From Acidobacteriaceae bacterium (GTDB lineage Bacteria; Acidobacteriota; Terriglobia; Terriglobales; Acidobacteriaceae): DNA of 58,375 nucleotides. Location: NCBI GenBank assembly GCA_003134435.1, contig PLBE01000116.1, positions 1 through 58,375 on the forward strand, read 5' to 3'. Under the pieces are notes generated by a model. That model made no database searches, had not been told where the DNA came from, and saw nothing but the letters and a program-made list of their open reading frames with translations. Of this stretch, positions 1 to 58,375 are shown piece after piece; the first letter of the stretch is position 1; every line of letters begins with the position of its first letter. Position numbers and translations under genes: made by a program.

Positions 1-405
1 TTTCTTGGAGTCGAAACCGCTGCGACCACCGAGCATACTACCTGTGATTGTGCGGGCTTCTCTGTGGTCTGATTTTTCATCCAACCGAACAACGATCAAA
101 TCGGTTGGTTGTTTCAGTGTTGGACCGCAGAGCGTGAGAAGTGGAACTCCGCCAGTAAGCCCGCACACGAGACGAAACTGCGGACGGTTCGTTGACAACT
201 GGACTGGCGAATGATTCCCGCGAAACGTCCAGAAGATGCTCACCTTGACCATGCTGTTCGATGATTGCGTGCCTGAATATGCCGCTGGGGTGAGTGCTGA
301 CAGCGTGCCGTTTTGATCTGAATAAATTCCTGGTGCCAGCGTTTGGCCGAAGGCCGTAACATCAATAGTCAAGATCGCAAATAGCACAGTTAGCAGCAGT
401 TTCAT
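1..405 (-). CDS. Secreted protein of unknown function, 3' end outside the window
   Basis: An open frame of 135 codons runs from an ATG at 405 leftward to the window edge without a stop, so the C-terminus is missing. The first ~20 residues (MKLLLTVLFAILTIDVTAFG followed by Q) form a typical cleavable signal peptide, so the product is probably exported. The mature part is Ser/Thr/Gly rich with several Cys and no motif I recognise. It lies in the lower-GC accessory patch with the transposase. The fold and role are unknown. Confidence 0.6.
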   Translation of the reverse strand, partial: MKLLLTVLFAILTIDVTAFGQTLAPGIYSDQNGTLSALTPAAYSGTQSSNSMVKVSIFWTFRGNHSPVQLSTNRPQFRLVCGLTGGVPLLTLCGPTLKQPTDLIVVRLDEKSDHREARTITGSMLGGRSGFDSKK

Positions 406-427
406 AGCGCCAAAATTGTAACTCACA

Positions 428-449
428 ACCCGCCGAATGGCGGGTTTTT
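428..449 (+). terminator. Hairpin plus T run, intrinsic-terminator-like
   Basis: A six-base stem CCCGCC/GGCGGG with a GAAT loop is followed by TTTTT on the plus strand. No plus-strand gene is seen to its left in the window. It may therefore end a transcript that starts within the minus-strand gene region, or act as an attenuator for the small ORF that begins at 463. Confidence 0.4.
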
Positions 450-462
450 CTATTGGAGGAAT

Positions 463-621
463 ATGGAAAATCTAACGCCAGTCGAAAGTCGCAAGAGCGG
501 AGGTTGGACAATCACAACATGGGTGGACGGATCAAAGTCGTTTTCGATTGATCCACAAAATGTGAAGGTTCTCAGAACTGCTCAACGAAGTCAGATGGAG
601 GCGGCTCCGGGAAAGCAATAA
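463..621 (+). CDS. Small ORF of 52 aa, hypothetical
   Basis: ATG at 463 is preceded by GGAGG at 455-459 (a short spacer of 3 nt) and the frame closes with TAA at 619-621. The product is hydrophilic and begins MENLTPVESRKSGGWTITTW; no family is recognised. Its 3' 50 bases overlap, on the opposite strand, the end of the 88-aa Zn-ribbon-like gene, so at most one of the two may be functional over that stretch. Confidence 0.3.
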   Translation: MENLTPVESRKSGGWTITTWVDGSKSFSIDPQNVKVLRTAQRSQMEAAPGKQ

Positions 622-838
622 CTTCTACGTTGTTACGTGTGTACCGCACGATCTCGCGACACTCAGCATTACTGCATTTCATCGTGAAAAACACTGGGCA
701 AGAATCGGGGATGTCGTATTCTTCGCGTCCATCGTGAACGCCTAGATATTTCAGCACTAAGATTGTTTTACAGCGCCCACATCTGACCGAGCAGTAAACG
801 TGATTCACCGAACCGCCATTTGCTTTTGCGAGTTTCAT
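572..838 (-). CDS. Small cysteine-rich protein, putative zinc ribbon (88 aa)
   Basis: The product has an N-terminal cysteine cluster (C-x4-C-x2-C) and a later pair (C-x5-C around 'MKCSNAEC'), as in small treble-clef or zinc-ribbon proteins. No enzyme motif is seen. The start ATG at 838 lies 11 nt after the transposase stop codon. A TAAGGA ribosome-binding site overlaps that stop, so the two genes look translationally linked and this could be a passenger or accessory gene of the element. The function is unknown. Confidence 0.5.
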   Translation of the reverse strand: MKLAKANGGSVNHVYCSVRCGRCKTILVLKYLGVHDGREEYDIPDSCPVFFTMKCSNAECREIVRYTRNNVEVIAFPEPPPSDFVEQF

Positions 839-849
839 ACGGTTAGTCC

Positions 850-1797
850 TTAGAACGGAACCGCTTCGCTAACCTGTTCTGCTGACGGTTTCGCGGTCAA
901 GTTATCGAACGTCAACGTTGGCGCGGTAATCATGTGACGCAGGGTGTCAATGAACAGATCGGAACGGTTTCGGCGATTGAAACGGAACTCCATCTCTTGC
1001 AGATAGGCGGGGAGATGCTTGGCGCTGATCTTGTGCCACGATCCGATGATGCCGCGCTTCAAGAGCGAGAACGCGGATTCGACAGTGTTAGTCGAGATGC
1101 AAGCGCCGTTCTCGTATCGGGCGTATTCCTTGGCGTTGTGGTTGACGGTTTCATGTCTCAGATCGCCCACCGCGGATTTGTAAGCGGGCAGTTCGTCAGT
1201 GATGATCACGTCCACATCCGTGCTGATGTTTTCTTTGATGTACTTTGCGAGTGTTCCCTTGCGGGCGTCCTCAGCGTGGAAGAAACGCACATCACCGCCG
1301 CGTTGCCGGATGCCGATTACAACTTGCTTGGCATGACGTTCGCCGCGCCAACTGGAACCGTAGCCTCGCGACTTGCCGCCGACATAGGTTTCGTCCATTT
1401 CAACGGTACCGTCCAACATCGGGCGGTCCACTTCGTTCATGGCAGCACGGATGCGATGGCAGAGATACCATGCAGTCTTGTAGGAGCCTTTATTGGTTCC
1501 CCAGATGGTGCGCTTGAGTTGTAGGGCGCTCATGCCCTTCTTGGCTTCGACTATCAAGAGGACTGCGGTAAACCATGTGGTCAGCGGCAAATGGGAATCG
1601 TTGAACACTGTGCCAGCGAGAACAGAGAAGTGGTACTCGCACTCGGAACAATCGAACTGCTTATTGGCTTTGATCCACGAGATTTTCTTCCCGTGGCACC
1701 GTGGGCATTCGACGCCAGCGGGCCAACGCAACTTGACTAAAACTTCGCGGCATTTATCATCGGTGTTGAACAGGTTTTGCACGTCAAGGAGCGTCAT
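850..1797 (-). CDS. IS1595-family (ISXO2-like) transposase
   Basis: DDE transposase that would move its element by cut-and-paste. The N-terminal ~60 residues hold a zinc ribbon (CPRC...CSEC) with the family pattern 'LRWPxGxxCPxC'. The catalytic core follows: first Asp in 'VEMDETYVGGK', second Asp in 'VIITDELPAYKS', and the Glu in 'NTVESAFSLLKRGIIGSWHKIS'. At 315 aa from the ATG at 1797 the length is normal and the frame is intact, so the element may still be active. An ATG at 1812 is an alternative start. Its start codon shares the CATG at 1795-1798 with the divergent small gene. I could not identify terminal inverted repeats, so the element's borders are open. Confidence 0.9.
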   Translation of the reverse strand: MTLLDVQNLFNTDDKCREVLVKLRWPAGVECPRCHGKKISWIKANKQFDCSECEYHFSVLAGTVFNDSHLPLTTWFTAVLLIVEAKKGMSALQLKRTIWGTNKGSYKTAWYLCHRIRAAMNEVDRPMLDGTVEMDETYVGGKSRGYGSSWRGERHAKQVVIGIRQRGGDVRFFHAEDARKGTLAKYIKENISTDVDVIITDELPAYKSAVGDLRHETVNHNAKEYARYENGACISTNTVESAFSLLKRGIIGSWHKISAKHLPAYLQEMEFRFNRRNRSDLFIDTLRHMITAPTLTFDNLTAKPSAEQVSEAVPF

Positions 1798-1951
1798 GGC
1801 TAGACCTCGCAAGAAGAAAATGGGCCGACCGTTTGAAGATGTTCCACTTCGGAAACTGGTAAAGAGCGTCCGGCAGGATATTTACGATAAACTGGCAGAA
1901 ATACCGCCTGCTGAGGCTGCGCTGGATACTCGTAAACCGAAGAAACAGTGA
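1796..1951 (+). CDS. Small basic putative DNA-binding protein (51 aa)
   Basis: ATG at 1796 has AAGGA at 1786-1790 as ribosome-binding site with a spacer of 5 nt. The product starts MARPRKKKMGRP, a basic arm resembling an AT-hook, followed by 'LRKLVKSVRQDIYDKLAEI'. That resembles the strand-helix part of ribbon-helix-helix repressors, although it is too short to be sure. It is divergent from the transposase with start codons interlocked in one CATG, so a role as transposase repressor or accessory factor is plausible inference. Confidence 0.45.
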   Translation: MARPRKKKMGRPFEDVPLRKLVKSVRQDIYDKLAEIPPAEAALDTRKPKKQ

Positions 1952-1989
1952 CGTTTGACTTCATTACTAGAACAGAATAGCATTTTCGC

Positions 1990-2000
1990 GACGTTACGTC
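1990..2000. repeat. Perfect 11-bp palindrome upstream of the HTH gene
   Basis: GACGTTACGTC reads the same on both strands around the central base. It lies 20 bp upstream of the start of the helix-turn-helix gene and could be an operator. The evidence is positional only. Confidence 0.25.
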
Positions 2001-2019
2001 AAGTGAATAATCGTCCCGG

Positions 2020-2472
2020 ATGGTACCTGACAGGAAAAACAACCCCATCCCCGCTTCCGACCGGCTCGACTCCTGGAAAGAGATTGCCTGCTATCTGCAG
2101 CGCGGAGTTCGTACGGTACATCGATGGGAGAGAGAGGAGGGCTTGCCGGTTCACCGCCACAATCACAAGAAGGCAGCCTCCGTGCACGCATTCCGGTCTG
2201 AACTGGATCAATGGTTGGAGCGCCGGACGCGCGCGCAGCAGGACTGGGCCGCTTCCGGTGCGAAGGTCACTGTTTTCCCGCAGTCGAGAGCAGAATTTCT
2301 GCCGGCCGATGTTTCGCCCAGCGAAGATTCGCCCGGCAGGGAATGGCAAGTTCGTTCGCCGATCCGGGTCCTGGGCAATCCTGTCTTGTTATGGATTGCG
2401 ATTGCGGCCACCTTGGCCATGCTGGCCTACATTATTGCGCATGGCCAGTTTCGTCTGGAGTTGCGTCCCTGA
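2020..2472 (+). CDS. Membrane-anchored helix-turn-helix protein (150 aa)
   Basis: Residues 12-65 carry a MerR/excisionase-like HTH ('SWKEIACYLQRGVRTVHRWEREEGLPVHRH') of the type found at the N-terminus of large TPR or TolB-repeat regulators in Acidobacteriota. A hydrophobic segment at about 118-140 is probably transmembrane, after which only about ten residues remain. The large extracytoplasmic sensor part usual in this family is absent. The gene may be a stand-alone short form or a truncated relic. Start ATG at 2020 is chosen because no better ribosome-binding site is seen. Confidence 0.6.
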   Translation: MVPDRKNNPIPASDRLDSWKEIACYLQRGVRTVHRWEREEGLPVHRHNHKKAASVHAFRSELDQWLERRTRAQQDWAASGAKVTVFPQSRAEFLPADVSPSEDSPGREWQVRSPIRVLGNPVLLWIAIAATLAMLAYIIAHGQFRLELRP

Positions 2473-2477
2473 GGGGC

Positions 2478-3791
2478 TTAAGGCTCTCGCGGGATTCTCA
2501 GCTCCATGCGATCAAAATCAAATGTAATCGACGATGGCCGGAAGAACTGGTGGGAAATCAGCCCACCGATGTGGAATCCTTCGCCGTCTTCCAGTGAGGA
2601 AGGGAAGGCTCCGAATATGCCGTCCACATTGTTCCTCACAATGCGCCCGAGCGAAACTTTATCTGCTTCGAAGGGCTGCACTTGCACTGCGCCGCCGGCA
2701 CCGATTCCACTCGTTGACTCCTCCGAGAGCTTGATTCCAGCCGCTTGCAAGGTCGACGCCGGAACGGTGATCCCACCTCCCGCCAGCCCGGTGTCCACCA
2801 GCATGAGCATGGGCGGAGAGCTGTTGACCGAACCGAAGGCAATCATCAAATGGTCCTTGTCCAACCAAAAAGGAATCGGGATTTCATTCTTAAATGCCTT
2901 CGCCCTGCGATGTTCATTCCGAGGTCGCAACGTCAATTGCCCTTTCTCGTAGTCCAGCGTTGAAAGAAACTCGTAAAGAAATACGGTACCCAGAATGCCG
3001 TCCACCTTTTTCCCCGGAGCGACGGCGGCGTAGCGCCGCGTGCTCTGAATCCACACTGGAATGTTCTTTACCGTCAGCCCACCCAGTGTAAGCGAGTCGA
3101 GGCGCCCATGTTCGTAGGTGCTTCGTTTATCTCCGGCGAACCTGCCCGTCGAAGAACCCAGGCTCGATATCCCTACCTCCTTGGCCAGCGCGTCATCCAC
3201 AATGATTTCGCCCGCTCCTGTGTCGATAAGGAAAAATAACGGCTTCCCTCCGTTTACCCGCACTTCAATCAAAGGCAGGGGATCAGTCTGGACGAATGGC
3301 ACGCGGACCGGCTGCGCCAGCGATTCGTGCTGGTAGGGTGGTGCTCCAGCAAAACTTTCCAGCTTGCGCGCCATCCCATCACTGCCCACTTCGCGGAACA
3401 GCGGAGCCGCTTTCTGAAATTGCAATTCGCGGTAATAGAGCTCGGCCAGCAGTCGCTTCGGCTCGTTATCCTGGGCCAGAGTATTCGCGGGCACAAGCCG
3501 TGCCGCAACGGTCAGGCGCTTCTGCGCGTCGTTCCAGCGATTCTCGAGCATTGCGATCTGTCCTAGACGGAGGGCGGCAGTTGGGTCCATAGGGTTCTTC
3601 GCCAATATCCGCCGGTAGGCTTTCGCGGCCTGACCGAATTCGCCCTTCCAGAACAGCCGATCCGCTTGCAACCCGGGCTCGGCGTCGGCTGTCCCGGCAG
3701 ACAGGGCAAGGGCAAGGAATACAAACGCCGTTGTGACCATCGTCCTTATGATCATGTTGGCGGCGATGGACGAAAAGCGAAGCAGGGACAT
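2478..3791 (-). CDS. Secreted TPR protein with two retropepsin-like aspartyl protease domains
   Basis: Start ATG at 3791 is preferred over 3878 because GGAGAG precedes it and a signal peptide follows (hydrophobic 'MVTTAFVFLALALSAGTADA'). Residues ~40-140 form TPR-like helices ('LRLGQIAMLENRWNDAQKRL'). Two aspartyl-protease half-domains follow: 'FFLIDTGAGEIIVDDALAKE' and 'MLMLVDTGLAGGGITVPAST', each with the DTG catalytic triplet. Both active-site aspartates in one chain suggest an internal pseudo-dimer. The substrate is unknown; it is probably periplasmic. It lies alone between the HTH gene (convergent) and the PilT-like gene (same strand). Confidence 0.8.
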   Translation of the reverse strand: MSLLRFSSIAANMIIRTMVTTAFVFLALALSAGTADAEPGLQADRLFWKGEFGQAAKAYRRILAKNPMDPTAALRLGQIAMLENRWNDAQKRLTVAARLVPANTLAQDNEPKRLLAELYYRELQFQKAAPLFREVGSDGMARKLESFAGAPPYQHESLAQPVRVPFVQTDPLPLIEVRVNGGKPLFFLIDTGAGEIIVDDALAKEVGISSLGSSTGRFAGDKRSTYEHGRLDSLTLGGLTVKNIPVWIQSTRRYAAVAPGKKVDGILGTVFLYEFLSTLDYEKGQLTLRPRNEHRRAKAFKNEIPIPFWLDKDHLMIAFGSVNSSPPMLMLVDTGLAGGGITVPASTLQAAGIKLSEESTSGIGAGGAVQVQPFEADKVSLGRIVRNNVDGIFGAFPSSLEDGEGFHIGGLISHQFFRPSSITFDFDRMELRIPREP

Positions 3792-3972
3792 GAGTTTTCT
3801 CTCCGGGAATCCGCGCGCTGTTACTAAACCGGAATATACGCAAGTCCGTCCGAATTGGTGGATGTCAAAGTCTGCCACCAGAGCGGTGGCACAGTTTAGC
3901 GCTTCTTTTCTTCTTCACTCTGGCTGCACAAAATGTAAAGGCGTGTTTGATCGAGGCGAGTGGCTCACGAAC

Positions 3973-5142
3973 CTAGCGTGCCAGTTCCTGGCCCAACACC
4001 GTGGCATTGGTAGCGAAGCAAAGGCCGGTTTCCAGATCCACCATGCCAGAGCGGACCAGTTTCGCGATCTCGCCATCGAAGTGCTGCATGCCTTCATTTT
4101 CGCCGGCCTTGATTGCGTCCAGCAGAGTGGAGCCGGGTCGCTCGCCCTGTTCCAGGCAATCGCGGGTGCGGGAGTTGGACTTGAGAATTTCAACCACAGG
4201 GATGCGGTCGCCCCCATCGCTACGCGGAATCAGCCTCTGCGCAATGATGTAGCGAAAGGTTTTCGCGAGACGCTCTCGTATCGATTGCTGCTCGTTCGCG
4301 GCAAAGGTCCCGACCACGCGCTCCGCCGTCTTCGAAGCGTCGACCGTATTCATGCTGGAGAATACGAGATGACCGTTCTCCGCCGCCTCCAGAAGAATCT
4401 CCAGCGTCTCCCGATCGCGGATTTCGCCTACCATAATCACCCGCGGAGCCTGGCGCAACGCCGCCCGCAGCGCCATCGTAAAGTTCGGCGCGTCGCTGTG
4501 CAACTCGCGTTGGTGCACCGTCGATCTCTTGTGCCGGTGCAGGAACTCAATCGGATCTTCCACCGTCACTACGTGGTAGCAACACTCGCTGTTGATCTGG
4601 TCGATTAAAGCAGCCAGTGTCGAAGACTTCCCCGAGCCCGTTCCACCCGTCACTAGAACGATTCCGTTGCGAACCTTCGCCGCCTCTTCCAATTGCGCCG
4701 GCAGATGCAGAGAACTGAGCGTAGGGATGACGGTGGGAATAACCCGCATGACAATCGCACAACTTCCGCGCTGGATAAAAACGTTGACGCGAAAGCGCGC
4801 CATGCCCGGCAATCCGTAAGAAACGTCGCACGATCCCTGCTCGCGAAGCGTGCTGATCGCCTGCTTGTTAGTACCGATCAGATCGGCCGCGATGCGGCGC
4901 GTGTCATCCGCCGAGAGGTTGCCGCTCCCGGGGATTTCCACCGCTGTAAGCTGCCCGTGAATCTCGACTTGTGGCGGACGCCCCGGCGAAAAAATCAGAT
5001 CGCTGACTTTTTCCGATGCCCGCAGCATGCCCGCCAGCAATTGCTGCGTCGGGATTGAACCCGTTCCGCTGATGCCTTCGAAGGCAATCGCAATTGGAGA
5101 ATTTCCCGGAGCCGCCATTCCATAAACTCCATTGATCGGCAT
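3973..5142 (-). CDS. pilT: PilT-type twitching motility ATPase
   Basis: A hexameric ATPase of this family retracts type IV pili from the cytoplasmic face of the inner membrane. It has an N-terminal PAS-like domain (~residues 30-110), an Arg-finger region ('RGSCAIVMRVIP'), Walker A 'GGTGSGKSS', an Asp box, Walker B with Glu ('IMVGEIRDRETLE'), and a C-terminal helical part. In the His box, where PilT normally reads 'LHT', this protein has 'SSMNTVDASKT', with Asn for His. Start is ATG at 5142; an in-frame GTG at 5151 is possible. No other pilus genes are near, so it may act as an orphan or accessory PilT. Confidence 0.85.
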   Translation of the reverse strand: MPINGVYGMAAPGNSPIAIAFEGISGTGSIPTQQLLAGMLRASEKVSDLIFSPGRPPQVEIHGQLTAVEIPGSGNLSADDTRRIAADLIGTNKQAISTLREQGSCDVSYGLPGMARFRVNVFIQRGSCAIVMRVIPTVIPTLSSLHLPAQLEEAAKVRNGIVLVTGGTGSGKSSTLAALIDQINSECCYHVVTVEDPIEFLHRHKRSTVHQRELHSDAPNFTMALRAALRQAPRVIMVGEIRDRETLEILLEAAENGHLVFSSMNTVDASKTAERVVGTFAANEQQSIRERLAKTFRYIIAQRLIPRSDGGDRIPVVEILKSNSRTRDCLEQGERPGSTLLDAIKAGENEGMQHFDGEIAKLVRSGMVDLETGLCFATNATVLGQELAR

Positions 5143-5261
5143 TGACACCACAGGGGAGAAACGTAGCGGGTAAGCCTATGGATTGAATGTAACGCGGATG
5201 GACGGAACAGCGAAGAACAACTAGGCCATAGACCTCGGTAACTGAAGTCTGTTCTCTGTTC

Positions 5262-5298
5262 CAAGAAAAAACAGAAGGCGCGACCGGGCGTCGCGCCT
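5262..5298 (-). terminator. Intrinsic terminator of the TPR gene
   Basis: A perfect nine-base stem AGGCGCGAC/GTCGCGCCT (5276-5284 with 5290-5298) with a five-base loop is followed, reading the minus strand, by a T run (A run at 5266-5271 on the plus strand). It lies about 50 bp downstream of the TPR gene that ends at 5350. The rest of 5143-5349 shows no gene. Confidence 0.75.
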
Positions 5299-5349
5299 AC
5301 TCCGTCGTGGGGTAGCTTTTCCCGACTGCAACGATCACCGACTCTTTGG

Positions 5350-6480
5350 CTACTTCTTCACCGGCTTCTTCTTGCCGAAGCCCGTTTCCACCGTTGCTCC
5401 GATGCTGGCCAGCATGTCCTTGGCCGGCTGCGCGAGCTTACCCTCTGGTTGCAGCTCAAGATACTTCTGGAAGGCCTCGGCAGTCCCTTCGGGCGCAACC
5501 ATCTTGTCGCCCTTGAGCGTAGCCTTGCCAATCATGTTTACGCCTTTCCAATAGTAAGCATCGGCTTTGGTGGGATCCGCGGCAATCACCTTGTCGAAAG
5601 CCGCAATGGCATCGTCCACCTTGCCGCTATTGGTCAGGATGGCTCCCTCGTTGAACAGGTAAGTGGCGGCGTGGGTCGGTTCCAGCTGTGCCGCTTTGTT
5701 ATAGCTGGCCACGGCATCATCCACTTTGTTGGTCTTGGAATAGGCATCGGCTAGGTTGTTGTAGTATGCGGCCAGCTTCGAATTGTTGTCGGCTTCCTTC
5801 TGCGCCGCCTCCGAAGCCCCCCGCATTTCGATTGCCTTCAGATAATTGGTGATGGCCATCTCGTAGCGCTTCTGTTTTTCGGCGGGATCAGTCTGTTTCG
5901 GCGCCGACATGCGGTAGGCATCCGCGAGTTTGAACCAGATCAGATCGCGCGTGCCGTCGATCTGAGTCGCTTCCGTCAAGGTGGAGATCGCAGTCTCAAA
6001 ATCGCCGGCATCGGAGGCCGCAGCCGACGCCCTGAGTTTATCGTTGAGCGTGCCAACCGTTTTCTTCTCGTTTTCGGCTTTCGCTGCCTGCTCCGCCCTC
6101 GCCTTAGCTTGTTCCGGCGTCAACCCCTGGCCTGCGGCTTGCGAAGTCTGCTCTTTCTTCAGATCGAAATCCAACGACGTCTCGTCGAGCCCTACATTCA
6201 CACCATGAAAGTGAAAAAGCTCTTTGCCGTCCTTGTTCAGCGTAACGTTGTACTTCCCGGGCACGATGCCAAGCGAGAAGTACTCGCCCTTGTTGTTCGT
6301 CTTCAGTTTGTAAGTGTGACCCGATTCGGTCCCACTCCACACCACCTCGCCCTGGGCGATCGGTTTGCCTTCGAAATCTCTGCAAATGCCCTTCACCGTG
6401 CCCGTGGTTTGCGCCAACGCGAGCGGAGCCAGCGCCACGGCGACGACGAGGAGCAGGGGAAGGATAAAGTATTTCGTCAT
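5350..6480 (-). CDS. Exported protein with carboxypeptidase-regulatory-like domain and TPR repeats
   Basis: Start ATG at 6480 follows GGGAGG and opens a clear signal peptide ending in 'ALAPLALAQ'. Residues ~25-110 resemble the CarboxypepD_reg/Cna-B beta-sandwich ('GTVKGICRDFEGKPIAQGEVVWSG'). A charged Gln/Ala/Lys coiled stretch follows at ~120-160, then about four TPR units to the end ('AAYYNNLADAYSKTNKVDDA'). Such proteins act as extracytoplasmic scaffolds; no enzyme motif is seen. The C-terminus is Lys rich (KKKPVKK). It is a single-gene unit with its own terminator. Confidence 0.75.
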   Translation of the reverse strand: MTKYFILPLLLVVAVALAPLALAQTTGTVKGICRDFEGKPIAQGEVVWSGTESGHTYKLKTNNKGEYFSLGIVPGKYNVTLNKDGKELFHFHGVNVGLDETSLDFDLKKEQTSQAAGQGLTPEQAKARAEQAAKAENEKKTVGTLNDKLRASAAASDAGDFETAISTLTEATQIDGTRDLIWFKLADAYRMSAPKQTDPAEKQKRYEMAITNYLKAIEMRGASEAAQKEADNNSKLAAYYNNLADAYSKTNKVDDAVASYNKAAQLEPTHAATYLFNEGAILTNSGKVDDAIAAFDKVIAADPTKADAYYWKGVNMIGKATLKGDKMVAPEGTAEAFQKYLELQPEGKLAQPAKDMLASIGATVETGFGKKKPVKK

Positions 6481-6601
6481 GATTTTGCCTCCCGGCATTC
6501 CATCTGAATTTACCGAAACTCTGTCGTGCTGAACTCTTGTCTTGCTCTCGAACCACCCCTGCAGGGGGACTCGCACCGCAATTTCTAACTACTCTCCAGG
6601 T

Positions 6602-7312
6602 CTATCGAGCGGCCGCTACCTCATACGGAATGGGATCTTCCGCGCCCGCGTCGCGAAACGCGCGCAGGCGAAGCGCGCAACTATCGCAGACGCCGCAGGC
6701 GCGCTTTTCGCTCTGATAGCATGACCACGTTAAATCGAACGGGGCTCCCAGTTCAAGGCCAAGCGTCACAATCTCGCGTTTGTGCATGGCAATCAACGGC
6801 GTGACCACTCGGATGCTCCCTTCTTTGGTGCCCGTTTTCACGACTTCGTTAAACGCCCGATAATACTCCGGACGACAATCTGGATAGCCGGAACTGTCCG
6901 GCTCCACCGCGCCGATGTATACCTGGCCGGCTCCCAGAACTTCCGCCCAACTGACAGCGACAGCCAGAAAATGTGCGTTGCGGAAAGGCACGTACGTGAC
7001 TGGAATGTTGTTGCCGATGGCGTGCGACTCCGGAACGGCAATGCCGGAATCGGTGAGGGCCGACCCGCCAATGGAGCGCAAAGCATCATTGCGCACCAGC
7101 AAACGGTCACGAATCTCAAGCCGATCGCAGATGCTTTCGAAAGAGCGCCGCTCGCGCTGTTCCGTGCGCTGCCCGTAGCTGACATGGACCGCCGCCGTCT
7201 GATGATCGCGCACCGCCAGGGCGGCGCAAACGCAGGAATCCATGCCGCCACTCAGCAGAACCACGGCGCGACTCCCCTTGCCGTGCGCGTTCGATAATGC
7301 CTTGGATCCCAT
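6602..7312 (-). CDS. queC: 7-cyano-7-deazaguanine synthase QueC
   Basis: Converts 7-carboxy-7-deazaguanine to preQ0 with ammonia and ATP, in the queuosine pathway for tRNA modification. The PP-loop SGGMDS is near residue 20. The family signature 'YVPFRNAHFLAVAVSWAEVLGA' is present, as are the zinc-binding cysteines near the C-terminus ('CYQSEKRACGVCDSC'). At 236 aa it is full length. No other queuosine genes (queD, queE, queF, tgt) are in the window. Confidence 0.95.
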   Translation of the reverse strand: MGSKALSNAHGKGSRAVVLLSGGMDSCVCAALAVRDHQTAAVHVSYGQRTEQRERRSFESICDRLEIRDRLLVRNDALRSIGGSALTDSGIAVPESHAIGNNIPVTYVPFRNAHFLAVAVSWAEVLGAGQVYIGAVEPDSSGYPDCRPEYYRAFNEVVKTGTKEGSIRVVTPLIAMHKREIVTLGLELGAPFDLTWSCYQSEKRACGVCDSCALRLRAFRDAGAEDPIPYEVAAAR

Positions 7313-7380
7313 GACCTGCTGGCGAAGCCAAGCAATCGCTTCCCCATGATTCTATGCCAGTTGACGACGTTTTAGAGCGG

Positions 7381-7420
7381 TGCCAGAAAGGGAGTGGCAG
7401 GCGTCCCTGCCGGTCTGGCA
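7381..7420. repeat. 40-bp imperfect hairpin repeat (REP-like)
   Basis: Outer arms TGCCAGA/TCTGGCA and inner arms GGCAG/CTGCC can fold into one branched hairpin. It lies in the 230-bp gap between queC and the permease gene. No T run follows on either strand, so a dispersed REP-type element is more likely than a terminator. Confidence 0.4.
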
Positions 7421-7480
7421 TTCCGGGTGCGCGGTCCACTTCCGCCCCGCATTTGGCGTCGCCTTCCCACTTGTTACTCC

Positions 7481-7514
7481 ATTGATTCTTGCTGAAGATT
7501 GATTCTTGCTGAAG
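7481..7514. repeat. Tandem duplication of a 17-bp unit
   Basis: ATTGATTCTTGCTGAAG occurs twice head to tail at 7481-7497 and 7498-7514, just downstream of the end of the permease gene (7543, minus strand). Confidence 0.7.
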
Positions 7515-7542
7515 AAGGTGCGACCGATTTCCGCCTTGCCGG

Positions 7543-8790
7543 TTACTCGTAGCGCAAGCTTTCGACCGGATCCAGTTGCGCGGCACGAATCGCGGGAAGT
7601 GTGCCAAACAGGATGCCGACCAGCGAGCACACGACAATAGCGATGATGGCGGAAAGACCCGAAATCGGAATCTTATAGGGCGTGAAGAAATGGACAGAAT
7701 ACGGGATGGCGAGGCCGATGATCGTGCCAATGACGCCGCCACTGAGGGAAATAAGAACGGCCTCGGAGAGGAACTGGAGGCGAATTTCGCGATTGGTGGC
7801 GCCCACCGCTTTGCGGATGCCGATTTCGCGCGTGCGCGCGCTCACCGTCGCCAGCATGATGTTCATGATGCCAATGCCACTGACCAACAAAACAATCGCC
7901 GCGATCACCAAGAGCACCATCGTCAGAATGTACGAAACTTTATCCCCCAAGCTCACCAGTTGTGTCAGGTTCTCGACGTTATAGACCGACTCCGCCCGAT
8001 GGCGCGACTGCAGGACTCTCTTGATTTGCGCTGTCGCCGTGGCCACTTCATCCAGGCTCGCCACGGTAAAGTAAATCTGGCGCACAGTATTCGTAGGCAG
8101 AAAAAACCGGCTCACCGAATAGGGAATCGCCATGGTGTTGTCCTCAACTTCGGTTTGCCCAAAGGTCTCCACGCCTTCCTTGAACACGCCGATCACGGTA
8201 AAGGGCAGACCGCTGAGCTTGATCACCTGGCCCACAGCGTTCTCCGGCGTCCCGAACAACTTCACCGCCAGCTTTTCCGTGATCACTCCAACCTTGTTGT
8301 GAGCCCGCGAGTCTTGCAGATCAAAAAACTGGCCTGCCAGCAACACCAGGTTCCGTACCTGGCTGTATTCCGGGAACACGCCAAGCACTAGAATCTCCTG
8401 CTCCTTGCCGTTGCCCACGCTGATCCTGTCGTTGAGCGTCACAAAGGGAGATGCGGCCACCACCGCCGGTACCTGTTCGCGCACCGCCGTAATGTCATCG
8501 GTGGTCAATTCATCGAGCGCCTCCGCCGTGATGCGCTGGGCCCCACCGGCGTAGCTGGCATAAATCAGGTTCGCGCCAACGCCCTGAATCAGACTCAGGA
8601 TGAATTGTTGTCCCGTAAGCCCGATGGTGACCACCAGAATAAGTGAAGCGGTTCCGATCACCATGCCAAGCGCGGTGAGCGCGAAACGGGCCTTGTTGCT
8701 CATGAACGTTTCGTAGGTAAAGCTGAAGATCTCGCCCGTTGCCATATTGGGCCGTCTTCTGAGCATGGCGATCGTAGAATCTTCGTTCAT
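7543..8790 (-). CDS. FtsX/MacB-type ABC transporter permease
   Basis: Lipoprotein- or macrolide-type exporter permease of the inner membrane. It has an N-terminal membrane segment (~residues 40-60, 'ALTALGMVIGTASLILVVTIGL'), a large MacB_PCD periplasmic domain (~65-280), then three C-terminal membrane segments in the FtsX arrangement ('TREIGIRKAVGATNREI' precedes the last two). Length 415 aa matches the family. The partner ATPase and membrane-fusion protein normally adjacent are absent, so it must pair with products encoded elsewhere. ATG at 8790 is chosen; ATG at 8745 is also possible. Confidence 0.85.
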   Translation of the reverse strand: MNEDSTIAMLRRRPNMATGEIFSFTYETFMSNKARFALTALGMVIGTASLILVVTIGLTGQQFILSLIQGVGANLIYASYAGGAQRITAEALDELTTDDITAVREQVPAVVAASPFVTLNDRISVGNGKEQEILVLGVFPEYSQVRNLVLLAGQFFDLQDSRAHNKVGVITEKLAVKLFGTPENAVGQVIKLSGLPFTVIGVFKEGVETFGQTEVEDNTMAIPYSVSRFFLPTNTVRQIYFTVASLDEVATATAQIKRVLQSRHRAESVYNVENLTQLVSLGDKVSYILTMVLLVIAAIVLLVSGIGIMNIMLATVSARTREIGIRKAVGATNREIRLQFLSEAVLISLSGGVIGTIIGLAIPYSVHFFTPYKIPISGLSAIIAIVVCSLVGILFGTLPAIRAAQLDPVESLRYE

Positions 8791-8903
8791 CACATCTGCG
8801 AGGGCGCGCTACGGATTGTGAACTGACGTTCCCGGCTATGTTATTCTCACACGATACGCGCCGGCCCAGCAGCGAACCAGCGAAAATTTATTGGAGGCTA
8901 TCT

Positions 8904-10193
8904 TTGGCCGTCCTCGAAACGAATTCCCCGCCCCGGTCGGTCCGTCTGCTGCGCATTGTGCTGGTCGCTCTCGCGCTGCGCCTGGCAGTCATGGGCTTTG
9001 TGTACCCGGAGCACCTGAATCCGGAGCGCGACCACTGGTATTTCGGGGGAGAAACGGGACATATCGCGCGCTCGCTGGTTGAGGGCAAAGGGTTCAGCAG
9101 TCCGATGTTCGCCGACACCGGACCCACCGCCTGGCAGACGCCAATCTATCCAAGCCTTCTGGCGCTTGTGTTTCGCGTTTTCGGTGTTTTCACCAAGGGA
9201 GCAGCGATCTCCATCCTGTCGGTGAACAGTCTGTTCTCTTCGCTCACCTGTCTGCCGGTGTTTTTTATAACTCGCCGCACTTTCGGAGAAAAAGCTGCCT
9301 GGCGCGCTGCCTGGGCGTGGGCTTTCTTCCCATATGCTATTTTTTTTGCGGCCTCCCACATCTGGCCGACTACTTTGACCACGCTGCTGCTGTCGGTCGC
9401 GTTTCTCGCCGGGTTGCAACTGGAGGATTCAATGCAATCCGGGACCTGGATCAAGTTCGGCCTGTTGAGCGGAGTAGCAGCTATGAACGACCCAGTCGTC
9501 CTTACAGTCTTGCCGCTACTCGGACTGTGGATGTGCTACCGCGCGTGGCTGCGCAGGGACAACTGGCTCCGGCCCGCTCTGGCGGCCGCGTTGGCCTTTG
9601 TGGTTGTCGTCTTGCCCTGGTTCATACGAAACTACCGCGCTTTTCATAAAGTTGTCCCGTTTCGCGGCAATTTTGGCGTTGAACTCTACATCGGTAATAA
9701 CGGCGATCTGTCGCACTTTACCGCGCGCTACTTACACCCAGAGCACAACGAAGAAGAATGGCAGGAATATGTCCGGCTCGGTGAATCGCGCTACATGCAA
9801 CACAAGCTGCAACAAGCGATGGCGTTTATCTCGAACCACAAGGGACTGTTCTTGTGGAGTTCGTTGCGGCGGGCGATTTACATGTGGACCAATTATTGGA
9901 GCTTGACACCGGATTACCTGAAGGAAGAGCCGTTCGACATTCCCGCGATCTTCCTTAACATCACGTTGAGCACACTGGCGCTCTGCGGTCTCTGGACTGC
10001 TTGGCGGACGTTCGGCGTTATTGTAGTCCCATACGCCATCGCGCTGTTTTGCTTTCCGGTTGTTTACTACCTGACTCACGGGGAGGATTTCTATCGGCGG
10101 CCGGCGGATCCCTTCTTTGTCGTCCTCGCCGTCTACGCGGTGACCGCATGGCTGCAACCCCCGGGTCGGAAGCCGGAGATGGCTGCAGACTAA
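8904..10193 (+). CDS. GT-C fold glycosyltransferase (family 39-like) membrane protein
   Basis: A polytopic inner-membrane protein with about ten hydrophobic segments. An early periplasmic acidic loop ('NPERDHWYFGGETGHIAR') and the 'GPTAWQTPIYPSLLALVFRVFG' block are typical of ArnT/PMT-like transferases that move sugars from polyprenyl phosphate. TTG at 8904 is preferred because GGAGG lies at 8894-8897 with good spacing; ATG at 8838 in the same frame has no such site. Its stop codon overlaps the stop of the convergent gene at 10190. Confidence 0.7.
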   Translation: MAVLETNSPPRSVRLLRIVLVALALRLAVMGFVYPEHLNPERDHWYFGGETGHIARSLVEGKGFSSPMFADTGPTAWQTPIYPSLLALVFRVFGVFTKGAAISILSVNSLFSSLTCLPVFFITRRTFGEKAAWRAAWAWAFFPYAIFFAASHIWPTTLTTLLLSVAFLAGLQLEDSMQSGTWIKFGLLSGVAAMNDPVVLTVLPLLGLWMCYRAWLRRDNWLRPALAAALAFVVVVLPWFIRNYRAFHKVVPFRGNFGVELYIGNNGDLSHFTARYLHPEHNEEEWQEYVRLGESRYMQHKLQQAMAFISNHKGLFLWSSLRRAIYMWTNYWSLTPDYLKEEPFDIPAIFLNITLSTLALCGLWTAWRTFGVIVVPYAIALFCFPVVYYLTHGEDFYRRPADPFFVVLAVYAVTAWLQPPGRKPEMAAD

Positions 10194-11656
10194 TTCGCTT
10201 CGGGAATGCGGCACACGCTCACCATGTGATTCTGGAAGGGACAATCCATGCCCTTCGCGCCCGGAGAAACCAGCACGACCCAGTTCACTCCAAACCGTCT
10301 CCTGAGACGCTGAAAGTCTTCGACGCGAAAGTCCCTCCACCCATCCTGAGCATCCACTTCCTCTTTCCATCGCGCCGAAAGACTCGGCACTTGCGTCGCC
10401 ACCGACGGATCCTTGACATAATCCGCCAACACGCTCCGCTCGGCGAGGGCGCGAAAGCTGTGATAGTCCTCGCCCGGCAGTTTCATGTAGTAGGGGTCCA
10501 AAGCAAACAGGCTGTCGGCAGGGGTATTCTCCCGAATCCACTGGAAGGCTTCAACCCAGGCGTTTCCAGGCTTGGCCCCCGGCCATTCGATGTGTGGTGT
10601 GGCGGGAAACGTCAGGCGCTGCGACCAGAACATGCCGACGCCGAGCGGAACAAACAAGAGCAGCCAGCGGTAAGCGTGCCGACGCAATATTTTTTGTCCA
10701 ACTATCCCCCCGGCCAGCAGAAACAAAATGATGTAAAGAAGATGTAGATAACGCATGGGTTGAAATGGCTTCAGTCTGTCAAGGCGCGACGGAAGCATTA
10801 TGAAAACCGCAACGGCGAACTGGAAGACCCCGAAAAACGCAAGCCGTGATGTGAGGTCCGCTCGGACGGCTGCACCATCCTTTCTGGCGAGACCGTAAAA
10901 CCACCACAACAAGCCGAGGGGAGCGATCACACCCAGCCATTCATACCAGTGCCAACGAGAGAGAAAGTAATAGTCGCGGGTGTTAGCGGCTTGCTGCCAA
11001 GCCGCTGACGTAGACTGAAACACCCATGCCAAGGGGAGTAACGCAGCCACCGTGTGCATAGACGGCTGAGCAGCCCGTCGCCAACCAAGAAAAATGCAAA
11101 ATGAGATCCCGAAGCTGGCCATCAGCGGATGAATCACGAACGCCAGCGCCAGGAGGCCTCCCGCTAGAATCCGGCGGTTATCCAAGACGGCCGCGATCGC
11201 AGCCAGGATGGCAGCCGTAGCCAGGGCCCGGGGATGGAGATACTGGTCATCGAGGTAAAGTGCCGTACCCGCTACCGGGAGTGTAAGTAGGGCACTAATG
11301 ACACTGACCGCTGCCCACTGGGAATAGTCTTCCGCGAAGACCCGACGGCTGATTCGCAGGCATCCCCATAGCACCAGAAAAACAGAGACGAACTGCCACA
11401 ATAGGATCCCCATTCCGGCAGGCAGATGGGTCAGACGAATCGAGCCGGCGATCAGCTTGTCGAAGATCGTTGCTTGCAACTGTACTCTGAAAAAGTCCGC
11501 ATCGTGGGGATAGAGTGCGGGATTCAGATCCTTCTTGATCGCGGCCAGGTAAACACCATCGTCCTCCACTCCCGGGTGGTAGCCTTGCACCAGTATGGCA
11601 AATGAGGTCAGCGCTATCAGCAGGAAGAATTTTCTGATGCGGGGATAGGTTTTCAA
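10190..11656 (-). CDS. Polytopic membrane protein, GT-C-like, function unknown
   Basis: 488 aa with about eleven hydrophobic segments. An N-terminal acidic stretch after the first membrane helix ('GYHPGVEDDGVYLAAIKKDL') resembles the catalytic Asp loop of GT-C glycosyltransferases. A soluble C-terminal part (~residues 370-488) has no recognised motif. No sequence family is certain. It stands beside two GT-2 genes and a family-39-like gene, which suggests a polyprenyl-linked sugar pathway. A decayed paralogue of its N-terminus lies at 12466-12699. Confidence 0.55.
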   Translation of the reverse strand: MKTYPRIRKFFLLIALTSFAILVQGYHPGVEDDGVYLAAIKKDLNPALYPHDADFFRVQLQATIFDKLIAGSIRLTHLPAGMGILLWQFVSVFLVLWGCLRISRRVFAEDYSQWAAVSVISALLTLPVAGTALYLDDQYLHPRALATAAILAAIAAVLDNRRILAGGLLALAFVIHPLMASFGISFCIFLGWRRAAQPSMHTVAALLPLAWVFQSTSAAWQQAANTRDYYFLSRWHWYEWLGVIAPLGLLWWFYGLARKDGAAVRADLTSRLAFFGVFQFAVAVFIMLPSRLDRLKPFQPMRYLHLLYIILFLLAGGIVGQKILRRHAYRWLLLFVPLGVGMFWSQRLTFPATPHIEWPGAKPGNAWVEAFQWIRENTPADSLFALDPYYMKLPGEDYHSFRALAERSVLADYVKDPSVATQVPSLSARWKEEVDAQDGWRDFRVEDFQRLRRRFGVNWVVLVSPGAKGMDCPFQNHMVSVCRIPEAN

Positions 11657-11690
11657 GTCCTTAATCCTTTAGAATCGGAGGGGAATCGTA

Positions 11691-12485
11691 ATGAGTGCCA
11701 ACCCCTTACCCGTTTTCGACGTTCTTTCTGCCAACGAAGTCGGCGGCCCTTCTCAGTCGACTTGCCCCTCGGAGAAGCTCGCGCTGATAATTCCAACGCT
11801 GCGCGAAGCCGCCAATCTCCGCCTTCTAATGGACCGCGTCCGCCCCACTCTTGATTCACTGGGTATCCGGTACGAGCTTATTGTAGTGGACGATGATAGC
11901 CGTGATGGAACCGACGAAATCATGACCGATCTGGCGCGGCAGGACTCGCGTGTTCGCCTGCTCACCCGCACTGGGATCCGCGGCCTGTCCGGGGCGGCGA
12001 TGCACGGCTGGCGGAACACCGATGCCAGCGTGCTCGGCGTGATGGATTCAGATTTGCAGCACCCCCCGGAACTACTGCCCCAGCTCTGGCAGGCGCTGCA
12101 GGGCGGCGCCGATGTTGTTGTGGCCAGCCGCTACGTCCAGCAAGCCAGTCGGCGAGGCTTCAACTTGTTTCGTCACTTCATTTCCCAGTTGGCGATCTGG
12201 ATGACTTGGCCTCTACAAAGGCCGGGCATTCTTGTGCACGATCCCATGTCCGGATTCTTTCTGGTGCGCCGTTCCTGCATCAAAGACATCACTGTGCAGC
12301 CGCAGGGATTTAAGATTCTGCTGGAGATCCTCGTCCGCGGGGACATCCATTCCGCCGTCGAGATACCCTTTACTTTTGACCGGCGCCACGCAGGACTCAG
12401 TAAGGCGAGCGTTGCGGTTGCAGCCGCCTATATGAAGCTCTTAGCTCGTCTTTGGAGACTGCGGCTCAGCGGGAATTCCCGCTAA
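11691..12485 (+). CDS. Family 2 glycosyltransferase, polyprenyl-phosphate mannosyl/glucosyltransferase type
   Basis: GT-A enzyme resembling dolichyl-phosphate mannose synthase: 'IPTLREAANL' at ~30, 'ELIVVDDDSRDGTDEI' at ~63, 'GLSGAAMHGWRNTDASVLGVMDSDLQHPPELL' with the DxD-type acid cluster at ~100-130. No membrane helices follow, as in the DPM1 short form, so it is probably cytoplasmic or peripheral. ATG at 11691 is preceded by GGAGGGG. It would charge polyprenyl phosphate for the GT-C neighbours (inference). Its last codons form half of a palindrome shared with the convergent gene remnant. Confidence 0.8.
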   Translation: MSANPLPVFDVLSANEVGGPSQSTCPSEKLALIIPTLREAANLRLLMDRVRPTLDSLGIRYELIVVDDDSRDGTDEIMTDLARQDSRVRLLTRTGIRGLSGAAMHGWRNTDASVLGVMDSDLQHPPELLPQLWQALQGGADVVVASRYVQQASRRGFNLFRHFISQLAIWMTWPLQRPGILVHDPMSGFFLVRRSCIKDITVQPQGFKILLEILVRGDIHSAVEIPFTFDRRHAGLSKASVAVAAAYMKLLARLWRLRLSGNSR

Positions 12486-12699
12486 AACCCACATCATGGG
12501 GAAACTGGTCCAGATTGAGATTGTGCTGGATCGCCGCCAGGTAGAACCCATCATCCTCCAACCCGGGATGGTATCCCTGCACCAGAATGGCAAATGTCGT
12601 TAGCAGGGCTAGTTCCAACCAGCCGAACCCATACGCAAGGGGGGAGTGCGCGATGCGAATTCGCTCGGCAAGCCTTCGGCGGCAACAGTGCCGTGACAA
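12466..12699 (-). pseudogene. Truncated paralogue of the membrane protein at 10190-11656
   Basis: The 77-codon frame (TTG start) contains 'FAILVQGYHPGLEDDGFYLAAIQHNL', nearly the same as residues ~17-45 of the 488-aa membrane protein ('FAILVQGYHPGVEDDGVYLAAIKKDL'). It then stops after 'PHDVGFSGNSR', so more than 400 residues are missing. Base identity with the intact copy looks like roughly three quarters, so this is an old paralogue rather than a recent copy. The break coincides with a 16-bp palindrome at the end of the convergent GT-2 gene. Confidence 0.75.
12468..12483. repeat. Perfect 16-bp palindrome at the junction of two convergent genes
   Basis: AGCGGGAATTCCCGCT is self-complementary. 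Because both convergent frames read it in the same register, the GT-2 protein and the remnant both end in SGNSR. Confidence 0.85.
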
Positions 12700-12708
12700 A
12701 TGACAACG

Positions 12709-13521
12709 TTAGCGGCCGGACCGGCCGCCGCCAGTGTCCGGACTATAATACCGGGCGTCCAGACCCGGCTCCAGGCATCGGCCTTGGCGGTTGAAAATCC
12801 GGAATTGCGCCAACCCCATTTTCTGCAACCGGAACTGCACCGACGTCAGCAGCACGCCCAGCCCATATTGCACACTGCGCCGGAAGTTAATCGAAGAAGC
12901 TTCGGTAAAATATTTCGTGGGACAGGAAATTTCGCCCATTCGGAACCCGAACATGATGCACTGCGCCAGCATCTGGTTGTCGAAAACAAAATCGTCCGAG
13001 TTCTCCAACAGCGGAAGATCCTTGAGCACCGTGCTGCTGAAAGCCCGGTATCCCGTGTGATATTCCGACAACTTCGCGCCCAGCAAAGTGTTTTCGAAAA
13101 GCGTCAGAAAACGGTTGGCAACGTATTTCCAAAGCGGCATGCCACCCTGCCGCGCCCGTCCGCCTAGAATTCGCGACCCTAGTACGACATCGTAAACATC
13201 GTAAGCAATCATGCTCGCCATGGCCGTCACCAGCAGTGGCGTGTACTGGTAATCGGGATGAACCATGATGACCACATCCGCGCCCGCCGCCAGGGCCTCG
13301 CGATAGCAGGTCTGCTGATTGCGCCCATACCCGTAGTTGCGATTGTGCACAAACGACTGCAAGCCCAGCCGTTGCGCAATGGCAACCGTGCCATCCGAAC
13401 TGTGGTCGTCGACAAGAATGCGAATGTCGACCGACTCGGGCAATTCCCGCACCGTAGCCTCCAGCGTCTTTTCCGCGTTGTAAGCGGGAAACACCACGGC
13501 GATACGCTTGCCGTTGATCAC
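12709..13521 (-). CDS. Family 2 glycosyltransferase
   Basis: GT-A fold: '[23 protein letters not shown]' at the N-terminus, nucleotide-binding '[15 protein letters not shown]' at ~35, and '[16 protein letters not shown]' at ~85 in the position of the DxD metal motif (here HPDYQ). A receptor-side block '[19 protein letters not shown]' lies at ~160. Length 270 aa is typical of enzymes that modify lipid-linked sugars. It is on the minus strand just upstream of the gene remnant, and its start is divergent from leuC across a ~130-bp AT-rich promoter region. Confidence 0.8.
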
Positions 13522-13597
13522 GCGGCTCCTTCTCCCATCGACTGTTTAAATAATATTTTGAATCATAACCGGAAACTTGGATTCCAGTGCAACCGGG

Positions 13598-13621
13598 GAC
13601 GCTTGCACTGACGCTTGAACT
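13598..13621. repeat. Tandem 12-bp repeat upstream of leuC
   Basis: GACGCTTGCACT is followed directly by GACGCTTGAACT (one difference). It sits 30 bp before the chosen leuC start. A regulatory role is possible but not shown. Confidence 0.5.
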
Positions 13622-13651
13622 ATGGACCGCCAATGGGCGAAACTGGAAAGC

Positions 13652-15058
<1,407 letters not shown>

Positions 15059-15109
15059 TGCTGTGTGGGGACAGAGCTTCGCCCGCATTCATATAAAGTG
15101 AACCAGTTT

Positions 15110-15754
15110 ATGCAACCATTTCGCAAACACACCGGCATCGTCGTCCCGCTCGATAAAGTGAACGTGGACACCGATCAGATCATCCCCAAGCAGTTTCTGA
15201 AGCGCATCGAGCGTACTGGATTCGGCCGGTTCCTGTTCTACGACTGGCGCTTTTCCGGCGACGGAAAAGAGTCCGGCACAAAGACCGGAGATTTTGTGCT
15301 CGACGCGCCGCGTTATGCGGGCGCCTCGATCCTGGTCGCCGGGAAAAACTTTGGCTGCGGATCCTCCCGCGAGCACGCCGTCTGGGCGCTGGCGGATTTC
15401 GGTTTCCGCGTCGTGATTGCGAGTTCATTTGCCGACATCTTCGCCAATAACAGCCTGAAGAACGGCCTGCTGACGGTCCGGCTCAGCGATGAGCAGGTGG
15501 CGGACATCATCCGCCGCTCGAAACAAATCGCAAACTACCGGCTCAGCGTCGATCTGGAAGCCCTGCGGGTGGATGATGGACAAGGATTCGAAGCGACATT
15601 CACCATGGATGAATTCTCGCGCCACTGTCTGTTAAACGGCTTGGACGACATCGGACTGACTCTGCAGCACGAAGCGGAGATCGCGGCGTATGAAGCAAAA
15701 CATCCTGTGCCCTCGGAAATGGAGATAGACATGAAGACGATCCTGGCCCGGTAA
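15110..15754 (+). CDS. leuD: 3-isopropylmalate dehydratase small subunit
   Basis: Swivelling small subunit that completes the LeuCD active site. Start ATG at 15110 gives 'MQPFRKHTGIVVPLDKVNVDTDQIIPKQFLK', the conserved N-terminus. 'NFGCGSSREHAVWAL' is the substrate-binding serine loop, and 'FADIFANNSLKNGLL' follows. At 214 aa it is full length. A GTG or TTG start further upstream is not needed. No leuA or leuB is in the window. Confidence 0.96.
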   Translation: MQPFRKHTGIVVPLDKVNVDTDQIIPKQFLKRIERTGFGRFLFYDWRFSGDGKESGTKTGDFVLDAPRYAGASILVAGKNFGCGSSREHAVWALADFGFRVVIASSFADIFANNSLKNGLLTVRLSDEQVADIIRRSKQIANYRLSVDLEALRVDDGQGFEATFTMDEFSRHCLLNGLDDIGLTLQHEAEIAAYEAKHPVPSEMEIDMKTILAR

Positions 15755-15874
15755 AGGGGCGTTGGAGCGACTTTGGAGCGGCCGTCTGACACAAATTCCT
15801 TCCAGGTTGTACACTTCTTAGGTTTCGCCCCGTCGCAACTTTGGGCCACACCTCATACGGAAATCGGAGTGCGC

Positions 15875-18160
15875 GTGAAAAACCTTTCCCTTGTCCTTGC
15901 TATCAACCTGTTGGTTCTGCCGGGCGCGGCGCGCGCTCAAAACAATGCCACCAGCGCTGCTCCGAAGCAGCTCACGATTGAACAGATCTTTGCCGAGGGC
16001 GGCGTAACCGGGCGCGCCCCGGAGACGATCAAGTGGAGCCCGGATGGCACTAAGGTTTCTTTTGTGCAACGCGATGACGCGGGCGAGCACGGCGAACTAT
16101 GGTATGTGAACGCGGCCACGGGCGAGAAAAAAATACTGGCGAGCGAGACCAAACTCGCGCAACTCGCTCCTTCCACGGGCAAAATCAAAGACGAGCGCGA
16201 AAAAGAACGCTTGATGCGGTATCACGTGGCCGCTTATAGCTGGTCGCCCGATTCCCAGCACTTGCTGTTCGATGCCCAGGGACAGCTCTGGTACTACAGC
16301 CTCGATACGGGAACGGCCGTGCAGCTCACGTCGTCTCCCGACCCCAGCGAAGACCCGAAGTTCTCGCCCGACGGAAAACGGCTCGCCTATGTGCGCAAGC
16401 ACAGCCTCTATGTGCACCCGGTGTCCGGCGAAGAAGGCGAACGTCCGCTCATGCGCGAGGAAAAAGAGAAAGATAAGGATAAAGACAAAGAGGGCGATAA
16501 GGAAAACAACATCCTGAACGGCGAAGTCGACTGGGTCTACGCCGAAGAGTTGGCCGTCCGCAGCAATTTTTTCTGGTCCCCGGAAGGACGCGAGCTTCTC
16601 TTTCTGCAAATGGATGAGACGCGGGTCCCAACCTATCCCATCACTGACTGGTTGCCCACTCATCCTCGCGTGGATCAGGAAAAATATCCCAAGGTGGGCG
16701 ATCCAAATCCCAGCGTCCACCTGGGAGTGGTCGGCAGCAATGGCGGCAAAGTGCGCTGGATCAAGCTCACCGATGACGATGACACTTACGTTCCGCGTTT
16801 TGGATGGATTCGCGAAGGCTGGGTCTGGGCCGAAGTCTTGAACCGCAAGCAGGATGGTATGGATCTTTATTTCGTCGATGCGAAGTCGGGGCGGTCGCGC
16901 AAGGTCTTAACCGAAACCGCTCCCGGGGCTTGGGTGAACGTCAACGACGATTTTCGCGTCCTGAAATCTGGCGATCGCTTCCTGTGGACGAGTTGGCGCG
17001 ACGGCCATACCCACATTTATCTCTACAGCTTCAATCCGCAAAACCCGCTCGCGGCCGATGCCAAGTTCGAACGCCAGCTCGAAAGCGGGGACTATGAAGT
17101 CATTGCAATCAATGCAGTGGATGAGACGCCGGCCGATCGTTCGGGCACCGTTTTCTTTACCGCCAACAAAGACGATCCACGGCAGGACAGAATTTTTTCC
17201 GTGAAGCTCGATGGATCGGGAATGCAATCCCTTTCCTCCGAAGCCGGAAGCTACAGCGCCTCCTTCGCCGATGACGGCAAGCGTTATGTGGAGACGCATT
17301 CTGCGACGCTCGCGCCGCCTCGGATATCGGTCTGCGCGCCTGGCGGCACCTGCCAGAAAATCTGGGAAGCGCGCAGCGTCGCAGAGTACGATCCCATCCC
17401 CCCGAAGCCAATGGAATTCAAAGCGGACGACGGCACCGTGCTGTATGGCGATCTGATTCTGCCGCGCCACTCTGATCCCGCTCAGAGGATTCCGCTCATT
17501 GTTCATATCTATGGCGGTCCGGCGGGGCAGATCGTGCAGGATGCATGGGAAGGTAGCACTATGCTCTTCCACCAGATTCTGGCGAACGAAGGCTTCGCCA
17601 TTTTTTCAGTCGACAATCGGGGAACTCCAAATCGCGGAAAGAAATTTTCAGCCGCGACCCGGCTGCAGTCGGGCGGCGTCGAACTGAAAGATCAGTTCAC
17701 CGCCCTCGACCAGTTGTATGCGCGGTTTCCCCAACTCGACCGCACCCGCACCGCCATCTGGGGATGGTCGTACGGCGGTTCGATGACGCTCTACGCGCTA
17801 ACCCACTCCGATCGCTTCAAGGCCGGCATCTCGGTGGCTCCGGTAACGAACTGGCGCAATTACGATTCGATCTACACCGAGCGCTACATGGGCCTGCTGA
17901 AGGATAACGCCGCCGGCTACGATGATTCCATTGTCAGCGCCGCCGGGAACCTGCACGGATCGTTGCTCCTGGTGCATGGCACGAGCGACGACAATGTGCA
18001 CTTCCAGAATACGATCCAGATGACCGACGCGCTGATTAAGGCGGGCAAGCAGTTCCGGCTGATGGTCTATCCGGATAAGACGCACGGCATCGCAGGCTCG
18101 GGAACGCGCATGCAGTTGTTTCATATGATGGAAGATTTCTGGAACAAGGAATTGAAATAG
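15875..18160 (+). CDS. Secreted prolyl oligopeptidase-family peptidase, DPP IV-like (S9B)
   Basis: GTG at 15875 is taken as start because GGAG precedes it and a signal peptide follows (VKNLSLVLAINLLVLPGAARA). An N-terminal beta-propeller of WD-like blades ('ETIKWSPDGTKVSF', 'DPKFSPDGKRLAYV') covers ~40-510. The alpha/beta-hydrolase domain has Ser ~631 in 'GWSYGGS', Asp ~705 in 'TSDDNVH' and His ~736 in 'DKTHGI'. It probably removes N-terminal dipeptides with penultimate Pro/Ala in the periplasm. A Lys/Glu/Asp-rich insertion ('EKEKDKDKDKEGDKEN') lies at ~195-212. Confidence 0.9.
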   Translation: MKNLSLVLAINLLVLPGAARAQNNATSAAPKQLTIEQIFAEGGVTGRAPETIKWSPDGTKVSFVQRDDAGEHGELWYVNAATGEKKILASETKLAQLAPSTGKIKDEREKERLMRYHVAAYSWSPDSQHLLFDAQGQLWYYSLDTGTAVQLTSSPDPSEDPKFSPDGKRLAYVRKHSLYVHPVSGEEGERPLMREEKEKDKDKDKEGDKENNILNGEVDWVYAEELAVRSNFFWSPEGRELLFLQMDETRVPTYPITDWLPTHPRVDQEKYPKVGDPNPSVHLGVVGSNGGKVRWIKLTDDDDTYVPRFGWIREGWVWAEVLNRKQDGMDLYFVDAKSGRSRKVLTETAPGAWVNVNDDFRVLKSGDRFLWTSWRDGHTHIYLYSFNPQNPLAADAKFERQLESGDYEVIAINAVDETPADRSGTVFFTANKDDPRQDRIFSVKLDGSGMQSLSSEAGSYSASFADDGKRYVETHSATLAPPRISVCAPGGTCQKIWEARSVAEYDPIPPKPMEFKADDGTVLYGDLILPRHSDPAQRIPLIVHIYGGPAGQIVQDAWEGSTMLFHQILANEGFAIFSVDNRGTPNRGKKFSAATRLQSGGVELKDQFTALDQLYARFPQLDRTRTAIWGWSYGGSMTLYALTHSDRFKAGISVAPVTNWRNYDSIYTERYMGLLKDNAAGYDDSIVSAAGNLHGSLLLVHGTSDDNVHFQNTIQMTDALIKAGKQFRLMVYPDKTHGIAGSGTRMQLFHMMEDFWNKELK

Positions 18161-18210
18161 CCCTCACTCTCTCAGCTCTCAGTTAAGTGCCCTCGGATGC
18201 GGCGTTTGAA

Positions 18211-18238
18211 CTGACGGCTGAAAGCTGACGGCTGAAAG
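18211..18238. repeat. Tandem 14-bp repeat CTGACGGCTGAAAG, dispersed-repeat type
   Basis: Two adjacent copies sit in the short gap between the S9 peptidase and the MBL gene, after a 'CTCTCAGCTCTCAG' stretch. The reverse complement core TCAGCCGTCAG reappears inside dnaG at 55627-55637. Confidence 0.7.
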
Positions 18239-18246
18239 CGGCTGCT

Positions 18247-19086
18247 ATGCATCGAACGACGCTCGGAGATTTCGAACTCACCGTTGTTTCCGATGGAACC
18301 TACTTCCTCGACGGCGGAGCCTTTTTTGGCGTGGTCCCGAAGACCATGTGGTCGAAACGGGTCACTCCGGACGAGCAGAACCGCCTCGACGTCGGCTTGA
18401 ATTCCCTGCTGGTGCGCACTGGCACGAAAAATATTCTGATCGAAACGGGCATCGGCAACAAATTGCCCGACAAGATGGCGCAGATTTACAAACAGCCTGC
18501 CCAGTTGCTCGACAATCTGCACGCCGCCGGTGTCGCTCCCGAAGACATCGACATCGTCATCAATACCCATCTGCATTTCGACCACTGTGGATGGAATACC
18601 GTTCGCCGCGGCGATCGGGCGGTGGCGACCTTCCCGAACGCGAAGTATTACGCCCAGGAACAGGAGTGGGAGCATGGCCGCCTGCAATTAGAGCGCGATG
18701 CCGTCAGCTACATGAGCCCGAATTATGATCCGCTGCTCGAGTCTGGTCAGATGGTATTGCTGAACGGCGATCTGGAGATTTTGCCCGGCATTTCCGTCAG
18801 AGTCTTCCCCGGACACACTGCAAACATGCAGGCGGTGATGATCGAAAGTGGAGGCAAGAAGGCTTGTTACATTTCCGACCTGATTCCGACCTCGGCTCAT
18901 CTCGACCTCACCTGGGTCATGGCCTTCGATCTGTTTCCCCTGCAAACTATCGCGAGCCGCAAGAAGTATTACTCGTGGGCCATCCCGGACCGATGCCTGA
19001 CAGTGTTCACGCATGATGACGCCGCGCCGTGGGGATACGTGGAACAGGGAGACCGCGGCAGACTCCGGTTGACTGGCCTTCCGTAG
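18247..19086 (+). CDS. Metallo-beta-lactamase-fold hydrolase
   Basis: The zinc motif HxHxDH is present ('NTHLHFDHCGW', ~residues 108-115). Further ligands follow in 'FPGHTANMQAV', 'CYISDLIPTSAH' and 'THDDAAPWG'. Length 279 aa and the overall order fit the glyoxalase-II or quorum-quenching lactonase-like branch, and no signal peptide is seen. The substrate cannot be told from sequence. It starts nine bases after a repeat and 87 bp after the peptidase stop. Confidence 0.85.
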   Translation: MHRTTLGDFELTVVSDGTYFLDGGAFFGVVPKTMWSKRVTPDEQNRLDVGLNSLLVRTGTKNILIETGIGNKLPDKMAQIYKQPAQLLDNLHAAGVAPEDIDIVINTHLHFDHCGWNTVRRGDRAVATFPNAKYYAQEQEWEHGRLQLERDAVSYMSPNYDPLLESGQMVLLNGDLEILPGISVRVFPGHTANMQAVMIESGGKKACYISDLIPTSAHLDLTWVMAFDLFPLQTIASRKKYYSWAIPDRCLTVFTHDDAAPWGYVEQGDRGRLRLTGLP

Positions 19087-19222
19087 CGCGGAACTCCAGG
19101 TCGAGACGGGAGCGCAACGCCATCCCGCGGCCATAGCACCTACGTCATCTCAGACCACTTCCTCCCCGCAGTTACCATAGAAGACAGCCACAGATTAAAG
19201 CCCGCACGGCGGAGGTGTCCCG

Positions 19223-19879
19223 GTGAAGCTGCAACGGATCGTCAGTTTCACAACCCTGGCAATTTCGATTCTTACCCTTGTACTTGTGCTGAAGCGCCCC
19301 AAGCCAGTCGCGCCCGCGATACCACCGGCGATTGCCGCCGCCAGCGCCCAGTCTTTCCAGGAAAAGGTAAACCAACTCGCCCAGCCCAAAACACCCGGAG
19401 AAGCGGAGAGCGAAGTCCGCATGAATTCCGACGAATTGTCGGCGGGACTCGCGCAAGCCGCCGGCTTGTTGGCAACCCCCGCGCCAATGAATGCCAACGG
19501 CAGGATTTCTTCCAGCGGCCCTTTCAACGTTCCTTCCAACGCCGTTCCCGCGAGCGGCGCCATGGAGTTTCCCGGAGCGGTGCCCAATATCAAGGATTAC
19601 CAGGTCTCGATGGATGGAGACATCCTTCGCGGTCAGTTCCTAACCCAGATCGCCGGTAAGGATGTCTACCTCACCTTGGCGGGGCATCTCGGTTCCAAGG
19701 ATGGCTATGCCACTTTCGATGCCACCGAGGTCAAGGTCGGCGATCTCTCCGTGCCGGCGTCGCTGGTCAATGAAGTCTTGCAGAAAAAGCTCGCCGAACA
19801 ACGCGACCAGCTCAAACTGCCCAACAACGTCAAAGACATTAAAGTCGAAAATGGGGAACTCGTGTTCGTGGAGAAGTAG
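19223..19879 (+). CDS. Membrane-anchored protein of unknown function (218 aa)
   Basis: GTG start at 19223 follows GGAGG at 19211-19215. An N-terminal hydrophobic helix ('IVSFTTLAISILTLVLVL') without clear cleavage site is followed by a Pro/Ala-rich linker. A C-terminal ~100-residue domain ('EFPGAVPNIKDYQVSMDGDILRGQF', ending 'VENGELVFVEK') resembles a small beta-rich periplasmic domain. I do not recognise the family. The gene is 150 bp upstream of the flagellar regulators but on a separate promoter region. Confidence 0.6.
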   Translation: MKLQRIVSFTTLAISILTLVLVLKRPKPVAPAIPPAIAAASAQSFQEKVNQLAQPKTPGEAESEVRMNSDELSAGLAQAAGLLATPAPMNANGRISSSGPFNVPSNAVPASGAMEFPGAVPNIKDYQVSMDGDILRGQFLTQIAGKDVYLTLAGHLGSKDGYATFDATEVKVGDLSVPASLVNEVLQKKLAEQRDQLKLPNNVKDIKVENGELVFVEK

Positions 19880-19979
19880 TCTGTCTGCGGAAAACTGCCG
19901 GACAACGCCTGGTTTATCCGGTTGTAAAGAACAATTTGCCCCGCTTCCTACACCGTGGATTGCTTTTCGTAGAATCTTC

Positions 19980-20012
19980 TAATCCTCATCTAATCTCGTT
20001 TTAATCTCATCC
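19980..20012 (+). promoter_or_regulatory. Three direct repeats with 11-bp period upstream of the flagellar regulators
   Basis: TAATCCTCATC, TAATCTCGTTT and TAATCTCATCC follow one another exactly (19980-19990, 19991-20001, 20002-20012), ending 17 bp before the first regulator's ATG. An 11-bp phase is what OmpR/PhoB-type regulators bind. A TAGAAT hexamer at 19970-19975 could be a -10 box. Confidence 0.45.
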
Positions 20013-20028
20013 CTTTCAAATCGATCGT

Positions 20029-21291
20029 ATGACGAGCTTCCCGATGCCATCCAACTACGCTAACCACATTCTGGTGGCCAGTCCCAGCCACGTGGTGCGT
20101 CAGCGCGTCCTCGAAAGTCTGCGTTCCCCCGCCCGGCGCTTTGAACAGGCCACCGGAGGTGCCGAAGCCCTCGTCCATCTGGAAAGCGGATTCTGGCAGG
20201 TGCTTTTTCTGGATCGACGCCTGCCCGATCTCGACGCCGAGGAACTGAGCCAGACGGTGCGGCGGCGTTATCCGGAAATCGAAGTGGTGCTGCTCGATCC
20301 CGAGGTTGAGCGTCCTCTCGGCCCGGACCTTGATCCCGATCTCGGTCCCGATGGGGATCCCGAGATCAATCCGACAGTCTCCACCGTAACTGCTGTGTGC
20401 GAAGCGCAATCGCCTCTTGCCACATGGTCCGGTGCCGACCCCGATCTCAGCCGCTCAGGCGCCGACAACGCCGCGCGCGCAGCGGAACTGGCCCCGGCAA
20501 GGGACTTGATGCTTCAGTCCCCCTTACCCGGAATGATCGGCGACTCCCGCATTATGCAGCCCGTCTGTCGTCTGGTCCGCCTCCTGGCCCCGCGCGACAC
20601 GACTGTGCTCATCACCGGCCCCACCGGTTGCGGCAAGGAGGTTGTGGCCCGCGCGATTCATCAGTTGAGTCCACGCGCCGGGCGGGCCTTTGTCGTGGTC
20701 AACTGCGCCGCCATTCCCGAGACTCTGCTCGAAGCTGAACTTTTCGGATATGCGCGGGGCGCTTTCACCGGAGCGATGCAAGCCTATGGAGGAAGAATCC
20801 AGGCAGCTCAGGGAGGCACCCTTTTTCTCGACGAGATCGGCGAGATGCCGTTGAACTTGCAACCGAAGCTGCTCCGCTTTCTGGAGCAGCGAGAGTTGCA
20901 GCGCCTGGGCAGCGCCGAAGTTGTGCGCGTTGATGCCCGCGTCGTTTCCGCCACCAACGCGCACTTGTTGTCACTGGTGCGGGAGGGAAAGTTTCGCGAG
21001 GATTTGTACTACCGTCTCTGCGTCTTTCCCATCGACATTCCACCATTACGCGAGCGCACGGAAGACATCGCGCCACTGGCGGCGCACTTTCTAAGAACAT
21101 ACTCCTTGCGCCCGCCCGCGCCGCAACTGTCGGCCGCGGCGCTGCAACTGCTGCGGGCGCAGCCCTGGGGCGGCAACGTTCGCGAGTTGCAGAACGTGAT
21201 CGAACGCGCCCTGATCCTCGTCGAAGAGCGGGCGGTGATCTATCCCGAGCATCTGATGCTGGCAGACTCCGGTTTTCGCAGCTCGCGATAG
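20029..21291 (+). CDS. Sigma-54 activator with degenerate receiver and no DNA-binding domain (FleQ/FlrA/FlgR-like)
   Basis: Residues ~12-92 fold like a response-regulator receiver. The phospho-acceptor position (Asp62 in 'LFLDRRLPD') is kept, but the N-terminal acidic pair is replaced ('ILVASPS'). After a Pro/Asp-rich linker (~95-160) comes the AAA+ domain: Walker A 'GPTGCGKE' 197-204, sigma-54 contact loop GAFTGA 244-249, Walker B 'GGTLFLDEIGE' 262-272, Arg finger region ~320-340. The protein ends at 420 without a Fis-type helix-turn-helix. It heads the flagellar block, so it probably activates flagellar sigma-54 promoters from solution or together with a partner. Confidence 0.85.
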   Translation: MTSFPMPSNYANHILVASPSHVVRQRVLESLRSPARRFEQATGGAEALVHLESGFWQVLFLDRRLPDLDAEELSQTVRRRYPEIEVVLLDPEVERPLGPDLDPDLGPDGDPEINPTVSTVTAVCEAQSPLATWSGADPDLSRSGADNAARAAELAPARDLMLQSPLPGMIGDSRIMQPVCRLVRLLAPRDTTVLITGPTGCGKEVVARAIHQLSPRAGRAFVVVNCAAIPETLLEAELFGYARGAFTGAMQAYGGRIQAAQGGTLFLDEIGEMPLNLQPKLLRFLEQRELQRLGSAEVVRVDARVVSATNAHLLSLVREGKFREDLYYRLCVFPIDIPPLRERTEDIAPLAAHFLRTYSLRPPAPQLSAAALQLLRAQPWGGNVRELQNVIERALILVEERAVIYPEHLMLADSGFRSSR

Positions 21292-21377
21292 CCTGGTCCC
21301 CAGTCTGCCGAGCGACAACAGCCGCGCGATGGGTCGTATTCTTCCGCTCCCCGCATGAGAGCGATCTAAGGCAATTT

Positions 21378-22928
21378 ATGCCGGGCTGGCATTGCCGGTG
21401 CACAGTGATCGACATGTCCAGCTTTTTGTCAGCTCCACGCAATCCGGCGCGCGATCCGGAACATCCACTGGCCCGGGCTTTTGCTTCGTTCACCGAGGCG
21501 GCCGGCTCGCTCGAGCGGACTTATGGACAACTGCAAGGCCAGGTCGCCCACCTCCGCCAGGAACTGGAAGTAACCAACCGCGATCTGGCAACCAGTCTGG
21601 AAGAAAACCATCGCATGCGAGAACGCCTGCATTGCATTCTCGAAGGCTTGCCGTGCGGCGTGCTGGTGGTCGAAGGCGAAGGCCGGATTTCGATTCTCAA
21701 TCCCGAGGCGGCGCGCCTGGTGGGCGGGAATTTTGAATCCACCGCGGCGTTGCCTGCGGCGCTCTCGGCGACCCTCGAACAGGCGCGACGAACCGGCGGA
21801 GACAGCGAATCGCAGATCTTTCATTCAGCATGTGGTTCGGAATGCAGTTCGGAACCGGATTGCGGTTCGGACTCGCTGCGTGCGGACCCGTCTTTCTTAC
21901 CCACGGCCCCCGCGGATCTGGCCCCGCCCGCCTCAAAGCCTTCGCCTTCCGCGCGGGGCGCGTCCGTCTGGGTGGCCGTCCGCCACGCTTGGCTGGAGCA
22001 AAGTCAACCGCAGGCCACTTCGGTTTTTATTCTGCGCGATGTGAGCGAGGCGAAGAAGTTGGAACACGATCGCGAGCATCTGCGCCGGCAGCAGGCGCTG
22101 GTCGAGATGTCGGCCCTGCTGGCGCATGAAATCCGCAATCCTCTGGGCAGCCTCGAACTCTTCGCCGGGCTCTTGGCCGAAGCGAATCTCGAAGCCGAGA
22201 GTCACCGCTGGATCGAGCACGTGCAGGCGGGCCTGCGCACCCTTTCCGCCACCGTCAACAACGTGCTTCACCTCTACAACACACCCCAGCCCGAGTTGGC
22301 GGAGACCGACGTGGGCCAGTTGCTCGACTGGGCTTACGACTTTCTGCTGCCCTTGGCCAAGCAGGCTCGCGTCGAGATGCAGGTCATCAACAACCTGCAG
22401 GGGGTCATCATTCATGCCGACCGGCACCGCCTCGAGCAAGTGCTGCTCAACCTCGCGCTCAATGCCTTTCGCTTCATGCCGGGCGGGGGATGGCTCTCGC
22501 TTCGCGGCAGCGACCGCTCCTCGTCCGATAGCGCGCCCGGCGCCATTGAAAGCGCCGTCGAAATCCTGGTGCGTGACACTGGGCCGGGGATCGCTCCGGA
22601 CGACCTGCCGCGCATCTTTGAAGCTGGATTCAGCACGCGGGCGGGCAGTTCCGGACTCGGGCTGGCGGTCTGCCATCGTATTCTCGAACAGCATGCCGGC
22701 TCGATCTCGGTCGAAAGCCGCTACGGATGCGGCGCCACCTTCCGGCTCCGCCTGCCCCGCCAGCGCGCCGGCACGGCGCAACCGATGGGCACTGGATGGC
22801 TGGTCCCGCCCCAAAACTCCTACTCACGTTGCTCTGAACCTTCCTGCGAATCGGTGGGCAAAAGCTGGTCCGAACCGCCCGCCGAATCGGCCGTCAAACC
22901 GGCGCTGGCCCCGGGAGGCCAGTCGTGA
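21378..22928 (+). CDS. Soluble sensor histidine kinase with PAS-like domain (FleS/FlrB-like)
   Basis: No membrane helix is present. A coiled coil (~50-85) leads into a PAS-like region (~86-225) interrupted by a Cys-rich insert ('CGSECSSEPDCGSDS', ~152-166). HisKA follows with His250 in 'LLAHEIRNPLGS', then HATPase (N box 'LEQVLLNLALNAFRFMP', G1 'DTGPGIAPDDLPRIFEAGF', G2 'GSSGLGLAVCHRI') and a ~40-residue Ser/Glu/Cys tail. ATG at 21378 has AAGG upstream; ATG at 21414 is the alternative. It ends in a GTGA overlap with the next gene, so kinase and regulator are surely a pair. Confidence 0.9.
   Translation: MPGWHCRCTVIDMSSFLSAPRNPARDPEHPLARAFASFTEAAGSLERTYGQLQGQVAHLRQELEVTNRDLATSLEENHRMRERLHCILEGLPCGVLVVEGEGRISILNPEAARLVGGNFESTAALPAALSATLEQARRTGGDSESQIFHSACGSECSSEPDCGSDSLRADPSFLPTAPADLAPPASKPSPSARGASVWVAVRHAWLEQSQPQATSVFILRDVSEAKKLEHDREHLRRQQALVEMSALLAHEIRNPLGSLELFAGLLAEANLEAESHRWIEHVQAGLRTLSATVNNVLHLYNTPQPELAETDVGQLLDWAYDFLLPLAKQARVEMQVINNLQGVIIHADRHRLEQVLLNLALNAFRFMPGGGWLSLRGSDRSSSDSAPGAIESAVEILVRDTGPGIAPDDLPRIFEAGFSTRAGSSGLGLAVCHRILEQHAGSISVESRYGCGATFRLRLPRQRAGTAQPMGTGWLVPPQNSYSRCSEPSCESVGKSWSEPPAESAVKPALAPGGQS
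21387..21402 (+). promoter_or_regulatory. Sigma-54 promoter-like sequence
   Basis: TGGCATTGCCGGTGCA has GG and GC elements 12 bp apart (start to start) and matches the TGGCAC-N5-TTGCW consensus except two positions. Transcription would begin near 21413, next to the alternative ATG of the kinase at 21414. It overlaps the start of the longer kinase frame, so it may be chance. Confidence 0.3.
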
Positions 22929-24478
22929 AGCGCCTGCTCATTGCCGACGACGATGCCGGCATGCGCGCCGCTCTCGAAGCTCGCTTCCAGCGCCGGGGAT
23001 GGCTGGTCGATGTGGCGGTGAACGGCACCGAAGCCCTGGAGAAATTTCGCGCGGGCCAACATTCTCTTGTGATCACGGATGTGCGCATGCCGGGACGGGA
23101 CGGCTTCGAACTGATGCGCGAGGTGCAGACCTCGTCGGCGCGCCCGGCCGTGATCCTGCTGACCGCCTATGGCTGCGTGCCCGACGCGGTCGAAGCCATG
23201 CGCAACGGAGCCTGCGATTACCTGGTCAAGCCGGTCTGCTTCGAGAAACTCGAACTCGCGGTCGAGCAGGTATTGCGACGCGCCGAGGAGTTTGGCAGAG
23301 ACACCGAAACCCTGATTGGCCACTCTGCCGCCTGGGAGCAGGCGCTCGATCGGGCCCGGCAAGCGGCCGCCACCGACGCCGACGTCTTGATCGAGGCCGA
23401 AAGCGGTACCGGAAAAGAACTGATCGCCCGGCTCATTCACCGCCTCAGCCGCCGCAAACCAGGGCCGTTCATCGCCCTGAACTGCAGCGCGTTTCCTGAA
23501 TCTCTCCTCGAAAGCGAGCTCTTTGGACACGCCCGGGGCGCTTTCACCGGGGCTGTCGCCGCCCGGCCGGGCAAATTTGAAAGCGCCAGCGGGGGCACGC
23601 TGCTGCTGGACGAGGTTGGTGAGATGGCGCTGGCGCTGCAGCCGAAACTGCTGCGCGTTCTCCAGGAACGCGAGTTTGACCGGCTGGGATCGAATCAGAC
23701 CGTTCACGTTGACATCCGCGTGATCGCGACCAGCAACCGTCCGCTCGAAGCCGCAGTCTCCGAAGGGCGTTTCCGCGCCGACCTTTACTATCGCCTGAAC
23801 GTGATTCCGATTTCCCTGCCGCCCTTGCGCGCCCGCCCCGGCGACATCCGGGAACTGGCCGAACATTTCGCCGCCCTCTACGCCGCTCCTGGAGGCTCGG
23901 GAACCCCCGCGGCCAACGTCCGCTTATCGCGAGAACTGGTGGCGCGGCTCGAAGAGCAAGCCTGGCCGGGAAACGTTCGCGAACTCGGCAACTTCGTGCG
24001 GCGCGCGGTCGCCTTGTCGCGCGGCGGCGAGATTGGCATGGAAGCCTTTGAACACGGTAAGGCGGCCGAAAAAACGCCGCCGCTAAAAAGTGCGCCGGAG
24101 GCAATTCCGCCGCCTCGGCCCCCGGATTGGAAACCCGGCCTCTCGCTCGGCGAAATGGAGCGCCGGCTTTTTGCCATGACCCTGGAATCGACCGGCGGCA
24201 ACCGGGCGCGGGCAGCCGAGTTGCTGGGCGTGAGCCTGCGCACCGTGCGCAACAAGGTCCGCGAGTTCGGTTTGCCGCCGCGGGATAACTACCGCAACGG
24301 TCTTTCGAACCATGAGCTCTCTGGCATTGCCTTGCCTGGCGATGGTACCCGCACCAACATTGCTCAAACCAGCGTTGTTCAAACCACCATGGTTCCGGGC
24401 GGCGGTCGCAGCCATTCCAATGCCGGCAATATCGGCAAGCTCGAGAATATCAATCGCAAGGAGCAACCATGTCCATGA
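22925..24478 (+). CDS. NtrC-family sigma-54-dependent response regulator (FleR/FlrC-like)
   Basis: GTG start overlaps the kinase stop. The receiver at 1-118 is complete (acidic 'LIADDDAGM', Asp in 'LVITDVRMPGRDG', Thr in 'LLTAYG', Lys in 'YLVKPV'). The AAA+ domain spans ~140-370 with Walker A 'AESGTGKE', GAFTGA and 'GGTLLLDEVGE'. A Fis-type HTH follows at ~410-455 ('RARAAELLGVSLRTVRNKVREFG'). A ~60-residue Asn/Thr/Gly-rich tail runs beyond it and overlaps flgB by ten bases. It probably switches on class III sigma-54 flagellar genes after phosphorylation by the adjacent kinase. Confidence 0.93.
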   Translation: MKRLLIADDDAGMRAALEARFQRRGWLVDVAVNGTEALEKFRAGQHSLVITDVRMPGRDGFELMREVQTSSARPAVILLTAYGCVPDAVEAMRNGACDYLVKPVCFEKLELAVEQVLRRAEEFGRDTETLIGHSAAWEQALDRARQAAATDADVLIEAESGTGKELIARLIHRLSRRKPGPFIALNCSAFPESLLESELFGHARGAFTGAVAARPGKFESASGGTLLLDEVGEMALALQPKLLRVLQEREFDRLGSNQTVHVDIRVIATSNRPLEAAVSEGRFRADLYYRLNVIPISLPPLRARPGDIRELAEHFAALYAAPGGSGTPAANVRLSRELVARLEEQAWPGNVRELGNFVRRAVALSRGGEIGMEAFEHGKAAEKTPPLKSAPEAIPPPRPPDWKPGLSLGEMERRLFAMTLESTGGNRARAAELLGVSLRTVRNKVREFGLPPRDNYRNGLSNHELSGIALPGDGTRTNIAQTSVVQTTMVPGGGRSHSNAGNIGKLENINRKEQPCP

Positions 24479-24831
24479 TCGAAACCCCGCTGATGCGTGG
24501 TCTGGAGCGTGTGCTCGACGGGAGCGCGCACCGCAACCAGGTCATTGCCACCAACCTCGCCAACGTCGATACCCCGGGATACCACACCCGCGATATTTTT
24601 CCTTTCGCCGGCGAGATCGAACAGGCCATGGCGGGCGAGGAGCCGTCGTTCTCTCCCGTCGCCCATGAAGTCCGCGGCCTGCTGCAGCGTCCCGATGGAA
24701 ACAACGTCTCGGTGGAGCGCGAGTCCCTGCTGCTGGCCGAGAACCAGCTGCGTTTTACAGTGGCGGCGCAGTTTATGAAGGCCGAATTTCACCGGGTGTC
24801 GATGGCCATCACTTCCGGGAGCACGTCATGA
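24469..24831 (+). CDS. flgB: Flagellar proximal rod protein FlgB
   Basis: Builds the rod just above the MS ring, exported by the flagellar type III system. The rod signature 'ATNLANVDTPGYHTRDIFPF' is at ~24-43, and the C-terminal helix ('LLAENQLRFTVAAQFMKAEF') completes the usual coiled coil. 120 aa is normal. AAGGAG lies just before the ATG at 24469; a second ATG two codons later is possible. It overlaps flgC by ATGA. Confidence 0.95.
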   Translation: MSMIETPLMRGLERVLDGSAHRNQVIATNLANVDTPGYHTRDIFPFAGEIEQAMAGEEPSFSPVAHEVRGLLQRPDGNNVSVERESLLLAENQLRFTVAAQFMKAEFHRVSMAITSGSTS

Positions 24832-25262
24832 ACCTGTTCGGCATGCTGGAACTGAGTGGCTCGGCGCTGGGCGCGGAGCGGCAGCGGGCCGAGGTGGTCG
24901 CCAGCAACATGGCCAATGTGCAAACCACCCGCACCCCGCAGGGCGGCCCCTACCGCCGCCAAATGGTGGTATTTCAAGCGCAGCGCGTGCCCCGATTCTC
25001 GCTGGCGCTGGCGGGCGCACAACGGGATCATTCTTCGGCCGTGCGCGTAGCCGCGGTCGTTTCCGATCAGCGGCCGCCGGTGATGCGCTTCGAGCCAGGT
25101 CATCCGGACGCGAACTCCGAGGGCTACGTGGCCTATCCCCAGGTCGATCCCATCGAAGAGATGGCCGATTTGCTGGGCGCGGTTCGGGCCTATGAACTGA
25201 ATGCGGCCGCGGTGCAAGCCACCAAGAACATGATTCAACAGTCGCTGAGCCTGATGCAATAG
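24828..25262 (+). CDS. flgC: Flagellar proximal rod protein FlgC
   Basis: Second proximal rod subunit. The N-terminal rod motif is 'VVASNMANVQTTRTPQGGPYRRQMV', and the C-terminus 'YPQVDPIEEMADLLGAVRAYELNAAAVQATKNMIQQSL' is the conserved helix. 144 aa is typical. It is translationally coupled to flgB (ATGA) and followed by a 105-bp gap before fliE with a possible promoter. Confidence 0.96.
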   Translation: MNLFGMLELSGSALGAERQRAEVVASNMANVQTTRTPQGGPYRRQMVVFQAQRVPRFSLALAGAQRDHSSAVRVAAVVSDQRPPVMRFEPGHPDANSEGYVAYPQVDPIEEMADLLGAVRAYELNAAAVQATKNMIQQSLSLMQ

Positions 25263-25281
25263 CGGCGCGGCCGAGTGGGCG

Positions 25282-25297
25282 CGGAGTTCCGCTTGCT
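25282..25297 (+). promoter_or_regulatory. Weak sigma-54 promoter-like sequence before fliE
   Basis: CGGAGTTCCGCTTGCT has GG and TTGCT at the right spacing, but the rest of the -24 element deviates from consensus. It lies 70 bp upstream of the fliE start in the only sizeable gap among the first flagellar structural genes. Confidence 0.25.
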
Positions 25298-25367
25298 GGA
25301 CTCGATTCCCGGGATGAAAACACGCCGGACAAGAGCATGAACCTAAGCATAAAAAGGAGGCTCAGCC

Positions 25368-25661
25368 ATGAATAATTCGATCCCGTCGCTTCGCATTCTG
25401 CCCGCTGACATGGGCACCGCCCCCAGCAGCGCCACCGAGGGCGGGAAATTCATGGAAACTCTGGAACAGTCCATGGATCAGGTGGAGAGCGCCCAGGGCG
25501 ATGCCTCCACCGAGGTGGCCCGGTTGCTCAATGGCAAGGGCGCCGATCTGCATAGCGCCATGATTGCCGTCGAGAAGGCGGACCTCTCTTTTCAACTGAT
25601 GATGCAGGTGCGGAACAAAATCGTGCAGGCTTACCAGCAGATCTCGAATATGCAGTTTTGA
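25368..25661 (+). CDS. fliE: Flagellar hook-basal body protein FliE
   Basis: Joins the MS ring to the rod and is the first rod-type protein exported. The C-terminal block 'VEKADLSFQLMMQVRNKIVQAYQQISNMQF' is diagnostic. 97 aa is normal length. A strong AAAAGGAGG ribosome-binding site precedes the ATG at 25368. Confidence 0.95.
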   Translation: MNNSIPSLRILPADMGTAPSSATEGGKFMETLEQSMDQVESAQGDASTEVARLLNGKGADLHSAMIAVEKADLSFQLMMQVRNKIVQAYQQISNMQF

Positions 25662-25743
25662 AAATGCTGTCACCGCGTAGAACTCCGAGCCCCGCGATCG
25701 AGTCGCCGGACGCGCGCAACGCAGCGAAGCTTCCGGTGGACGC

Positions 25744-27465
25744 GTGCCGACGCCCGTCTCTCCACCGGTCATTGAATCTTGGGAGTCGATTGCATCTTGG
25801 GAGTCGGAAGACTTGAACGAGAGCCTCAAACAGATTCAGGACTTTCTGCGCGGCTTGAGCCTGCGGCAGAAAGCGCTCATCGCCGGCGGCGCCATCGCCG
25901 TCGGCTTGACCCTGTGGCTGTTCACCTCCTTGCTCGATCACAAGAACGTCATCCTTTACTCCGGCCTCAAGCCGCAAGACGCGCAGTCGATGGGCGCGCG
26001 CCTGGCGGCAAAAAGTATCGCGTATGAAATTTCGCCGGATGGCGGCAGCCTCCTGGTGCCTTCCGACAAGCTCGATGCCGCCCGCCTCGAAACCGCCGCC
26101 CAGGGCCTGCCGCGCAACGCTCGCCTCGGCTTCGAACTGTTCGACACGCCGAACTGGGCGGGTTCGGACTTCAGCGAGAAAGTGAACTACCAGCGTGCGC
26201 TCGAAGGCGAACTCGAACGCACCCTGCAAACCCTTACCGAAGTCGAGGCAGTGCGCGTCCACCTGGTTCTGCCGCGGGAGTCGCTGTTCAGCGAACAAGA
26301 ACACGATTCCAAAGCCGCCGTCATCGTCAAGACGCGCGGCGGCACGCTTTCCCGCGATGCGCAACAAGCCATTCCGCAACTGGTGGCGAGCGCCGTGGAC
26401 GGCCTGCGGCCGGAGAATGTTACGGTGGTCGACGCGGAAACGGCAACGTCTTTTCTGGCGCGGCGCGGGCCCTCGGGACGGGCCTCTTTCGATTCCGACG
26501 AAGAACTCGCCGCCGCCGCCGTGCATGCCATCGAACCGGTGGTGGGCGCCGAACATGTTCGCGCCAGCGTGCATGTGGATTACGACCTGAGCAGCAGTGA
26601 AGACACTTCCGAAATCTACGATCCCAAGGCGACCGCTACCCTCGCCCAGCAGCACTCCGAAGAACTCGCCGGAGGCGCCAATCCGGCGGGCGTGCCCGGC
26701 GTTGCCAGTAATGTTCCGGGCAGCGCAGCCGCGATTACGCCGCCGGTGGTGCCGGGAACGGCGGCCACCGCGCCGCCCGGCACGTCCGTCATTCCGAGTG
26801 CGCTCTCGGCCATCGACAGCCAGAGTTCGAAATCGGACAGCTCGACCTTCGCCGTCAGCAAGAACACCCGCCACGTCCTGAATCCAGCGGGCCGGGTGCG
26901 GCGCATCACGGCGTCGGTGCTGGTCGATGATGCGGTCGATGCCAAAACGGAAAACGGCAAGCCGTCAAATGTGCGGCGCCGGCGTACGCCAGAAGAAATG
27001 ACGGCCATCGAAAAACTTGCCCGGGCCGCGATTGGAGTGGACGAGCAGCGGGGAGACCTGCTGGCGGTTGAGAACCTGGCCTTCCAGACCGTGCCGCTCG
27101 AATCGCCGGCCGCTCCCGGCAAACTCGATAAATGGCGCCTGCTGATTCTGCCCTGGGCGGGCGCCTTGCGCTACGTTGGAATTACGCTGCTGTTCCTGTT
27201 TGTCTATGCGGTGGTCTTGCGTCCGGTGCAGAAACAGGCGATCGCCGCCTTCAAACAGATTCCCGCGCATCTTTCAAGGCCACTCACGGCCGGCAGTGCG
27301 GGGGCATCCCCCAATGGGCTCGCGGCCATGGATCTGCCTCAGGGCAGCGAGGAAGCCAAGCGTGCCGGGGTGTTGAAGAAAGAAATCAGCGACAAGATCA
27401 AAGCCGAACCCGCCGCCGCCAGCCGGCTGGTTCAAGCCTGGATCCATGAACCGAAAACCAAGTAG
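25744..27465 (+). CDS. fliF: Flagellar MS-ring protein FliF
   Basis: Inner-membrane ring that houses the export gate and anchors the C ring. It has a first membrane segment at ~42-62 ('ALIAGGAIAVGLTLWLFTSLL'), the ring-building YscJ/FliF domains to ~300, a low-complexity Ala/Pro/Gly periplasmic stretch (~315-365), a second membrane segment at ~470-490, and the cytoplasmic C-terminus with the FliG-binding motif ('RLVQAWIHEPKTK'). GTG at 25744 is a guess; a TTG at 25813 would remove a repeated 'SWES' stretch and begin at the conserved part. Confidence 0.95.
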   Translation: MPTPVSPPVIESWESIASWESEDLNESLKQIQDFLRGLSLRQKALIAGGAIAVGLTLWLFTSLLDHKNVILYSGLKPQDAQSMGARLAAKSIAYEISPDGGSLLVPSDKLDAARLETAAQGLPRNARLGFELFDTPNWAGSDFSEKVNYQRALEGELERTLQTLTEVEAVRVHLVLPRESLFSEQEHDSKAAVIVKTRGGTLSRDAQQAIPQLVASAVDGLRPENVTVVDAETATSFLARRGPSGRASFDSDEELAAAAVHAIEPVVGAEHVRASVHVDYDLSSSEDTSEIYDPKATATLAQQHSEELAGGANPAGVPGVASNVPGSAAAITPPVVPGTAATAPPGTSVIPSALSAIDSQSSKSDSSTFAVSKNTRHVLNPAGRVRRITASVLVDDAVDAKTENGKPSNVRRRRTPEEMTAIEKLARAAIGVDEQRGDLLAVENLAFQTVPLESPAAPGKLDKWRLLILPWAGALRYVGITLLFLFVYAVVLRPVQKQAIAAFKQIPAHLSRPLTAGSAGASPNGLAAMDLPQGSEEAKRAGVLKKEISDKIKAEPAAASRLVQAWIHEPKTK

Positions 27466-27541
27466 CGAGCGCTTCAAAAGACAGACGCTAGCCCGAGAAA
27501 CAGACCGAGACCCGGACAAGAAAAAGACCGGGAACTAGACA

Positions 27542-28558
27542 ATGACCGCAAACACTTCCAGTCCGGGCCTGCAAAAAGCCGCCATCCTGATGGTGCTGCT
27601 GGGCGAGGAGGCCGCGGCCAACATTTACCGCAACCTTCCCGAGAACGATGTCCAGCGCCTCTCGCGGCGCATCACCGAACTCGAGCACTTCAAACCCGAG
27701 ACCGCGATTTCCGTGCTCGAAGAGTATCACCAGCTTTCCGTTACCCAAGGATATCTGGCGGAAGGCGGCCCGGAGTATGCCCAGAAACTGCTGGTAAAAG
27801 CCTTCGGCGACGCGGGCGCCCGGCGCTTGCTCGACCAGGTCTCCAACACCATGGAACAGAATGCGGTTCACCTGGAAAGCCTGCAGGAAGCCGATCCGCA
27901 GCAGTTGGCGAAGTTCCTCGAAGTGGAACATCCCCAAACCATCGCCCTGATCCTGGCGCACCTGAATTCCCGCCAGGCCTCGGAGCTTCTGTTGCGGCTG
28001 CCGGAAGAGATTCGCGGCGAAACCATTAAGCGCCTGGCACGCTTGCGTCAGTTTTCCCCCGAAGTCGCTCAGAAAGTCGCGCTTGCCTTGAACAAGCAAT
28101 TGGAGTCGGTCGGCGAACAAAGCCGGCGCGCTTATGCCGGATTCAAAGGCGCCGCCGATCTCCTGAACCAGCTCGACCCGCTGTCCAGCAAAGCGATTCT
28201 GGAGACCATCGAGAAGGATGATCCCAAGATGGCGCTGGGCATTCGCAACCTGATGTTTACTTTCGAAGATCTGCTGGGAGTGCCGGAATCCGGCATCCGC
28301 GAACTGCTTGGCCAACTCGACAAAAAGACTCTGGCCATGGCCCTGCGGGGCGCGACCGATGAACTCAAGGCGCTGGTTTTCAAGTGCATGTCTTCGCGCG
28401 CCGTGGACATGATGAAAGAGGACATGGAGGTGCTCGGCGCGCTGCGGGCCCGCGACGTGCATCTGGCGCAGCACGAAATCGTAGAGATGGCTCGCAAACT
28501 CGAAGCCGAAGGCAAGTTGGTGCTGAACGCGGAATCGCAGGAGGAATATGTCGTCTAG
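27542..28558 (+). CDS. fliG: Flagellar motor switch protein FliG
   Basis: C-ring subunit that binds FliF and contacts the stator to produce torque. The N-terminal domain starts 'LQKAAILMVLLGEEAAANIYRNL'. The middle domain carries the EHPQT motif ('EVEHPQTIALILAHL'). The C-terminal domain has the charged torque helix region ('REIRELL..', 'LAMALRGATDELKALVFKCMSSRAVDMMKEDM'). 338 aa is full length. It overlaps fliH by 11 bases. Confidence 0.97.
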   Translation: MTANTSSPGLQKAAILMVLLGEEAAANIYRNLPENDVQRLSRRITELEHFKPETAISVLEEYHQLSVTQGYLAEGGPEYAQKLLVKAFGDAGARRLLDQVSNTMEQNAVHLESLQEADPQQLAKFLEVEHPQTIALILAHLNSRQASELLLRLPEEIRGETIKRLARLRQFSPEVAQKVALALNKQLESVGEQSRRAYAGFKGAADLLNQLDPLSSKAILETIEKDDPKMALGIRNLMFTFEDLLGVPESGIRELLGQLDKKTLAMALRGATDELKALVFKCMSSRAVDMMKEDMEVLGALRARDVHLAQHEIVEMARKLEAEGKLVLNAESQEEYVV

Positions 28559-29264
28559 CGCCCCCCGGCAGCAACCTCTTGCCGAAAGCTCGCCCTTCGC
28601 CTACGCGGAGGCGGGAGACCCCGGCGGCGCCCCTGCAGTTCCACTTGAAACCGGGCACGGGACTGACGAACGCAACCTGCAGCGCGCCGAAATCTTCGAG
28701 CAGGGCCGCCAAAGCGGACAGCAGGAACTCCGTTCCGGACTCGACGCCGCCCTCGCCAGGAATCGGGACCAGATCAGTCGATCTCTCAGCCAGTTCGTTC
28801 TCGAACGGCAAAGCTACTATCGCCGCGTCGAAGGCGAAGTCGTCGAACTGGCCCTTGCCATCGCCCGCAAGATTCTGCATCGCGAAGTGCAGATCGATCC
28901 CAACACTCTCGCCGGCATCGTTCGAGTCACTTTGGAAAAACTGGATACCGGAACCAAAGTCGATCTCCACGTTCACCCCCAGGAAGCTGCTGCGTGGCGG
29001 CACTACTTCGCCTGCGAGACGCAAGACGTCGAACCGCCCGGCATTCACGAAGATCCCGCTATCGCTCGCGGGGAGTGCCGCATCGATACTTCGCTCGGCT
29101 CTACTGAGATCGGCCTGGAATCGCAACTTAAGGAAATTGAAACCGGATTGCTCGACCTGCTCGCGGAAAGGCCCGGCGCGCCTCCCCGCCCGGCGCTCGC
29201 CCCGGCCACCAAGCCAGTACCGCCAAATTCCCTGACCAACGCAGATACAGCGGGCCAAACATAA
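28548..29264 (+). CDS. fliH: Flagellar export ATPase regulator FliH
   Basis: Peripheral stator-like protein that holds FliI and docks it to the C ring. After a Pro/Ala-rich start, residues ~45-100 form an amphipathic GxxxG/Gln-rich helix ('EIFEQGRQSGQQELRSGLDAAL'). The FliH/YscL domain follows ('VVELALAIARKILHREVQIDPNTLAGIVRVTLEKL', 'VHPQEAAAWRHYF', 'CRIDTSLGSTEIGLESQLKEIE'). The C-terminus is Pro/Ala rich. Position between fliG and fliI supports the call. Confidence 0.9.
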   Translation: MSSSAPRQQPLAESSPFAYAEAGDPGGAPAVPLETGHGTDERNLQRAEIFEQGRQSGQQELRSGLDAALARNRDQISRSLSQFVLERQSYYRRVEGEVVELALAIARKILHREVQIDPNTLAGIVRVTLEKLDTGTKVDLHVHPQEAAAWRHYFACETQDVEPPGIHEDPAIARGECRIDTSLGSTEIGLESQLKEIETGLLDLLAERPGAPPRPALAPATKPVPPNSLTNADTAGQT

Positions 29265-29277
29265 GGAGAAATGTTAA

Positions 29278-30585
29278 GTGACTCCGCCCCTGCTCTCGGC
29301 TTATTTTTCGCAGCTCGAGACCTCATCCGCCCTGCGCTGGCGGGGCAAGGTGATCCAGGTGGTCGGCCAGTTGGTCGAATCCGAAGGCCCGTTCTGCACC
29401 GTGGGAGAAGCTTGCGAGATCATCGATTCCCGCGGCCGGCGCTGGCCCGGTGAAATCGTCGGCTTCCGCGGCCACACCGTTCTCTCCATGTCCCTCCATC
29501 GCCCCACCGGCATCCGCTATGGCGATCGGATCGTGGTTTGGGGACGGCGCCCTTCCCTGCGCCTCAGCGAAGAACTACTCGGCCGTGTCCTCGATGGCGC
29601 AGGTCATCCCATTGATGGCCGCCCCGCTCCCCTTTGCCGCGAACGTTTCGCTCTCGACCGCGAAGCTCCGCTTGCGCTGGAACGCACGCCCATCCGTGAC
29701 CCGCTCGCCTGCGGCATTCGCGCCATCGACGCCTTCCTCACCTGCGGACGCGGTCAGCGCGTCGGCATCTTCGGCGGAAGCGGCGTCGGCAAAAGCACGC
29801 TCATCGGCATGATGGCCCGCAACACCAGCGCCGACCTCACCGTTCTCGGCCTGATTGGCGAACGCGGGCGCGAAGTGGGAGAACTGCTCAACTCGCTCGG
29901 CGAAGAAGGCCGCCGTCGCTCCGTTGTCATCGTCTCCACTTCCGACCAGGATCCGCTACTCCGCATCCGCGCCGGACTGGCCGCCACCACCATCGCCGAA
30001 TTTTTCTGCGCTCGCGGCAAAAATGTCCTGCTGGTCGTCGACTCGCTCACCCGTCTGGCCATGGCTCAACGCGAAATCGGGCTTGCCGCCGGCGAGCCGC
30101 CTACCGCCAAAGGCTACACACCCTCGGTCTTTACCCTGCTCGCCCGCCTCATCGAGCGGGCCGGCTCGTTCCCCTCCGGCACCATCACTGGCTTCTACAC
30201 CGTGCTCATGGAAGGCGACGACGAAAACGACCCTCTTGTCGATGCCGCGCGCGCCCTGCTCGACGGCCACATCATGCTCGATCGCCGGCTCGCCGCCCAA
30301 AGCCACTATCCCCCGATTTCAATCCTCGACAGCATCAGCCGCATCATGCCCGCCGTGATCTCCGCCGAGCATCTCGCAAAAACCAACGCCATCCGCCGCC
30401 TTTTCGCTACCTACAAAGCCTCGGAGGAACTGATTCGCATCGGCGCCTACCAGAACGGCAGCGATCCCGACCTCGACCGCGCCATCGTGCTCATGCCCGC
30501 CCTCCGAGACTTTCTCACCCAGCCCTCGCAGGAAGTTCCTGGGATGAACGACTCCATCGCCCGCCTGCTGGCCCTTCCCACATGA
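29278..30585 (+). CDS. fliI: Flagellum-specific ATPase FliI
   Basis: F1-beta-like hexamer that energises type III export. It contains Walker A 'GGSGVGKST' at ~170, 'GLIGERGREVGE' at ~193-205, Walker B 'VLLVVDSLTRLAMAQREIGLA' at ~245, and the substrate-docking 'PTAKGYTPSVFTLLARLIERAG'. At 435 aa it is standard. GTG at 29278 follows AAGGAG at 29263-29268. A small ATG frame starting at 29271 in another phase is a shadow. Confidence 0.96.
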   Translation: MTPPLLSAYFSQLETSSALRWRGKVIQVVGQLVESEGPFCTVGEACEIIDSRGRRWPGEIVGFRGHTVLSMSLHRPTGIRYGDRIVVWGRRPSLRLSEELLGRVLDGAGHPIDGRPAPLCRERFALDREAPLALERTPIRDPLACGIRAIDAFLTCGRGQRVGIFGGSGVGKSTLIGMMARNTSADLTVLGLIGERGREVGELLNSLGEEGRRRSVVIVSTSDQDPLLRIRAGLAATTIAEFFCARGKNVLLVVDSLTRLAMAQREIGLAAGEPPTAKGYTPSVFTLLARLIERAGSFPSGTITGFYTVLMEGDDENDPLVDAARALLDGHIMLDRRLAAQSHYPPISILDSISRIMPAVISAEHLAKTNAIRRLFATYKASEELIRIGAYQNGSDPDLDRAIVLMPALRDFLTQPSQEVPGMNDSIARLLALPT

Positions 30586-30616
30586 ACCTCATCCCTGTGA
30601 AAGCGGCGTTTGACTG

Positions 30617-31060
30617 ATGGCCTTCCGTTTCGCTCTTGCCCCGCTCCTCCGCCTCCGCCAAAGCATCGAACGTCAGCGTACGCTCAAACTGCAGGAAGCG
30701 AACCTGCAACTTTTCCGTGCTCAAGAAGAGCTGGCGCGACTGGAACGCTCGCTCGACGAATCGGCTCAGTCCGATGCCGCTGCGCTCGTCGCCGGACGCA
30801 TGGCCGCCGAAATCCAGTTTGCTCTGGTGCTTCGCGAGAACCTGGAACGCTTCCGCCAGGAACTCCAGTCCGACATCCGCAAGCTCGAATTAGCGCGGCA
30901 GGAGGCGGTTCGCGAATACCACCAGGCTTATCGCGAACGCGAGGTCCTGGAAACGCTGCGCGCCCGCCAGCGCCGCGATTACCAGCAGGAACAATTGCGC
31001 CGTCAGCAAAAGGAACTCGATGCCACCTATCTGCTCCAACGCTGGCATCATCGAAACTAA
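30617..31060 (+). CDS. fliJ: Flagellar export chaperone FliJ
   Basis: An all-helical, Arg/Glu/Gln-rich coiled-coil protein of 147 aa beginning 'MAFRFALAPLLRLRQSIERQRTLKLQEANLQLFRAQEELARLE'. It matches the FliJ pattern; it is thought to act like the gamma subunit inside the FliI ring. Sequence conservation in this family is weak, but the gene order fliI-fliJ-fliK makes the call safe. Confidence 0.88.
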   Translation: MAFRFALAPLLRLRQSIERQRTLKLQEANLQLFRAQEELARLERSLDESAQSDAAALVAGRMAAEIQFALVLRENLERFRQELQSDIRKLELARQEAVREYHQAYREREVLETLRARQRRDYQQEQLRRQQKELDATYLLQRWHHRN

Positions 31061-31282
31061 ATCACCGGATTGAATCACGAAATCGGATCGCCCGATTTTG
31101 CCGGGCGGAACCCGGCAACCATTGCCGCACCCGGCTTCATCGCTCTGTCCCGGTCCAATGCTCGAGGACACCTCGATTCAGCTAACTGTCTTAAGTTGCA
31201 ATCATCGATTCCTGCATTCGCGAACCCAAGCGGAACTCCCGCCGGTTGGCGCGTCGAGTGCAATCGCATCATTGGCATCCCG

Positions 31283-34210
31283 ATGCAGATAGACGCAATC
31301 CTCAACCCGGCTGTGGCGCCTGCGGCCGCGAGCGCGGCCCGATCACCATCGTCCGCGAATTTCGGCGCGACGCTGGCATCGTCTATGTCCAACCCGGTGT
31401 CTGACTCTCCGCGCAATCAGTCTGCTGCTGCGCCGGACCCTTCAAAACCTGGTTCCAAGTCTGGTGCACATGCGGGCACAGATCCCGGTACGATGTTCAC
31501 CACGTCATTGCTCGCAAGCCTCGCTAAGAGCGCTGGCCCCAAGTCCGGCACTGCCCCGGACGACACCTCCAACTTCAGCGCGGTCAATTGTTCGAATCGG
31601 AACTCCAAGCCCAGTGCGAAACCTGGCGTCAAATCACCTGCTGCGCCTGTTCCCGCAGCCGCTGTTTCCGAAGTCCTATCCCGATTCGTCGCTGCAACCG
31701 CTACTCCATCGACACACTCACTAACACCGTTCCCAGCAACGTTACGAACATCACTCCCAGCGGCATCAACCATTCCATCACCGTCCCGAATCCCGGCCGC
31801 ATCGACGGTGATCGTGCCCACCGCGAATCACTTGTCATCCGTACCGCCAGGCCCTACGGATCTTGCCGGGACCGCCGGAGTCCCGACATTGACGTTCCCG
31901 CTGCCTGTTCTCGGCACCGAATTGGTTACATCCGGCGTATCCCAGTCTTCCGGGACGCCAGACATTCAGCCCCGTCAGCCTGGGAACAATTCGCCCTCGA
32001 CTTCCGCGGTTTCCACTTCTTGGACCGCTGGAGACAGCACCCGCACGATCGCCGCTGTCAACCAGGCGCCCGCCTTGGACTTTCCTGATCATTCCAGCGT
32101 CGCTTCGGCGCCAGCGGATTCTTCGGCTTCAATCATCCCGGAATTTCCGGGCGCAATATCCGCTGTCGGTCTCATCGCCACCGACACCGTCCACTCGTCC
32201 TTCAATCTCGCGGAACCACTGTCGATTGCACCAGTGATGGCACCGGCGCCATGGTCGACTTCGTTCGTCCCCGTTTCGTCCGCGCCGTCCAACCCCGAAT
32301 GGCACGCTCTCATTCCAACCGGCGCAACCACTTTCACGCTCGATCAATCTTCAACGGTTCAATCAACTATGGTTGAACCGACAATCGATCAATCGCCGTC
32401 TGACTCGACTGTGACTCTCGCACTGGTCATACCCCCGGCATTATCGGCAACAGCAGCGCCATCAGCACCCCCTGGTAATCTCTCAGTGCAGCCGGCACCC
32501 TCGCCAGACGACAACCAGATCTCCACTCTTCTCAGCCGACGAGCCTTCTCCGTGCCCCCCCCAGGATCCCCTGCTCCATCGGCGGTCCAAGCTCCCATTC
32601 CAGCCGTTCAATCTTTCGTCGTGGATGGCACCATTGCCACCTTAACCGCACCCGCAAAAATAGAGCCGGCCGCAGCTCGCTTGGCGACTCTACCCCCGGC
32701 GACTTTGCGACGGATAGTTCCACCGCACAGCGAGATCCCAGAGTTCGGTCCTGGGTTCGGTAAAGAGTTCGGCCCAGGGTTTGTCTCTTCCGCGCCCGCC
32801 ACCGCTCCAGATCGAGTCTCCTCGTCCGGCGCCACTGCCGTCACAACCGATCGCGCCGTTGCTGGCGTGGTCGATCACGGCATCGACAACTTTCCTGACA
32901 ACTCCGCCGTCGCCAATTCCCCCCTTCAGAGCAAGTTGTCTTTCACCGCGAACCTCATCCCGGATTCCCCCGCCCCGGCCTCACCCGTCGCTTCGAGGAC
33001 CCCAATTCCATTGATCGCAATCAAGAACGATCCTTCGCTGCCAGAACTCCCGGCAGTACCGCCGCCAACCGCCGGTACTCCGAAAACCGGCCTCCCCGCC
33101 TCCAGTGATATTTCGAACCATCCCGATCGGAAGGAAACATCTCCCGCTTCGGTTACCACCGCTTCGAACCTGACCTCGGATTCCGCCGCAAGCACGCCAT
33201 CTCCCGCTCCGATGGCCTCGTTCCGGCCTCCCGCAATTACCGAGAGCCCTTCCCGCACTAACAAACCCGAAATCTCCACCCCACGCGGTCCAGCCGCACA
33301 ACCGCAGGCCACTACTACCGACGCGCCACCAACCGCCAACCCTCCAGAGCCGGAATTCGGCTCCAGCAACACTGCCAACAGCGCTCCGCCTCCCCCTCCG
33401 AACTTCATTCGCACTCCGAACTCAAGCCTCAGTTCCGATGCATCGTTGTCAATTGCGGCAGGGGAGGGCGCGAGCGTTGGTGAGCCCGATGTATCTGCTC
33501 CACCAGTTTCCCCGGCAGCATCCCTAACCAGTGCCGCCGATAAGAAACTCGTTGCCGGAGTCCAAGCCAATCCCGCTCCGTCCACCGCCAACCCATCCAC
33601 TGCTACGCCATGGCATGAAGCCCCGATCGCGTCGGCAGCAGGAAGTCCTGCCGCGCCTGTGCCCAGCGCCGCTCCGCCCGCCATCGCACCACCCCAAATC
33701 GGATCCGACGCCGCACCCGAACTTCCCAAAACTCATCAGATGATTGACTCCGCCCCGCCTGCTCTTCCCACTCCGCTGGCCGCGCCCGCTACCACCGATG
33801 CCGCCGCCACCGCCCAAATGCATGTCGGATTGCGCACCGACGCCTTTGGCTCGGTTGAAATTCACACCGTCGTCCAACAAAGTCAGATCGGCATCACCGT
33901 CCACTCCGACCGCGAAATTGCCCATTGGTTCAGTTCCGAGGTTCCCGGCCTCGAATCGGGCCTCAACAAAAACCACCTCAACCTCACCGCCGTTGATTTT
34001 GACAGCGGACGGTCCGGCACCCCAAGCGCGGGCAGTTTTCAGCACGGCCAGCCGCGGCAAAACTTCTCCGAAACTCCAGGGTCGCAATCCCCTTTCTCGC
34101 CCGGCACTTTGCCAGAAACAGATGCGGCCAACGACGCTTCGCCCTCGGATAGTCTCCCTTCAGACCGGTCCTTCAGGCCCGGAGTAACTCGCGTCAGTAT
34201 TCACGCTTAG
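31283..34210 (+). CDS. fliK: Very long flagellar hook-length control protein FliK
   Basis: Molecular ruler exported during hook growth that switches export specificity through FlhB. Only the C-terminal Flg_hook domain (~residues 855-920: 'MHVGLRTDAFGSVEIHTVVQQSQIGITVHSDREIAHWF', 'LNLTAVDFDSG') is conserved. The preceding ~850 residues are Ser/Pro/Ala/Thr-rich low complexity. At 975 aa it is about twice the usual FliK. ATG at 31283 is one choice; the open frame extends up to a TTG at 31070. Base composition differs from its neighbours because of the Pro/Ser/Thr codons, not necessarily transfer. Confidence 0.8.
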   Translation: MQIDAILNPAVAPAAASAARSPSSANFGATLASSMSNPVSDSPRNQSAAAPDPSKPGSKSGAHAGTDPGTMFTTSLLASLAKSAGPKSGTAPDDTSNFSAVNCSNRNSKPSAKPGVKSPAAPVPAAAVSEVLSRFVAATATPSTHSLTPFPATLRTSLPAASTIPSPSRIPAASTVIVPTANHLSSVPPGPTDLAGTAGVPTLTFPLPVLGTELVTSGVSQSSGTPDIQPRQPGNNSPSTSAVSTSWTAGDSTRTIAAVNQAPALDFPDHSSVASAPADSSASIIPEFPGAISAVGLIATDTVHSSFNLAEPLSIAPVMAPAPWSTSFVPVSSAPSNPEWHALIPTGATTFTLDQSSTVQSTMVEPTIDQSPSDSTVTLALVIPPALSATAAPSAPPGNLSVQPAPSPDDNQISTLLSRRAFSVPPPGSPAPSAVQAPIPAVQSFVVDGTIATLTAPAKIEPAAARLATLPPATLRRIVPPHSEIPEFGPGFGKEFGPGFVSSAPATAPDRVSSSGATAVTTDRAVAGVVDHGIDNFPDNSAVANSPLQSKLSFTANLIPDSPAPASPVASRTPIPLIAIKNDPSLPELPAVPPPTAGTPKTGLPASSDISNHPDRKETSPASVTTASNLTSDSAASTPSPAPMASFRPPAITESPSRTNKPEISTPRGPAAQPQATTTDAPPTANPPEPEFGSSNTANSAPPPPPNFIRTPNSSLSSDASLSIAAGEGASVGEPDVSAPPVSPAASLTSAADKKLVAGVQANPAPSTANPSTATPWHEAPIASAAGSPAAPVPSAAPPAIAPPQIGSDAAPELPKTHQMIDSAPPALPTPLAAPATTDAAATAQMHVGLRTDAFGSVEIHTVVQQSQIGITVHSDREIAHWFSSEVPGLESGLNKNHLNLTAVDFDSGRSGTPSAGSFQHGQPRQNFSETPGSQSPFSPGTLPETDAANDASPSDSLPSDRSFRPGVTRVSIHA

Positions 34211-34221
34211 GAGGAAAACTC

Positions 34222-34578
34222 GTGCACGCTTCGCTGCTGCAAATGCTCCAACCCGCTCAGGCTGCCGCCAGGTCGAATGCAACTTCATCGTCAGCGACAA
34301 CTTCCTCATCTTCCTCCACCGCCACCGATCCTGGAGCGGACTTGACCAATACTTTCTTGCAACTGCTGACGGTGCAACTGAAAAACCAAAGCCCGCTTGA
34401 CCCCGTCGATCCAAACCAGTTCGTGACGCAGCTCGCGCAATTTAACTCCCTGGGCGAACTGACTCAGATCCAGGAACTCATGCAGACGCTGGTGAATAAC
34501 ACCAGTCCTACGACCTCGACTGCCGGTGCGAGCGCCAATGCGATCTCCACTGCCCGCCCCAATTCCATGTCTCACTAA
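34222..34578 (+). CDS. flgD: Short flagellar hook-capping protein FlgD (N-terminal domain only)
   Basis: GTG at 34222 follows AGGAGGA at 34209-34215. The conserved FlgD N-terminal scaffold is present ('FLQLLTVQLKNQSPLDPVDPNQFVTQLAQFNSLGELTQIQELMQTL', ~48-93). The C-terminal Tudor-like and FnIII-like domains of ordinary FlgD (220 aa or more) are missing; a Ser/Thr/Ala tail ends the protein at 118 aa. The next gene, flgE, starts nine bases later with a good ribosome-binding site, so truncation by the sequence end is excluded. Confidence 0.88.
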   Translation: MHASLLQMLQPAQAAARSNATSSSATTSSSSSTATDPGADLTNTFLQLLTVQLKNQSPLDPVDPNQFVTQLAQFNSLGELTQIQELMQTLVNNTSPTTSTAGASANAISTARPNSMSH

Positions 34579-34586
34579 GGAGCCTT

Positions 34587-36320
34587 ATGCCAAATTTCTC
34601 GATACCTCTTTCCGGATTGACCGCCAGTTCCGCCGCCCTTTCCACCGCCGCCAACAATCTTGCGAACCTCAACACTACCGGCTATAAAGACCAGCAGATC
34701 CAGTTTTCAGACCTGTTCTATCAGAATCTCGGCTCGAACGGCGCCGGCGATCCGATTCAGCAGGGCTCGGGCGTCCAAATCAGTTCTCAACCTTCCAACT
34801 TTACCCAAGGAGATGTTACGGCTACGGGCACCGACGCCGATGTCGCGATCAACGGCAATGGGTTCTTCGTGGTGCAGCAAAATGGCGTGCAGACCTATAC
34901 GCGCGCCGGTAATTTCGAAGTGGGCACCGACAACCTGCTCGAGACCTCCGACGGTCAGCAGGTCCTGGGATACGGCGCCACCAATGGCGTGGTCAGCACC
35001 AGCGCCGGACTGAGCACGCTGGCGCTTGGAGCAGGAACCAGCAGCACCGCGACTCCGACCGCCAACCTGCAAATGACAACGAATCTCAACGCCACCGCCG
35101 CCGACGGTTCCACCTATTCCACCACCGCCACCATCTATGATTCCCTCGGCGCCCCCCACCAAGTCACAATCACGTACACCAATCTCGATGCCCCCGCCAC
35201 CCCTGCCATTACTGCCGCCCCCGCCCAGGCGGCGACTGGCATTCTAACCATGACTGCCCTCCCAGTTGCCACCCAGACCATCACCGTTGGTACTCAGACC
35301 TACACGTTCACGACCAACGCTCCGGCGGCCGGAAGCAACGACGTTTTCATCGGCGCAACCGTGGCGGAAACTACCGCCAATCTGGTGAATGCCATCAATG
35401 GCAATTATGCCGATGCCACCGGAACTGCGACCCCGGACGGCTACGGAACCGGCACCGCCACCAATCCCGCCGTCACCGCAACCGACGCTGGCAATGGCGT
35501 TATCGATTTCACAGCGGACGTCCCCGGCACCGCCGGCTTCGCTGCCACCAGCACCGGTACTGGCGCCACCAACCTTAGCTGGAACACCGGCGCCGGAGCG
35601 AACGGTGTCGCCGCCGTCAACGCCCAACCCGCCACTCCCCCGGTCGTCAACACCTGGGGCTATTCGGTTGCCATCCCTCCCACCGACCTTAATGCCATCA
35701 ATGGTGTTCCTCAAACGGGAATACTGCAAACCGGCACTTTGACCTTCAATGGCAACGGTATCCTGACTGCGGATACCATCGGCGCCGCGGGCGCTACCAA
35801 CAACCCCCCGGTAGACATCACGGGAATCCCAATCACCTCATTCGCCGACGGAGCCAGCAACCAGACTTTCAACTGGAATGTTCTCAGTGGAACGACTCCG
35901 GTGATCACTCAACTGGCGGCCGCCAACAGTAACGCCTCCATTCAACAGGATGGCACCAGCAGTGGCACCCTGCAGAATTTCAGCATCGGTTCCGACGGCA
36001 CCATTACCGGATCCTTCAGCAACGGCACCACCGCTACTCTCGGACAACTCGCGCTCGCCAGCTTTGCCGACCAGCAGGGTCTCTCGCGCGACGGCAGCAA
36101 CGACTTTACCCCTACGCTGTCCTCCGGTCAGCCCACCGTCGGCGCACCGACCAGCGGCGGGCTGGGCAGTGTCTCCGGAGGCGCCCTCGAAGCATCCAAC
36201 GTCGACATCGCCACCGAGTTCGCCAACTTAATCGTCGCCCAGCGCACGTATGAAGCCAACGCGCGCGTCGTCACGACCTTCGACACCATCGCGCAGGACA
36301 CCATCGCCATGAAACAGTAA
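34587..36320 (+). CDS. flgE: Flagellar hook protein FlgE with inserted domain
   Basis: Polymerises into the universal joint. The N-terminal rod/hook motif is 'SAALSTAANNLANLNTTGYKDQQIQFSDLF' at ~12-41, and the C-terminal hook signature is 'ALEASNVDIATEFANLIVAQRTYEANARVVTTFDTIAQDTIAMK'. Both are intact. Between them, ~residues 190-350 hold an extra Ala/Thr/Gly/Val-rich segment ('TITVGTQTYTFTTNAP', 'VAETTANLVNAINGN') resembling repeats of flagellin or phage tail fibres. 577 aa is long for FlgE (about 400 usual). ATG at 34587 follows AAGGAG. Confidence 0.94.
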   Translation: MPNFSIPLSGLTASSAALSTAANNLANLNTTGYKDQQIQFSDLFYQNLGSNGAGDPIQQGSGVQISSQPSNFTQGDVTATGTDADVAINGNGFFVVQQNGVQTYTRAGNFEVGTDNLLETSDGQQVLGYGATNGVVSTSAGLSTLALGAGTSSTATPTANLQMTTNLNATAADGSTYSTTATIYDSLGAPHQVTITYTNLDAPATPAITAAPAQAATGILTMTALPVATQTITVGTQTYTFTTNAPAAGSNDVFIGATVAETTANLVNAINGNYADATGTATPDGYGTGTATNPAVTATDAGNGVIDFTADVPGTAGFAATSTGTGATNLSWNTGAGANGVAAVNAQPATPPVVNTWGYSVAIPPTDLNAINGVPQTGILQTGTLTFNGNGILTADTIGAAGATNNPPVDITGIPITSFADGASNQTFNWNVLSGTTPVITQLAAANSNASIQQDGTSSGTLQNFSIGSDGTITGSFSNGTTATLGQLALASFADQQGLSRDGSNDFTPTLSSGQPTVGAPTSGGLGSVSGGALEASNVDIATEFANLIVAQRTYEANARVVTTFDTIAQDTIAMKQ

Positions 36321-36371
36321 GACTGAACCAGTCTGGGCGCGACCGGCAAGCGCGAGGCGAACGCATCAGAA

Positions 36372-36395
36372 GGCTGCGGCGAGAAAGCCGCAGCC
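36372..36395 (+). terminator. Strong hairpin after flgE, no T run
   Basis: GGCTGCGGC (36372-36380) and GCCGCAGCC (36387-36395) form a perfect nine-base stem with a GAGAAA loop, 50 bp after the flgE stop. Without a T run it may be a transcript-stabilising or weak-termination hairpin that lowers expression of fliL and later genes. No gene is seen in 36321-36540. Confidence 0.4.
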
Positions 36396-36540
36396 CGCTC
36401 TGAGTCTCCTCATGAGAGTCGACTAAGAAAGGCCACCCGTCGCACTCCCCGTTGGCCGCCCCGCGGAAGCCCACCTTCTCCCCCGTTCTTTCCCCTGATT
36501 CCATGCCGCTTCCCGCTACCGCCCTTTGGGTGGTTTGCAT

Positions 36541-37041
36541 GTGAGCCCCGGCACCCAGTTTGCAATCAACGGAAATATGCCCGATGCGCCGGCAAGTTCC
36601 GCATCCAGAAACGCAACCAACAACAGCAAGGCATGGATGGCCGTCGCCCTCGCCCTGGTGCTGGTCGGGGCGGGAAGCTTCGTCTGGTTGCGTCCGCAGA
36701 GTTCGACCAGCCCGGCTGAAGGGAGAGGAGCGGAATCCACCCTGGCGCTCGAGACCTTTGTCGTCAATCTCAACGGATCCGGCCAGCGCGCCTATCTGCG
36801 GATCGGAATCACGCTTGGGATGGCGCGCCCATTCGGCGGCGGCAACCGGCCAGAAGGCGCGCCCACGGCGCTCGTCCGCGACACCATCCTTTCCGTTCTT
36901 GGCGCCGCTCAGCCCGAGGCGCTGCTGCAAGCCCAAGGCAAGCGTCAGCTCAAAGGGGAACTCCTGAAAGCTCTACAGGAGCGTATGCCGCAGATGGCGA
37001 TCGAGAACGTGTATTTCACCGAATTTCTAGTCCAAATGTAA
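36541..37041 (+). CDS. fliL: Flagellar basal-body protein FliL
   Basis: Single-pass inner-membrane protein that surrounds the stator and supports torque. A cytoplasmic N-terminus precedes a membrane segment at ~33-52 ('AWMAVALALVLVGAGSFVWL'). The periplasmic part follows ('LETFVVNLNGSGQRAYLRIGITLGM' ... 'RDTILSVL', 'LKGELLKALQERMP', 'VYFTEFLVQ'), which is the FliL pattern. GTG at 36541 is chosen, with GGGTGG upstream; ATG at 36577 is an alternative. Confidence 0.9.
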   Translation: MSPGTQFAINGNMPDAPASSASRNATNNSKAWMAVALALVLVGAGSFVWLRPQSSTSPAEGRGAESTLALETFVVNLNGSGQRAYLRIGITLGMARPFGGGNRPEGAPTALVRDTILSVLGAAQPEALLQAQGKRQLKGELLKALQERMPQMAIENVYFTEFLVQM

Positions 37042-37096
37042 GCGGCCAGATGCTAGGCCGGATGTAAATCAACCGCATGGAAATGGTGCAAATGGA

Positions 37097-37390
37097 ATGG
37101 CTGCCGCCGCCCAACCCAAACCCGAAGCTTCAGCTGCCACTCCCCTGTCTGATCCTCTTGCCGAAAGATGGCAGCGTCTCGAGCTTCTGCCTTGCCTGCT
37201 CACCATCGAAATTTTGCTGCCCGGTTTCACCGTTGCCGATCTTGTCCATCTCGAGCCCGGCCGCATCATCGCCAGCCGCTGGACGGTAGGGCAGGACATT
37301 CCCTTGCGGATTAATGACGAATTGATTGCCTGGAGCGAGTTCGAAATCGTGCAAAACCGCCTTGCCGTGCGCTTGACGGAGTTGGCGTAG
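37097..37390 (+). CDS. fliN: Short FliN-type C-ring protein (SpoA domain)
   Basis: 97 aa consisting of a ~35-residue lead and one SpoA/FliN domain ('LLTIEILLPGFTVADLVHLEPGRIIASRWTVGQDIPLRINDELIAWSEFEIVQNRLAVRLTEL'). It probably lines the base of the C ring as FliN does. It sits where fliM-fliN usually stand (after fliL, before fliO), but fliM has moved downstream. A second SpoA protein is encoded at 44876. Its stop TAG overlaps the GTG start of fliO (TAGTG). Confidence 0.85.
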   Translation: MAAAAQPKPEASAATPLSDPLAERWQRLELLPCLLTIEILLPGFTVADLVHLEPGRIIASRWTVGQDIPLRINDELIAWSEFEIVQNRLAVRLTELA

Positions 37391-37779
37391 TGGAGATGGC
37401 AAGCATGGAACTGGCAACGTTGGAACCGAAAAAAATAACGACCGAGTTCCTCCCGGCCGCAATTACACCGAACGGAAACTTATCGCGTCTCTCCACCCGC
37501 CCGTCCGCACTCGCCGCTCAGCGCCTGAAGGTCTGGTGGCGGTTCATGGTCTCGCGCGCCGCACCCCGACGCAAATCGCTCTCCGTTCGTGAAACCGCCG
37601 CCCTCGGAGATCGCCGCTTTGTCTCCGTCATCCAGTTCGAGGGCCTGCGCTTTCTTGTCGGATCCAGTCCCTCCTCGGTCGCCCTGCTGGCCCAGTTGCC
37701 GGACGAACCCGCCAGCCGCAACGAAAACCCCGAGAAAAAAGAGAGCAAAGAGAGCAAAGAGAGAAAAGAGAGAAATTAG
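37390..37779 (+). CDS. fliO: FliO-like export component, without visible membrane helix
   Basis: The C-terminal half matches the cytoplasmic FliO domain ('KSLSVRETAALGDRRFVSVIQFEGLRFLVGSSPSSVALLAQLP', ~62-104). FliO helps assemble FliP into the export gate and normally has an N-terminal membrane helix, but none is visible here. The C-terminal tail is a simple Lys/Glu/Ser repeat (KKESKESKERKERN). GTG start at 37390 and stop at 37779 are both in TAGTG overlaps with fliN and fliP, so the gene is tightly coupled. Confidence 0.75.
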   Translation: MEMASMELATLEPKKITTEFLPAAITPNGNLSRLSTRPSALAAQRLKVWWRFMVSRAAPRRKSLSVRETAALGDRRFVSVIQFEGLRFLVGSSPSSVALLAQLPDEPASRNENPEKKESKESKERKERN

Positions 37780-38576
37780 TGCCAAACTTGCCCATCGCGA
37801 AGCTTGACCGGTTGGTCCCGAATCGATCCGCCCGGCTCGTCCTCTCATCTCTTATCTTTTTCCTCGGCGGCGCCGCTCCCCTCTGGGCGCGTCCGCACTC
37901 CTCGCCCGGCTTCTCTCTGCCCGGTCTTCTGCCCGGCGCCTCCGCGACGGGCGGTTCCGCGTCCTGGAACATCGTCGTCCTACTCACCCTGCTGACCATG
38001 ATCCCGGCCATCGTGCTCTCGATGACGCCTTTCGTGCGCCTGCTCATCGTGTTTCATTTTCTCCGCCAGGCGCTCGGAACTCAGACTACGCCCAGCAATC
38101 AGACGCTCATCGGACTCTCCCTCATTCTTACTTTTTTCCTCATGCAACCGGTGGGCGCCGCCATCTATTCCGACGCCATCGTTCCACTCGATGCCGGACA
38201 CATCACCATGTTGGCCGCGCTCGATCGCGCCATCATTCCCATGCGCCGCTTCATGCTCAAGTACGCCCGCGAAAAAGATCTCGCGCTCTTCGTCGACCTG
38301 GCGCACGCGCCGCGTCCCGCCCGTCCCGAAGATCTCGACATGCGCATCGTCGCGCCCGCCTATCTTCTCAGCGAACTGCAGGCCGGGTTTCGCATTGGCG
38401 CTGCTCTCTTCCTGCCTTTTCTCGTGATCGATCTCGTGACTGCCGCCATCACCACCTCGGTCGGCATGATGCAACTGCCCCCGGTCATCATTTCCACCCC
38501 GCTCAAGATTCTATTGTTCGTCGTGGTCGACGGATGGAACCTGCTCATCGGCTCCCTGATGCGGAGTTTTTCTTGA
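37779..38576 (+). CDS. fliP: Flagellar export gate protein FliP
   Basis: Core of the FliPQR export channel. A signal peptide-like N-terminus (to ~42, 'LSSLIFFLGGAAPLWA') is followed by the FliP signature 'MTPFVRLLIVFHFLRQALGTQTTPSNQTLIGLSLILTFFLM' (~85-125). Two C-terminal membrane helices carry 'DLVTAAITTSVGMMQLPPVIISTPLKILLFVVVDGWNLL'. GTG start at 37779 overlaps the fliO stop. Confidence 0.97.
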   Translation: MPNLPIAKLDRLVPNRSARLVLSSLIFFLGGAAPLWARPHSSPGFSLPGLLPGASATGGSASWNIVVLLTLLTMIPAIVLSMTPFVRLLIVFHFLRQALGTQTTPSNQTLIGLSLILTFFLMQPVGAAIYSDAIVPLDAGHITMLAALDRAIIPMRRFMLKYAREKDLALFVDLAHAPRPARPEDLDMRIVAPAYLLSELQAGFRIGAALFLPFLVIDLVTAAITTSVGMMQLPPVIISTPLKILLFVVVDGWNLLIGSLMRSFS

Positions 38577-38585
38577 AAGGCGCTT

Positions 38586-38855
38586 ATGGGAACCGAACAA
38601 GTTGTCGCGCTGTTCCGCCACACGCTGCAGATGGCTCTGCTGATGGGGGCTCCGCTGTTGCTGGTGGCGGTGCTGGTCAGCCTGCTGGTCAACGTTGCCC
38701 AGGTGCTCACTTCCTTGCAGGATCAAACCCTCTCCACGGTCCCGCGTCTGGCCGCGGTGGCGGCCGCGACCCTGCTGTTTTTTCCCTGGATGCTGCGCAA
38801 GCTGATGTTCTTCACCATCGCCATGTGGTCCGACTTCCATTCGTTTGTCCGATGA
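38586..38855 (+). CDS. fliQ: Flagellar export gate protein FliQ
   Basis: 89 aa with two membrane helices ('TLQMALLMGAPLLLVAVLVSLLVNVAQVLTSLQDQTLSTVPRLAAV', then 'TLLFFPWMLRKLMFF'), the standard FliQ layout. It lies nine bases after fliP. Confidence 0.96.
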   Translation: MGTEQVVALFRHTLQMALLMGAPLLLVAVLVSLLVNVAQVLTSLQDQTLSTVPRLAAVAAATLLFFPWMLRKLMFFTIAMWSDFHSFVR

Positions 38856-38898
38856 GCGCGACCCGGCAAGCCCGTCTCTACACCACTTGAGGTGATTT

Positions 38899-39696
38899 GT
38901 GTTCCAGATGCCAATCGCGACACCATTTGCACTTCCAATCGAGCGCACCCTCGCGGTCGGGATGATTGCCGGAGCCCGCGTCACTGGACTGCTCGTGGTC
39001 GCGCCTTTTCTCGGCAGCGCCGGCGTCCCCGCTCGAATCAAGATTGGCCTCGCCTTTTTTCTCACGTTATTCATGGCACCCTTGGTGCCAGCTCCCCCGG
39101 CGACCCTTACTGCTCCCGCGCTCATCGCGCTCCTGCTCGGCGAATTCGCCATCGGCTTCCTGCTTGGATTTACCCTCCAACTCATTTTCGAAGCGGGACA
39201 GGTTGCCGGCCAGGTGTGCGGCGTCCAAATGGGATTTTCCCTGGCCAGCGTCATCAACCCTGACAACAGCCAGGCCGATTCCGCCGCGCTCTCCACGTTT
39301 TATGAATTGATTGTGCTGCTGCTCTTCATTCAGCTTGGCGTGCCCCACTGGCTGCTGCGGGGACTGGCCCGGAGCTTCGCCTATCTGCCGCCCGGCCACC
39401 TGTCGCTCACCCTGCCTGCCGTACACGCGCTTTTCCAGTTCGCCGCCGCCATGTTTGTCTCCGGCCTGCAGATTGCCGCGCCCGTGCTGGTGGCCAGCCT
39501 GTTTGCCGATGTCGCGCTCGGCTTTATCGGCAAAGCTTCCCCACAATTACCCGTCCTGTTTGTCGGGATCTCGCTCAAGAACCTGCTGGGCTTGGCGCTG
39601 ATGTGCGGCGCCGTTGCTTACTGGCCACGATTTTTTGATGCCCGTTTTGGCCGCGCACTCGATGCCTCGGAAAGGATTTTGCAACTCGCCCGCTAG
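38899..39696 (+). CDS. fliR: Flagellar export gate protein FliR
   Basis: Third gate subunit with about six membrane segments. Family blocks 'GARVTGLLVVAPFLGSAGVPARIKIGLAFFLTLF', 'GQVAGQVCGVQMGFSLASVINPDNSQADSAALSTFYEL' and 'LFADVALGFIGKASPQLPVLFVGISLKNLLGLALM' are present. 265 aa is normal. GTG at 38899 follows GAGGTGA; an ATG three codons later is possible. Confidence 0.96.
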   Translation: MFQMPIATPFALPIERTLAVGMIAGARVTGLLVVAPFLGSAGVPARIKIGLAFFLTLFMAPLVPAPPATLTAPALIALLLGEFAIGFLLGFTLQLIFEAGQVAGQVCGVQMGFSLASVINPDNSQADSAALSTFYELIVLLLFIQLGVPHWLLRGLARSFAYLPPGHLSLTLPAVHALFQFAAAMFVSGLQIAAPVLVASLFADVALGFIGKASPQLPVLFVGISLKNLLGLALMCGAVAYWPRFFDARFGRALDASERILQLAR

Positions 39697-39732
39697 CTTT
39701 GCAGCTCGCCCCATAAGCGACCACCACCGACT

Positions 39733-40818
39733 ATGCCCGAATCGAACCAGACCGAACAGGCCACCCCGCGACGCCGCCAGAAAGCCCGCGAAAAAGGCCA
39801 GGTTGCCCGCAGCCGCGATCTCATCGGCGCCGCCTCCGGTATGGCTGCCACCTTCGTTCTCTACTCCATGATGTCCACGTTCCCATTGGCCTTTCGCGGT
39901 TTTCTTCATGACTGCCTCGAGGGCGCGGCGTCCGGCACGCTCCGCATGGACGCTCTGCCCCCCCTGCTCAACCACTTTGGACTCTTCGCCGCCACCGCCG
40001 CCGGGCTCGGATTGGGATGGATCGCCGCTCTCGCCTCCGCCCTCGCCCAGGGCGGACTTGTCTTCGCCCCGGCCTCGCTGATGCCCACCGGTTCGCGCAT
40101 GAGTCCCGTCGCCAAACTGGGCCAGCTTTTCTCCATCACCGCGCTCCGTGGACTCATCAAGTCCCTTCTGCCTGCGGCTGCTGTCGGCTATCTCGCCGTC
40201 GGTTGCCTGCGCCGCGACTGGCCCGCGCTCATGGCGCTCTCCGCCCGCTCCGCTCGCGGCGTGGCTGGGTTTGCCGCCGCACGCGTCTTCGAAGTTGCCT
40301 GGAAGTCTGCCCTCGTTCTGCTCGTCTGGTCGGTTCTCGACTACCTGTTCGAACGCCAGCATCTTTCGAGCGAATTGAAAATGAGCCGCCAGGAACTGAA
40401 AGACGAATACAAGGAAACGGAAGGGAATCCGATCATCAAAGGCCGCATTCGCCGCCTGCAGCGCCAGATGCGCCGCCGCAAGATGCTGCAGGACACCAAA
40501 CGCGCCGCCGTCGTCATCACCAATCCCACCGAATACGCCATCGCCATCGAGTACCACCCGGATATGCCCGCGCCGGTCGTCGTCGCCAAGGGGCGCAACC
40601 TCTTCGCCGCCCAGATTCGCGAAATCGCCCGCTGGGAAAACATTCCCATGGTCGAGAATCCCCCGCTGGCCCACATCCTCTACCGCACGGTCGAGGTGGG
40701 AGACAGCGTTCCCGCCAATCTCTATGCCGTCCTCGCCGAAATCCTGGCTGCTATCTTCCGCGCCCAGGCCCGCGCTCTCGCCGCCGCTGGCGCGGCAGAA
40801 AGAGGAGGCCGCCGCTGA
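39733..40818 (+). CDS. flhB: Flagellar export switch protein FlhB, NPTE instead of NPTH
   Basis: Controls the hook-to-filament export switch. The Lys/Arg-rich N-terminus 'EQATPRRRQKAREKGQVARSRDL' leads into four membrane helices and the cytoplasmic domain ('MSRQELKDEYKETEGNPIIKGRIRRLQRQMRRRKMLQ'). The autocleavage site reads 'VVITNPTEYAIAIEYHP': Asn, Pro and Thr are kept, and the usual His is Glu. The stop overlaps the flhA start (tgATG). 361 aa is full length. Confidence 0.95.
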   Translation: MPESNQTEQATPRRRQKAREKGQVARSRDLIGAASGMAATFVLYSMMSTFPLAFRGFLHDCLEGAASGTLRMDALPPLLNHFGLFAATAAGLGLGWIAALASALAQGGLVFAPASLMPTGSRMSPVAKLGQLFSITALRGLIKSLLPAAAVGYLAVGCLRRDWPALMALSARSARGVAGFAAARVFEVAWKSALVLLVWSVLDYLFERQHLSSELKMSRQELKDEYKETEGNPIIKGRIRRLQRQMRRRKMLQDTKRAAVVITNPTEYAIAIEYHPDMPAPVVVAKGRNLFAAQIREIARWENIPMVENPPLAHILYRTVEVGDSVPANLYAVLAEILAAIFRAQARALAAAGAAERGGRR

Positions 40819-42926
40819 TGCCCGCCGCCGTCAAAACCATCGCCGCTCCCTCGCGCAACGGTTTCATCGAATGGATCGTTCCGATCGCGGCCGTCAGTCT
40901 GGTCTTCGTCATGCTGGTGCCGTTGCCGGCGATCTTGCTCGATCTGCTGCTCGCCACCAGTTTTGCCGCGTCGGTACTGGTTTTACTTTCTGCTCTCCAG
41001 ATCTTGCGTCCGGCGCAGTTTTCCGTCTTCCCCAGCCTGCTGCTCCTGCTGACCCTCTTCCGCCTGTCGCTGAACCTGGCTTCCAGCCGCCGCATTCTTC
41101 TCCACGGCAACGAAGGCGCGGGCGCCGCCGGACGCGTCATCGAGGCGTTCGGGCAATTCGTCGTCGGCGGCAACTACATTGTCGGGTTCGTTCTCTTCAT
41201 CGCCCTCATCGCCATCCAGTACATCGTCGTCAGTCACGGCGCCGTCCGCACCGCCGAAGTCACCGCCCGCTTCACCCTTGACGCTCTCCCCGGCAAGCAG
41301 ATGGCGATCGACGCCGATCTCAACGCCGGACTCATCGACGAACATCAAGCCCGCGCCCGCCGCGAACAGATTGCCCGAGAAGCGGAATTCTACGGCGCCA
41401 TGGACGGCGCCGCCCGTTTCAATCAGCGCGACTCCATCGCCACCATCCTCATCACCGCCATCAACATTCTTGCCGGCTTTCTCATCGGAGTCTTCCAACT
41501 CGATATTCCGTTTCGCGAGGCGCTCAAGACCTACACCGTGCTCACCGTCGGCGACGGCCTGGTCACCATGATCCCCTCGCTGCTGGTCTCGATGGCCGGA
41601 GGCATGATCGTTACCCGAGCCTCCTCCAACGCCACTCTTTCCGTCGACCTCGGCACCCAGCTCCTCTCCCGCCGCCGCTCCCTGCAGATTGCAGCCGGCG
41701 TGATGGTCGCCCTCGCTTGCATCCCGGGATTGCCCAAATTTTCCTTTCTCGCCATCGCCGGCGCCGTCGGTTTACTCGCGGCGCGCCTGCCCAAGCCCGT
41801 CAAAGACAAAGACGGAAAAATCATCGAAACTGGCGCCGCCGACTCCGGCGTTCTTCCCGCATCCGAAAAAGACAAGAAAGCCGCCAAGTCCGAATCCATC
41901 GAGGATTTGCTCAAGCTTGACGAACTCTCGCTCGAACTCGGCTACCTGCTCGTCAATCTGGTCGATGCCCAGCAAGGTGGACAGCTCCTGGCGCGAGTCA
42001 AATCCCTGCGCAGCAGCCTTGCCGTCCAGCTCGGCTTCATCGTTCCCGCCATCCACATCACCGACAACGTCCGTCTCAAGCCCCGCGAATACGTTATCTC
42101 CCTGCGTGGCGTCGAAATCGCCCGCTGGGAAATGCTGGAAGACAAAGTTCTCGCCATCAGTTCCGAACTGAACCCGCCCCCACTGACTGGAACCCCCACC
42201 CGCGAGCCCGCTTTCGGCGTTGCCGCCCTGTGGATTTCCCGAGCCCTCGAATCTCAAGCTCTGACCTCTGGCTACGCCGTCGTCGACCAGACTTCCGTAC
42301 TCTCCACCCACCTCGCCGAAGTCATCCGTCAGCACGCCTACGAATTGCTGACCCGCCAGGAAACCAAGCGCTTGCTCGATCGCCTGACGGAGAGTCAGCC
42401 CAAGCTGGTCGAAGAACTGGTTCCCAAGATCCTCAGTCTCGGCGAAGTGCAAAAAGTTCTGCAGCAGTTGCTGCGGGAGCAGGTGTCGATCCGCGACCTT
42501 CCCAGCATCCTCGAGACTCTGCTCGATGTTTCCGTCACCAGCAAGAACCCCATCCTGATGGTCGAGGCGGCGCGCCAGACGCTCGGCCGCGCCCTGGTTC
42601 GCCCCTTGCTCTCGGACGACGGCAGCCTGCGCGTGCTCACCCTCGATCACAATCTCGAAGAGGAACTCAGCCGCGCTTTTAACCCACAGGCGCCCCCCGC
42701 TACCGGCGCCAGTTTGCAGCCCTCGTTCGTGCGCCGCATTCTCGACGGCTTACGCACCCTGGCCGGAGATCAGGTGGCTCAGACCGCGCCCATCCTGCTC
42801 TGTTCCACGCCCGCGCGTTTTCACCTGCGGCGATTGCTCGAACCTTTTCTCCCCAAAATCGTCGTGCTCTCCCCACTGGAAATTCCATCCATGATTCCGG
42901 TGCAGTCGCTGGGGACTGTGCGATGA
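40818..42926 (+). CDS. flhA: Flagellar export gate protein FlhA
   Basis: Proton-driven export gate. ATG at 40818 (with AGGAGG upstream) overlaps the flhB stop. About eight membrane helices cover ~20-330, with the FHIPEP signature region 'RTAEVTARFTLDALPGKQMAIDADLNAGLID' and 'FYGAMDGAARFNQRDSIATILITAINILAG'. The cytoplasmic ring-forming domain follows ('LELGYLLVNLVDAQQGGQLLARVKSLR' to the end). 702 aa is normal. Its stop codon overlaps the ATG of the 46-aa ORF (ATGA). Confidence 0.97.
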   Translation: MPAAVKTIAAPSRNGFIEWIVPIAAVSLVFVMLVPLPAILLDLLLATSFAASVLVLLSALQILRPAQFSVFPSLLLLLTLFRLSLNLASSRRILLHGNEGAGAAGRVIEAFGQFVVGGNYIVGFVLFIALIAIQYIVVSHGAVRTAEVTARFTLDALPGKQMAIDADLNAGLIDEHQARARREQIAREAEFYGAMDGAARFNQRDSIATILITAINILAGFLIGVFQLDIPFREALKTYTVLTVGDGLVTMIPSLLVSMAGGMIVTRASSNATLSVDLGTQLLSRRRSLQIAAGVMVALACIPGLPKFSFLAIAGAVGLLAARLPKPVKDKDGKIIETGAADSGVLPASEKDKKAAKSESIEDLLKLDELSLELGYLLVNLVDAQQGGQLLARVKSLRSSLAVQLGFIVPAIHITDNVRLKPREYVISLRGVEIARWEMLEDKVLAISSELNPPPLTGTPTREPAFGVAALWISRALESQALTSGYAVVDQTSVLSTHLAEVIRQHAYELLTRQETKRLLDRLTESQPKLVEELVPKILSLGEVQKVLQQLLREQVSIRDLPSILETLLDVSVTSKNPILMVEAARQTLGRALVRPLLSDDGSLRVLTLDHNLEEELSRAFNPQAPPATGASLQPSFVRRILDGLRTLAGDQVAQTAPILLCSTPARFHLRRLLEPFLPKIVVLSPLEIPSMIPVQSLGTVR

Positions 42927-43063
42927 AAAAGTCGCCGCTATTTGCTGTTTGTCGGTCGCTGTTGGGACTCCGGATGCTGCCGCGGGTCGCGACGCCAACG
43001 ATCCGCGAACCGCGACCGACGGACAGCGAACGAACTTCCCACGAAAGCAGGCCAGCCTCATGA
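42923..43063 (+). CDS. 46-aa ORF bridging flhA and fliA
   Basis: The frame begins in the ATGA that ends flhA and stops in the ATGA that starts fliA, with no internal stop. The peptide starts MKKSPLFAVCRSLLGLRMLP and is Arg/Pro/Thr/Ser rich afterwards; no family is recognised. It could be a real small protein, or simply a translated bridge that couples fliA translation to flhA. It occupies the place where flhF/flhG stand in many genomes but has no similarity to them. Confidence 0.4.
   Translation: MKKSPLFAVCRSLLGLRMLPRVATPTIREPRPTDSERTSHESRPAS
42963..42978 (+). promoter_or_regulatory. Sigma-54 promoter-like sequence before fliA
   Basis: TGGGACTCCGGATGCT has GG and GC exactly 12 bp apart and matches the -24/-12 consensus at TGG, AC and TGCT. 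It is 82 bp upstream of the fliA start, within the small ORF. The window encodes two sigma-54 activators, which makes a functional site plausible. Confidence 0.35.
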
Positions 43064-43845
43064 CCAAGCATCCCGCCGAAGCCTATCAAAGCGTGCAGAC
43101 CGACGCCGAGCGCGACCGCGTCCTCATGGAACAGCTTCCCCAGGTCCGCTACATCGCTCGCCGTATTCATGAGCGCCTGCCGCGGCACGTGCCCTTCGAA
43201 GATTTGGTGCACGCCGGGGTCCTCGGGCTGATTGACGCCCTCAACAAGTTCGATCTCTCCAAGCACGTGCAATTCAGTTCCTACGCCAAGTTCCGTATCC
43301 GCGGCGCGATTCTCGACAGTCTTCGCGAACTGGACTGGAGCCCGCGCGAATTGCGCCGCAAAGGGCGGCTCGTCGATTCCACCTATTGCGAGCTTTCCGG
43401 CAAGCTGGGACGCGCGCCCTACGAAAATGAAATCGCTCAGGAGATGGGGATCAACCTGGCCGAACTCCAATCCCTGCTCGCTGAACTCGACGGGCTCGAA
43501 CTCGGCAGCCTGCGGGTCGAGTCTCCGCGCGATGGCAAGACCGAAGATCTTACCGACTACGTTCCCTCCAAGCCCGAGGACACTCCTTTTTTTCAATGCC
43601 TGCGCTCGGAAATGAAGCACCTGCTGGCCGAGGCCATCTCCGAATTGCCGGAAAAGGAACAGCGGGTTCTGGCGCTTTATTACTATGAAGAACTCACCAT
43701 GAAAGAAGTTGGAGCCGCGCTCGGCATTGGCGAATCGCGGGTTTCTCAGATTCACTCCCTGGCCATGGTTCGGTTGCGCTCCCGGCTCAATTTCCTGAAC
43801 GTGACCGCACCGCCCACTGGTGCCAAAGCGGTGGGAGCCACCTAG
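43060..43845 (+). CDS. fliA: Flagellar sigma factor sigma-28
   Basis: Directs RNA polymerase to late flagellar promoters. Region 2 ('RIHERLPRHVPFEDLVHAGVLGLIDALNKFDLSKHVQFSSYAKFRIRGAILDSLRELDWSPRELRRK') carries the FliA-specific DWSPR block. Regions 3 and 4 follow ('AISELPEKEQRVLALYYYEELTMKEVGAALGIGESRVSQIHSLAM'). ATG at 43060 gives 261 aa. No flgM anti-sigma gene was seen in the window. Confidence 0.95.
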   Translation: MTKHPAEAYQSVQTDAERDRVLMEQLPQVRYIARRIHERLPRHVPFEDLVHAGVLGLIDALNKFDLSKHVQFSSYAKFRIRGAILDSLRELDWSPRELRRKGRLVDSTYCELSGKLGRAPYENEIAQEMGINLAELQSLLAELDGLELGSLRVESPRDGKTEDLTDYVPSKPEDTPFFQCLRSEMKHLLAEAISELPEKEQRVLALYYYEELTMKEVGAALGIGESRVSQIHSLAMVRLRSRLNFLNVTAPPTGAKAVGAT

Positions 43846-43904
43846 GAGCGGTTCGTCTTTCCGCGAGACGAGGCCGTCTTCTCTCGGACTCTGGATTTCA
43901 GACT

Positions 43905-44879
43905 ATGGAAAAACTACTCAACCAACAGGAAATCGATGACATGGTGCGGGCGGCGCGGCCCGGCAGCGTGGCCGACGCTCCCACCGGCCCGGTCGTCCAG
44001 ACATGGGACATCCGTCAGGCCGGACAAATCGGAAGTGAGCAGTTGCGCGCCATCAACCAACTCCACGAAGTCTTTGCCCGCAATCTCACCACTGCCATCG
44101 GCGGCTACCTGCGCATTGTCTTCGACTGCAGCCTGGTTTCGGCCGAGCATCTCACCTTCCGCGAGTTCCTGGACCGGCTTCCGGAAAGAACTTACCTGGC
44201 ATCCTGCGATCTCGCCCCGGTCGGCGCGACCGCAGTACTCCAGCTTGATCTCGCCATCGCCTTTCCGATCATCGATGTCATGCTGGGAGGGGAAGGCAAG
44301 AGCGGCGACATCACTCGCGACGTCACCGAGATCGAAGAGCAGGTGCTCGAAGGCATCGTCCGCATCATGTGCCGCGAACTGCAAACCGCCTGGATGGCGA
44401 TCGCCCTGGAATTCACTTTCAGCGCCCGCCAGCAGCTTCTGCAAACCCAGCGCCTCATGCCTCCCGAAGAAAAATGCCTTTGCCTCAGCTTCGAAATCAA
44501 GATGTCGGAAACCCGCGGCACCCTTAACCTCGCCATCCCCGCCGTCGTCTCCAACGCCCTTCTGAGAAAAATTTCCGCCGACTTCACCTATCAGCGCCGC
44601 CGCAGTCCTGCCGGAGCCCGCCAGCAAATCCAGCGAAAACTGCTGCGCTGCTTCTTTCCCGTCGAACTCTCCATGTCCGATCTCCAGGTCCCTTTGCAGA
44701 ATCTCACCGAACTCGTTCCCGGCACCCTCCTCGCTTTTGCTAAGAACGCGGACGCCCCCGCCGTCATGCTGGTCGGTGATGTTCCTCTATGCTCGGCCAC
44801 GCCCGTGCGCGTCGGCGGTCACCGCGCCGCCCGCGTTCTCGTCCTCGATGCCCCGCTTCCAGCGGCAGGTGAATTATGA
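43905..44879 (+). CDS. fliM: Flagellar motor switch protein FliM
   Basis: Main C-ring wall subunit; binds CheY-P through its N-terminus, here 'LLNQQEIDDMVRAA' instead of the usual LSQxEIDALL. The middle CheC-like domain has the 'VMLGGEG' loop and 'EIEEQVLEGIVRIMCRELQTAW'. The C-terminal SpoA domain is 'VELSMSDLQVPLQNLTELVPGTLLAFAKNADAP'. It lies after fliA, away from its usual place beside fliL. It ends in an ATGA overlap with the FliY-like gene. Confidence 0.94.
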   Translation: MEKLLNQQEIDDMVRAARPGSVADAPTGPVVQTWDIRQAGQIGSEQLRAINQLHEVFARNLTTAIGGYLRIVFDCSLVSAEHLTFREFLDRLPERTYLASCDLAPVGATAVLQLDLAIAFPIIDVMLGGEGKSGDITRDVTEIEEQVLEGIVRIMCRELQTAWMAIALEFTFSARQQLLQTQRLMPPEEKCLCLSFEIKMSETRGTLNLAIPAVVSNALLRKISADFTYQRRRSPAGARQQIQRKLLRCFFPVELSMSDLQVPLQNLTELVPGTLLAFAKNADAPAVMLVGDVPLCSATPVRVGGHRAARVLVLDAPLPAAGEL

Positions 44880-45838
44880 CCATTGCCCAGCAGAACCAGA
44901 TTTCTCCAAACCAGATTTCTCCAAACCATGTCTCTCAAGGCAATGCTCCCAACCCGCCCGGCCCACCATCAGCCCGCGATCCTCGCCCTGAGCTTTCTCA
45001 GTGGTGCGAAGCTTGGAAGACATGTTTCGAGAAAGTGCTCACCCAGATTTCGGGAACTGCTTCCGGAAGTGCCGCCACTCAACCTGCCGCATTCGAAACT
45101 GCTCCCCAACCGCTGGCTCTGGCCGATTCCGATGCCTGGTTCGCAGTGGTCGCTGGAGGTGCGGTTCATGGCGAAATGACCCTCCGTCTGCCTGCCGCCT
45201 CTGGCACGCGTCTTGCCCGAACATTCCTCGGCGAACCTGAGCCCCCCACCGAAGTCGCCCCTGATCCACCCATCGCAGCCGACGATATCACCGCCGATAA
45301 CCATGAAGCGCTGGAAGAACTGCTGCGCCAGATCGCCGGCCTTGCCGCCACCGCTGTCGCTGCCCTCGTCGGCGGCGCTGTTCAACTGCGTCTCGCCGCC
45401 GCCGTTCCTCCTTCATGGTCCTCCGACTCCATCGTTTGCTTTCAAACCAGAACCCAGGCCGAATCCCGGCCGCCCATCACGTTCGAGATTCGGATCAGCC
45501 CCGCCCTTACCGCCGATATTCTGGCGCGCGCGCCCAAAGCTCAATCTTCGCCTCTGCCGTCAACCGGGTCGGCCCCCGCAGCCAGTTACGACCGCCTCAT
45601 GGATGTCGGCCTCGACGTTAAACTCCGCTTTGGAACCCGCCGCATGCTGCTGCGTGACGTGCTCGCGCTCAGTGCCGGCGTCGTCGTTGAACTCGATAAC
45701 CCACTGCACTCGCCGGTGGATCTGCTGCTCGACAACCGCCTTATCGCCCAGGGTGAAGTCGTCGTCGTCGATGGCAAATATGGCCTGCGGGTCACGAATG
45801 TCGTCGATCGCGCACCCGGCACTGGATCCCCCGTCTGA
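44876..45838 (+). CDS. fliY: FliY/FliN-type C-ring protein with degenerate CheC-like domain
   Basis: A repeated 'QISPN' N-terminal linker is followed by a ~180-residue domain resembling CheC/CheX ('DNHEALEELLRQIAGLAATAVAALVGG', ~140-166). Where active CheC proteins have E-x2-N, this one has E-x2-R, so phosphatase activity is doubtful. The C-terminal SpoA domain (~240-312) is a full FliN domain ('LMDVGLDVKLRFGTRRMLLRDVLALSAGVVVELDNPLHSPVDLLLDNRLIAQGEVVVVDGKYGLRV'). With fliM and the short fliN it gives the FliM-FliY-FliN set known from Helicobacter and Bacillus. Confidence 0.85.
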   Translation: MTIAQQNQISPNQISPNHVSQGNAPNPPGPPSARDPRPELSQWCEAWKTCFEKVLTQISGTASGSAATQPAAFETAPQPLALADSDAWFAVVAGGAVHGEMTLRLPAASGTRLARTFLGEPEPPTEVAPDPPIAADDITADNHEALEELLRQIAGLAATAVAALVGGAVQLRLAAAVPPSWSSDSIVCFQTRTQAESRPPITFEIRISPALTADILARAPKAQSSPLPSTGSAPAASYDRLMDVGLDVKLRFGTRRMLLRDVLALSAGVVVELDNPLHSPVDLLLDNRLIAQGEVVVVDGKYGLRVTNVVDRAPGTGSPV

Positions 45839-45869
45839 TCCGCTCCGTGTGTCTTACACATACAGTCCC

Positions 45870-45887
45870 GGGACGACTCGTCGTCCC
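45870..45887 (+). terminator. Perfect palindromic hairpin after the flagellar block
   Basis: GGGACGAC/GTCGTCCC separated by TC lies 31 bp after the fliY stop. There is no T run, so termination would be weak or factor-dependent. Confidence 0.35.
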
Positions 45888-45954
45888 CACCGAAAAATCT
45901 GCAGTTATGCCAAATCCATTCTCAAGGACGATCAGATCATAGGACGATCACACC

Positions 45955-46908
45955 ATGAAAAACTTTCTAAACCCCCGCATCTTGTTCGCGAACTGGAGCA
46001 AACGCTACAACCTCGAACCGTCCCAGCCTCCCTGTGCCCTCGTTTCCTGCGCGCGTTCGCAATCATACTGGCAGCGGCTCCGCGACCGCCATCGGCCCGC
46101 CGGAACCATGCTGCAGGGCGCATTCTATTGCCAGCCCCAATGTCTGGAGATCGCTCTGGTCAATCAGCTCTCCCGCCTCCGCGTCATGGCCCCACCGCCG
46201 CAACCTTCTAACCGCATTCCCCTCGGCCTCCTCATGGTGGCTCGCGGCAAGCTTACCCACATCGAGGTCACCGCCGCCCTCGAAGCTCAGCGTCGCGCCC
46301 GTCACGGAAAAATCGGCGAATGGATCGAAAAATTGGGCTTCGCCACCGAGCAGGAAGTCACCGCCGCCCTCGCCGTGCAATGGGGATGCCCAGTCGCTAC
46401 TTCGGTCGATCCCTCCACCGTCCAGTCGCTCGGCAATATCCCTCTTCCTGTCCTGGAATTTTTCCAGATGCTCCCCCTGAGCTACGCTTCCGCCACGAAT
46501 ACCCTTTTCGTCGCTTTTGGAGAGCGCGTTGATCACGCTGCTCTCTACGCCATCGAAAAAATCCTCGGTTGCCATACTCAGCCCTGCGTTGCCGGACGCA
46601 AGGTTATCGCCCGCCAACTCGAGTCTTTGGGCCAGCTGTCCCGCCCCACCGACGTGGAATTCGGTCCCATGCACGACCTCGCTGAAATGGCCCGCATCGG
46701 CGCCAGCTACACCGCTCGGCTCAGCCCCGAAGAAGTCCGCCTGACCCGCATCGGCCGTTTCATCTGGCTCCGTCTCGATGTTCATCCCGCCGTCCGGCCC
46801 CGGTCGCGCTCCGTCACCACCAACCTGGTCTTCCGCCTGCCCTCGGAGTCCGCTCGCCCGCTCCATTTCACCCACCCCTTCCGTCAAGTGTCACCGCCAG
46901 TCTGGTAA
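45955..46908 (+). CDS. MshEN/GspE-N-like domain protein, possible c-di-GMP receptor
   Basis: Residues ~87-147 match the tandem 24-residue MshEN pattern of type II secretion/type IV pilus ATPase N-termini: 'PLGLLMVARGKLTHIEVTAALEAQ', a six-residue spacer, and 'KIGEWIEKLGFATEQEVTAALAVQWGCPV'. Some MshEN domains bind c-di-GMP. The RLG arginines are changed here to P and K, so binding is uncertain. No ATPase domain follows; the remaining ~170 residues resemble the rest of the GspE N-domain plus an Arg-rich tail. It directly follows the flagellar block on the same strand. Confidence 0.65.
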   Translation: MKNFLNPRILFANWSKRYNLEPSQPPCALVSCARSQSYWQRLRDRHRPAGTMLQGAFYCQPQCLEIALVNQLSRLRVMAPPPQPSNRIPLGLLMVARGKLTHIEVTAALEAQRRARHGKIGEWIEKLGFATEQEVTAALAVQWGCPVATSVDPSTVQSLGNIPLPVLEFFQMLPLSYASATNTLFVAFGERVDHAALYAIEKILGCHTQPCVAGRKVIARQLESLGQLSRPTDVEFGPMHDLAEMARIGASYTARLSPEEVRLTRIGRFIWLRLDVHPAVRPRSRSVTTNLVFRLPSESARPLHFTHPFRQVSPPVW

Positions 46909-47033
46909 GGGCCCGAATACAGTTCAGCGTCGCCGCGACGATCGACAGCGCCAGGTTCGGCGGCATCTACCGCCAGCATTTGTTGGATGGGAAACACTCG
47001 ACGAACGACTAGCGGCCAGCGACTGCTTCTCTC

Positions 47034-48146
47034 CTACAGCGTCCGCTTAAACAAAGGCACCGCTAACGCCAATGTCACCGCCGCAAAAATACTCAGATAA
47101 ATCATGTCCGGTACAATCGCGCTTAACCCCGTTTCCTTCAGCAGCAGCGATTTGAATCCATGCACAGCATAGGTAAACGGATCCACCTTCGCAATCCCCC
47201 TTAACCACGCCGGAAAGGCTTCCACCGGATAGATCGATCCGCTGGGAAAAAACAGCAGGGTATTTAGAATTCCGAACATCGCCCGCGGCACCAGCGGATC
47301 CTCGATCCGCACCATCAGCAGGAACATCATCGAATTAAACGCCACCGAGGTCAGCACGATCATCACCAGCAGTCCCACAATCGTCCCCGGATTGAATATC
47401 GTCCCCACGCCCGCCAGCAGCGACCCTATCACCGTGATTACCACCCCGGTCATCACCGCCTTGATCGCGCCCGCCCCATTCAACCCCAATACCAGTTCGG
47501 TCTTGGTGATCGGAGTCACCAGGTACCCCTCATGCACGCCCCGCGCCTTATCGTCGATATACAGCATCCCGCCGCCGATCATCACCGACACAAACATCGC
47601 CAGCGTAATCGAACCGGGCAGCAGATATTTCATGTACTCGATATACGGATACAGTTCCACTACCTCGAGCGCCGTCTGCTGCAACAGACGCGGCGACACG
47701 TCCGGCTGGTTCAAAGCGTTCGTCACATCCGTCATCTCGCTTTCGAACGTCGAACTCATGAAATTGTCGCTGTTGTCGACGATCAGCGCGATCCGTGGAT
47801 GATTCTTCTCATAGACCATCTTCGAATACTGCGCTGGAATAATCACCGCCCCCTGGATCTTCCCGTTGCGCACATCTTCCCGGGCCTGCACCTCGTTGTC
47901 GTAGGGAATCGCGATAAACGTCCGCATATTGGCGCGCACCGCATCAAACGCTTCTTTGATCCGGATCGCCTGCGTTCCATGATCTTCATCCACCACGCCC
48001 ATCCTGGCGTCGCGGATTTTTCCTCCGAACGCATTCCCCAGCACGATCAACTGCACCAGCGGAAAGATCATCGACGCCATCATCAGCGCCGGCGACCGGA
48101 AGAACTTGCGCATCTCGCGCTCGATAATCGCCATCATCCGGTTCAT
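47034..48146 (-). CDS. ABC-2 type transporter permease
   Basis: Six membrane segments in the ABC-2/DrrB-YbhR layout. It has an N-terminal helix (~18-38), a large extracytoplasmic domain (~40-175, 'DNSDNFMSSTFESEMTDVTNAL'), then five helices ('ITLAMFVSVMIGGGMLYIDDKARGVHEGYLVTPITKTELVLG' with the conserved RG-x-hEG-x-L block). Start ATG overlaps the ATPase stop (ATGA), so the two form one complex. It is convergent with the MshEN-like gene; the 125-bp gap between holds no gene. Confidence 0.9.
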   Translation of the reverse strand: MNRMMAIIEREMRKFFRSPALMMASMIFPLVQLIVLGNAFGGKIRDARMGVVDEDHGTQAIRIKEAFDAVRANMRTFIAIPYDNEVQAREDVRNGKIQGAVIIPAQYSKMVYEKNHPRIALIVDNSDNFMSSTFESEMTDVTNALNQPDVSPRLLQQTALEVVELYPYIEYMKYLLPGSITLAMFVSVMIGGGMLYIDDKARGVHEGYLVTPITKTELVLGLNGAGAIKAVMTGVVITVIGSLLAGVGTIFNPGTIVGLLVMIVLTSVAFNSMMFLLMVRIEDPLVPRAMFGILNTLLFFPSGSIYPVEAFPAWLRGIAKVDPFTYAVHGFKSLLLKETGLSAIVPDMIYLSIFAAVTLALAVPLFKRTL

Positions 48147-49273
48147 GGTCGCAGCCCCGGACTTGGCGGCATCACGAACGCATGCGCCTTCACCAGTTCA
48201 TCCCGCAACTGCCGCCCGGTATAAAAGACGAACACATCGTCCAGCGTCGTATTCTGCACCGTAAGCGTCTTCAGTGCCGCTCCCGTCACTACCGCCATTT
48301 CCACCATATCTGTCGTCGTCCCCGAACCATTCGCCGTCAGCACCCGGAACATCCCCCCGCTCTCGTTCTGCACCGACGTCACTCCCGGCAATGCCCGCAA
48401 CCGCTCCTCCCAGTCGGCGGGAGGATGGTCGAACTGCGCCTCAATCACGTTCGATCCCGGAACGCTCGCCTTCAACTTCTCGGGAGTGTCCAGTGCCACC
48501 AGCTTGCCGTGATCAACGATCGCAATCCGGTTACACAGCCGGTCCGCTTCGTCCATGTAATGCGTCGTGATCAGGATGGTCAGCTTGCGCTTCGCCTTGA
48601 TCGCGGTCAGCATCTCCCATACCGCCACGCGCGACACCGGATCGAGTCCCGTTGTCGGCTCGTCCAGAAAAAAAATCTTGGGACTATGCACTAGCCCGCG
48701 CGCAATTTCCAGACGACGGCGCATTCCGCCCGACAAGGTCTTCGTCTGCGCGTCCCGCCATTTCGTGAGATCGACCGTCTCCAGCAACTCCGCAATCGCC
48801 TCTTTGCGCCGCTGGGCGGGGACGTCATACAGCTTGGCGTAGATATTCAGATTCTCTTCCACTGTCAAATCCAGATCGCTGGTCAGCGCCTGCGGAATCA
48901 CCCCAATCGTCCGCCGCACCGAGTTTGGATCGGACGCCACATCATGCCCCGCCACCCGTGCCGAACCCGCTGTGATTGGAATCAGTGTGGTCATCATGCG
49001 AATCAACGTCGATTTCCCCGCCCCATTCGGCCCCAGCAGCCCGAAGATTTCCCCTTCCTTCACCGCAAACGAAATATCATCCACCGCCGTGAAGTCTCCG
49101 TATCGCTTCACGATATGTCCCACCTCAATGGCGTTGGGAGCGTCCGCGGCGACGTCGCCCCGCAGGCTAACTTCCGAGGCCGCGACGCTAATGCCATTCG
49201 TGGGATTACTGGCGTCTTCCTTGTCTTTGCCGCTGTTCACTTCGTTATTCACTTCTACCTCTCGATCTCCCAT
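48143..49273 (-). CDS. ABC transporter ATP-binding protein (drug/lipid exporter type)
   Basis: After a ~45-residue acidic N-terminal extension the ABC domain follows: Walker A 'GPNGAGKST', Q loop 'GVIPQ', signature 'LSGGMRRRLEIARGL', Walker B 'IFFLDEPTTGLD' and H loop 'THYMDEADRL'. A C-terminal DUF4162-like part (~265-350) is typical of DrrA/CcmA-type exporters. It is coupled to the permease by ATGA. Confidence 0.92.
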   Translation of the reverse strand: MGDREVEVNNEVNSGKDKEDASNPTNGISVAASEVSLRGDVAADAPNAIEVGHIVKRYGDFTAVDDISFAVKEGEIFGLLGPNGAGKSTLIRMMTTLIPITAGSARVAGHDVASDPNSVRRTIGVIPQALTSDLDLTVEENLNIYAKLYDVPAQRRKEAIAELLETVDLTKWRDAQTKTLSGGMRRRLEIARGLVHSPKIFFLDEPTTGLDPVSRVAVWEMLTAIKAKRKLTILITTHYMDEADRLCNRIAIVDHGKLVALDTPEKLKASVPGSNVIEAQFDHPPADWEERLRALPGVTSVQNESGGMFRVLTANGSGTTTDMVEMAVVTGAALKTLTVQNTTLDDVFVFYTGRQLRDELVKAHAFVMPPSPGLRP

Positions 49274-49350
49274 GCCACGGCGACCCGAACTCGCCAGTCC
49301 GGTTCTGCATTTCTCGGTGTTCCCCCGTACCCTCTGTGGCAGCGTTTTTG

Positions 49351-50433
49351 CTATCGCCCGCCAGCGTTCGTCGGTCCCTTTAACTCCTCCGGTGAAACCA
49401 GCACCTCAGCCGTCATTCCAGGAACCCAAGCGCCCTTGGGGTTGTCCAATCGCACCTTCAACGCAATCGTCCGGATATCCCTCTTCCGCCGCCCCACATC
49501 CCGCTGCGTCGCGAAATCCGCCTCCGCCGCCTTGTAGAAAACTTTGCCCGAAACCTCCGTGCCTCCGGGTAAACGCACCCGCAGCGTGTCCCCAATTCCA
49601 ATGTGATCGGCGTCCGTCTCCGGAATCGCCGCGAACGCCCACGTGTCGCTGAAATCCACCACCGTCACGATCGCCTGCCCCGCGCTCACGACTTCGCCTT
49701 CACGCGCCGCCCGCACCAGCACCGTCCCCGTCGCCGGCGCATAAATCTTGGTGTATCCCAAACGCACTTCCGCTTCCTTCAACTGCGCCATTGCGTTCGC
49801 CACCTGCGCCCGCGTCGATTCCACCGTACTTTCCGCCGCCGTAGCCTGTTTCGTGCGCGCCACCGCTGCGTCCAGATCCGCCTGACTCGCCGTCACCAGA
49901 TCCCTCAGCGACTGCACGCTCGCCTCTTGTGCCTTCAGATTCATTTCCGCCTGCACCCGGTCCTGATCCGATGCCACTCCCGCCTGCGCTAATCCAATCG
50001 TCCGCCGGCTGTCGCTCTGCACCCGCGTCAACATGGCCTCCGCCTGCGCCAGTTGCGCCCGCGCCGATTGCAGCTTCGCCTGCGCGTTCGATACGTCACT
50101 CGAGGTCGATCCCTTGGTGGACTGCCGCGTGTATTCGTTCGCGCTCACCTGCGAACGCATGCTGGCAATCGTCGCCGCCGCCGCCCGCTCCTCCGCCTCC
50201 AACTCCGAAGGGTCGAGCAACGCAATCAGATCACCCTGCTTCACCTGCTTTCCTTCCTCCACCAGTAGTTTCGAAATTCGACCCTGAATCTGCGGGCTGA
50301 CCACGATCTGGTTGGCATCCACCGTCCCCACCAAAACCAGGTCTTTTCCCGCCGGCGTGGAGAAGAAATAGTACGCTGAAGCGATTGCCAAAATAATCGC
50401 CAGCACAATCAGAAATTTATTGCGCGCACTCAT
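49351..50433 (-). CDS. HlyD-family membrane fusion protein
   Basis: Periplasmic adaptor anchored by an N-terminal helix ('FLIVLAIILAIASAYYFF'). A lipoyl/barrel-sandwich half follows ('VVSPQIQGRISKLLVEEGKQVKQGDLIALLD'), then a long coiled coil (~75-200, Gln/Ala rich) and the second lipoyl half ('IYAPATGTVLVRAAREGEVVSAGQAIVTVVDFSD'). ATG at 50433 has GGAG upstream. Gene order TetR-HlyD-ATPase-permease resembles the E. coli cecR-ybhGFSR operon, with one permease instead of two. Confidence 0.92.
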   Translation of the reverse strand: MSARNKFLIVLAIILAIASAYYFFSTPAGKDLVLVGTVDANQIVVSPQIQGRISKLLVEEGKQVKQGDLIALLDPSELEAEERAAAATIASMRSQVSANEYTRQSTKGSTSSDVSNAQAKLQSARAQLAQAEAMLTRVQSDSRRTIGLAQAGVASDQDRVQAEMNLKAQEASVQSLRDLVTASQADLDAAVARTKQATAAESTVESTRAQVANAMAQLKEAEVRLGYTKIYAPATGTVLVRAAREGEVVSAGQAIVTVVDFSDTWAFAAIPETDADHIGIGDTLRVRLPGGTEVSGKVFYKAAEADFATQRDVGRRKRDIRTIALKVRLDNPKGAWVPGMTAEVLVSPEELKGPTNAGGR

Positions 50434-50509
50434 TGCGAATCTCCGCACTCCTCGGTTTTCTTCCCCTGTGTCCCTCTGTGGTTCCCGCGGTTAAATGTCC
50501 TTCCGCCAA

Positions 50510-51196
50510 TCAGGGCCGGAACAGCGCCGCCGGAATAAAGTCCAGCACAAACGCCCGTCTCTCCCGGATCCGCTCTACGGACAACGGATCCACCTTCGTC
50601 AGCATCTTCATGAGCGGCGCGGCACTGAAATAAAACACAATCACCGCCGCCACCGAAGGCAGAAAATCCATCGGATTCACCGCCCGGAATTCTCCCGCCT
50701 CAATCCCCTCCTGCAGTACGCCCGCGAGTTTCCCGAAGACCGGACGAAAATATTCCTTCGCCACGCGCTGCATACGCGCGCTGCTTTTTTCGCCCGATCG
50801 CATCCACTCCGCCTGCACTACCCTGGGGAATCGTGGATTGGCCGCAATGTAATCGAAGTATGCCCCGATATACTCCAGCATCTTTTGCCGCGGCGGCAAT
50901 GCGCTCTCCAGCACCGGCATCACCCGGGCTCGCATCCCGCCAAACACATGGTCGAGCACTGCTTCGTACAATGCATCTTTATCCTTGAAGTAGTAATACA
51001 ACAGCGCCTTGTTAACCTGCGCCCCCCGCGCAATCGCATCCGTGCGGGCCCCCGCCACTCCATGCTCGGAGAACTCCTCTACCGCCGCTTTCAGGATCGC
51101 CGCCCGGCTCTCCTCCGGCTTCCCTCGAGTCCCCAGGCGCGCGACCGGGCATTGTCGGGACCGGACGGAACGGCGCGCTCTCGCAGCTGTTTTCAT
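50510..51196 (-). CDS. TetR-family transcriptional repressor
   Basis: N-terminal HTH 'SRAAILKAAVEEFSEHGVAGARTDAIARGAQVNKALLYYYFKDKDALYEAVLDHVF' (~25-82) and an all-helical C-terminal ligand domain. ATG at 51196 is chosen because upstream codons run into the palindromic operator; a longer frame to 51307 is less likely. It precedes the exporter genes on the same strand and likely represses them and itself in answer to an exported compound. Confidence 0.9.
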   Translation of the reverse strand: MKTAARARRSVRSRQCPVARLGTRGKPEESRAAILKAAVEEFSEHGVAGARTDAIARGAQVNKALLYYYFKDKDALYEAVLDHVFGGMRARVMPVLESALPPRQKMLEYIGAYFDYIAANPRFPRVVQAEWMRSGEKSSARMQRVAKEYFRPVFGKLAGVLQEGIEAGEFRAVNPMDFLPSVAAVIVFYFSAAPLMKMLTKVDPLSVERIRERRAFVLDFIPAALFRP

Positions 51197-51199
51197 TGT

Positions 51200-51215
51200 A
51201 ATTAACCGGTTAGTT
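51200..51215. promoter_or_regulatory. Probable TetR operator between tetR and the phosphatase-GGDEF gene
   Basis: AATTAACCGGTTAGTT is an inverted repeat with one mismatched pair and a perfect ten-base core TAACCGGTTA. It lies four bases upstream of the tetR start, a typical position for autorepression. It could also affect the divergent gene, whose start is 176 bp away. Confidence 0.6.
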
Positions 51216-51390
51216 AGATTGTACTCGAGGCCAGGCCGTTCCACAAGCTCCCGTGAAGAAAAACACGTGCTATCGTGGTCTTGGCAACGCCGCTCAACCG
51301 TGACCACTGCCGCCTCCAGAATCGTGCCTGCAACAGGATCGCTGAACCCCAGGATGGCTGAACCCCGGCATCGGGTGAACTAGCATCGCT

Positions 51391-52281
51391 ATGATCAACC
51401 ACATCCTCAATAATCTCTGGCTGGGCAGTCAGCACGATGCCGACGAACTGGTTAGAAACAATCCCGAAATGATCACGGCCATCCTCAACGTTCGCGGACC
51501 CGATATTTATAGTCCCGCGGGGCGAGACCAGTCTGCCGAATTTCCCGGCAAAGCCTATAAGTGGATTCCCGCCGCCGATATCGGCATCCTTTATCCTGGA
51601 CATGTCGAGCAAGCTTCAGCCTGGCTGCGGGAACAGACCGGCAAACGCGAACGCATATTGATCCACTGTTATCATGGCATCTCTCGCTCTCCAGGATTCC
51701 TCGCCGCCTTCATGGTGGAGAGTGGAATCTCTCCCGACCTCGAAGCTGCCATCGCCGCGATCGCTGTCCACCGTCGCGTTCAGCCCGCGAAGCAAGTCGT
51801 ACCACCCGTTCAGCCTGTCGTCCTCATCTCCGCGTTGACTGGACTGCCGAACCGTCAGGCCTTCGACCAGGGCAAGGCCAGCCCCTTCACTGCCGTTGCC
51901 GACGTCTATCTCATGAAGGCCTTCAACGGTTTTTATGGCCACCTCGCCGGTGACAAACTGTTGCGCAGACTTGCAAATATCCTCATCACCGCTGGCCTCG
52001 ACGCTTACCACAGTGGCGGAGATGAGTTCTTGTGCAAGGGAGATTCTCGTCAGGAATTGACCGCTAAACTCTCCCATGCTCGGCAGTTGTTCCGCGAGCC
52101 ATTCGAGGTCTACGCCGACGGCCGCATCCAGAACATCGACGGCATCGATCTTTCCTTCGGAATCGGCCCGACCGTGGAGGCCGCGAAGGCTGCCTTGTTT
52201 GAAGCGGAAAAAACGACATCGGAACCACCCGAGTGGCTGCGTAGGATTGTAGGTGCGGGCGACCCTGGACGAGCTTGGTAA
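51391..52281 (+). CDS. Dual-specificity phosphatase fused to a GGDEF domain
   Basis: Residues 1-135 are a DSP/PTP domain: 'NNLWLGSQHDA' start, a candidate general acid Asp63, and the P loop HC-x5-R ('IHCYHGISRSP', Cys93 and Arg99). Residues ~143-280 are a compact GGDEF domain: 'ALTGLPNRQAF', metal Asp171 ('ADVYLMKAFNGFYGH'), guanine-binding Asn179 and Asp188 ('GHLAGDKLL'), GGDEF at 209-213, and the closing 'SFGIGPTVEAAKAALFEAEK'. The second Asp of the usual DxD is Tyr, and no RxxD inhibitory site is seen. No membrane helix is present, so it is cytoplasmic. Both catalytic sites look potentially active. Confidence 0.85.
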   Translation: MINHILNNLWLGSQHDADELVRNNPEMITAILNVRGPDIYSPAGRDQSAEFPGKAYKWIPAADIGILYPGHVEQASAWLREQTGKRERILIHCYHGISRSPGFLAAFMVESGISPDLEAAIAAIAVHRRVQPAKQVVPPVQPVVLISALTGLPNRQAFDQGKASPFTAVADVYLMKAFNGFYGHLAGDKLLRRLANILITAGLDAYHSGGDEFLCKGDSRQELTAKLSHARQLFREPFEVYADGRIQNIDGIDLSFGIGPTVEAAKAALFEAEKTTSEPPEWLRRIVGAGDPGRAW

Positions 52282-52508
52282 TCCCACCTGAAACCGAACT
52301 TTCCCCAGCGGCAGTGTAGACCATGCTTCCCCGCGAGGCCCCCGCCCTTACGAGCTTGGTTTGCACTTCGGCCAGATTGCCCCTACTACAGCGTCACTGA
52401 AAAGTTCTGGCGGCAGCCTGTCCCCCCAGGGCTCGCGGTTGAGCAACGCCAGAACGGAATGTCGAGCACGACCCTGCTCTCGTTTGCGGCCTCTTTCCAG
52501 TGAGCGGG
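52282..52508. other. Intergenic region, nothing recognised
   Basis: 227 bp between the convergent phosphatase-GGDEF gene and the M19 dipeptidase gene. No frame with family resemblance, no clear terminator and no repeat were seen. Confidence 0.5.
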
Positions 52509-53675
52509 TTAGTTTTCGGGGAGATTGGCCCGCAGAAAGGTCATGACGTTTTCTCCCATGATCATGCGGATTTCTTTTTCGGAAAAGCCAGCTTCCATCA
52601 TCGCATCCGTAATTTCGACCAGTCCCGTGGTGTCAAACGGAGTGGTGACGGCTCCGTCGAAATCCGAGCCCAGGGCGACGTGTTCCGCACCGACCCGATC
52701 GGAAACATAGCGCATGGCTTTGACGATAGCGCTGGCGTCGCTTCCGCAGGTCGCCGTGTCCCAATATCCGATTCCTATCAAACCGCCTTTGGCCGCCACG
52801 GCACGAATCTGATCGTCGCTGAGGTTGCGGTTATTGTCGCAAGTGCCTTTGACGCCGGTGTGCGAAACCACCAGCGGACGCGTGGCGATGGCGAGCACAT
52901 CTGCAATCGTTTTTGGCGACGCGTGAGCGAGGTCCACGATCATGTGGCGCGCTTCCATCTGGCGCACCCATTCGCGGCCCTTTTCCGTGAGGCCGATTTT
53001 GTGCACTCCCGCAGCCGACCCTCCGATGTCGTTATCGAAGAAATGGCTGGGCGACATCATGCGGTATCCGGCGCGATAGAGTACGTCGAGATTCTGGAGA
53101 CGGCCGTCAAGGGCATGGGCGCCTTCGATGGAAAGCAGGCCGGCGGTCAGTTTGCCATTGGTGCGGCGGCGGCCAAGATAAGCGGAAAGATCGGCCGCAC
53201 TCTCGATGACGACAAAGCCGCCTTCAGATCCATCGGCGAATTGATGCAGACGGCGGGCCTGATAGAGGGCCCGTTGGGTGAGGCTGTTCCAGGTTTGGGG
53301 AGGCCAGCGGTCTACCATCGCGAGCCACAGAATTTGATCGTGCTTGTCTTCATTGCTCTCAATGTTGAGGCCGCTCGGACTTTTTGTGGGGAGGGAAAAT
53401 ACCTGCAACGCCACGTTGCCGTCGGCCAGGCGAGGAATGTCGACCTGGCCATCGACGCTGCGTTCGAGCAGATTGCGTCCCCACAAAAGCGAATCGGCGT
53501 GAAGGTCGGCGATGGTCAGCTGCGGGTGAAGAGTGAGGGCCCGCTCCGATGCCGGATAGGGCGGCTTCTTGAGGATTTTGTTTTGACTTTCGTCGACCAG
53601 GCGAGGAGTAACCAGGAAGAACGCGACCACGATACAGAGGATCACAAAAGCGATTTCAAGAGAGCGTCTGCGCAT
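52509..53675 (-). CDS. Membrane dipeptidase, peptidase family M19
   Basis: Zinc dipeptidase of the renal dipeptidase type. An N-terminal membrane anchor is at ~8-28 ('IAFVILCIVVAFFLVTP'). The first metal motif HxD is in 'IADLHADSLLW' (~56), with Glu in 'LLSIEGAHAL' (~150), His in 'DLAHASPKTI' and 'LVVSHTGVKG' (~220-260), and Asp in 'VALGSDFDG' (~335). It probably faces the periplasm and cleaves dipeptides, possibly with D-residues. 388 aa is normal. It stands alone on the minus strand. Confidence 0.9.
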   Translation of the reverse strand: MRRRSLEIAFVILCIVVAFFLVTPRLVDESQNKILKKPPYPASERALTLHPQLTIADLHADSLLWGRNLLERSVDGQVDIPRLADGNVALQVFSLPTKSPSGLNIESNEDKHDQILWLAMVDRWPPQTWNSLTQRALYQARRLHQFADGSEGGFVVIESAADLSAYLGRRRTNGKLTAGLLSIEGAHALDGRLQNLDVLYRAGYRMMSPSHFFDNDIGGSAAGVHKIGLTEKGREWVRQMEARHMIVDLAHASPKTIADVLAIATRPLVVSHTGVKGTCDNNRNLSDDQIRAVAAKGGLIGIGYWDTATCGSDASAIVKAMRYVSDRVGAEHVALGSDFDGAVTTPFDTTGLVEITDAMMEAGFSEKEIRMIMGENVMTFLRANLPEN

Positions 53676-53804
53676 ACGCGTCCATCCCTCAGGGGTTAAA
53701 TCCCTTTGTGCTCATTTAGGGCTGAGCCCTGTGACTGAAGTCGCGGCCATCCCAAAAACACATCAACCCCGTGTCTGGCATCTCGCCGCCGATGGGGCGC
53801 CAAA

Positions 53805-54395
53805 TCATTTTGACAGTGCGCCCAGGGCCTCGCGAAAGAGGACGTCGAAGGTCTGAGCGGTCTTCGCGCTGCGGGCGGCGAGCAGCGCTTTATCGGCGGC
53901 GGCGCGCTGGTAGCCGAGATTCACCAGCGCGGAAATCACATCTTCTTCAACCGGGCTGGCAAATGCGGGGGTTGATTCGGAATCTCCAGTGGATGGCGGC
54001 AGCTTGTCGCGGAGTTCGAGCACCATGCGTTCGGCCGTCTTTTTGCCGATGCCGGGGATGCGAGTGAGGCGGACGAGATCGCCCCTGCGAATGGCGGCGA
54101 CCATTTCGTCGGCGGGCATTCCGCTAAGAATTTTGATGGCGAGGGTAGGGCCGATTCCGCTGACGGTGAGCAATTTTTCGAACAGATGTTTTTCGGCGAT
54201 GCGCAAAAATCCATAGAGGCTGAGGGCATCCTCGCGAACGTGGGTGTGGATGTGGAGAGTTACTCCGGCGCCCGCGGCGGGCAATTCGGTAAAGGTGGGG
54301 ACGGTGATGGCAACGTCGTAGCCGACGCCATGAGTTTCCACGATTGCCTGGTTCGGATGCTTGGCGAGGAGAGTTCCGCGGAGATGCGCAATCAT
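53805..54395 (-). CDS. ruvA: Holliday junction branch migration protein RuvA
   Basis: Tetramer that binds four-way junctions and loads RuvB. ATG at 54395 starts 'MIAHLRGTLLAKHPNQAIVETHGVGYDVAITVPTF' (OB domain I). Domain II has the two helix-hairpin-helix motifs ('LTVSGIGPTLAIKILSG', 'LTRIPGIGKKTAERMVLEL'). Domain III at the C-terminus is 'EEDVISALVNLGYQRAAADKAL'. 196 aa is typical. ruvB and ruvC are not adjacent. Confidence 0.96.
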   Translation of the reverse strand: MIAHLRGTLLAKHPNQAIVETHGVGYDVAITVPTFTELPAAGAGVTLHIHTHVREDALSLYGFLRIAEKHLFEKLLTVSGIGPTLAIKILSGMPADEMVAAIRRGDLVRLTRIPGIGKKTAERMVLELRDKLPPSTGDSESTPAFASPVEEDVISALVNLGYQRAAADKALLAARSAKTAQTFDVLFREALGALSK

Positions 54396-55045
54396 CGCGC
54401 TTATTGTACGGCAGGGCCGCGGCGGGAATAAAAGACACTTTTTCCTTTGCCTTCCACAGGAAGTTTCCACGCTCCACAGTTTTTACACAGTGGAGGCGCA
54501 GATTGCGGTTGCGTTAATTCTTGTCGTGCCCCAAAGTGGTCGCAGTCAAAAGCGTGAGATGTTCTGAATCTGTTCCGACAAAGGTTCAGCGATGCCGGCG
54601 GTTTTTTCGAGAGTGAATCGCCGGGGGAAAATTCGGCGCATGTCCAGTGCGCTGGTGCCCGGGCTTTACGGCCTCCTCGGAAATCCTTCTTTCAGGAGGA
54701 TCGAAACGCTGAATCGTAACCCTGGAGCGCAAGCCTCAGGTGAGCATCGCGGCATGACACTCTCACGAGTGCCGCTGCGCGATGATCTTTCGTTTCGACG
54801 AGAGACGGCAGTCAGAATGTCCACGATAACAATGCGGCTTGGGTGGCTGGCCCGGGCCGCATTTGTTTTTTGCAATCGTCGTCCGGCGCAGCGAGGCTCG
54901 GCACAGCGGTCAATTGGCCTTTTCCTCGCCCTTCACCATTGGCGAGCCGATATCCACAGCTTTTCAAGTTTGTTGTGATTCCTGCGCTATTTCGCTTAAC
55001 CCGTTCCAGCCCTCATAATTGCAACTGGAGTGCTGTACGCCCCGC
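54396..55045. other. 650-bp gene-poor region between ruvA and dnaG
   Basis: No frame here looks like a protein of known composition. Visible elements are a TTTTACACA match to the DnaA-box pattern TTWTNCACA (54481-54489) beside TTCCACAGG and TTTCCAC, an ATATCCACA one-off match at 54950-54958, and two hairpins (CCGGCG/CGCCGG around 54596-54623 and CCTCCT/AGGAGG at 54672-54699). It should contain the divergent promoters of ruvA and dnaG. An unrecognised RNA gene cannot be excluded. Confidence 0.4.
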
Positions 55046-57016
55046 ATGACTTCTTCTTCCGACAACTTCAAAGAATCCCTCAAGCAGCAGGCGGACATCG
55101 TCCGCATCATTGGCGACTACGTCAAGCTGAAGAAGGCCGGGGCGCAGAATTTTTCGGGGCTCTGTCCGTTTCATGCCGAGAAAACGCCTTCGTTCTCGGT
55201 CCATGCGACGCGCCAGTTTTATCACTGCTTTGGCTGCGGAGAGTCAGGGGACGTTTTTACCTTTATCCAGAAGGTGGAAAACGTGACGTTTCCGGAGACG
55301 GTCCGACTGCTTGCGCAGAAGCTGGGCGTGACCATGCCGAAGATGACCTTTTCCAGCCCGGCGGAAGCGCGGGACGCGCAGGCGCGCATGGCGTTGCTCG
55401 ATGTGCATGTGCGGGCTACGGCATTCTTTCAGGAATGTCTCCGGCGTCCCGAGGGCGCGAATGCCCGTGAATATTTGAAAACGCGGGGGCTGGATCCGGA
55501 AACCGTGGCGCGCTTTCGCATCGGGTATGCGCCGGATTCGGGTTTCACGCTGCGGGATCTGTTGCGCCGGGAGTTCGATGAGGAGCTGTTGCGGGAGAGT
55601 GGTCTCTTTTCCTGGAAGGAAAGCTCTCAGCCGTCAGCCGTCAGTCCTCAGCAAAACCAGGTCCTTCGCTCCGCTCAGGATGACAATGTCGCCCAGAGCT
55701 CGGACGCGAACGACGAACCGCGAACCGCGAGCAGCGCGCGCTTCGAGCCCAAAGCCGTTCCCGCCATCTACTCCAAGTTTCGCAACCGGGTGATGTTTCC
55801 GATCTGCAACGATCAGGGCAAAGTGATCGCCTTCACGGGACGCACGCTTTCGACGGATGACAAAGCTGGCCCGAAGTATCTGAATTCTCCGGAGACGCCG
55901 ATTTATTCGAAGTCACGGGTGCTCTTCAATCTGGATCAGGCGAAAGAGGCGATCCGCAAGCTCGATTACTCGATTCTGGTCGAAGGGCAGATGGACTGCA
56001 TTTCGGTGTACGCAGCGGGCTTTCAGAATGTGATTGCCAGTTCGGGGACAGCCTTCACCGAATTGCAGGCGAAATTGCTGAGCCGATTCTCAAAAAATGT
56101 GGTGGTCAACTTCGATCCCGATACGGCCGGAGCGCGGGCCACGGAGCGGACCCTGGGGCTGCTCGTGGAAGAGGAATTCAATATCCGGGTGCTGACGCTG
56201 GAGACCGGATTCGACCCGGATCTGTATATCCGGCGCCAAGGGAAAGACGCGTACGGCGCAGCCCTGAAAGGCTCGCAGAAATATTTCGATTATCTGATCG
56301 ATCGGGCTCGAGCGCTGTTTCCAGTGCGAAATTCGGAGAGCAAAGTGAAGGCAGTCAACCATCTTCTACCCCACCTACAGCGGGTGCCGAGTCGGATTGC
56401 GCGCGATGAACTGGCCCTGGAGATTTCGCAGAAGCTGGGCATTGATTCGGCTGTCCTGCGGCAGGAATTGAAACATGTTGCGACCAACCGGTCGGCGACG
56501 CAGGTCAAGACTTCGGCGGAGACGCAAATCACGGGGGCGGAGCGGGTGCTGATTCGGGCGCTGGCATCGGCGCGCGAGATGCAGGCGAGCGCGACCCGAA
56601 GCTCGGCGCGCGAAGGCACCGACGAGGAATTCGATCCGGCAAGACAGGCGCAGTTCGCGTTGCAATCGGAGAACCTGTATGAAGGGCTGGCCGCGCAGTC
56701 GTTGATCGAGGCGCTGCTAGCCGGGGGAACGGAAAGTGCGGATGTGATGGCTCTGCCCAAGACCGAGGAGGACAGGCGGCTGCTCGCCTCGATTCTGATG
56801 ACGGAAGAGGAAGAGCTGACGCCGGAAACGGTGGAAGGCGCGGTCCGGGCTTTGCGGCGGATCAATCTGCGGCGGCGCCTGGAAGATGTGCAGGTCGCAT
56901 TTCAGCGTCCAGGGCTCCCGTTGGAAGAGCGGCAAGCACTTTTGCATGAAAAAGTGCGCCTCAAACGGGCTTTGATGGACCCTGGGATGGAGGAGACGGG
57001 GAGCAAGGCGTCGTAG
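55046..57016 (+). CDS. dnaG: DNA primase DnaG with an in-frame repeat-derived insertion
   Basis: Makes RNA primers at the replication fork. A zinc finger lies at ~37-65 ('GLCPFHAEKTPSFSV', 'FYHCFGCGESGD'). The RNA polymerase core follows, with 'YSKFRNRVMFPICNDQGKVIAFTGRTL', the TOPRIM Glu in 'ILVEGQMDCISVYAAG', the DxD in 'VVNFDPDTAGARATERTL', and a C-terminal helicase-binding part (~450-656). ATG at 55046 gives 656 aa. An unconserved ~40-residue stretch at ~192-235 is encoded by dispersed-repeat sequence. Confidence 0.96.
   Translation: MTSSSDNFKESLKQQADIVRIIGDYVKLKKAGAQNFSGLCPFHAEKTPSFSVHATRQFYHCFGCGESGDVFTFIQKVENVTFPETVRLLAQKLGVTMPKMTFSSPAEARDAQARMALLDVHVRATAFFQECLRRPEGANAREYLKTRGLDPETVARFRIGYAPDSGFTLRDLLRREFDEELLRESGLFSWKESSQPSAVSPQQNQVLRSAQDDNVAQSSDANDEPRTASSARFEPKAVPAIYSKFRNRVMFPICNDQGKVIAFTGRTLSTDDKAGPKYLNSPETPIYSKSRVLFNLDQAKEAIRKLDYSILVEGQMDCISVYAAGFQNVIASSGTAFTELQAKLLSRFSKNVVVNFDPDTAGARATERTLGLLVEEEFNIRVLTLETGFDPDLYIRRQGKDAYGAALKGSQKYFDYLIDRARALFPVRNSESKVKAVNHLLPHLQRVPSRIARDELALEISQKLGIDSAVLRQELKHVATNRSATQVKTSAETQITGAERVLIRALASAREMQASATRSSAREGTDEEFDPARQAQFALQSENLYEGLAAQSLIEALLAGGTESADVMALPKTEEDRRLLASILMTEEEELTPETVEGAVRALRRINLRRRLEDVQVAFQRPGLPLEERQALLHEKVRLKRALMDPGMEETGSKAS
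55620..55750 (+). repeat. Dispersed-repeat insertion inside dnaG
   Basis: The stretch contains TCAGCCGTCAG (55627-55637, also found reversed at 18211-18235) in a CTCAG/GTCAG array, then CCTTCGCTCCGCTCAGGATG, then CGAACCGCGAACCGCGA. These resemble short intergenic repeats rather than primase sequence. The reading frame stays open and encodes a Ser/Gln/Asp/Asn-rich loop. Confidence 0.65.
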
Positions 57017-57202
57017 AGCCGGCTTCAGTGCAGCTGCCTACATCCACCTTTGCGCAAAAAACGCGCAAGGAGGGAACACCTTTTCGCCCCCTCCCTCCGC
57101 TCTTTAAGCGAATAGACAGGCTTTGGAACGAAACGGCTTCTCGCGACATCTAAATATCAAGAGGAGAGAGAGATACGGACAGCAACAAGAGTCCGGGCGT
57201 GC

Positions 57203-57208
57203 TATACT
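57203..57208 (+). promoter_or_regulatory. Possible -10 box of rpoD
   Basis: TATACT about 100 bp before the rpoD start. No good -35 hexamer lies at 17 bp; GGACAG at 57177-57182 is a weak candidate at 20 bp. The 290-bp gap 57017-57306 otherwise holds a TTGCGC/GCGCAA inverted repeat near 57051-57068 and no gene. Confidence 0.3.
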
Positions 57209-57306
57209 TTTAAGGTTTGTGCGCCTTGCGCACAGCTCCGTAACAACTCCCACCGCTGAAGGAATGGGCGAACGCGAACCGGCGAACGCCTCGAGGATAA
57301 TCTGTC

Positions 57307-58375
57307 TTGGCACTGGACGACAAGTACGACGACATAAAAAAGCTGATCGACGCAGGCAAAGAGAAGGGATATCTGACCTATGATCAGGTCAACGACCTTA
57401 TCCCGCACGATGTGCACTCTCCTGAAGACCTGGAAGATCTGCTGACCACGATCGGAACGCAAGGAATCGATGTACTCGAAAGCTCGAAAGGGCCGACGAC
57501 CGATCTGGAAAAAAAATTCGAGGAAGTGGATGAGAGCTCCGAGGACGTCGAACTCGACTTAACCCCCGGCGCTTTAGAAAAAACCAACGACCCCGTCCGC
57601 ATGTATTTGCGGGAGATGGGTACAGTTCCGCTGCTTACCCGCGAAGGCGAAGTGGAAATCGCCAAGAGGATTGAGCGGGGGCAAAACCGCGTCTTGAAGG
57701 CGCTCTCGCGGTCGCCGATTGTGATTCGCGAGCTCCTCGCTCTGGGCGAGGACCTCGAAAAAGGCGTCCGCTCAATCAAAGAGCTGGTGACTTTCGATGA
57801 AGAGGAGATCACCGAGGAGATTGTCGAGAAACGGCTGAAGGAATTTCTCGCCAAGATCCACGCGCTCGACAAGCTCTACAAGAAGGTGGCGCCGCTGGCG
57901 GAAAAGCTGGCGTCGGTGAACGCCAAAAAGAATGGGCGTATGCACCGGCGGTACCGCTTTCAGTTGGCCCACGCCATCGTACGTACATCGATCGCGGTCC
58001 GGAAGCTGGGCTTCACCAACAACGAGCGGAAGCGTCTGATCGACCGGGTGAATCGCACCGTCGACGGCATGCGATCGCTCGACCGTCAGATCCAGAACCT
58101 GGAGAAGCGGGCCGAGGCGACGCGCAGCGAAGAGCAAAAGAAGGAATACAGGAAGCAATCGCGCGCGGTCCGCGGAGAGCTCGAAAAACTCGAAGTCGAA
58201 GCCGGCCTGTTGTTCCAGGAACTCAAGCGCACGCAGCGCGAGATTATCCAGGGCGACATGGACGCCGAGCACGCCAAACGCGAGCTCATCGAAGCCAACT
58301 TGCGCCTGGTCGTCTCGATTGCCAAGAAATACACCAATCGCGGATTGCAGTTTCTCGACCTGATTCAGGAAGGCA
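57307..58375 (+). CDS. rpoD: Primary sigma factor RpoD, 3' end outside the window
   Basis: Open frame of 356 codons to the window edge. TTG at 57307 must be at or before the start because an in-frame TAA lies at 57298-57300; GAGGA precedes it. Region 1.1 reads '[26 protein letters not shown]'. Region 1.2 is '[32 protein letters not shown]'. A charged non-conserved region follows at ~110-310, and region 2 begins '[31 protein letters not shown]' and is cut there. The dnaG-rpoD order is a common macromolecular-synthesis arrangement. Confidence 0.95.

Follow-up and report, generated by a model that had tools for sequence, protein, structure and literature searches.

A dual-specificity phosphatase fused to a short, mobile-element-type GGDEF domain in one acidobacterial genus

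Introduction

A protein in which a phosphatase is joined to a GGDEF domain raises the question of whether it is two enzymes in one, or a phosphatase that has borrowed a domain to another end. Such a protein is encoded in a 58,375-nucleotide stretch of contig PLBE01000116.1 (assembly GCA_003134435.1; hereafter the window), from a soil bacterium of the Acidobacteriaceae. A preliminary description, made from the letters and open reading frames of the window, considered both active sites apparently intact and offered two options: that dephosphorylation is coupled to cyclic-nucleotide synthesis, or that the GGDEF domain senses GTP and thereby controls the phosphatase. What that reader had missed was the type of the GGDEF half, which is the one found in the polyvalent proteins of phages. 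The reading favoured here, to which we assign a probability of about one half on the basis of sequence comparison, is that the protein is a phosphatase of the dual-specificity (DSP) type carrying a captured phage-type GGDEF domain, which would serve as a nucleotide-binding or dimerising module and would no longer be strictly catalytic.

Domain architecture

The gene is a single open frame on the + strand, running from an ATG at 51391 to a stop at 52281 and encoding 296 residues. The profile search proposed in the preliminary description bore out its reading of a DSP and a short GGDEF domain within one frame, with both domains scoring just over the curated Pfam cut-offs: DSPc (PF00782) at residues 9–124 (E 3e-8; 34.0 bits against a cut-off of 33.5) and GGDEF at residues 148–239 (E 8.2e-6; 26.1 bits against 23.8). 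The NCBIfam model TIGR00254 gave the GGDEF domain 23.5 bits, under its cut-off of 37.4. A profile built from four orthologues matched solved structures for each half, among them the DSP DUSP5 at positions 4–127 (E 4.6e-9) and the diguanylate cyclase DgcZ at positions 147–247 (E 2.6e-6).

Pfam and the matches to solved DSPs place the phosphatase domain at residues 1–134 (51391..51792, +). A linker of about 10 residues (135–144; 51793..51822, +), of the length first described and with 0/10 columns invariant among the four orthologues, leads to the GGDEF domain at residues 145–275 (51823..52215, +), a short domain recognised as a GGDEF by Pfam and as being of mobile-element type by trees. Every active-site residue named in the preliminary description is present in the window copy: the P-loop H92-C93-x5-R99 (51664..51687, +), the candidate general acid D63 (51577..51579, +), and, in the GGDEF half, D171 (51901..51903, +), N179, D188 and the GGDEF motif itself at residues 209–213 (52015..52029, +). 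By PleD numbering, D171 is taken to be the metal Asp, N179 the guanine Asn and D188 the guanine Asp, and D63 presumably acts as the general acid of the DSP.

Distribution and genomic context

The same architecture was looked for in other genomes, a check suggested at the outset, and among 101 genomes searched three further full-length orthologues were recovered, all in the window's genus. Those in genomes G005 and G002 are 65% and 61% identical to the window protein, respectively, and that in G006 matches in two pieces, at 68% over residues 2–222 and 53% over residues 215–296. With three full-length orthologues, the fusion is not a product of chance. It is present in 4/24 genomes of the genus, the window's own included, and no further full-length fusion was found in overlapping samples of 398 family, 396 phylum and 399 class genomes, where scoring was confined to five or six candidates from each genome. 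The DSP-GGDEF fusion is therefore real, conserved within the genus, and rare, and what is said below of conservation across the fusion family is drawn from n=4 known sequences. The earlier remark that no characterised enzyme joins the two domains agrees with the open-licence literature searched, in which no paper describing a DSP joined to a GGDEF domain was found; the mobile-type GGDEF is already known, and it is its join to a DSP that was not met there.

The fusion stands alone in the window, with a divergent TetR-exporter block on one side and an M19 peptidase on the other, both on the opposite strand. These neighbours had suggested a context of motility or surface signalling, a suggestion that did not withstand the neighbourhood comparison. 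The TetR gene is found in 22/24 genomes of the genus, 19 of them without the fusion, and among 20 TetR loci, inspected over at most ~1.5 kb upstream and over less in three cases, only that of the window's genome has the fusion, 4/20 carrying an ECF sigma gene similar to the one in G006 and the rest various other genes. G006, alone of the three orthologues, has the exporter/TetR side too, with the ECF sigma gene in between; G005 and G002 have none of the window's neighbourhood in the stretches compared, and no neighbour is common to all four copies. As the TetR gene is widespread without the fusion and the sites of the fusion vary, the motility context was rejected. In the nearby frame at 45955–46908, described as MshEN-like, Pfam recognised no MshEN domain even with E values of up to 1 allowed.

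On the other side of the gene, ruvA and the M19 peptidase occur together in 12/12 genomes having that peptidase (12/24 at the limit used), and in the stretches fetched the fusion adjoins them only in the window's genome; genes beyond M19 vary between genomes, and in G002 the peptidase and the fusion lie on one contig, ~227 kb apart. The genomic place of the fusion is thus variable, which may reflect transfer, or rearrangement together with loss. In Pfam, none of six neighbouring ORFs matched a phage or conjugation family above cut-off, and searches for a tRNA association, or for repeats marking a mobile unit around the fusion, led nowhere.

The sequences flanking the gene contain several smaller features. 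Some 50 bases past its stop lies part of a VapC-like PIN-domain gene, degraded by frameshift (52334–52455, −), the remainder of which was not found in the window; open versions of this gene (frames of 137 and 147 aa) lie near M19 in loci L129 and L131. An imperfect palindrome at 51194–51221, around AACCGGTT, lies in the gap separating the TetR gene from the fusion and is possibly a TetR operator. Just ahead of the start codon, a 16-base repeat forms a tandem pair (51334–51365).

Conservation of the two halves

H92, C93, R99 and D63 are identical in 4/4 fusion copies, and 75/134 columns of the phosphatase half are invariant among the four orthologues. Across the six orthologue pairs (NG86), dN for this half is 0.19–0.28 and dS is 1.04–1.58 in 3/6 pairs, the remaining pairs being saturated. 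The family proteins found to resemble this half most closely are acidobacterial DSPs that stand alone, encoded in ORFs of 135–173 aa, which share the Cys, Arg and Asp; an Asp aligns with D63 in 4/4 of those compared. HC-x5-R, the general-acid Asp and the profile fold are common to the fusion, these standalone proteins and human DUSP5, DUSP22 and DUSP10. The fusion differs in adding a C-terminal GGDEF domain and, relative to the four standalone DSPs aligned, in having some eight additional residues ahead of the general acid. Taken together, these likenesses predict that the fusion is an active phosphatase.

The GGDEF half is more variable, with 47/131 columns invariant. With the copies taken in the order window, G005, G006, G002, position 171 reads D, N, D, N, such that the metal Asp is present in 2/4; residue 179 is N, S, N, N, retaining the guanine Asn in 3/4; and the motif reads GGDEF, GGDEF, AGDKF, QGDEF, the full GGDEF being present in 2/4 and its Glu in 3/4. 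D188 and D211 are found in 4/4. The RxxD inhibitory site, which is common in cyclases but not needed, is missing in 17/17 rows looked at. For this half dN is 0.26–0.47 over the six pairs and dS 1.09–2.56 in 5/6, the remaining pair being saturated; saturation makes the dN/dS ratios of both halves rough, and within that limit both look constrained. Where a column is conserved in ≥12/13 mobile-type GGDEF rows, the fusions keep 20/28 catalytic cells, as against 136/216 other conserved cells, so the catalytic site shows neither special protection nor preferential loss.

This variability could mean that the protein is a plain phosphatase in which only the DSP matters, the GGDEF half being a decaying passenger without function. 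The differing catalytic residues and the smaller share of invariant columns would be expected of such a passenger, as would the 20-residue insert that follows the motif in G006, and decay does happen in the family: in genome G154 (locus L103), a mobile-type GGDEF has its motif broken up as YHDQTPFDMF, which demonstrates that loss occurs among these domains. However, all four GGDEF halves of the fusion are open and full-length, with no inner stop, dN is lower than dS wherever a pair allowed an estimate, and TGLPN, (A/S)GD, YH and GD-F are retained. We therefore regard a functionless passenger as unlikely, though it deserves serious consideration.

The same residues bear on the first option of the preliminary description, that of a bifunctional enzyme whose DSP dephosphorylates while its GGDEF makes a cyclic nucleotide. 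The window copy, with D171, N179, D188 and GGDEF in place and both domains over their Pfam cut-offs, speaks for it, and cyclase activity in the window's own strain, and with it bifunctionality there, is possible. Among the orthologues, however, the metal Asp is replaced by Asn in G005 and G002, the guanine Asn by Ser in G005 and the GGDEF Glu by Lys in G006, and the missing RxxD site and the want of a shared neighbour count against it as well. The statement that both active sites are intact hence holds for the window copy and, across the family, for the DSP; it fails for the cyclase site. Because the GGDEF-site residues vary in this way, coupled synthesis is unlikely as a conserved function, cyclase activity has presumably been lost in the fusion family, and a bifunctional enzyme is, in our estimation, quite improbable. 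The second option, a nucleotide sensor for the phosphatase, stays alive, albeit unproven.

Kinship and origin of the GGDEF half

Polyvalent proteins belong to phages and conjugative elements, and both GGDEF and RelA/SpoT domains are described among them in the accessible part of Iyer et al. (2017, PMC5512222). Scans with two proteins bearing GGDEF domains of this mobile type yielded 18 distinct IMG/VR contigs, some of them near-copies. The frames containing the domain are at least 650 aa in 15/18 contigs, reaching 2858 when measured from stop to stop and with several truncated where the stretch ends, and 201–360 aa in 3/18. Eight long ORFs of this type (six viral, two genomic) were compared with Pfam, and three carry LPD22, 2H-phosphoesterase or RelA_SpoT: LPD22 in L068, a 2H/2'-5' RNA ligase domain immediately N-terminal of the GGDEF in L065 and L072, and in L065 also a RelA_SpoT match below cut-off. 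L060 and L069 had no Pfam match whatever at the limits used. The ORFs of L065 (2130-10493) and L072 (1926-10439), on viral contigs and ~2800 aa long, with a 2H phosphoesterase directly before a KGDEF-type GGDEF, constitute a candidate nucleotide-signalling cassette.

Kinship was assessed with a tree of 56 rows and 146 columns, formed from four fusion sequences, 20 mobile-type rows (16 viral contigs and four genomes, identical rows removed), two phages of the Mesyanzhinovviridae and 30 host cyclases. The tree covers 16/18 of the viral contigs, and a G782 row (a 3142-aa ORF missed by the pattern) and the decayed G154 copy were left out. The four fusion GGDEF halves group with 19 mobile-type rows (support 99/99), and all 30 host cyclase rows lie on a separate branch (99/95). 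The two Mesyanzhinovviridae rows fall on the host side; neither the short GGDEF of Bordetella phage CN1 nor that of Pseudomonas phage Aergia groups with the fusion. Its nearest row is a standalone chromosomal gene of genome G115 (99/98). When the longest host row (L003) was dropped, the fusions still grouped with the mobile type (97/95), and the starred sets no longer included their pairing with the G115 gene. In AU tests, forcing the fusions together with the host group gave p 0.036, and forcing the mobile rows apart from the fusions was not rejected (p 0.14); capture from a phage is therefore not proven. Kinship of the GGDEF half to the mobile type is thus well supported, an origin inside that type is likely, and the half may have been captured from a phage.

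Within the family, matches to the mobile type with E ≤2.2e-28 (at least 100 bits) occur in 8/398 genomes, comprising the four fusions and G032, G115, G167 and G154; below these, scores drop to 65 bits. The first tree's nearest row to the fusion, at L063:6562-7053 (−), is a standalone 164-aa gene of KGDEF type with ordinary chromosomal neighbours and a tRNA-Gly gene close by.

Fusion and polyvalent-type GGDEFs have in common a short domain and the stretches GLDAYH..GDEF and ADFSYGIG-like. They differ in setting: the polyvalent domains mostly lie in ORFs of 650–2858 aa, as parts of giant multidomain proteins of phages or conjugative elements, and the fusion is a 296-aa protein joined to a DSP and outside any such giant. 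They differ also in motif, KGDEF being found in 12/13 mobile-type rows and in 0/4 fusion rows, which read GGDEF, QGDEF or AGDKF. That count comes from an alignment of 11 of the 18 viral contigs and two genome genes (L063, L007), again without the decayed G154 copy; its rows were chosen by patterns with GDEF or GD(E/Q)F, so conservation of GDEF is partly by construction. A Lys in place of the first Gly of GGDEF is unlike canonical cyclases.

That the fusion was inherited whole from a phage was rejected. A profile of eight DSPs recovered the fusions and its own four standalone DSPs, and no DSP among the ORFs of the phage stretches retrieved; full-protein scans of viral contigs found no fusion, pattern scans reaching close relatives only; and no locus in the phage and plasmid records covers 80% of the fusion query, the matches among those listed (20 of 26 and 20 of 48 records) falling in the GGDEF half.

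A role directed at phages themselves is very unlikely. The captured domain would find phage polyvalent GGDEFs and pair with them inactively, or act on their nucleotide products, and the close kinship with those domains, the 2H phosphoesterase of two relatives (one with the sub-threshold RelA_SpoT match), the patchy presence in 4/24 genomes at variable sites and the mixed pairing of some degenerate GGDEFs (PMC5635695, in part) all lend it some appeal. Loss or drift would produce the same patchiness, however, no PADLOC family matches the fusion protein, and no mobile-type GGDEF was seen in a long phage-like ORF within the genus.

Proposed role

The favoured reading remains a phosphatase that has borrowed a domain for its regulation, probably not a two-in-one enzyme, because the DSP site is kept in 4/4 copies and the cyclase site is not. 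The short GGDEF of giant phage proteins would have been joined to a DSP in one acidobacterial genus. It has kept the residues of the fold, whereas its cyclase site is not conserved strictly, and it most probably binds a nucleotide, dimerises, or both, possibly pairing with itself or with other GGDEF domains, and would thereby control or target the phosphatase. Such a regulatory role has parallels: cyclase GGDEFs work as dimers, and degenerate GGDEF domains serve as interaction modules, some forming mixed pairs in E. coli, according to the available text of PMC5635695.

The fusion can accordingly be set beside two kinds of host GGDEF protein. With canonical diguanylate cyclases of the PleD, WspR and DgcZ type it has the fold, by profile, and, in the window copy, the key residues; it differs in its separate branch, the missing RxxD and the variation of those residues among orthologues. 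With the degenerate GGDEFs of CdgI, PdeR and PdeK (PMC5635695, in part) it shares a kept fold and a catalytic site that is not strict, but its partner domain is a DSP instead of an EAL, and its interaction is hypothetical.

In the accessible part of PMC5512222, the purpose of nucleotide-signalling domains in phage polyvalent proteins is predicted only. As a small, expressible host protein, the fusion offers a handle on the partner or ligand of a mobile-type GGDEF. It also demonstrates that active-site residues intact in one copy are no proof of a kept site when relatives vary. It is a long shot that the host, having taken a polyvalent-protein GGDEF and attached it to a phosphatase, turns it against phages bearing that domain, through mixed dimers or by acting on a nucleotide signal; if true, this would be a phosphatase-based form of defence by domain mimicry.
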